From: a virus
DNA: 27,501 bases
IMG/VR virus record: IMGVR_UViG_3300030098_006114
Span: 1-27,501 of that record
Reading direction: 5' to 3' (one strand)
A program made the position numbers and the translations under genes. Shown piece by piece: positions 1 through 27,501 of the stretch. The notes under the pieces were generated by a model. The model saw only the letters and a list, made by a program, of their open reading frames with translations, did not search any database and was not told the origin of the DNA. Positions within the stretch are counted from its first letter, which is position 1. Each line of letters begins with the position of its first letter.

Positions 1-111
1 GGGGCTTTATTTAATCAAGAAGGTACATTAAAGATTGTTATAGCTAATAGTCCACACTTGTCTGGATTATCAGCTACAGGTGGGGTTGGCTCAGTTTCTG
101 TAACTACTTAG
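1..111 (+). CDS. C-terminal end of an upstream (probable virion) protein, partial
   Basis: An open frame enters from the left edge and stops at TAG 109-111, giving 36 residues (starting GALFNQEGTLKIVIANS, ending SVSVTT). It is rich in G, S, T and V, like the C-terminus of a tail or fibre protein, but this is too little for an assignment. The next gene starts 49 bases downstream with its own Shine-Dalgarno and no terminator between, so it is probably the last part of a gene in the same virion operon. Function unknown. Confidence 0.6.
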   Translation, partial: GALFNQEGTLKIVIANSPHLSGLSATGGVGSVSVTT

Positions 112-160
112 TCTGGACTAGAAAGTAAAAAAGTAGTATGGTATTTAAAAAGGAATAGGT

Positions 161-1543
161 ATGGCTACATCAACATTTGCAGAAATAGAGATACCAGAAG
201 GCGGTATAGCTGATTTTGTTATGTCAAAAGCCAATCTTGATTTACTAGCAAAAGAAGAAGCCGACAAATTATTTGGGCAAAAGGGTGTTGCCGAGTTTCA
301 GGATGTTGCCAAACGTATGGCAGAATATGGTCGATACGGTGATGACATGGTTGTCCATGTTGAAAGTGGTGAAATAGTTGTACCAAAAGTTTTAGTTGAA
401 AAAAACCCAAAATTAAAAGAATCTATTTTTGAAAACCTTAGAGAACAGGGTGTCGAAAACCCAGAACAATACGTTGTGGGTCATTCTAAAAATAGCGTCA
501 ATCCCAATACAGGATTAGTTGAGTTTAATATATTTAAAGGTATTGAGAAGGCTTTTAAGGGCGTTGTAAATGTAGTTAAAAAAGTATTGCCTGCAATTTT
601 ACCTATCGCATTATCTTTTACACCCCTTGGTCCTGTTTATGGGGCAGCTTTAGGTACAGGTATTGCGGGGTTAGCAACTGGTCAAAGTATAGGAGAGGCG
701 GCCACGGCTGCTTTAGGAGCAGGTTTGACAGGTTTAGCTTCAAGAGGTGTTGGAGCATTATTTAAAGGCAGTAGTCCTATGACTGCGATGGGCCAAGCAT
801 TAAGAGATCCTTTTGGTAGGGTAGGAGAAACACTAGCTAACTTTGGCAAAGGGACTTTTACAGGTGGGTTTAGTGGAGATGCTTTTCTCTCTGGAGAAAC
901 AAAAAAAGTCGATAAACCTGATGGTTCCGATATTAAAATAAAAGAGGAACCTTCTCTTTTACAAAAAGCAAAAAGTACCTTTTTTCCTACAAGCCCAACG
1001 CAAGATCAGATTTCTAAAAGAACTGAGGAAATAATGAAATTGTATGGCGATGAGATAAGCCGTACAAAAGCATTAGAGTTAGCTACTAAAGAGCTAACCC
1101 CAGGATTTATGGATTATTTACCCCTTGCAGGTGCTACTTTAGGAGTAACGGCTTTGGCAGGTGGCTTTGACAAGCCAGATGAAAAAGATCCCTTTGCAGA
1201 TGTAGAAACAGGATCTGATTTAATAGAGCAAAATAGATTTAGATATGTTACTCCAAACCTAAGATCTTATGGATCTTTTGGACCTTACGAGGTAGCAACA
1301 CCCTCCTATGCACAGCAGTTTGCTAAGAAGGGTGGAGAAATTTTTCCAAGGCGCACAGGTGGCATAGATCCAAGCGAGGGCATACCTAATAAGGATAGCG
1401 TCAGGGCTATGTTACTACCAGGTGAGTTTGTTATGACAAAAGGTGCGGTAAAAGGCTTAGGTAATGGTAATGTAAGAGAGGGTATTAAAAAGATGTACTC
1501 TGTAATGCGAGATCTTGAGAGTCGTAGCAAGAGGATGGCTTAA
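161..1543 (+). CDS. Virion-associated protein with hydrophobic segment and PGEFVM C-terminal motif
   Basis: A 460-residue protein with AAAAGGAA 8-15 bases before ATG. Residues about 60-120 hold a stretch (VHVESGEIVVPKVLVEKNP, then YVVGHSKNSVNPNTG) of a kind I recognise from proteins in marine phage virion operons. Residues about 128-200 are hydrophobic and Gly/Ala-rich, beginning near VLPAILPIALSFTPLGPVYG, and could insert in a membrane. The C-terminus has KGGEIFPRRTGGI and DSVRAMLLPGEFVMTKGAVK; GEFVM-type endings also occur in tape-measure-like proteins. The stop overlaps the next start as TAATG (1541-1545), so the two are translationally coupled. I infer an internal or tail-associated structural protein. 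No enzymatic motif is visible. Confidence 0.6.
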   Translation: MATSTFAEIEIPEGGIADFVMSKANLDLLAKEEADKLFGQKGVAEFQDVAKRMAEYGRYGDDMVVHVESGEIVVPKVLVEKNPKLKESIFENLREQGVENPEQYVVGHSKNSVNPNTGLVEFNIFKGIEKAFKGVVNVVKKVLPAILPIALSFTPLGPVYGAALGTGIAGLATGQSIGEAATAALGAGLTGLASRGVGALFKGSSPMTAMGQALRDPFGRVGETLANFGKGTFTGGFSGDAFLSGETKKVDKPDGSDIKIKEEPSLLQKAKSTFFPTSPTQDQISKRTEEIMKLYGDEISRTKALELATKELTPGFMDYLPLAGATLGVTALAGGFDKPDEKDPFADVETGSDLIEQNRFRYVTPNLRSYGSFGPYEVATPSYAQQFAKKGGEIFPRRTGGIDPSEGIPNKDSVRAMLLPGEFVMTKGAVKGLGNGNVREGIKKMYSVMRDLESRSKRMA

Positions 1544-2904
1544 TGACGACACAAACACAAATAGTAAGAGAAGCCCCAGATATTGAAGCCTATAAACTGG
1601 GTCTTTTAGAAAGCGCAAAAGGTTTAGCCGATCAACCTGTAGGTTTAGGGGTTGTCGATGCAGAAGGTAATCCTGTTATGGAGGATTATACCTTTGAAGA
1701 CGAAGAAGGTAATATACAGACAGGTCAAAGACAGGTAAGACAGCTACCTACCATGCAAGTGGCAGGTATGTCTCCTTTACAACAGCAAGCTTTATTTGCA
1801 GCCCAGTCAGGTATTGGAAACTATATGCCTTATCTGCAACAGGCAGGTTTTACGATGGGCGACGCTCAACAAGCTCTAGGTGGTGCATTAACAGGAGCTA
1901 TGCCTTTTAGACAGCAAGCTTTAGGTGGTATGCTTGGAGCGCAAGGTATGTTGGCGGGTGCAGGAGCAGGTATACAACCTCAAGTATCTCAGGCACAGCA
2001 GGCATTACAGCAAGCAGGAGCGTTTGGTCAACAAACAGCCCAGTCAGGTATTGGTCAGTTAGGCGCAACCACAGGAAGGTTTGATCCATCCAGTATTTCA
2101 CAGTTTATGAACCCTTATGAAGATGCTGCGGTAGCGCAAGCGCTCAAGGATATTAGAGAGCAAGGTGATATTCAGGCTCAGGGACAAAGGGCACAGGCTG
2201 TTGGTGCAGGCGCTTTTGGTGGATCAAGGGCGGCCATTGCAGAACAGCAACTTGGCAAGAATGTATTAGACCAACAAGCGAGAACGGCAGCAGGTATGCG
2301 TCAGGCAGGCTATCAACAGGCGGCAGCTCAGGCTCAACAAGCTTTTGAACAGGAGCAAGCTAGACGACAGGCAGCAGCTCAACTTACAGGTCAACTAGGT
2401 CAGGCAGGTGCAGGGTCTGCACTAAGGGCTGCCCAAGCAGGCGGTCAGCTAGGCTTGGCAGGACAACAAGCTCTTGGTAATTTAGCTCAAAACTATGGTG
2501 CATTAGCACAAGGTATTGGTGGTTTGGGTACACAGTTTGGACAATTAGGTTTACAAACAGGACAGGCACTAGGCCAGTTAGGTGTACAGCAAGCAGGACT
2601 TGGTGAACTAGCACAACTACAGGGTCAGAAAGAACAGGGCTTCTTATTTGATCTTGGTAAGCAGGAACAAGCACAGAATCAAGCTGTTCTCGAAGCACAA
2701 AGACAAAGTAATTTACAACAACTTTACGAACCATATCAACGCTTAGGCTTTTTGTCCGACATTTATAAAGGGGCTCCATCTAGCCAAAGCACAATTACAG
2801 CAACAACATCTCCGTCTGTTTCTCCTGCCCAGTCTATTTTAGGGCTTGGTATTGCAGGATTATCAGCGGCAACTGGGGCACAGAAAGCGGGGTTATTCGG
2901 ATGA
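1543..2904 (+). CDS. Gln/Ala/Gly-rich probable internal virion protein
   Basis: A 453-residue protein starting at the ATG overlapping the previous stop. After an acidic N-terminus, residues about 65-410 are extremely rich in Q, A, G and L, with irregular repeats such as GQLG, QQA and AQQAL, predicting long helices or coiled coil and no enzyme. A region near residues 180-245 (PSSISQFMNPYEDAAVAQAL, then GAGAFGGSRAA) is less repetitive and is the most useful part for homology. It lies between two likely structural genes and ends with an ATGA overlap into the next. The size, composition and operon position suit a virion scaffold-like or ejection protein; this is inference, with no family identified with certainty. 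Confidence 0.55.
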   Translation: MTTQTQIVREAPDIEAYKLGLLESAKGLADQPVGLGVVDAEGNPVMEDYTFEDEEGNIQTGQRQVRQLPTMQVAGMSPLQQQALFAAQSGIGNYMPYLQQAGFTMGDAQQALGGALTGAMPFRQQALGGMLGAQGMLAGAGAGIQPQVSQAQQALQQAGAFGQQTAQSGIGQLGATTGRFDPSSISQFMNPYEDAAVAQALKDIREQGDIQAQGQRAQAVGAGAFGGSRAAIAEQQLGKNVLDQQARTAAGMRQAGYQQAAAQAQQAFEQEQARRQAAAQLTGQLGQAGAGSALRAAQAGGQLGLAGQQALGNLAQNYGALAQGIGGLGTQFGQLGLQTGQALGQLGVQQAGLGELAQLQGQKEQGFLFDLGKQEQAQNQAVLEAQRQSNLQQLYEPYQRLGFLSDIYKGAPSSQSTITATTSPSVSPAQSILGLGIAGLSAATGAQKAGLFG

Positions 2905-5900
2905 TGAATCGAAGTGTCATGCAAAGACAAATGTTTAGAAAAGGGGGCGCTGCTTTTCCTGATCTAAGCGGTGATGGTAAAATTACCCAAAAAGATATTC
3001 TAATGGGGCGTGGTGTAATACCGACCCCAAAACAATACGGTGGAGCGGTTGGTATGCAACAGGGAGGTGTAGCCCCTCCCATGATGCCACCGCCTGCGCC
3101 TGCTATGATGCCACCGCCACCTCCTATGCCACCCGATCCTGCTATGATGCCACCTCCACCACAGATGGATAATTTAGATCCTGCTGTATTGGAGGGTATG
3201 ATGGGGGCTGCGGCTGAAGGTATACAGAGTCTGGATCAAGCACAGGATTATGAGCAGGTGATGAACACCATTAGAGGTGATGAGGCTTCAATCGGTGAGC
3301 GTCGTGATGAACTGGCCTCGGTTGTCGGTGAACGGGACGCGGACCAAACACCTGAATCGGTTTTGACTTTAGTACAACCCGTTATGCAAATGGCCCAGTC
3401 AGGTGTCGATCTCGGTATAGGGGCCTTGGCTCAGGACCAGATGGCAGGGGATGTACAAGGACCAATGGCAGAGGGTATAATGTCTACGGTAGACATGGGT
3501 ATGGAGGAAGCCCCGCCCGTAAATTTTAACCAAGGAGGCCCCGTCCTCCCTATGAAAAACGGGGGCGAAATCAAATATATGAATAAAGGCGGTCTAGGGG
3601 GTAGACTAGGGGACATTTTCAGAGAGAAGCAGGCTTTATATGAGTCTGTGGCAGGTACTGATCCTCAAGCTCTTCAAGACCAGAAAAATATGACGCAAGC
3701 TCAGATGCTTTTTGATATCGCAAATACAGCATTAGCTTTTGCTAGTCCTATGCCTAATGAACCTATGGGGTTAAGTGGGGCAGAAAGACTGGCGTTGGCG
3801 GCCCAAGGCACACAGCTTTTCGATAAGATTGGCACAAGGGGTCAGCAACTAGAGGCTTTTAAACAAGCACAGGAAAAAGATAGAAGAGCATTAAGCTTGG
3901 GTGCGTTACAAGCTGCTGAATCTCAACTAGCCACGGAAAAAGCAGCGGCTGCCAAAGCATCAAAAACAGCTAAAGAAGATAAGTATGAAGGTACTTTGGA
4001 AGATGGAAAAAAAGTTTATGGAACTTTTGAAGAAATTTTAACGTTAAATCCAACACAAATTAATAAAATTGGAACAGCAGAACAAACTGAAAGTTTTTAC
4101 AAAGGTTTTACACCTGACGGTGATCTTATTGTGGGACCAGATCCTACGTATGTAAGAGATAAAGGCGCTACAGATGTTGTTAAATTAACGGGACAAGTCA
4201 ATCCTTTTTCCTTGGCAAAGTATAAGGCTGAATTAGAAAATAATAAAATTGAACTTAAAAATAAATTAAAATCAGAGTTCTTTGAAAAACAATTTGAAAG
4301 TGAAAAAGAAAAAGAATTAGAATTTGCTAATTTGAAAAATGATTTTACTAAAGAACTTGCACTTCTTAAAATATCAGAAAACAGAAAAGATAAAGAGGAT
4401 GCTCAAGCTTTCGAATTAGAATTTGCTTTAAAAAAGCACGAATTAGATAAAGAAAAAATAAAAATTAATTTTAAAGAAAAAATAAATCTTCGTTTAAAGG
4501 AGTTTGGATTTGATGAAAAATTAGCTGAAAGAAAATTTGTAAACGATAAAGAACTTGAAGCTTTAAAACAACAAGGTAGAAACGAAAAATTAGAAAAAGA
4601 GATAGAAGCAAGGGCTAAATTAGAAAAAGCTAAATTAGATTTAGCGACAGAAAAAGAAAATAATCTTGAGGCACAAAGAGCAATTAATAATGAAATTGCA
4701 AGAAACAATCAAGAACTTGCGTTTGCTAAATTTCAACATGATAAAAGATTAAAAGAATACGATATGGCTCAAGGTCTTAGAAAAGAAGAGCTTGAAAGAG
4801 AGGTATTTGATCTTAAAACCCGTGTTGAAGAAGCTGCTATGAAAAATGCCGAAGCTAATTTACGGCTTAATACAGAAAAGTTAGCATTAAAAGAAAGAGA
4901 AGTAATAATAAAAGAAGAAGCTGCTAAAGTTGATAATATTTTTTCATCAAGTAATTTAGGTTCTTCAATGAATTTATTATCAAATGATGATTTGAGAAAT
5001 CGATATGAAAAAGGTCTTACCGATCAGACAGAAAATAATCAAATAAATTTTGCGTTAAAAATATTATCAAAAAGAACAATAATAGAACTTACTGACGGAA
5101 CTAAAAAAGAAACTGTTCCAATTGGCATACCATCAATTTGGAAAGAAAGTATTAGAAAAAGAGCTAATCTTGGCGCCCAAAATTTTAGTTTAGGTGGAGG
5201 TGTTGAAGCTCCTGTTGAAGAGGAAACAGTTGAAGTTTCCCAAAATTTTAGTGTAGATCCTGACATTTTAAATATTATAAAAGAGCCATCACCTGAAGAA
5301 ATATCCGAAATGGATACCCCAGAATTTAAAAGAAAGCTATTTTCAAGAGAGGGGGGACTTAACAAAGAAAGTAAAGAATTTAAAAAAATACCTCTTAATA
5401 TAATAGATCCGTCCATAAGATACCCAAGAGCTACAGGTCTTGGTGAGGCTTTAAATAGATTAAAATATTTTGGGCAAGAAGTAACCAGAGAACTTTTTGG
5501 AACACAACCTTTAGGTGAAGAAGGCATGGAACTTGCTAAAGCAGATAAAGATATAGATAATATTAGAGAGGCTATACTTAATACTATATTTAATTTTGCA
5601 GATAATAGAATTTTACGAGCTACTCAAGACGCTATTAGAGCAAATGCTTCTCAATTATATCCTGGTCTTACAAAGTCTGATGAAAAAGCCCTTTCTACTT
5701 TGGAAGCTTTAAGTGGCTTACTTGAAAAATCTTTTGAGGATCATGCTCAACTTGATCCTCAATATACTCCTGGTGCTAAAGGTCTTATAGGTCCTAAAAC
5801 AATTCAAAAAGTACGAAAAACTATGCCTGAACTTTTAAGCCTGTTAAGAGAAGTAGATACTCTAAAAGACTCCTACGAAACTTATTTAAATGAATTAAGA

Positions 5901-5981
5901 ACTTCTCCAAGATCAGGTAGAAATGTTAATGAAATAAAGAATATAATTCAACAACTTCAAAAAGAGGATAAAGATGAGTGA
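2901..5981 (+). CDS. Large coiled-coil virion protein with N-terminal EF-hand-like loop
   Basis: A 1026-residue protein in four visible parts. Residues 21-32 form an EF-hand/dockerin-type calcium loop (D21, S23, D25, K27, T29, D32). Residues about 60-90 are a Pro/Met-rich linker. About 215-235 carry repeated KNGG and NKGG motifs. Roughly 425-680 is highly charged Glu/Lys/Leu sequence, almost certainly long coiled coil. The C-terminal third is more globular; near residues 930-960 the sequence DPQYTPGAKGLIGPKTIQ resembles a peptidoglycan-binding repeat only loosely. The start overlaps the previous stop (ATGATG at 2901) and the end overlaps the next gene by 8 bases. Probably an internal virion or ejection protein, inferred from size, coiled coil and position. 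Confidence 0.6.
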   Translation: MMNRSVMQRQMFRKGGAAFPDLSGDGKITQKDILMGRGVIPTPKQYGGAVGMQQGGVAPPMMPPPAPAMMPPPPPMPPDPAMMPPPPQMDNLDPAVLEGMMGAAAEGIQSLDQAQDYEQVMNTIRGDEASIGERRDELASVVGERDADQTPESVLTLVQPVMQMAQSGVDLGIGALAQDQMAGDVQGPMAEGIMSTVDMGMEEAPPVNFNQGGPVLPMKNGGEIKYMNKGGLGGRLGDIFREKQALYESVAGTDPQALQDQKNMTQAQMLFDIANTALAFASPMPNEPMGLSGAERLALAAQGTQLFDKIGTRGQQLEAFKQAQEKDRRALSLGALQAAESQLATEKAAAAKASKTAKEDKYEGTLEDGKKVYGTFEEILTLNPTQINKIGTAEQTESFYKGFTPDGDLIVGPDPTYVRDKGATDVVKLTGQVNPFSLAKYKAELENNKIELKNKLKSEFFEKQFESEKEKELEFANLKNDFTKELALLKISENRKDKEDAQAFELEFALKKHELDKEKIKINFKEKINLRLKEFGFDEKLAERKFVNDKELEALKQQGRNEKLEKEIEARAKLEKAKLDLATEKENNLEAQRAINNEIARNNQELAFAKFQHDKRLKEYDMAQGLRKEELEREVFDLKTRVEEAAMKNAEANLRLNTEKLALKEREVIIKEEAAKVDNIFSSSNLGSSMNLLSNDDLRNRYEKGLTDQTENNQINFALKILSKRTIIELTDGTKKETVPIGIPSIWKESIRKRANLGAQNFSLGGGVEAPVEEETVEVSQNFSVDPDILNIIKEPSPEEISEMDTPEFKRKLFSREGGLNKESKEFKKIPLNIIDPSIRYPRATGLGEALNRLKYFGQEVTRELFGTQPLGEEGMELAKADKDIDNIREAILNTIFNFADNRILRATQDAIRANASQLYPGLTKSDEKALSTLEALSGLLEKSFEDHAQLDPQYTPGAKGLIGPKTIQKVRKTMPELLSLLREVDTLKDSYETYLNELRTSPRSGRNVNEIKNIIQQLQKEDKDE

Positions 5982-8900
5982 TGTACCCTCTTTAGTAACT
6001 TTTACTGACGATCAGTTTCAATCTTTAATGAGAGAAGAAGGATTAGAAAATGTCGTTGCAGGCGTTGTAAAGATTGCTGAGGATAAACTAGGATCAGAAA
6101 GAGTTAATCTTCAAAGTTTACGCAGTGGAGAAGCCCCTATATTAGATCTTTTTCCAGGCTATGCTAATTTACCACCTGAAAAAAGACAATTAACCTTCGA
6201 AGAAATACTAACTATTTTTACAAATGTAGAGGATTACGGAAAATTTGACGATTCTGGAGAAGGAGCGGGAACAAGAGCTTTTGTTTCTGGTCTAGCTAGG
6301 ACAGCCCCAGAAACAATTGCGGGAGGTTATGGTTTTGGAAAAGGAGTCGCTTTAGCTTCACCTTATGCAGCAATGATTCCACCCGCTTTAGGTTTGTTTG
6401 GATTAGCAGCAAAAGGTGTGGTTTTAGGAGTAGGTGGTATAACAGGTGCTTTGTTAAGTGCTTTTGCAGCCGATGAGGTAGAAAAACAATTAATCGGAGA
6501 GCAACCTCCTATAATACCATCTTTACAATCACAAAGAAATTGGGCTGAAACCACGGCTCTCGGACTTTCTTTGCTTAATTTTCCAAGACAAGTTGAAAAT
6601 GTCGCTAATCCTATGGCTAAAAACGTAGAGTTTTTACAAAATTTTAAAAACGTAGCTTCTGGTGATTTTGCTGCAAAATTAAATGATATTACAAAAAACA
6701 CTGCTAAAAACGCAGGTCTGAGCGAAAAATATTTTAAAATGGCTCAAGAAGCTATGGAGAAAAAAAATAAACTTGGGACTATGTTTGGTAAGGGCGCACA
6801 AAAAAATTTAGGAATTAAATTCTTTAATCCTGGGGGATATTTATTTGATCCAACAAAAGGTCCAATCTCAGAAAGAATTGCAACAAGTATTTCAAAAGGA
6901 ATAGGAGCTTCTTTAGAATTTGCCAGAAAAAAACCAAAGCGTTTTATTGGAATTGAAGGTGGGGCCGCAGCAGGGGCGGGAGCGTTGGCTGCTGTTGCTC
7001 AAGAAACTGATCCATACGATCCAAGCACACGTTTTCTTTATGAGGTAGCAGGATCTGCCATAGTACCAATTCCCGCACAAATAATTGCAGATAAGGGGCC
7101 TGAAACAATTAATAGTATGATTAATGCAGTTAGAGCTTACGCAGGTAGAAAAAAAGAGGATGTGGTATCAAATAAATTACAAAGAGAAAGTGCGGAAAGA
7201 TTTTTAAAAGCTCTTAGATTATCTGAAGAGTTTGATGACCAAACGGGTGAAGTTAAATTACAACAACTAATTAAAGCCTTGGCAGAAGAAGGTCCTTCTT
7301 TGTCAGTATCTACTTTTGTAAAAGAAAAAGATTTACCTTTTGCGAGAACAATTTTAGATATTGAAAGAGAACTAATTGAGTCAAACAAAAGGTTAAGCGT
7401 TGCTTCTGAAAAAGGTAGAGAGCAGTTTATGGAGAGGGCTCTCACTACAATTAACACTTTAGTTGCTAGTGGTGATCCAAATGCCATTCAAATAGCCGCC
7501 AGACTTGAACAAAAACTTTTTGAAGAAAATATTGAAAATAACATATCTTTTGCGTTGGAAAAACATTTTAACGCGATAAAGAGGGTTGTTGGAGATGAAC
7601 CGTTAGACCCTTCAAGACAAAAAGAATTGTCTGAGTCTTTGTATAATGTTTTAGATCAACAAATTAAAGCAAGCAAAAAAAGAGAAAATGAACTTTGGAA
7701 AGCTACAGGTAATTTACCTCTAACAACTTTTACAGCAAAAAATGGTCGAGTTACTTCAATTCCAAACACTTTACGAATTATGAATCAACCAACTATCAGG
7801 GGTGGATTAAGAGGAATGTCAGAAGCTGAAATAGCTGAGTTTGAAACTGCTCTTGGAAGTTTAAACAAAGATGTAGAGACTTTTAGAAAATATTTCTTAC
7901 CTAGAGAGAATGATACTGATGTTCCAAGACAAAATCCTGTTACAACAGCCAAATTATATAGTATGAGACAAATTGCTTTAGAAAAAGCAGCGCAATTAAA
8001 AGCTAATAATCAAAGACAAGCATCCTTTGCTATGAGTAAATTTGCTGATGCAATTTTGAGAGATATGCAGGGTGCGGATAATGGTAACGAAGCTTACAAT
8101 AAAGCCAGAGCGTATACTAATGCTAGAAATAATGTTTTTACCAGAAGTTTTTATGGAGATTTACAAGTATTTGATAGAAACAGATCTTTAAGACTTTCTC
8201 CAGAACAATTACACAGGGAGTTTTTTAAAGGGGGTAACGATAAAACAAGCGAAAGAGTAAAAGAAATTTTTGCAGGAGTTCAATTTGGTGTTGACCATGG
8301 TTTACCTGAAGAATTATTTAATCAACTCACGACCAAAGAAGCTATGGATATTTTAATTAGAGATTCTTTAAAAAAGTTTGTGTCTGAAAAAAAAGATCCA
8401 ATTACAAATAAAACAATAGTACAAATAGATCAGGGAAGACTAAATAGATGGAGACAATCACCTGGAACAAAAGAATTATTTTCAATATTTCCTACATTAG
8501 AATTAGATACTAGAACAGCAAGTAAAGCAAAAACTCTATTAGATGCTGAAGTTACACCTATTATAGCAAGAGGTGAGTCACCTGCTGCTAAAGCTTTTCA
8601 AAGCGTAATAAAATACCAAATGAAACCAATGGAGGCTGTATCAGACGCATTAAAATCAGATGATCCCATAGGTGCTTTACAAGAACTCGTAACATTAGCT
8701 AACAAAAGAGATAATTTTAAAGACCCTATAACTGGAGCTAATTATACATCCGCTCAAGCTAGAGAGGGTTTAAGAAGAGCTATCTTAGATCATGCTCAAA
8801 CACATTCAGGTCAGACTGGTTTACAATTTAATCCAACTTCTTTTTACAATAAATTATATACAAGAATAAAAGGCACAGATCCTGGCAAAAACGTAAGCAT

Positions 8901-9642
8901 GATGGAGTTTATGCTCAATAATGATATCATAGATGTAGAAACCAGTAAACAACTTGAAAAAGCTATAAAAGAAATGAGGGGTGTTGAAGAGGCTTTTTTC
9001 ACAGGTAATTTAGAAAGTGTTCTTTTTAAAAATCCTTCTCCTGCTAAATTATTTCAAGCCAGAGTTTTAGGTGCTACTTTAGGTGAAAGAGGTCAAGGGG
9101 CTGTAAATGAATTAATTTCTAAATTTCTCCCAGGCTCAAGGGGATTAGGTGGTGGAATTATAGCTGCTGAAGCGGGATCTCAAGCTGTAGTTAATATGTT
9201 AATTAAAGGACCTGAAACACAAAGGTTAAAATTACTTTCAGAAGCGTTAGCTGATAAAAATATACTTGGAAAATTATTGGAAGATATATCAACAAGAGAA
9301 AAACAAAAAAATGTTTTTAAATCCTTAGAGGCTTTATTTTCAGGATTAGCAAGACAAGCAGGTAGAAGACTACCTTATGGAGCGCCTTTAGTGGGTGATG
9401 TAATAGAAGAGGATTTGCCAGAACCAGAGGTTCAACAAGAACAAAGCGTACCGCCTTCTAATCAATATTTACCAACACCTCTTGAGAGGCCCGTTCCTAC
9501 CCCAGTCCCTGCACCCGTTCCTGCTTCTACCCCTGCCCCTCCTCCACAAAACGTGGCCCAAGGACCTGTAGATAGATCAAGGTTTGCAGCCTTGTTTCCA
9601 GAAGATGCTGATTTAATTAGAGGTATAGGAAGCTTAGGTTAA
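5974..9642 (+). CDS. Giant internal virion/DNA-ejection-like protein
   Basis: A 1222-residue protein, the last of the virion operon, with AGAGGATAAAG before the ATG. Residues about 110-165 are hydrophobic and Gly/Ala-rich (around LASPYAAMIPPALGLFGLAA and VVLGVGGITGALLSAFAA), and a second Ala/Gly-rich patch lies near 325-345. The centre is charged and helical. Residues about 1145-1200 are a Pro-rich linker, followed by the terminal motif RSRFAALFPEDADLIRG, which I recognise as a recurring C-terminal type in marine phage proteins. Length and layout resemble the largest ejection proteins of short-tailed phages (T7 gp16-sized), but no transglycosylase motif is evident. Its 3' end overlaps the minus-strand helicase gene by 9 bases. 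Function inferred. Confidence 0.6.
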   Translation: MSDVPSLVTFTDDQFQSLMREEGLENVVAGVVKIAEDKLGSERVNLQSLRSGEAPILDLFPGYANLPPEKRQLTFEEILTIFTNVEDYGKFDDSGEGAGTRAFVSGLARTAPETIAGGYGFGKGVALASPYAAMIPPALGLFGLAAKGVVLGVGGITGALLSAFAADEVEKQLIGEQPPIIPSLQSQRNWAETTALGLSLLNFPRQVENVANPMAKNVEFLQNFKNVASGDFAAKLNDITKNTAKNAGLSEKYFKMAQEAMEKKNKLGTMFGKGAQKNLGIKFFNPGGYLFDPTKGPISERIATSISKGIGASLEFARKKPKRFIGIEGGAAAGAGALAAVAQETDPYDPSTRFLYEVAGSAIVPIPAQIIADKGPETINSMINAVRAYAGRKKEDVVSNKLQRESAERFLKALRLSEEFDDQTGEVKLQQLIKALAEEGPSLSVSTFVKEKDLPFARTILDIERELIESNKRLSVASEKGREQFMERALTTINTLVASGDPNAIQIAARLEQKLFEENIENNISFALEKHFNAIKRVVGDEPLDPSRQKELSESLYNVLDQQIKASKKRENELWKATGNLPLTTFTAKNGRVTSIPNTLRIMNQPTIRGGLRGMSEAEIAEFETALGSLNKDVETFRKYFLPRENDTDVPRQNPVTTAKLYSMRQIALEKAAQLKANNQRQASFAMSKFADAILRDMQGADNGNEAYNKARAYTNARNNVFTRSFYGDLQVFDRNRSLRLSPEQLHREFFKGGNDKTSERVKEIFAGVQFGVDHGLPEELFNQLTTKEAMDILIRDSLKKFVSEKKDPITNKTIVQIDQGRLNRWRQSPGTKELFSIFPTLELDTRTASKAKTLLDAEVTPIIARGESPAAKAFQSVIKYQMKPMEAVSDALKSDDPIGALQELVTLANKRDNFKDPITGANYTSAQAREGLRRAILDHAQTHSGQTGLQFNPTSFYNKLYTRIKGTDPGKNVSMMEFMLNNDIIDVETSKQLEKAIKEMRGVEEAFFTGNLESVLFKNPSPAKLFQARVLGATLGERGQGAVNELISKFLPGSRGLGGGIIAAEAGSQAVVNMLIKGPETQRLKLLSEALADKNILGKLLEDISTREKQKNVFKSLEALFSGLARQAGRRLPYGAPLVGDVIEEDLPEPEVQQEQSVPPSNQYLPTPLERPVPTPVPAPVPASTPAPPPQNVAQGPVDRSRFAALFPEDADLIRGIGSLG

Positions 9643-11088
9643 CCATTCCCTAAACTCTTCACCTAAAACCTGACTAGCTATATTACTTTTATCTTTCAAA
9701 GCACTTATTATTTTCTCATCAATTGTTTTAGGCGATACCAAATCTATATACGTCACCGATTTCTTTTGACCAATACGATGCGCTCTGTCCTCGCTCTGGA
9801 CACGTATTTGAAGATCATAAGAATTACTAAAGTAAATAACCGTGCTTGCTTCGTGTAAGGTAATACCATAGCCCCCTGTTCTTGGCTGACCAACAAAAAA
9901 GCGTAAAGGGCTATCCTTATCCTGAAAGCTATCGACTATTGCTTGCCTGTCGTCCTGTGGTGTTTCACCATAATAAGAAGCTACAGAATCACCTCCATAA
10001 ACTTTTACAAGCTCGGTTACGATCTGTCTGATATTGTGTGTAAAGGTAGCCCATATAATAATTTTACCTTGTGTCTCTTCCACAATGTCCATAAGTTCTC
10101 TAATCCTATTACACGATACCTCTTGTATGTCACTATCGTCAGGCTGAATAAAACCACAGCAAATCTGTTGTAATCTCATAATCTGGGTTAGTACACTAGC
10201 GGTTGTCGATAACTCTCCATTGTCGAGTTGAGCTAGGGCTAGTTTTTTCATCTGCACGTATACACGATCCTGCTCTGCGGTCAACGGCACATGGCGCTTC
10301 ATATATATTTTTTCTGGTAGATCTAGGCAGTCTTCTTTTAAAACACGGTTACTAAACCGATCAAGCTTTTCGTTTAGTTCGTCTAACCGCCTGTAGCCCA
10401 CGATCTGTTGAAAGCTTCTGTGACCCATCGTGCGTTGCTGTATGTTGGCATAGCGTCCTTGAAAAGCATAATAGCTTGAAAATTGTAATACCCTGAAAGA
10501 TAAAAAAGCACACTGCGAAAACAAATCCATAGGAGACTTGGTAACAGGAGAGCCCGTCAATATACGTCTATACCTACTGCGGTCAGCAAGTTTCATAATT
10601 GTTTTGGTACGGGCAGCCTTTCTATTTTTAATGGTTGTGCTTTCATCTACGATCACAATATTCTCAGGATTTTTATCCAAAAATACTTTAGCTACGTGTT
10701 CACCCCTATGGGTAGACAAAGCTTCTACATTCATTACAAAGATCTTGAAGTCGTCACTTTTGTTTAAAACAAAATCACCAAGTTCTTTTTGATACCTTTT
10801 CGAATTGTTTGGCATCCATTTAACAACCTGTTTATTAATACGATCAGGTAAATGTTTTGGTATTTCACCTTGAAACCAATTGTCATAAACTCCTTTGGGT
10901 GCAATAATTAAGGATGCTTTTATTTTATTTTTTTCAAACAACAAAGCCATTGTATCCAAGGCAACTTTTGTTTTACCTGTTCCCATCTCCATAAATAAAG
11001 CGTAAAATTCCTTATCATAGGAATCCTCCAAAGCTTTCTTTTGATGAGCAAAAGGTTTTGTTTTAAATTTATAATTCATTTTTTTCAT
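9634..11088 (-). CDS. SNF2-family (SF2) DNA helicase/ATPase
   Basis: A 484-residue DNA-dependent ATPase. The helicase motifs are clear and in order: Q-motif-like H15-Q16, Walker A GTGKT (36-40), DEST in the DEAH-box position (148-151), motif III GSPVT (179-183), and motif VI AHRIGQ (436-441), the signature of SNF2 proteins. Phage SNF2-like helicases are usual in replication modules and are thought to remodel or unwind DNA; the exact role here is unknown. It is the only large minus-strand gene, convergent with the virion operon and divergent from replication. On the minus strand AAGGAG lies 4 bases before the ATG at 11088; a second ATG at 11079 is possible but would be 13 bases away. A consensus promoter lies just upstream. 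Confidence 0.9.
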   Translation of the reverse strand: MKKMNYKFKTKPFAHQKKALEDSYDKEFYALFMEMGTGKTKVALDTMALLFEKNKIKASLIIAPKGVYDNWFQGEIPKHLPDRINKQVVKWMPNNSKRYQKELGDFVLNKSDDFKIFVMNVEALSTHRGEHVAKVFLDKNPENIVIVDESTTIKNRKAARTKTIMKLADRSRYRRILTGSPVTKSPMDLFSQCAFLSFRVLQFSSYYAFQGRYANIQQRTMGHRSFQQIVGYRRLDELNEKLDRFSNRVLKEDCLDLPEKIYMKRHVPLTAEQDRVYVQMKKLALAQLDNGELSTTASVLTQIMRLQQICCGFIQPDDSDIQEVSCNRIRELMDIVEETQGKIIIWATFTHNIRQIVTELVKVYGGDSVASYYGETPQDDRQAIVDSFQDKDSPLRFFVGQPRTGGYGITLHEASTVIYFSNSYDLQIRVQSEDRAHRIGQKKSVTYIDLVSPKTIDEKIISALKDKSNIASQVLGEEFREWLT

Positions 11089-11096
11089 AAAACTCC

Positions 11097-11125
11097 TTGA
11101 CTAATATTTATTATAGGACTATATA
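11097..11125 (+). promoter_or_regulatory. Sigma-70 promoter for the replication operon
   Basis: TTGACT (11097-11102), 17 bases, TATATA (11120-11125). The predicted start is near 11132, inside the -35 of the opposing promoter, while the opposing start (about 11103) lies beside this -35. The two cannot easily be occupied at once. Confidence 0.65.
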
Positions 11126-11137
11126 GGTATTTGTCAA
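11110..11137 (-). promoter_or_regulatory. Sigma-70 promoter for the SNF2 helicase
   Basis: On the minus strand TTGACA (11137-11132) and TATAAT (11115-11110) are separated by 16 bases, both hexamers perfect. The predicted start near 11103 leaves a very short leader before AAGGAG. It is interleaved with the plus-strand promoter at 11097-11125. Confidence 0.75.
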
Positions 11138-11152
11138 GTTACGAAAGTAACT
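11137..11152 (+). other. 5'-leader hairpin with GAAA tetraloop
   Basis: AGTTAC, GAAA, GTAACT forms a 6-bp stem capped by a GNRA tetraloop, about 5 bases after the predicted transcript start and before the AAAAGGAG of the next gene. It could stabilise the 5' end of the mRNA or be a protein operator; seen directly, role inferred. Confidence 0.5.
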
Positions 11153-11182
11153 CTAACCACGGACAAGAAAAGGAGAAACACG

Positions 11183-11758
11183 TTGAACGATATACTAGAT
11201 ATGATGGAAGACGACTTTGAAAAAACGGTATCCTCTGTCGAAAGTGTAGATCAAAATAAATTAACAAGTGTTGCCAGTGTAGCTAAAGCTATAAAGTCAA
11301 AAGAAGATTTGATTGCAGACCTTGAGCAAAAACTCAAGGACGAAAAGAAATCACTTCTTAAAATGACTGATGAAGATCTCCCCTCCATATTATCTGAAAT
11401 AGGTATGTCCAAGTTTACTTTAGACGATGGTTCTGAAGTAAATGTCAAGCAAACTTATGGTGGTAGTATTTTGGTTGAAAACCGTCAAAAAGCTTTTGAA
11501 TGGTTAAGGGAGAACGGATATGGAGACATTGTTAAGAACAAGATATCCTGCCAATTTGGTCAGGGTGAGGATGACGAAGCCCACCGCTTTGTACGTATGG
11601 CACAAGGCCAAGGTTATGTCACCGATCAAAAAGAAGAAGTCCATCCGCAGAAACTCAGGGCTTGGATTAAAGAACGAGTCGAAGCAGGGGAAGATTTTCC
11701 TATGGAACTTTTTGGAGCCTACATTGGGCAAAGAGCCGTTATTAAAAGGAGTAAATAG
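11183..11758 (+). CDS. Phage replication-module coiled-coil protein, TTG start
   Basis: A 191-residue protein with no firm family name. It starts at TTG 11183, chosen because AAAAGGAG (11168-11175) sits 7 bases before it; the next ATG (11201) is too far from this site. Residues about 20-65 are charged and predicted coiled coil (SKEDLIADLEQKLKDEKKSL). The rest is a mixed domain ending in DFPMELFGAYIGQRAVIKRS. Similar proteins sit beside ssDNA-binding-like genes in marine phage replication modules, and this one lies one base before such a gene. It is first in the operon, so it is presumably made early. Function unknown; a role in replication is inferred from position. Confidence 0.7.
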   Translation: MNDILDMMEDDFEKTVSSVESVDQNKLTSVASVAKAIKSKEDLIADLEQKLKDEKKSLLKMTDEDLPSILSEIGMSKFTLDDGSEVNVKQTYGGSILVENRQKAFEWLRENGYGDIVKNKISCQFGQGEDDEAHRFVRMAQGQGYVTDQKEEVHPQKLRAWIKERVEAGEDFPMELFGAYIGQRAVIKRSK

Positions 11759-11759
11759 A

Positions 11760-12530
11760 ATGGCACAATCAAAAGAAGTAGCTGAAAAGAAGAATAGTGC
11801 ATTAGCACTAGACTTATCTGTATTGGAGGGAGATGCAGGGGGCGGTATGGAGAACATCACACAAGATGATCTTGCTCTACCGTTTCTTAAAGTTCTTTCT
11901 GGTAATGATGAAGTATTAGACCGTGATGAAAGCGCAAGAAAAGGCGATATTTATAACACGGTTACAGGTGGTATCTATAAAGGCAAGGACGGCATACAAG
12001 TTGTACCTTGTGCTTACCAACGTAGATTTATACAATGGTCGCCAAGGGGAACAGGTAGCAATGCACCTATTGCTATTTATACTCCAGAGGAGACAAGACC
12101 AAAAACAGAACGATCTGCTGAAGACAATAAAGAATACGTTGTCGATGGCAATGGTGAGTACATAGAAGAAACTCATCAGCATTTTGTTTTGGTTTTAAAT
12201 TCTGATGACTCCATCGAAACCGCTTTGATTGCTATGAAATCCACACAATTGAAAAAATCAAGAAAGTGGAACTCTATGATGCAATCCATCACCATGCAGG
12301 GTAAAAATGGTCCGTTTGTACCGCCCAAGTGGTCCCACATTTATCATTTGAAAACTGTTCTTGAAGAAAACAGTAAAGGTTCTTGGCACGGTTGGGAGGT
12401 GTCGAGAAAAGGGCCTGTCAGTGATATGAATGTTTACAATCAAGCTAAAGTTTTTGCAGAAAGCATAAACAAGGGAGATGTGGTTGTAAAACATCAACAG
12501 GACGACAGTGGCGAAAACCCACCATTTTAA
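11760..12530 (+). CDS. Probable ssDNA-binding/replication accessory protein
   Basis: A 256-residue protein. The frame is open further upstream, but ATG 11760 has AAAGGAG (11745-11751) and follows the previous stop directly, so that start is chosen. The sequence has a conserved block (DLALPFLKVLSG near residue 40; VVPCAYQRRFIQWSPRG; TALIAMKSTQLKKSRKWNSM) that I recognise from a widespread phage family often placed with single-strand-binding proteins, though proof of binding is not visible here. The C-terminus is acidic and ends in a Phe (GENPPF), as in SSB and T7 gp2.5-like proteins where the tail contacts partners. It is followed by an intrinsic terminator, so expression may exceed that of the downstream enzymes. 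Confidence 0.65.
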   Translation: MAQSKEVAEKKNSALALDLSVLEGDAGGGMENITQDDLALPFLKVLSGNDEVLDRDESARKGDIYNTVTGGIYKGKDGIQVVPCAYQRRFIQWSPRGTGSNAPIAIYTPEETRPKTERSAEDNKEYVVDGNGEYIEETHQHFVLVLNSDDSIETALIAMKSTQLKKSRKWNSMMQSITMQGKNGPFVPPKWSHIYHLKTVLEENSKGSWHGWEVSRKGPVSDMNVYNQAKVFAESINKGDVVVKHQQDDSGENPPF

Positions 12531-12538
12531 TCAGGCAA

Positions 12539-12570
12539 GCGTGGCGGTCTAGGCCGTCACGCATTTTTTT
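12539..12570 (+). terminator. Intrinsic terminator after the SSB-like gene
   Basis: GCGTGGCGG (12539-12547) pairs with CCGTCACGC (12554-12562) with one G-U pair and a 6-base loop, followed by seven T. It sits between the SSB-like gene and the primase inside one operon, so it probably attenuates rather than ends transcription. Confidence 0.8.
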
Positions 12571-12579
12571 GGGTGCATA

Positions 12580-14115
12580 ATGTCAGTAGAAAAATTTGCT
12601 TCTATATTTGACGGCTTGGAGGAAGCTTACGGAACCTTCAAGATCGAAAAACAACAATCCAACGGTAAAAATACAGGTAAAGCTGCCCTAGTACGCGAAA
12701 CACGGACCACGGCTTTATGGCAAGGTCATTTGTCAGGCAACGGTTCAGGTGTTGGTATCATACCCATTAATTCTGAAAACAAATGTAAATGGGGTTGCAT
12801 AGACATAGACCAATATCCATTGGATCACAAAAACCTTATGGGTAAGATTAGAAAACTTAAATTACCTTTGGTGGTGTGTCGCTCCAAATCAGGTGGCGCT
12901 CACTGTTTTATCTTTTCAAAAGATTGGATAGAGGCTAAAGAGATGCAGAAAACCTTACAAAATTTATCTTCTGCATTAGGCTATGGAGAGAGCGAGATCT
13001 TTCCAAAACAAATTAAATTACATTTAGATAGAGGTGACGTTGGTAATTTTTTAAACCTACCATACTTTGATGCAGAAAATGGTTTAAGATATGCTTTTAA
13101 AGATGACGGCACTTCTGCAACTTTGAAAGAGTTTTTTAGTTTGTACGATCAATATGTGCAAACGCCAGAAGAAATTATTAAATTACAGATTTTAGAAAAC
13201 GGTAAAAAGAATTTTTTACAGGATGGTCCTCCTTGCCTACAAATCCTATGTGCAAATAAAATATCAGAGGGTGGACGCAATAACGGTCTTTTTAATCTTG
13301 GGGTTTACCTACGTAAAGCGTATCCTGACAGTTGGGAGTCAGAGATATTAAATTATAATATGAAGTATTTACATCCGCCTTTACCATTAAATGAGGTAAA
13401 CATTGTAGCCAAGCAGTTAGAGCGTAAAGATTACGCTTACAAATGTACAGATGCCCCTATCAATGCCCATTGTAACAAAGAGTTGTGTCAGACCCGTAAA
13501 TTTGGCGTAGGAGCTGCGGTTCAGGGCGCTTCTATAGCAAACCTTAGAAAATACAATTCGACGCCTCCTGTGTGGTTTATGGACGTCAATGGGGAGCCTC
13601 TGGAATTAGATACGGATGCTTTGCAAAGCCAATCTTTATTTCAAAAGACTTGCATGGAGCAGTTAAATTTTATGCCACGGTCTTTATCCAGAATAAATTG
13701 GGAGAATAGAATATCTGCTTTGCTAACCGAGATGAGACAGAATGAAAGTGCGATTATAGAAGTATCTCAGGATGCAAGCACCAAGGGACAGTTTTACGAT
13801 TACTTAGAGGAGTTCTGTCGTCATTTACAGCAAGCCCAAGATAAGGAGGAGATCCTACTAAAGAAGCCTTGGACAGATGAAGATAAAAACATTACATACT
13901 TTAGACTTAAAGATTTTGAAAACTTTTTGAAGAAAAATAAATTCTTTGAATTTAAATCGCACAAAATAGCCCAAAGGCTACGAGAAATAAATGGGGAGAG
14001 CATTGTGTTAAAAATTAAAAACAGGTCAGTTAGGGTTTGGTCCATACCTTCTTTTGACGTTGCAGACGTCGATATAAGTGCCCCTGACTTTCATCAAGAG
14101 GAGGTTCCTTTCTAA
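12580..14115 (+). CDS. Archaeo-eukaryotic-type (AEP/TOTE-like) primase with PriCT domain
   Basis: A 511-residue primase or primase-polymerase. The AEP signature is visible: CIDID with D75 and D77 as metal ligands, the SGGAH motif with H108, and GNFLNLPYFD (155-164) as the third conserved block. Residues about 230-285 fit a PriCT-type domain (GGRNNGLFNLGVYLRKAYP). C289, C298 and C303 form a cysteine cluster like those near the end of phage primases. The C-terminal 180 residues look helical and possibly winged-helix. It synthesises primers for the polymerase encoded downstream. The start lies only 10 bases after a terminator T-run and has a weak site (GGGTG), so it is probably less expressed than the gene before it. 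The stop overlaps the next ATG (TAATG). Confidence 0.8.
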   Translation: MSVEKFASIFDGLEEAYGTFKIEKQQSNGKNTGKAALVRETRTTALWQGHLSGNGSGVGIIPINSENKCKWGCIDIDQYPLDHKNLMGKIRKLKLPLVVCRSKSGGAHCFIFSKDWIEAKEMQKTLQNLSSALGYGESEIFPKQIKLHLDRGDVGNFLNLPYFDAENGLRYAFKDDGTSATLKEFFSLYDQYVQTPEEIIKLQILENGKKNFLQDGPPCLQILCANKISEGGRNNGLFNLGVYLRKAYPDSWESEILNYNMKYLHPPLPLNEVNIVAKQLERKDYAYKCTDAPINAHCNKELCQTRKFGVGAAVQGASIANLRKYNSTPPVWFMDVNGEPLELDTDALQSQSLFQKTCMEQLNFMPRSLSRINWENRISALLTEMRQNESAIIEVSQDASTKGQFYDYLEEFCRHLQQAQDKEEILLKKPWTDEDKNITYFRLKDFENFLKKNKFFEFKSHKIAQRLREINGESIVLKIKNRSVRVWSIPSFDVADVDISAPDFHQEEVPF

Positions 14116-14579
14116 TGGCTACTATTTATAAATTTGGAAAATCAAAAGAAAAAAAAGATCGTAACAAGGATATTTACATACAAAGGGTTGTAGAAAAGCG
14201 AACCCTACAGGCGATTGGTAAAAAATACGGCATTACTAAAGAAAGAGTAAGACAGCTAGTTCAGTTACAAAGAAAGTATTATGAAGTGCCTGACAGGGTA
14301 GAACTCATGGGTGATCTTCCCTTGAATACAAAGCTGTACCATACTTTAAAAAGGTATAAAGAATTAGAAACACCGATAGTTTTATTCATAAAGAAATACG
14401 ACATTGAAAAGCTAATTAAGATACCTGGTATTGGTCCTACGGCTGTTTGTTTTTTATATAAATTGTTAGACGAAAGAGGTTACGATGTTCAGAATCTTTG
14501 GACCCCCAGGGACAGGGAAGACTACGACACTTTTAAATATGGTCGCATCTGCTTTAGAATCAGGGACTTCACCGAATGA
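14115..14579 (+). CDS. Sigma-70 region-4-like HTH plus helix-hairpin-helix protein
   Basis: A 154-residue basic protein. Residues 29-51 (TLQAIGKKYGITKERVRQLV) match the -35-recognition helix-turn-helix of sigma-70 region 4. Residues about 98-121 (LIKIPGIGPTAVCFLYKLL) match a helix-hairpin-helix and resemble the RNA polymerase alpha C-terminal domain. There is no region 2, so it is not a complete sigma factor; a DNA-binding regulator or a remodelled sigma-like factor is more likely. Its ATG overlaps the primase stop. Residues 124-154 are encoded within the 95-base overlap with the downstream helicase and look unlike a conserved domain. The regulatory function is inferred from motifs only. Confidence 0.7.
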   Translation: MATIYKFGKSKEKKDRNKDIYIQRVVEKRTLQAIGKKYGITKERVRQLVQLQRKYYEVPDRVELMGDLPLNTKLYHTLKRYKELETPIVLFIKKYDIEKLIKIPGIGPTAVCFLYKLLDERGYDVQNLWTPRDREDYDTFKYGRICFRIRDFTE

Positions 14580-16002
14580 AATAGCTTTTCTTGCTTTTAC
14601 AAAGAAAGCAGCTACGGAAGCCAAAATAAGAGCCTCCGAAAAGTTTCATTTAGATCCTGATAAAGACTTAATATTTTTTAGAACCATACATAGTTTGGCT
14701 TTGAGTATGACCGACATATCAAAAGACCAGATTATGCAGGAAGAAAACTATAGAGAACTAAGCGATATTATGGGTGTAAGCGTTACGGCTAAAAATATGG
14801 TAGGCTATGACGATAATGTATTAGAGTTATCTAAATCAAGCCACCCTATCTTGGGTTTGATAAATTTAGCCCGTCTTAAAAAGCAAAACCTCAGAGAAGC
14901 TTATAACCAATCTCATTTAGAAGAAGATTGGAATACTATCAACTATGTCAATAATGCCTTGGTTGATTACAAAAAGCGTTTTAATTTATATGACTTTACC
15001 GATATGCTAGAATTGTTTATCAAGCAGGGGGACAAGTATTGTCCTAATTTTGCTTTGACTTTCCTAGATGAAGCACAGGATTTATCTCCTTTGCAGTGGG
15101 ACATTGCCCATATATTAGATCAAAGATCTAAAAAAATGTATTGTGCAGGTGACGACGATCAAGCTATCTACCGTTGGGCAGGGGCAGACGTCGATCATTT
15201 TATTAATCTTGAGGGATCTTCTGAAACCCTGTCTCAATCCTACCGTGTCCCGAAAGTAGCTTGGTTTTTGGCTTATAAAGTTAGCCGACGCATCAGTGGT
15301 CGTTTTCCAAAGAGATATAAGTCAAGCGATAGAATGGGTAAACTAGTAAGGATTACGACTATTTCAGAGTTAAATATGGACGAGGGGACTTGGTTGATAC
15401 TAGCTCAGGCGGGCTATCACCTACAGCCCGTGGCTCAGGACCTGAAAAGTTTTGGTTATTTATTTAATTACAGAGGGGTCAAAAGTGTACCTGAAAAAAT
15501 TGTACAGGCCGTCAATGGTTGGGAGCAACTAAGAAAAGGCCATCAAATATCAGGTGAGATAGCCCGAAAGATTTATAGCTTTATGTCTGTAAAAAACAGA
15601 ATTACCCGTGGGTTTAAAAAATTATCAGGCTTAGATGACACTGATTTTGTAACTTTAGAAGATTTACAGAGTAATCACGGGTTATTGGCAACGCATCAAA
15701 TGATATGGCACGACGCTATGGATAAACTACCTGAGATAGACAGGGCTTACATCGTAGCCATGTTAAGAAGAGGGGAGAAGTTTAACAAGGAACCACGGAT
15801 CACGGTTTCTACCATACACGGATCTAAAGGTGGTGAAGCTGATAATGTAGTGATTTTTACGGACTTATCGCCTGCTGCGGATGCAGAAATGAATATAAAT
15901 CCAGATGATTTGCATAGGTTGTTTTACGTTGCTGTAACGAGAACCAAAGAGAATTTGTACATTGTGGAGTCAGAGGATGTAACAAGGAGCTACGATTTAT
16001 AG
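14485..16002 (+). CDS. UvrD/Rep-like superfamily 1 DNA helicase
   Basis: A 505-residue SF1A helicase. Motifs in order: Walker A GPPGTGKTT (6-14), motif Ia AFTKKAATEA, motif II DEAQD (195-199), motif III GDDDQAIYRWAG (from about 222), motif IV SYRVP, motif V TIHGSKGGEADNV, and motif VI LFYVAVTRTKENLYIV near the end. It probably unwinds DNA ahead of the phage polymerase or in recombination. The Walker A motif begins at residue 6, which fixes the start at 14485 even though it lies inside the upstream gene; AGAGG about 8 bases before supports it. At 505 residues it is shorter than cellular UvrD (about 720), as is usual for phage members. Confidence 0.92.
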   Translation: MFRIFGPPGTGKTTTLLNMVASALESGTSPNEIAFLAFTKKAATEAKIRASEKFHLDPDKDLIFFRTIHSLALSMTDISKDQIMQEENYRELSDIMGVSVTAKNMVGYDDNVLELSKSSHPILGLINLARLKKQNLREAYNQSHLEEDWNTINYVNNALVDYKKRFNLYDFTDMLELFIKQGDKYCPNFALTFLDEAQDLSPLQWDIAHILDQRSKKMYCAGDDDQAIYRWAGADVDHFINLEGSSETLSQSYRVPKVAWFLAYKVSRRISGRFPKRYKSSDRMGKLVRITTISELNMDEGTWLILAQAGYHLQPVAQDLKSFGYLFNYRGVKSVPEKIVQAVNGWEQLRKGHQISGEIARKIYSFMSVKNRITRGFKKLSGLDDTDFVTLEDLQSNHGLLATHQMIWHDAMDKLPEIDRAYIVAMLRRGEKFNKEPRITVSTIHGSKGGEADNVVIFTDLSPAADAEMNINPDDLHRLFYVAVTRTKENLYIVESEDVTRSYDL

Positions 16003-16076
16003 TTAACTTATTGATTATAAAAGAAAAAACAACGATTTTGGTTTCTAAAGTTGCCTTATAGAGAACAGAAACATTT

Positions 16077-16092
16077 TAAAGGGCCCCCTTTA
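16077..16092. promoter_or_regulatory. Palindromic operator candidate upstream of the MarR-like gene
   Basis: TAAAGGG (16077-16083) and CCCTTTA (16086-16092) form a perfect inverted repeat around CC, 31 bases before the MarR-like start and within the only intergenic gap of the replication module (16003-16122). There is no T-run, so it is not a terminator. MarR proteins bind such dyads as dimers; autoregulation is inferred. Nothing else clear is seen in the gap apart from AAAAAGGA before the gene. Confidence 0.5.
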
Positions 16093-16122
16093 GTACACTC
16101 AACAATTTAAAAAGGATACATT

Positions 16123-16653
16123 ATGAAAGAAGAATTACAAAAATTAGAGAATATATTTCAGGAAATTAGAGCCATTGATACAGAATTACAGTTGCAAGCT
16201 ATCTTAACTCTGCTTTTAGTTGCAAGTGCAGAAGAAAAATTTTATGAAACTGAGAATTTTGATGACCTGATGGGTAATACAGAGCTTGCTAATATTTTAA
16301 ATATGACAGGCGCTAGTGTTAGTAGAAACGTAGCTGCTTTATCAGAGGGACAAAAGCTAACAACAAGACCAAGAAGAAAGTATGGTGGTTTAAATTTAAT
16401 TAGAATTGAGCGTCATCCCCTTGGATCAAGAAAAAATGTTTTGTATCTTACGTCTACAGGTAGATACTTAGTAGAAAAATTAACAAGTATGTTAAACCCT
16501 GAATATATTCCCTATAATTTAAGAATACGTAAATCGTCTGTTAAAGATAAAAGAAGTGGTATAAACACTAAAACAGGAGAGAGGGTTAATAAACAATATA
16601 AGATCCTCAATAAAATAAAAGAATTAGAAAAACAATTATTGGAAATGACATGA
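16123..16653 (+). CDS. MarR-like winged-helix transcriptional regulator
   Basis: A 176-residue protein with AAAGGA 6 bases before ATG. Residues about 20-45 are the helical dimer-type N-terminus, 52-72 (NTELANILNMTGASVSRNV) form the helix-turn-helix, and 86-112 (GGLNLIRIERHP, then NVLYLTSTGRYLV) are the beta wing ending in the LT-x-x-G-x-x-L pattern typical of MarR. A basic tail follows (KDKRSGINTKTGERVNKQ). It probably binds the inverted repeat at 16077-16092 and controls this half of the operon. The ATGA overlap couples it to the next gene. It could instead be a general wHTH protein of another family; the DNA-binding role is well supported, the target is not. Confidence 0.75.
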   Translation: MKEELQKLENIFQEIRAIDTELQLQAILTLLLVASAEEKFYETENFDDLMGNTELANILNMTGASVSRNVAALSEGQKLTTRPRRKYGGLNLIRIERHPLGSRKNVLYLTSTGRYLVEKLTSMLNPEYIPYNLRIRKSSVKDKRSGINTKTGERVNKQYKILNKIKELEKQLLEMT

Positions 16654-16826
16654 AGCTCACAGGATTTAAAACAATTGAAAAAACTATAAAGTCTGTTTTT
16701 GAAAATCCAGATATAAAACCAGAAGATCGAAGAAAAGTAATTGCAGAATTACTTGAGCCCATGACCCAAAAATTATTTGGAAATGATTACGATCCTTACA
16801 TTTCAAAAAAAGATACAGGAAAATAA
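16650..16826 (+). CDS. Small protein of unknown function (58 aa)
   Basis: ATG 16650 overlaps the TGA of the regulator (ATGA), and the frame ends at TAA 16824-16826, one base before the next ATG. The product (begins MKLTGFKTIEKTIKSVFENP) is 58 residues, charged, mostly helical, and ends LFGNDYDPYISKKDTGK. The tight overlaps on both sides and lysine/glutamate-rich codon use like its neighbours support a real gene. I do not recognise the family; it could be a partner of either neighbour. Confidence 0.6.
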   Translation: MKLTGFKTIEKTIKSVFENPDIKPEDRRKVIAELLEPMTQKLFGNDYDPYISKKDTGK

Positions 16827-16827
16827 A

Positions 16828-17082
16828 ATGAAACGAGCAGAAATATTAAAAAAAGCAGAGAGTCTGGTAAACGGACCACGGGCCAAGGACTATGGTAGCG
16901 CGTATGAAAACCATGCGCGCATTGCAAAACTATGGTCGGTCATCTTACAAAAGGACATTACTGTACCGCAAGTATACCAATGTATGATTGCTTTGAAGTT
17001 AGCAAGATTAGTTGAGACGCCTGACCACGAGGATTCATGGATTGATATCTGTGGCTATGGCGCATTAGGTGGAGAGAAGTAA
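16828..17082 (+). CDS. DUF6378-type phage protein
   Basis: An 84-residue protein. Start chosen at ATG 16828 because the frame's earlier ATG (16777) lies inside the previous gene, while AGGA (16817-16820) is 7 bases before this one. It shows the DUF6378 pattern: RAEILKKAESLVNGPRAKDYG, then NHARIAKLWSVIL, CMIALKLARLVETP and HEDSWIDICGYGALGGE. The family is common in phages and its role is unknown; the conserved H-x-D-x-W-x-D block suggests a nucleotide- or metal-binding helical bundle, which is my inference. The stop overlaps the polymerase start (TAATG). Confidence 0.75.
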   Translation: MKRAEILKKAESLVNGPRAKDYGSAYENHARIAKLWSVILQKDITVPQVYQCMIALKLARLVETPDHEDSWIDICGYGALGGEK

Positions 17083-18980
17083 TGTCTTTACAATTAAATT
17101 TACTCACCCAAAAAAGTGAATGGCTACCCCCACAAGAATTACCTGATTTATCCGAAGCTAAAACAATAGCTATAGATGTAGAAACCAAAGACCCAGAGAT
17201 TAAAACTTATGGTCCTGGATGGGCAGTTGGAAATGGTCACATTGTTGGCTATGCCATCGCAACGGATTTTTGGAAAGGCTATGTACCTATCAGGCACTTG
17301 GGCGGGGGTAATCTTGACGAGCGTATTGTAAATAATTGGCTCAAGAAAGTTTTTGAAAGCCCTGCGGATAAAATCATGCACAATGCCCAATATGATGCAG
17401 GTTGGATACGTCAGATGGGATTTAAACTAAATGGACGACTCATAGACACGATGCTAATCGCCTCTTTATTAGATGAAAACCGTTTTAGCTACTCACTTAA
17501 TGCACTTGCTTTTGATTATCTAAATAAAACCAAATCAGAAAAAGGATTAGTAGAAGCTGCAAGAGACTTTGGTGTCGATCCCAAAGCTGAAATGTGGAAG
17601 CTACCCGCCATGTATGTGGGACCGTATGCAGAAGCAGATGCCGAACTAACCTTGGAACTGTGGAACTTTTTTAATTTTGAACTCAACAAGCAAGACCTTT
17701 GGCAGATTGTAAATCTTGAACTAGAATTACTACCCTGTCTTATTGATATGACTTGGCGCGGTGTGCGTGTCGATCAGAATAGATTGGAAAGAACCAAAGA
17801 TGCTTTATTAAAAAAAGAAATCATATTATCTCAGCAGATAAAAAAGATGGTTGGTCACGATGTGGAGATATGGGCAGCCCAATCGTTAGCCAAGGCTTTT
17901 GATGCGCTTAGTATCCAATACCCAAAGACAGAAAAAGGCGCACCGTCTTTTACCAAATCGTTTTTATCAGAGCATCCACACGAATTACCCAAGCTGATTG
18001 TTGAATCACGAAACATCAACAAGGCCAATGGGACTTTTATTAATACGATTATGAAGCACTGCCATAAAGATAGCAGAATCCATAGTCATATTAATCAGAT
18101 ACGTTCTGACAGTGGGGGGACTGTTTCAGGACGTATCTCTATGAATAATCCTAATTTACAGCAGATCCCCGCTAGAGATCCAGAGATCGGACCCATGATA
18201 CGTAGTTTATTCCTACCTGAAAAAGACGAAAGTTGGGCGGCTATAGATTTCTCGCAACAAGAACCACGGCTCTTGGTTCATTATGCCCATGTGTATGGAA
18301 AGGCGAAAGGTAGCCCGTTGCCCGCGATTGAGGAGTTTGTCACGGCTTATAACGAAAACCCTGATATGGACTTTCACACGATGGTAGCTGAGATGGCTAA
18401 CATACCCAGAAAGAAAGCAAAAACGATTAACTTGGGCATGATGTATGGCATGGGGGTCAATAAATTATCGGAACAGTTAGATGTCTCCTTGGACGAAGCC
18501 AGAGAATTAATTGGTCAATACCATGCAAGAGTCCCGTTTGTTAAAAAATTAATGAACGGTGTTACCCAGAGGTTGAATGAAAAATCAAGTAGCGGTTCTA
18601 TTCGATCCATACGGGGCAGAAAATGTCGATTTGATCTATGGGAGCCCGATACATTTAGTATGAACAAAGCACTACCGTACAAGGAAGCCCTTAAAGAATA
18701 TGGCGAAACCACCAAACTAAAACGGGCATACTCTTACAAAGCCCTTAATCGTTTAATCCAAGCGTCGGCTGCTGATATGACCAAACAATCCATGGTAAAC
18801 CTCTATAAAGAAGGCATCATACCGCTTATTCAGATCCACGACGAGATAGCGGTTTCTGTAAAGGATAAAAATACAGCAAAAGATATTGCCAAGATTATGG
18901 AAAATGCAGTATTGTTAGAAGTACCTAACAAGTGTGATGTTGAAATCGGCCCTAGTTGGGGCGAGGCAAAAGCATTGTAA
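17082..18980 (+). CDS. polA: Family-A DNA polymerase with 3'-5' exonuclease
   Basis: A 632-residue replicative polymerase without the 5'-3' nuclease domain of bacterial Pol I. The exonuclease is intact: ExoI D32-x-E34 in TIAIDVETKDPE, ExoII in MHNAQYDAGWI, ExoIII in PYAEADAELTLEL. Polymerase motif A is AAIDFSQQEPRLLV with catalytic D389; motif B has R443, K447 and Y455; motif C is IHDEIAVS with D587 and E588. At the position equivalent to E. coli F762 the residue is Leu451, a marker discussed in marine phage surveys as typical of slower or temperate-like phages. GGAGAG before the start overlaps the DUF6378 stop. A terminator and an oppositely phased accessory zone follow, so this closes the replication operon. 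Confidence 0.95.
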   Translation: MSLQLNLLTQKSEWLPPQELPDLSEAKTIAIDVETKDPEIKTYGPGWAVGNGHIVGYAIATDFWKGYVPIRHLGGGNLDERIVNNWLKKVFESPADKIMHNAQYDAGWIRQMGFKLNGRLIDTMLIASLLDENRFSYSLNALAFDYLNKTKSEKGLVEAARDFGVDPKAEMWKLPAMYVGPYAEADAELTLELWNFFNFELNKQDLWQIVNLELELLPCLIDMTWRGVRVDQNRLERTKDALLKKEIILSQQIKKMVGHDVEIWAAQSLAKAFDALSIQYPKTEKGAPSFTKSFLSEHPHELPKLIVESRNINKANGTFINTIMKHCHKDSRIHSHINQIRSDSGGTVSGRISMNNPNLQQIPARDPEIGPMIRSLFLPEKDESWAAIDFSQQEPRLLVHYAHVYGKAKGSPLPAIEEFVTAYNENPDMDFHTMVAEMANIPRKKAKTINLGMMYGMGVNKLSEQLDVSLDEARELIGQYHARVPFVKKLMNGVTQRLNEKSSSGSIRSIRGRKCRFDLWEPDTFSMNKALPYKEALKEYGETTKLKRAYSYKALNRLIQASAADMTKQSMVNLYKEGIIPLIQIHDEIAVSVKDKNTAKDIAKIMENAVLLEVPNKCDVEIGPSWGEAKAL

Positions 18981-19009
18981 GTTAGTTTTCATATTCGTCT
19001 CCCTTGATG

Positions 19010-19039
19010 GCCCCGTTAAATCAAAAACGGGGCTTTTTT
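19010..19039 (+). terminator. Intrinsic terminator of the replication operon
   Basis: GCCCCGTT (19010-19017) pairs perfectly with AACGGGGC (19026-19033), loop of 8, then six T. It follows the polymerase stop by about 30 bases, and a promoter begins immediately after its T-run. Confidence 0.9.
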
Positions 19040-19040
19040 C

Positions 19041-19069
19041 TTGACATATTGTATAAACTCTTATATTTT
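19041..19069 (+). promoter_or_regulatory. Promoter of the ribbon-helix-helix gene
   Basis: A perfect TTGACA (19041-19046) directly follows the terminator. The -10 is either TATATT (19062-19067, spacer 15) or TATTTT (19064-19069, spacer 17). ATAGGAG and the ATG at 19096 follow. Confidence 0.6.
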
Positions 19070-19095
19070 CTTAGACAATTATATAGGAGATACGT

Positions 19096-19260
19096 ATGGA
19101 TACAACCAAATGGAAGAGTGTTTTAGTTCCGAAAGAAATTTATGATGAGATTAAAAAGCTTTCCAAGGACGAAGGACGCACCATTAGTGGTCAGTTGCGT
19201 TTAGTTTTTGATTATTATAAGAAGAAACAGCCCCTCACGCCCTACAGCACCAAGGATTAA
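19096..19260 (+). CDS. Ribbon-helix-helix (Arc/CopG-like) DNA-binding protein
   Basis: A 54-residue protein with ATAGGAGATACGT before its ATG. The order is a short basic strand (WKSVLVP), helix 1 (KEIYDEIKKLSKDEG), a turn (RTISGQ) and helix 2 (LRLVFDYYKKK). This is the classic ribbon-helix-helix layout; such proteins dimerise and put the strand in the DNA major groove, often at short repeats. It has its own promoter after the polymerase terminator. Targets might include the 9-bp-period repeats at 20986-21071 or 21902-22004, or its own promoter, but nothing in the sequence proves this. Its stop codon overlaps the stop of the minus-strand gene. Confidence 0.75.
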   Translation: MDTTKWKSVLVPKEIYDEIKKLSKDEGRTISGQLRLVFDYYKKKQPLTPYSTKD

Positions 19261-19772
19261 AAAATACCCATTGGAAAAGTTTGTTTAACGCCCATGCCAC
19301 CCTCAAAATCAGCGTTTGGAAACTCATTTTTAATAAGCGTTTGTATACCTGACATCAGACCCTGTACTTTGCCTTGAGATTCTTTAGCCGTATCCTGCAT
19401 GGCTAACATATTCAGAAAAAACTGTAAGCCTTGTAAGGGGTTTTGATTAATTTTAGGAATTAATCCAGGCATAGAAGAACTAGTGGGATTATACAATCTT
19501 GAAATGTCTTTCTGTGCATCTAACGTACCAATAGCAGGTTGACCTGAAACAGTTGATGTTGTGTCGCCAGTTATTTCTGCCCCTGAATCTATCAGCCCGT
19601 CCATACCACCTGAATCCATATCCATCTGTCCACCACCAAAACCAAGATTACCACCTAATAAATCTGCTGATGAAACTTGTTGTGCTTGTAATTGAGATGG
19701 TTGGGCTTGTTGAGCTTTCTCAAACAAACCACCGATACCGCCAATACCAAATTGATCCAAAGCCATTTTCAT
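19257..19772 (-). CDS. Gly/Gln/Met-rich protein of unknown function on the minus strand
   Basis: A 171-residue protein that I do not recognise. The N-terminal half is low-complexity: GIGGIGGLFEKAQQAQ, then Gln/Ser and Gly/Asp/Met stretches. The C-terminal half is more ordered (NPLQGLQFFLNMLAMQDTAK). The composition resembles the virion proteins at 161-5981 more than the regulators around it, so it may be a minor virion component outside the main cluster. No Shine-Dalgarno precedes the start, but TTGTAA-16-TATAAT on the minus strand places transcription start at about 19772, the A of the ATG, so it would be leaderless. A second ATG at 19766 is possible. It converges with the ribbon-helix-helix gene, overlapping at stop codons. 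Confidence 0.6.
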   Translation of the reverse strand: MKMALDQFGIGGIGGLFEKAQQAQPSQLQAQQVSSADLLGGNLGFGGGQMDMDSGGMDGLIDSGAEITGDTTSTVSGQPAIGTLDAQKDISRLYNPTSSSMPGLIPKINQNPLQGLQFFLNMLAMQDTAKESQGKVQGLMSGIQTLIKNEFPNADFEGGMGVKQTFPMGIF

Positions 19773-19778
19773 ACGATT

Positions 19779-19806
19779 ATTATAATAAATTTAAAAAAAA
19801 TTACAA
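19779..19806 (-). promoter_or_regulatory. Promoter of the minus-strand Gly/Gln-rich gene
   Basis: On the minus strand TTGTAA (19806-19801), 16 bases, TATAAT (19784-19779). The predicted start coincides with the ATG at 19772, giving a leaderless mRNA. Confidence 0.55.
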
Positions 19807-19821
19807 TTGTGAATTTTTTTC

Positions 19822-19850
19822 TTGCAATATCTTATAAAATCCTTTATAAG
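19822..19850 (+). promoter_or_regulatory. Promoter of the candidate small RNA
   Basis: TTGCAA (19822-19827), 17 bases, TATAAG (19845-19850), pointing right, with predicted start near 19857. It is back to back with the minus-strand promoter at 19779-19806. Confidence 0.5.
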
Positions 19851-19856
19851 TAAAGT

Positions 19857-19984
19857 GTTTAGTTGAAATTTTCTCAATTTAGACAACTCCGTAATAAAGA
19901 TCTTGGTTTTGCCTGTAAAGATTCCAAGGTCAACTCAGGGGGACATGAACACCCAAACTCTTTGTAAAAGTGTCCCCCTTTTTT
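19857..19984 (+). ncRNA. Candidate structured small RNA, about 128 nt
   Basis: A gene-free interval with its own promoter and a strong terminator. Three successive hairpins are visible: AGTTG+AAATT with AATTT+CAACT (19861-19888, small bulge); GATCTTGG (19899-19906) with CCAAGGTC (19924-19931), one G-U; and the terminator stem GGGGGACA/TGTCCCCC. No open frame exceeds 13 codons: ATG at 19945 after AGGGGG gives a 13-residue peptide through the terminator stem, so a leader-peptide attenuator is the main alternative. I do not recognise a known RNA family. It could be an antisense or protein-binding RNA made by the phage. Confidence 0.5.
19938..19984 (+). terminator. Strong intrinsic terminator
   Basis: GGGGGACA (19938-19945) pairs perfectly with TGTCCCCC (19971-19978), loop of 25, followed by six T (19979-19984). 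It works for the plus strand; the reverse strand lacks a T-run. It ends the candidate small RNA. Confidence 0.85.
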
Positions 19985-20210
19985 AATTCATTACTTGGTG
20001 ACTGGTCGGTTCTTTCGGATAGTAGACTTCTACGTAGGTTCCGCAGTTAGGACAGGTAAGATTAGAAACAATTAAAAAATCACTTTCCTCGTCATCAACA
20101 TCGTGATCCCCACCCCAGATTAAATTCGTGCCACAATGCCAACAATCCATGCTTCTAATATTAAAGACCTTTACAAGCCTTTTTCCCTTATTCTTTTTAA
20201 TCTTTCCCAT
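19983..20210 (-). CDS. Small zinc-ribbon phage protein (CWHCG type)
   Basis: A 75-residue protein with two CxxC pairs, C23/C26 (MDCWHCGTNLIWGGDHD) and C53/C56 (LTCPNCGTYVEVYYPK), the signature of a zinc ribbon found in many phages, usually unnamed. The stretch between the pairs is acidic (DVDDEESD). The start at 20210 has GAGGA about 8 bases upstream; starting at Met21 (20150) would remove the basic N-terminal 20 residues (MGKIKKNKGKRLVKVF) and the overlap with the upstream gene, so the start is uncertain. It may bind DNA or RNA polymerase; not shown. It forms a two-gene minus-strand unit with the next zinc ribbon. Confidence 0.75.
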   Translation of the reverse strand: MGKIKKNKGKRLVKVFNIRSMDCWHCGTNLIWGGDHDVDDEESDFLIVSNLTCPNCGTYVEVYYPKEPTSHQVMN

Positions 20211-20389
20211 ACTACATCCTCATTGCAGACGTTGCAACACCTACCCTCCTCGGCCAACGGCTCAGGGTTATGGCTGTCCATGATGTGTGTAATCTTTTTT
20301 CCACAGATACAACAGTAGATAGGTTCTTTTAATCCGTCCATAATAAGAGAATAGCAGACTTTATTATAAAAGCAAATATTATTTGACAT
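20171..20389 (-). CDS. Small zinc-ribbon phage protein (DSHNP type)
   Basis: A 72-residue frame with C26/C29 (CCICGKKITHIMDSHNPEPL) and C52/C55 (RCCNVCNEDVVWERLK). The DSHNP block and RCCN-x-CN are a pattern I recognise from small conserved phage and prophage proteins of unknown role. The conserved part begins at Met17, so the true start may be 20341 instead of 20389; neither has a Shine-Dalgarno. From 20389 a TATAAT-like -10 (20408-20403, minus strand) would give a 7-base leader. The end overlaps the next minus-strand gene by 40 bases if that gene starts at 20210. Confidence 0.7.
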   Translation of the reverse strand: MSNNICFYNKVCYSLIMDGLKEPIYCCICGKKITHIMDSHNPEPLAEEGRCCNVCNEDVVWERLKRIREKGL

Positions 20390-20412
20390 TATCTTAGTTA
20401 TTATTATATAAT
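20383..20412 (+). promoter_or_regulatory. Consensus sigma-70 promoter for the 20422 gene
   Basis: TTGACA (20383-20388), 18 bases, TATAAT (20407-20412), both hexamers perfect. Transcription would begin about 20419-20420, so the ATG at 20422 has virtually no leader. Confidence 0.75.
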
Positions 20413-20421
20413 CTTATAATC

Positions 20422-20658
20422 ATGCAAATTATGGGATCTAATGAGGAAAAAAATTGTTTAGTATGTAACGATATTTTAATTAATAATGGAACTTGGGGTT
20501 ACTGCTCTTCTTGTTGGAATAGTAACAAAGTAATGAAAAAAGTAACTTGGGAAAAATATTGGATGAATAATGATGCAAGTACAAAAGTTTTTATTAGTGG
20601 ACCATGTATTACAACAAATACAGGACGACGTATTAAAAGGAGATATGACGGCCATTGA
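20422..20658 (+). CDS. Small zinc-ribbon protein, probably leaderless
   Basis: A 78-residue protein with C12/C15 (NCLVCNDIL) and C28/C31 (WGYCSSCWNSNK), a treble-clef or zinc-ribbon-like arrangement. A basic C-terminus (GRRIKRRYDGH) suggests nucleic-acid contact. There is no Shine-Dalgarno, but a perfect promoter puts the transcript start within about 2-3 bases of the ATG. ATG 20431 is an alternative start. The end overlaps a small downstream frame by 14 bases. No family recognised. Confidence 0.6.
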   Translation: MQIMGSNEEKNCLVCNDILINNGTWGYCSSCWNSNKVMKKVTWEKYWMNNDASTKVFISGPCITTNTGRRIKRRYDGH

Positions 20659-20740
20659 AACATTAATTTCAGAGCTGCCCGTCGATACACTCAAAGCTTT
20701 TCTTTCGGAGGTAAATCAAAATGAAAAAAATAATTGTTAG
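20645..20740 (+). CDS. Very small protein (31 aa), overlapping both neighbours
   Basis: ATG 20645 is preceded by AAAAGGAG (20635-20642), one of the best ribosome-binding sites in the region, and the frame runs to TAG 20738-20740. The product starts MTAIETLISELPVDTLKAFL, an amphipathic helix, and ends in NNC. It overlaps the zinc ribbon by 14 bases and the next gene by 20. The strong site argues for translation; it may be a functional microprotein or couple translation to the downstream gene. Confidence 0.45.
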   Translation: MTAIETLISELPVDTLKAFLSEVNQNEKNNC

Positions 20741-20978
20741 TCCCATTGTAAAGGACGCCATGAAAATTTTTTCGTTAGAAAGAGTATACAATCCTTATTT
20801 GAAATGGGCTGACGATCCCGATCCAATGGACTTCGACCATCTTTATGAAAAAGACTTGGTTGCTGACGCCAAGAAGTTATTAGAAGATGAAGATAAAATT
20901 TTTGATCCAGAAGATGTCAGACGATTAAAAGATTTTGTTCGTAAGTGGGATGTCGAAGATCTACCTGATCCCGACTAG
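20721..20978 (+). CDS. Small acidic protein of unknown function (85 aa)
   Basis: An 85-residue protein, GGAGG 9 bases before ATG. It is strongly acidic (DDPDPMDFDHLYEKD; LEDEDKIFDPEDVRRLKDF; ends DVEDLPDPD), predicted helical, with no Cys and no membrane segment. Such acidic small phage proteins sometimes mimic DNA or inhibit host enzymes, but nothing here shows that. It ends 7 bases before the first iteron-like repeat block. Confidence 0.6.
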   Translation: MKKIIVSPIVKDAMKIFSLERVYNPYLKWADDPDPMDFDHLYEKDLVADAKKLLEDEDKIFDPEDVRRLKDFVRKWDVEDLPDPD

Positions 20979-20985
20979 TTGGTTT

Positions 20986-21071
20986 TGTCACAACTGTCAC
21001 AGGTGTTTTGTAACTTTATATAAATAAAATTATTTAAAAAAGTTTTGTTTTAGCTTGTGACAAGTGTGACA
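20986..21071. repeat. Symmetric iteron-like cluster 1 (TGTCACA pairs)
   Basis: Two direct copies of TGTCACA at 9-base period (20986-20992, 20995-21001) face two copies of the complement TGTGACA, also 9 apart (21056-21062, 21065-21071). Between them are 54 bases, almost all A/T. Each arm reads TGTCACANNTGTCACA, so the whole is a near-perfect long inverted repeat. This could be a replication origin, centromere-like site or operator. No gene lies in 20979-21249. Confidence 0.7.
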
Positions 21072-21081
21072 AGTATTTAGG

Positions 21082-21098
21082 TGCGACACTATGTCGCA
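21082..21098. promoter_or_regulatory. Perfect dyad upstream of the 21109 promoter
   Basis: TGCGACA (21082-21088) and TGTCGCA (21092-21098) flank a 3-base centre, 10 bases before the -35 at 21109. It is a likely activator or repressor site; there is no T-run. Confidence 0.5.
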
Positions 21099-21108
21099 TT
21101 AATTACCC

Positions 21109-21137
21109 TTGACTTATATGAGATTCTATGATACAAT
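21109..21137 (+). promoter_or_regulatory. Strong promoter for the boxA-bearing leader and 21250 gene
   Basis: TTGACT (21109-21114), 17 bases, TACAAT (21132-21137). The predicted start near 21144 is followed by a leader of about 105 bases without an open frame. Confidence 0.7.
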
Positions 21138-21140
21138 CTT

Positions 21141-21208
21141 ATATGGTTTAAAAAACCATATTGCTCTTTGACATTGATAGAAACCTTATTCGTAGACAGG
21201 AAACTGTC
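21141..21208 (+). promoter_or_regulatory. nut-like leader: hairpin, boxA, GNRA hairpin
   Basis: In order: ATATGGTTT/AAACCATAT hairpin (21141-21161); TGCTCTTTGACA (21162-21173), which matches the bacterial rRNA-leader boxA (TGCTCTTTAACA) in all but one base; and GACAG-GAAA-CTGTC (21195-21208), a stem with a GNRA tetraloop in the place of a boxB. In lambdoid phages boxA plus boxB recruits Nus factors and N protein to make RNA polymerase ignore terminators. Here the leader precedes a single gene and a terminator, with terS beyond. Antitermination is inferred. Confidence 0.5.
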
Positions 21209-21249
21209 AGTGATCGAAGATTATTTTAACTAAACATACGGAGTTCAAT

Positions 21250-21660
21250 ATGTTAGAAAAAGACTTAATTACTTTTAAATTAACCAAGACCGAATGGTTT
21301 TTGCACCATGATAGAATACAGTTGTCGGATTGTCTTGAAGATGTTTTTGAAACTTGGTTTCAATATGAAGATGACCCAAGAGAAGCCGTTACTAATCTGT
21401 TTTCAAAAGTTCAAGATGCTTGTTACAAAGAACACAAAGATGGTTCTTGTACCGTAACTTTAAATTTAAATAATAGATGGGACTTGGAGCTTTGGAACGA
21501 ATCTATAGATGGTAATGCAATGGTATGCTCTTGGATTTCAGAAGCTAAAAATGGTTATATTGATTCCAAATCAATTTTAACTCATTGTCGTAATGTTAAT
21601 AAAAAATTAGATTCTATTGACCCACATGGTCGTTATTTATGGGCAAGGTGGATAATATAA
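21250..21660 (+). CDS. Unknown protein behind the boxA leader (136 aa)
   Basis: A 136-residue protein with ACGGAG before ATG. It is acidic to neutral, rich in Trp (seven) and Asp, without Cys pairs or a membrane segment; features include FKLTKTEWFLHHD, CTVTLNLNNRWDLELW and HGRYLWARWII at the C-terminus. I do not recognise a family. It is expressed from a strong promoter through a leader with a boxA-like element, is followed by a terminator, and is bracketed by two iteron-like clusters. This suggests a special regulatory or initiation role, but the sequence does not reveal it. Confidence 0.7.
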   Translation: MLEKDLITFKLTKTEWFLHHDRIQLSDCLEDVFETWFQYEDDPREAVTNLFSKVQDACYKEHKDGSCTVTLNLNNRWDLELWNESIDGNAMVCSWISEAKNGYIDSKSILTHCRNVNKKLDSIDPHGRYLWARWII

Positions 21661-21845
21661 CAAACAAAGCCTCGTGGATCACGGGGCTTTTTCTTTGCAC
21701 AGGAGATCAAGTAAAGTTATACTGGTTTAGGGCTCAATACTCACGGACTGGGGATCACGGCTTGCTGACTTTGTTTTACGTATCAATATTTATTGCTCTG
21801 GTTTATATTATTGTGGGGCTTGTTTATATATTTCTCTACAAATAA
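21639..21845 (+). CDS. Doubtful small membrane protein frame
   Basis: A 68-residue frame whose C-terminal 26 residues (LLTLFYVSIFIALVYIIVGL, then VYIFLYK) would be a good transmembrane helix. But the ATG lies inside the preceding gene, has no Shine-Dalgarno, and the frame runs through the terminator stem. An AGGAG at 21701-21705 has no start codon at a proper distance. Possibly a decayed holin-like or membrane gene; possibly chance. Confidence 0.25.
   Translation: MGKVDNITNKASWITGLFLCTGDQVKLYWFRAQYSRTGDHGLLTLFYVSIFIALVYIIVGLVYIFLYK
21666..21692 (+). terminator. Intrinsic terminator after the 21250 gene
   Basis: AAAGCCTCGTG (21666-21676) pairs with CACGGGGCTTT (21680-21690) with one G-U and a 3-base loop, followed by TT after TTT. 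It sits 6 bases after the stop. Confidence 0.85.
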
Positions 21846-21901
21846 CACGCTTTATGTTATATAGCCGAGAAATTAAAAAAATATTTTTTAGTGTTAAATA
21901 G

Positions 21902-22004
21902 GTGTAACTAGTGTAACCATGTAACTTTAGTGTTCAAGTACCTTATTTATAAGGAAATAATTAGGTTACATAAGTAGTTACACTAAGAATTAATAAAATG
22001 TAAC
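21902..22004. repeat. Iteron-like cluster 2 (TGTAAC/GTTACA) upstream of terS
   Basis: TGTAAC occurs at 21903-21908, 21912-21917 and 21920-21925 (spacing 9 and 8); the complement GTTACA at 21965-21970 and 21977-21982; and one more TGTAAC at 21999-22004. The centre holds a palindrome CCTTAT-TT-ATAAGG (21941-21954) in AT-rich DNA. Layout and period echo cluster 1 with a different sequence. Lying about 130 bases before terS, it may be a TerS recognition (pac/cos) site, an origin or an operator. The rest of 21846-22136 has no gene, only a GGGGGG run at 22036-22041 and long A/T runs. Confidence 0.65.
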
Positions 22005-22136
22005 CAAAACTTCTTAAATATCAATATTGCGTTATGGGGGGTCTGCGACTTTTTTTTAAAAAAATATTTTTCTGGACTATATAACTAGAATCGGTATTTT
22101 TAAGAGAACTATCGTTTATTAACTAGGAAAGTATTT

Positions 22137-22748
22137 ATGGCTAGAAAAAAAAGAAGATTAGTAGAAACCAGAGGTAGACCTAAAGCAACGGTTAATTCAA
22201 CTTTAACAAGACGACAGGAACTTTTTGTAAAAGAACTTGTTAGTAAAGATGGACAGATAACTATGAGAGAAGCTGCAATTAATGCAGGCTATCCTGTTTC
22301 TTCTGCACATACGAGAGCTTATGAACTTACTAATCCAAACATGAGTCCTCATGTTGTAGCTAAGATTAGAGCCTATCGACAAGAACTAGATGAAAAGTAT
22401 GGCGTAACGTATCAAAGACATTTGAGAGACTTACAAACTATCAGAGATTTGGCTTTACAGAACGGAGCTTACTCAGCCGCAGTTCAGGCCGAGTATCGTA
22501 GGGGACAGGCACAAGGCGATATTTATATTAGTAAATCTGAAGTAAGACATGGTTCTATTGATAGCATGAGTAAAGAAGAAGTAGAGAAAGCACTAAAGGA
22601 GATAAAAGAGCAATATGCCCCGATCACCATTGATGTTACTCCAACCGAGGAGAGCAACAAACAAAACCGCAGTCAAGCGAGAAAGCGGATTTTATCAGCA
22701 GATGAAAACAGGAATCAAAAAGACCAAGAGGAACCTCATCCTGACTAG
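22137..22748 (+). CDS. terS: Terminase small subunit
   Basis: A 203-residue protein with AGGAAA 6 bases before ATG. A basic N-terminus (MARKKRRLVETRGRPKATVN) precedes a terminase-small-subunit HTH: LTRRQELFVKELV, then TMREAAINAGYPVSSAH and RAYELTNPNMSPHV. After it comes an oligomerisation-type helical segment (KYGVTYQRHLRDLQTIRDLA) and the motif VQAEYRRGQAQGDIYISKSE common in these proteins. TerS rings recognise the viral packaging site and load the large subunit, which would lie outside this window. Repeats at 21902-22004 just upstream are a candidate binding site. The end overlaps the nuclease frame. Confidence 0.85.
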   Translation: MARKKRRLVETRGRPKATVNSTLTRRQELFVKELVSKDGQITMREAAINAGYPVSSAHTRAYELTNPNMSPHVVAKIRAYRQELDEKYGVTYQRHLRDLQTIRDLALQNGAYSAAVQAEYRRGQAQGDIYISKSEVRHGSIDSMSKEEVEKALKEIKEQYAPITIDVTPTEESNKQNRSQARKRILSADENRNQKDQEEPHPD

Positions 22749-23073
22749 ATTGGAAACTTGGGCAACCCCTGGTATTCCTGATTTAATTATTTGTGACGAA
22801 AATGGTAAGTTTCATTTTATTGAACTTAAATATACGGCAACCAAGGCCGTTCAAATTAGTCCACACCAAGTAGCTTGGCTTTCAAAACATAAACATAGTA
22901 GCAGTTGGATTTTTATAAAAAGAGATTTTTGTAAAGAAAATACGAGCTTTATTATTATCTACAAAGCAGAAGATGCTATTGACCTAAAATTACAGGGATT
23001 AAAAAAGTCTCCGTTCTATTGTGAAGAAGAACCTTTTGATTGGCATGAAATTTTATCCTTGACTATTTTTTAG
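22615..23073 (+). CDS. VRR-NUC-type PD-(D/E)XK nuclease
   Basis: A frame of 152 residues. The nuclease core is clear: RLE (45-47), PGIPD with D56, FHFIELKY with E70 and K72, and SPHQVAW with Q85, in the order of VRR-NUC/Holliday-junction-resolvase-like enzymes. In phages these probably cut branched DNA before packaging, fitting a place right after terS. The start is uncertain: ATG 22615 gives a 134-base overlap with terS; ATG 22702 (Met30) shortens it but lacks a Shine-Dalgarno and starts only 15 residues before the conserved RLE. No ATG lies between with a good site. The following promoter (-35 at 23059) is inside the 3' end of this gene. Confidence 0.75.
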   Translation: MPRSPLMLLQPRRATNKTAVKRESGFYQQMKTGIKKTKRNLILTRLETWATPGIPDLIICDENGKFHFIELKYTATKAVQISPHQVAWLSKHKHSSSWIFIKRDFCKENTSFIIIYKAEDAIDLKLQGLKKSPFYCEEEPFDWHEILSLTIF

Positions 23074-23087
23074 TTAGGTCTTATATT
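23059..23087 (+). promoter_or_regulatory. Promoter for the 23122 gene
   Basis: TTGACT (23059-23064), 17 bases, TATATT (23082-23087). It starts within the nuclease gene and lacks the GC hairpin seen at the four later units. TTACGGAG precedes the next start. Confidence 0.65.
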
Positions 23088-23121
23088 ATCTCATACATTT
23101 AATTATTACGGAGACATAGTA

Positions 23122-23532
23122 ATGACAGAAGATCAAGTAATAAAAACCCTTAACATTCATGTTACGAAAAGAATGAAAGTAAATGATGCAGGGGTCTGCA
23201 CTATGATTGAAAAGAATAATATTGATGCAGATAAAAACTTTAGACAATTTATGTCTTTATTCGGGGTGGACTACGAACTTCTGGGTAAAGGCGGTAAAAA
23301 TGGTAAGAAACTACTTGCTCAATATTGCAATGGCGATCCTTGTGTAATTAATTGTTACATTGTTAATGGAAAAGGTGGCCGTAAAGATAGACGATTTTCG
23401 CTATCTAAAATAAAAAAATATGCACAACCAAATGATCTATTAGCTTTCACTTTTAAAAAAGATGAAAACGGTAATACTATTTTAGTAGTAAATGTAACCG
23501 CCTGTGCTAAACAAAATAGAAAGGTTGGTTAA
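23122..23532 (+). CDS. Unknown small basic protein (136 aa)
   Basis: A 136-residue protein with ACGGAG 8 bases before ATG and its own promoter. It is basic and contains GKGGKNGKKLLAQYCNGDP and GKGGRKDRRFSLSKIKKYA, followed by a hydrophobic strand-rich end (DLLAFTFKKDENGNTILVV). No catalytic motif or membrane segment is visible; a small nucleic-acid-binding fold is plausible but not shown. The next gene starts directly after its stop, so the two are an operon. Confidence 0.6.
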   Translation: MTEDQVIKTLNIHVTKRMKVNDAGVCTMIEKNNIDADKNFRQFMSLFGVDYELLGKGGKNGKKLLAQYCNGDPCVINCYIVNGKGGRKDRRFSLSKIKKYAQPNDLLAFTFKKDENGNTILVVNVTACAKQNRKVG

Positions 23533-23757
23533 ATGGTTAAGACCTTAGATGTAGATATTGTTTCAGGAGTTAATGTTTCTTTAACAAAAGATTGGCATGA
23601 ACAGGCTATTAAAAAATTTATTGAATCTTTGAACAATAGGGAAGTATCTTTTGAATATAAAATTTATAATGACGAAGATGGAACTTCTTTAGCTATAGAA
23701 GATGAGGATGAGTTAGAAAAAATAATAGAGATGGAGTGCCAAGATGTTTCTAATTAA
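23533..23757 (+). CDS. Unknown small acidic protein (74 aa)
   Basis: A 74-residue protein starting at the base after the previous stop, with AAGG (23521-23524) as the ribosome site. It looks like one small alpha/beta unit (LDVDIVSGVNVSLTKDWHEQ, then KKFIESLNNREVSFEYKIY) and ends acidic (EDEDELEKIIEMECQDVSN). Family not recognised. The end overlaps the next small membrane gene by 14 bases. Confidence 0.6.
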   Translation: MVKTLDVDIVSGVNVSLTKDWHEQAIKKFIESLNNREVSFEYKIYNDEDGTSLAIEDEDELEKIIEMECQDVSN

Positions 23758-23857
23758 ATGGTTAGCTATTTTAATTTATGGTCGGGATAACGTAGAAGAG
23801 TTTGAAAAATCTAATGCTAGACCTATCGTCAAACCAAAAAGAAAAAGGAGGAAATAG
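23744..23857 (+). CDS. Single-pass small membrane protein (37 aa)
   Basis: ATG 23744 has GGAG (23733-23736) 7 bases before it, inside the previous gene. The 37-residue product has a short hydrophobic N-terminal stretch (MFLIKWLAILIYG) and then a charged tail ending in the very basic KPKRKRRK. This layout occurs in small phage membrane or holin-like proteins and in translation-coupled peptides. The codons for its basic tail contain the AAAGGAGG that serves the next gene. Confidence 0.5.
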   Translation: MFLIKWLAILIYGRDNVEEFEKSNARPIVKPKRKRRK

Positions 23858-23860
23858 GGT

Positions 23861-24025
23861 ATGAAATTAACTGAAAAACAAATTGAAGAAATAGTTAAAG
23901 TAAATCCTTATAATTCTTCTTTTGATATTTGTAGTATCTGCGGTGGTGTAGAAAATTACCTTCAAATGTCACAAGTAAATGAAGTTGATTTTGATTTAAT
24001 TTGTGATGATTGTAATAATCCTTGA
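23861..24025 (+). CDS. Small two-CxxC zinc-binding protein (54 aa)
   Basis: ATG 23861 follows AAAGGAGG by 9 bases, the strongest Shine-Dalgarno in this part. The 54-residue product has C24/C27 (FDICSICGGVENY) and C48/C51 (DLICDDCNNP), a minimal zinc ribbon with an acidic linker. It is the fourth small zinc protein in about 4 kb. The stop codon (24023-24025) lies within the -35 hexamer of the next promoter. Function unknown. Confidence 0.6.
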   Translation: MKLTEKQIEEIVKVNPYNSSFDICSICGGVENYLQMSQVNEVDFDLICDDCNNP

Positions 24026-24078
24026 CTTTATCTCATAAATGATTATTATTAGGGACGGGACATTTTCCGTCCCTTTTT
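24022..24078 (+). promoter_or_regulatory. Promoter plus 5' GC hairpin cassette (unit 1)
   Basis: TTGACT (24022-24027), 16 bases, TATTAT (24044-24049). The predicted start is about 24056, inside the stem AGGGACGG (24051-24058)/CCGTCCCT (24067-24074), followed by a T-run and then TTATGGAG. The hairpin looks like an intrinsic terminator yet lies after the promoter. Confidence 0.6.
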
Positions 24079-24093
24079 ATTATGGAGATATTA

Positions 24094-24294
24094 ATGACAA
24101 AAAAGTTAACACTTAATCAAATTCAAGACCGAATAGATAATATTGAATCTCAATATTATAAAGGCCACAAACAAACTGAATATTGGTGGAGAATTTCGGG
24201 AGATGTTCACCCACAAGACAGAAGGCTTTGGACATACTACCATAATCTTAAAAACAAAAGAAATATGGAGGGGAAAAATGAAACTAGAACTTAA
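24094..24294 (+). CDS. Small unknown helical protein (66 aa)
   Basis: ATG 24094 is chosen because the in-frame ATG at 24082 is part of the ribosome site itself (ATGGAG) found before many genes here. The product (MTKKLTLNQIQDRIDNIESQ onward) is charged and helical with a Trp/Tyr-rich middle (QTEYWWRISGDVHPQDRRLW). I do not recognise it. It overlaps the next gene by 17 bases, and its 3' end carries that gene's GGAGGGG site. Confidence 0.6.
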   Translation: MTKKLTLNQIQDRIDNIESQYYKGHKQTEYWWRISGDVHPQDRRLWTYYHNLKNKRNMEGKNETRT

Positions 24295-24790
24295 AAATAT
24301 AAAGTATTCCGAATTTGCATCTCAGGAAACGGCTTGTTATGAGGCAAAACTTTATGTAGATGGTAAGCCTCTTGCTTTAGTGGGTAATCAGGGACATGGT
24401 GGTTGTGACTATCAATATTCACTTAACGATCAAAACATTGATGATAAATTAAGAGACATTAATAAATATTTAAGCACCTTACCTAAGATGAAAAGTAAAT
24501 TTCATTACGGGGACGGAGAAATGACAAAACATGAATTTACAGTTGATTTAGAACTTTGGTGCGGTGAAGAATTAAATAAATGGATAAATTCAAAAAAACT
24601 TAAACGTATTTTGAAAAAGGGTTCAATGATCTTAGATAGTGATGGTGACTTATTTTATTGGAAACATTTCATTCCGTCTGATACAATCAGAAAACATCAC
24701 CCAAAATCAATTGTTTTGAATGATCTTCCTTTTGAAAAAGCTTTAGATGTTTTTATGAGTAAAGACCCAGATGTATTTTGCAATGAATAA
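24278..24790 (+). CDS. Conserved phage protein of unknown function (170 aa)
   Basis: ATG 24278 follows GGAGGGG; the frame extends further upstream, but that part lies over another gene. The first 60 residues (MKLELKNIKYSEFASQETAC, then YEAKLYVDGKPLALVGNQG and HGGCDYQY) are a pattern I recognise from phage genomes, usually unnamed. A Trp/Lys-rich centre follows, with LWCGEELNKWINSKKLKRIL. The C-terminus (PKSIVLNDLPFEKALDVFM) is typical for the family. No catalytic residues stand out. Transcribed from the 24022 promoter with the preceding small gene. Confidence 0.65.
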   Translation: MKLELKNIKYSEFASQETACYEAKLYVDGKPLALVGNQGHGGCDYQYSLNDQNIDDKLRDINKYLSTLPKMKSKFHYGDGEMTKHEFTVDLELWCGEELNKWINSKKLKRILKKGSMILDSDGDLFYWKHFIPSDTIRKHHPKSIVLNDLPFEKALDVFMSKDPDVFCNE

Positions 24791-24804
24791 TCATATAAAA
24801 AGCA

Positions 24805-24862
24805 TTGACTTTTTCTTATATCTTTGATAACAGTGAAGGCGGGGTATTTATCCCGTCTTTTT
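24805..24862 (+). promoter_or_regulatory. Promoter plus 5' GC hairpin cassette (unit 2)
   Basis: TTGACT (24805-24810) followed by a TTATAT core and a weak -10 (GATAAC at 24826-24831, spacer 15; TAACAG at 24828-24833, spacer 17). Then stem AAGGCGGGG (24836-24844)/TCCCGTCTT (24851-24859), with two G-U pairs, T-run and TTACGGAG. The -10 is the weak point. Confidence 0.5.
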
Positions 24863-24885
24863 TATTATTACGGAGATTATATAAA

Positions 24886-25707
24886 ATGATAGAACAAATT
24901 GAAAATATGAACGATCAGGAATTAGTCGATTATTTATTCGATAAAGTGGACGTTAAAAAAACTATTTATAAAATGTTAACCGAAAACACAGGAATTAATT
25001 TTTTGGATTCGGGCGGGGGTAATGGTAGGCATTGGCAACGTAACCAAATAAAAACAATCAAAGACTTTCAAGATGAACCCGAAGCTACTTTAAATTTTGA
25101 TGTTAGCGGAGATTATATATATTTAGACCCTACTGTATCCGTATTTCATAAATTATCAAAAGTATTAGATGAATGCAAAATATGTAAAGATTTTAACGCT
25201 ATGAAAGTTAATAATTGGGATAGTGATAATTATTATGGAGTAAGTAAAGAGGGAGATGAATTTTTAAATTCTTATGGATTTAAAACTGTAAGCGGTGATG
25301 AAAATGTAGATTGGAATACATACAATTGGGATAACTGTTTTAGTCAGGTTGTGCAAGGGACTAATTTAATTAGTGATAACAACGAGAATTATGTTCTCAT
25401 TCAAATACATCAGGGCGCAGATGTGAGAGGGGGATACACGGACGCTAAATTATTTATTATCTCTCATGGCTATGATTGTTTACATTATTCTGTGCATGAT
25501 GATAGTTGTATGTTTAGCGTTAAAAATCCTGAAATTGATGTTCTTACAAAAGATATGTTTAATTTTACCCGCGATAATCAATTATTTATAGATTATAGAG
25601 GTGGATATTTTAGCAATGGGGACGGGTTAGAATTGGAACAAGAATTTATAAAAAAGTTTGCAACACTATGCGATCATAAAACTGTATCGGGAACATTATA
25701 CGAATAA
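24886..25707 (+). CDS. Conserved phage protein of unknown function (273 aa)
   Basis: ATG 24886 has ACGGAG upstream; the frame is open 27 codons further, but that part is the promoter-hairpin cassette. The protein contains LDSGGGNGRHWQRNQ near residue 40 and VLIQIHQGADVRGGYTDAK near 200, both recurring in a family of phage and plasmid-borne proteins that I know only as hypothetical. The centre is acidic with Asn/Asp-rich stretches. No Cys pairs or membrane helices. Its own promoter and hairpin suggest independent expression. Confidence 0.65.
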   Translation: MIEQIENMNDQELVDYLFDKVDVKKTIYKMLTENTGINFLDSGGGNGRHWQRNQIKTIKDFQDEPEATLNFDVSGDYIYLDPTVSVFHKLSKVLDECKICKDFNAMKVNNWDSDNYYGVSKEGDEFLNSYGFKTVSGDENVDWNTYNWDNCFSQVVQGTNLISDNNENYVLIQIHQGADVRGGYTDAKLFIISHGYDCLHYSVHDDSCMFSVKNPEIDVLTKDMFNFTRDNQLFIDYRGGYFSNGDGLELEQEFIKKFATLCDHKTVSGTLYE

Positions 25708-25713
25708 TAATAC

Positions 25714-25771
25714 TTTACTTTTTCTTATATTTTTGATATTACTAGGGACGGGGTGATTTGCCCCGTCTTTT
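25714..25771 (+). promoter_or_regulatory. Promoter plus 5' GC hairpin cassette (unit 3)
   Basis: TTTACT (25714-25719), 17 bases, TATTAC (25737-25742), start about 25748, then GACGGGG (25747-25753)/CCCCGTC (25761-25767) with a T-run, then TTATGGAG. The spacer contains the CTTATAT core shared with unit 2. Confidence 0.55.
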
Positions 25772-25796
25772 AATTTAATTATGGAGTTATAAAAAA

Positions 25797-26780
25797 ATGA
25801 ATAAAATAGCAGATAATTTAATAAATAACGCAATCGCAACCGCAGAAAATACTGCAGACGTAGTATTTCCGCCATTGGAAAAAGTAAATTTCTCAGCCGT
25901 AAAAACCCCGATCTATTTAAGAAATGTAAGCGGGGATTATGTGCCCGTACCAATGGAAACGGGGCAAGCTATCATTAGAACTGATAATAATACCCCGTTG
26001 GGCGTAATGAAAAAAAGATATGCAATCGCGGATAATTTAGAATTAGATAATGCGGTGTGCGAGGGTTTAGAAGATTCACTTCCAAAAGAAGCTTTACAGA
26101 ATATTAAGCTAATTGAAAAAACCGCAGATAATGGTTCAATATGCCGTTGGGGTTATTCTTTTGACGGGTTAGGTCGAGATATCCGCCAATTAACGGGTAG
26201 TAAAACGCAATTAAATTTCCGTGTTATGATCATTAATAGTTTTGGCGGTCAAACAGCTATTCGATTACAAGCGGGCGCAGAAGATTTATTTTGCACTAAT
26301 GGCTGTACTTCCGCAGAATTAATGGCAACCGCTTTTGGTCATACTGCTAGTTTTAATCCCGCTCAGGTAAAACCATTTATTGAAAAGCAAGTTGAATACT
26401 ACGAATTAAAAGTACAAACTTGGCAAGCATGGGCAAATAAAGAAATAACTTACGATCAAGCTTTTAAAGTTTTACAGGATAATTACCCCGCTTCAGAAAG
26501 TGAAATTAGAAGAGCAGAAAAAAAGGGAATTACTGCGGGCGAAGCAAAATCCAGAAAAACCGCTCAATTAATGGAGCAATTTGAGCGAGAGTGTGAACAA
26601 CGCGGGTCAACATTGTGGTCTCTTTACTCAGCGTTAACGCATTATAGCTCCCATTCGGAGGGTTCATTCACTGTTAAAAATTCTGCTAATCGCGATAATG
26701 TAGAAACAACACTAATACAAAGAGAGCGCGAAGTTAACAATGTGACCGCGTCGGAAAGTTTTCTTGAACTAGCTATGTAA
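25797..26780 (+). CDS. DUF932-family protein
   Basis: A 327-residue protein with ATGGAG 10 bases before ATG. It has the DUF932 layout: an N-terminal part with a ligand-like motif (VMKKRYAIADNLELDNAV), a core around residues 140-175 (FRVMIINSFGGQTAIRLQAG, then EDLFCTNGC), and a helical C-terminal half. The family is common in phages and plasmids, and its biochemical role is unknown. Expression is from its own promoter and hairpin cassette. Its DNA is visibly richer in CpG-containing codons (CCG, CGC, GCG) than the AT-rich virion genes, which could mean a different origin. Confidence 0.85.
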   Translation: MNKIADNLINNAIATAENTADVVFPPLEKVNFSAVKTPIYLRNVSGDYVPVPMETGQAIIRTDNNTPLGVMKKRYAIADNLELDNAVCEGLEDSLPKEALQNIKLIEKTADNGSICRWGYSFDGLGRDIRQLTGSKTQLNFRVMIINSFGGQTAIRLQAGAEDLFCTNGCTSAELMATAFGHTASFNPAQVKPFIEKQVEYYELKVQTWQAWANKEITYDQAFKVLQDNYPASESEIRRAEKKGITAGEAKSRKTAQLMEQFERECEQRGSTLWSLYSALTHYSSHSEGSFTVKNSANRDNVETTLIQREREVNNVTASESFLELAM

Positions 26781-26788
26781 TTAAATAC

Positions 26789-26850
26789 TTTACTTTATCT
26801 TATAATTTTATTACTACTTAAGACGGGGTATTTAGCCCCGTCTTTTTTTT
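26789..26850 (+). promoter_or_regulatory. Promoter plus 5' GC hairpin cassette (unit 4)
   Basis: TTTACT (26789-26794) with TATAAT at 26801-26806 (too close to be its partner) and TACTAC at 26812-26817 (spacer 17); stem AAGACGGGG (26820-26828)/CCCCGTCTT (26836-26844), eight T, TTACGGAG. The exact -10 is uncertain. Confidence 0.5.
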
Positions 26851-26871
26851 AACAATTACGGAGTAATAAAA

Positions 26872-26997
26872 ATGGATTTAGAAGAATTTGAAAAATATCA
26901 TTTATGCGATTTTGAATATTTAGAAGAGATGAATTGCATAGAAGAAGAAGAAAGAAGAATTTTAGAAACATTTAGAAAATATAAAGAAAGCGAGTAA
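26872..26997 (+). CDS. Small acidic protein (41 aa)
   Basis: ATG 26872 follows TTACGGAG (26857-26864). The 41-residue product (MDLEEFEKYHLCDFEYLEEM onward) is very acidic, helical, with two Cys, and ends in KYKESE. The ribosome site is identical in type to those of its neighbours and the unit has the promoter-hairpin cassette, so translation is likely. The family is unknown. Confidence 0.55.
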   Translation: MDLEEFEKYHLCDFEYLEEMNCIEEEERRILETFRKYKESE

Positions 26998-27003
26998 ATA
27001 AAA

Positions 27004-27258
27004 ATGGAACAAATCACAGTTGGAATATATCAATGTTATGTTATTGAAAAGAAAACCATTTCACTTGCTTTTGGCGGTTGCGGTTCAAGTACCTATATTT
27101 TAGGAAAGCGCACCCGCTGTCCTTTTCCTGATTTACCTTACTTTACTATTTACAGGGATGATGACAACGGCGGTTTATATTCAGGACATTACGATATGAA
27201 TTTAAAAGACGCCTTAGAAGATTTTGAAAAGCGAACTAATCCAGACTATTTAAAATAA
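27004..27258 (+). CDS. Unknown small protein (84 aa)
   Basis: An 84-residue protein 6 bases after the previous stop, without a good Shine-Dalgarno (only GAG), so it probably depends on translation of the preceding small gene. It starts MEQITVGIYQCYVIEKKTIS and contains GGCGSSTYILGKRTRCPFPD and an acidic helical end. I recognise no family; the beta-rich N-terminal half with three Cys may form a small folded domain. The operon ends at a terminator 26 bases later. Confidence 0.6.
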   Translation: MEQITVGIYQCYVIEKKTISLAFGGCGSSTYILGKRTRCPFPDLPYFTIYRDDDNGGLYSGHYDMNLKDALEDFEKRTNPDYLK

Positions 27259-27283
27259 TAAACCCTATTACATAATCAAAATT

Positions 27284-27308
27284 AAGGCCGTTTCTGACGG
27301 CCTTTTTT
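27284..27308 (+). terminator. Intrinsic terminator
   Basis: AAGGCCGT (27284-27291) pairs perfectly with ACGGCCTT (27297-27304), 5-base loop TTCTG, with T from 27303 to 27308. It ends the last operon of the window. Confidence 0.9.
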
Positions 27309-27341
27309 ATTGCTCGTTTTTAATAGTTAATCATGCAAAGA

Positions 27342-27501
27342 ACCGCGCTCCGTGGCCTTTTTAAAACGTACAGGAAATTTATATTGCTGGTCAAAAAACC
27401 GTGGACCGCGAACCGCGTTTTATTTTTTATGGTCCAGCCCGAATATTTTTTACACCGCGCCCCGTGTATTTTTTACCGCGTCCCGTGTATTTTTTACCGT
27501 G
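27342..27501. repeat. CCGCG-rich repeat region at the right edge
   Basis: No gene is seen here. Several copies of ACCGCG occur (27342, 27405, 27412, 27475, and CACCGCG at 27453). The last 58 bases are a tandem array with units of 23 (27444-27466), 21 (27467-27487) and at least 14 bases (27488-27501, cut by the edge), each starting TATTTTTTAC and most ending CCCGTG. The array may continue beyond the window. Confidence 0.6.

Follow-up and report, generated by a model that had tools for sequence, protein, structure and literature searches.

Promoter-linked hairpins at the predicted transcript starts of genes in an uncultured aquatic phage and its relatives

The DNA analysed here (the window) is a linear fragment of 27,501 bp from an uncultured aquatic phage, IMG/VR virus record IMGVR_UViG_3300030098_006114, and carries genes for a family A DNA polymerase, UvrD and SNF2-type helicases, an AEP-type primase and a DUF932 protein, together with a weak match to the small terminase. 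The closest cultured phage is DSL-LC04, with a gammaproteobacterial host, at 59% identity in the small terminase and 57% in the DNA polymerase; by these two proteins, the Pelagibacter phages HTVC023P and HTVC027P are more distant cultured kin. Between their small and large terminase genes, DSL-LC04 and HTVC023P have a run of small genes with intergenic gaps, and this run is the counterpart position of the window region described below. A nucleotide search with positions 20001-27501 gave no match in the phage collection, and a genome scan with the small terminase for a prophage or host link returned five contigs only, from metagenome-assembled genomes, which indicate no clear host. Related IMG/VR loci were collected through the DUF932 protein, the small terminase and a 273-aa protein; the related contigs are not independent of one another, their redundancy having been lowered by simple identity cut-offs only.

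Four cassettes recur on the plus strand of the window, at 24022, 24805, 25714 and 26789, in the order of promoter, stem, T run, ribosome site and ATG that an initial annotation of this DNA had claimed. Each consists of a -35-like TTGACT or TTTACT, the 7-mer TCTYATA, a weak-to-fair -10 box, a GC-rich stem, a T run, a ribosome site of the form TTAYGGAG (TTATGGAG or TTACGGAG) and an ATG. The promoter of cassette 1 (24022..24049) combines TTGACT (24022-24027), TCTCATA (24031-24037) and TATTAT (24044-24049), with a 16-nt spacer and 10 of 12 matches; the hairpin predicted by folding (24051..24074) has 10 pairs followed by a T run, and the ribosome site and start (24080..24096) comprise TTATGGAG at 24080-24087 and an SD-based start, ATG 24094. 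In cassette 2, the promoter (24805..24833) contains TTGACT (24805-24810), TCTTATA (24814-24820) and the weak -10 TAACAG (24828-24833), the hairpin (24835..24860) has 11 pairs and then a T run, and TTACGGAG (24868-24875) lies before ATG 24886 (24868..24888), the start of a 273-aa gene assigned to phrog_11344. Cassette 3 has its promoter at 25714..25742, with TTTACT (25714-25719), TCTTATA (25723-25729) and TATTAC (25737-25742), a hairpin of 12 pairs and a T run at 25744..25770, and TTATGGAG (25779-25786) with ATG 25797 (25779..25799) in front of the DUF932 gene (25797-26780). The promoter of cassette 4 (26789..26817) consists of TTTACT (26789-26794), TCTTATA (26798-26804) and the weak -10 TACTAC (26812-26817), and is followed by a hairpin of 10 pairs with a T run of 8 (26820..26844) and by TTACGGAG (26856-26863) with ATG 26872 (26856..26874). 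A promoter of like kind that lacks a hairpin is found at 23059..23115, also on the plus strand, with TTGACT, TCTTATA and TCTCATA 10 bp apart, and TTACGGAG. As the same annotation had pointed out for positions 19010-19069, the site at 19009-19069 runs terminator first, then promoter.

The pattern TTKACTTTWTCTYATA has exactly four matches in the window (24022, 24805, 25714 and 26789), all on the plus strand and with no mismatch; when up to two mismatches were permitted, 0.74 matches were expected and none of 100 shuffles reached four, a test of recurrence and not of the significance of a prior pattern, since TTKACTTTWTCTYATA was built from the four sites themselves. Terminator-like stems number 18 in the region, with 7.7 +/- 3.1 expected, and promoter-like matches are not enriched (51 found, 47.6 expected); the evidence comes from comparison with relatives.

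The TTATA that had been taken as the promoter core does not hold up as the -10 box, since it lies only 6 nt from TTKACT, reads TCATA in copy 1 and is lost (TCTTACA) in the copy-4 relative at locus L130. The -10 candidates lie 16-17 nt downstream of the -35 and read TATTAT, TAACAG, TATTAC and TACTAC, those of copies 2 and 4 being poor. The TTATA is part of an operator-like 7-mer that recurs at promoters throughout this phage family. In 15 related loci, TATGSGA/TCSCATA occurs 190 times against 48 expected, 44% of the occurrences lie outside long ORFs, where only 16% of the bases are found, and copies are often 10 or 21 bp apart. In the window, TCTYATA stands between the -35 and the -10 of every cassette (24031, 24814, 25723 and 26798), and TCTYATA/TATRAGA is also present at promoters without a hairpin (19059, 20412, 21117, 21137, 23079 and 23089). 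The 7-mer is likely a regulator binding site or a part of the promoter.

A DNA element at this place recalls antitermination by lambda Q and AlpA, and each cassette might work as a promoter-proximal attenuator or switch, where RNA synthesis would end near +30 except when a putative phage factor had used the 7-mer to load onto RNA polymerase. The position between -35 and -10 in 4/4 copies, which is that of the AlpA element (PMC7969949), and the T-tailed, terminator-like stem that comes next in the window fit such a switch. The AlpA terminator, however, begins at +54 and not at +1, where the present stem is predicted to lie, many relatives have the stem without a T run, and the 7-mer also marks hairpin-less promoters such as that at 23059. 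We regard an attenuator as quite unlikely.

In close relatives the order of elements is the same and the promoter has diverged, as in CTTGACTATATAAGATAAAACCTATATCTATT and, after it, AGGGGCGGGGTATTTTATCCCGCCC. The cultured phage DSL-LC04 shows the order as well, for instance in TATAAT-TCACGG-GCGGGAATCCTCCCGC, which has no T run; in the regions of HTVC023P and HTVC027P that were read, the cassette was not found. Stems that persist in relatives without the promoter-like sequence would have spoken against a coupled element. What was found among the stems before a ribosome site, in all loci, is that promoter-like matches cluster 2-9 nt before the stem core (46 counts, about 9 expected at these offsets), with none at 11, 12 or 17 nt. 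A second promoter class, TTTACTTT...TCGCATATAATCGCATA (the TTTACT class), has a good -10 box. Forty-one non-redundant promoters of relatives were picked by their -35, a good TATAAT or TATTAT -10 and a ribosome site, a stem not being demanded; 27 of them have a stem that begins 2-12 nt after the -10, as against 1.8 in shuffled leaders, and several of the 14 scored as stem-less prove on inspection to have one that is bulged, has a longer loop or begins slightly beyond the range. The first G-C pair falls 6, 7 or 8 nt after the -10 in 24/27 stems, which corresponds to predicted positions +1 to +3, the predicted +1 being placed 7 nt after the -10 box; in the window this box is weak in two of the four copies. 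Counted from the first T of the -35, the stem core starts after about 33 nt in the TTGAC/TTGCA class. Promoters of the TTTACT class have a longer distance from -35 to -10, and their stem core comes several nt later, so that the stem tracks the predicted start. The offsets in relatives support the earlier proposal that these mRNAs would begin with a hairpin. Stems in other layouts also exist and represent a different, terminator-first arrangement.

For the orthologous leader before the DUF932-type gene, 48 distinct sequences were selected solely by protein similarity. Almost all contain promoter, stem and ribosome site, promoter and stem being kept together, and 43 of the 48 fold below their shuffles by z < -1.5 (median -3.2). 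When hairpins were anchored on GGGCAA and pairing was not required, the arms paired in 150/246 cells at offset 0, the maximum in 1000 shuffles being 129. Seventeen distinct hairpins around GGGCAA, aligned without gaps, show changes on both sides of every one of the 7 pairs, and their covariation score is 0.724 (0.181 in shuffles, 0/500 reaching it); these hairpins come partly from stem-filtered lists, which inflates the percentage paired, and more weight is due to the diversity of pair types. A second set, with 11 hairpins, points in the same direction, more weakly (0.468 against 0.320, 0/500). The covariance check proposed at the outset thus yielded compensatory changes in related phages and argues for a real RNA stem. 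A MAFFT alignment of whole leaders was not used for pair counts, as it misplaces stems of unequal length, and an Rfam search with window positions 23900-27501 and four relatives gave nothing at the gathering score.

The GGGCAA loop is fixed in many relatives while all stem pairs vary. This constancy is what would be expected if the hairpin were a protein-binding site, recognised through GGGCAA (GGGGTA-type in the window), by which a group of phage mRNAs would be controlled in their translation or stability. Such a role appears doubtful to us: the window loops (GGGGTATTTA, GGGACATTTT) differ from GGGCAA, there is no known protein partner, and the stem does not include the ribosome site.

The eight nucleotides behind each of the four window stems are T-rich, so that the stems have the GC-rich arms and immediate T run of intrinsic terminators, and in the stretches that lead from the upstream stop codons to the four stems no further terminator-like stem was found. 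They could consequently be ordinary intrinsic terminators of the upstream genes, placed behind the next promoter owing to short intergenic space: their T runs match those of true terminators in quality, and nothing else ends the upstream genes. In a mixed set of 64 cassettes, moreover, a separate terminator accompanies 0/19 copies with a good T run and 18/45 others (Fisher p 6e-4), although this table mixes gene positions and related sequences, which confound the test, and includes a few doubtful members. Relatives of the TTTACT class speak against this explanation. All 27 of their stems have at most 5 T in the next 8 nt, too few for the T run of a terminator, and in 23 of the 27 cases a separate intrinsic terminator lies upstream of the promoter; in locus L188 a terminator, a promoter, a leader stem that lacks a T run, a ribosome site and a gene follow one another in this order three times. 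Relatives with a separate terminator hence keep the start-site stem and drop the T run, and a plain terminator needs neither a fixed distance from the -10 nor a fixed loop. The stems also differ from intrinsic terminators in lying behind the next promoter, at its predicted start. We consider it unlikely that the stems are terminators and nothing more.

From the 27 stems without a T run and the 23 separate upstream terminators it follows that what is conserved is a leader hairpin at the predicted 5' end of the transcript and not a terminator. Given their T runs and the lack of a separate terminator, the window copies would in addition end the transcript of the upstream gene, and the mixed set hints that T-tailed copies may have taken over the terminator's job. 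The suggestion that the stems stop read-through consequently fails as a general role, the class with the best -10 boxes having no T run and mostly a separate terminator upstream, and is plausible for T-tailed copies, those of the window included. Stems with a T run appear to be a variant of a broader leader-hairpin design.

The reading that we favour, with a probability of roughly 55%, is that of a 5'-end leader hairpin that protects the mRNA and that doubles in the window as the terminator of the upstream gene. The order and spacing of the elements, the covariation, the loop fixed in many relatives and the missing T run where a separate terminator exists are read from the sequences; what we infer is where transcription starts, that the hairpin protects, and that it doubles as a terminator. 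In this reading every cassette serves one gene, and its promoter is joined to a leader hairpin whose first base is close to or at the transcription start; an unpaired A/U-rich stretch comes next, and then the ribosome site and start codon. With nearly all of its 5' end paired, the mRNA would be expected to resist removal of the 5' phosphates and 5'-end-dependent decay, so that short phage mRNAs could be kept alive while the ribosome site is left free. In this regard, a 5' hairpin has been shown to stabilise bla mRNA and to impede RppH (PMC3997798). Folding of the window leaders from position 31 after the start of the -35, which includes the full stem, gives -16 to -18 kcal/mol, and folding from position 36 gives -9 to -13 kcal/mol; read-through RNA would thus form the stronger, longer stem, at which it may be terminated in the window cassettes, whereas the weaker stem might spare the transcript of the cassette's own gene.

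End protection is the likeliest job of the hairpin, although three features speak against it. The -10 boxes of copies 2 and 4 are poor, and there a +1 placed by the standard rule falls a few nt inside the stem and would shorten it; a T-tailed hairpin at the very start might also end transcription of the gene that it precedes; and the invariant GGGCAA loop of many relatives exceeds the needs of simple end protection. A tentative extension, to which we give clearly less credence, is a family-wide class of promoter-locked start-site hairpins whose conserved loop would be read by a phage or host factor, a whole set of genes being controlled post-transcriptionally by way of the first 20 nt of each mRNA.

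Individual stabilising 5' hairpins are already known. In the ompA leader and the bla hairpin a stem near the 5' end, as is predicted here, is followed by a single-stranded ribosome site, and protection is expected through blocked RppH and 5'-end-dependent decay (PMC3997798). The present element differs from them in being a cassette that is repeated at several genes of a phage and locked to their promoters; its loop is fixed in many relatives, and the window copies have a T run. Protection is here a prediction. The SAS/ESAS elements of cluster K mycobacteriophages are likewise repeated, have inverted repeats and lie directly upstream of some non-structural genes. Their authors found little support for mRNA hairpins in the ESAS repeats (PMC3203893), in contrast to the covarying arms of the present hairpins, and the SAS 13-mer GGGATAGGAGCCC had no match here with up to two mismatches. 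The put RNA of HK022 is also a structure just downstream of a phage promoter, as at putL (PMC9378689), and the leader stem might similarly be a nascent-RNA element acting in cis on RNA polymerase. This is very improbable, for put is a fold of about 70 nt with two stem-loops, the present element is one stem of 16-27 nt (about 25 nt in the leader), and the genes behind are short units followed by terminators, which leaves little to antiterminate. DNA-hairpin promoters of the N4 type were set aside, as the present stem lies at and after the predicted +1 and not upstream.

In the open-licence literature we found no description of this arrangement, nor of a phage group in which one gene promoter after another incorporates a 5' hairpin at a constant distance from the start. 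If our reading is true, these phages offer promoter-hairpin-ribosome-site units with many different stems, a natural library in which the effect of 5' structure on mRNA life can be tested, and annotators should be warned that a T-tailed stem in front of a gene may act as a leader and not only as a terminator. The presence of the same order in cultured DSL-LC04 makes start-site mapping feasible if its host is available.

A scan of IMG/VR with TTKACTTTWTCTTATA returned mainly unrelated contigs, together with three relatives (L084, L088 and L104). In the relative L130, the promoter and stem of cassette 1 directly precede the gene that is served by cassette 2 in the window, so that genes have been gained or lost here with the cassette as the joint.

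The 7-mer TCTYATA/TATRAGA, which lies between the -35 and -10 elements of each cassette, recurs at promoters as an operator-like repeat, frequently at a spacing of 10 bp. In the window it is found at 19059, 20412, 21117, 21137, 23079, 23089, 24031, 24814, 25723 and 26798, and in 15 related loci its counterpart, TATGSGA or TCSCATA, was counted 190 times, against 48 expected. In GC-richer relatives the 7-mer takes the form TATGCGA/TCGCATA. Inspection by eye of DSL-LC04, the nearest cultured phage, shows what seems to be a different repeat, GTTTGTA/TACAAAC, at equivalent places.

When the related contig L130 (4014-4089) is compared with window 24022-24890, cassette 1 is found in L130 next to a gene that in the window stands behind cassette 2. 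On this comparison, the cassette would be a joint in gene gain or loss.

The related loci also hold a second compact layout, in which the -35 element (TTGAC) of the next promoter sits inside the loop of an intrinsic terminator; the T run serves as the spacer and the -10 element, frequently TATAGT, follows directly. Distinct instances number 31, against 0 in reversed sequences, with TTGAC constant in the loop and the stems variable (L124:2922, L138:5537, L141:8297, L163:7645, L173:8285 and L182:8424, among others).

Other leaders were also seen. In one relative (L189:5645-5765) the stretch from promoter to ribosome site holds two hairpins in series, CCGCGGCGGGCAAGCCGCG and GCCGGGCATGGTGCCCGGC, and in the more distant Pelagibacter phage HTVC023P (13000-16161) several genes have in common a stemless leader motif, AACTAACAAA, 5' of the ribosome site. 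The end of the window's record (27343-27501) is dense in short CCGCG/CCGTG repeats able to pair mutually.
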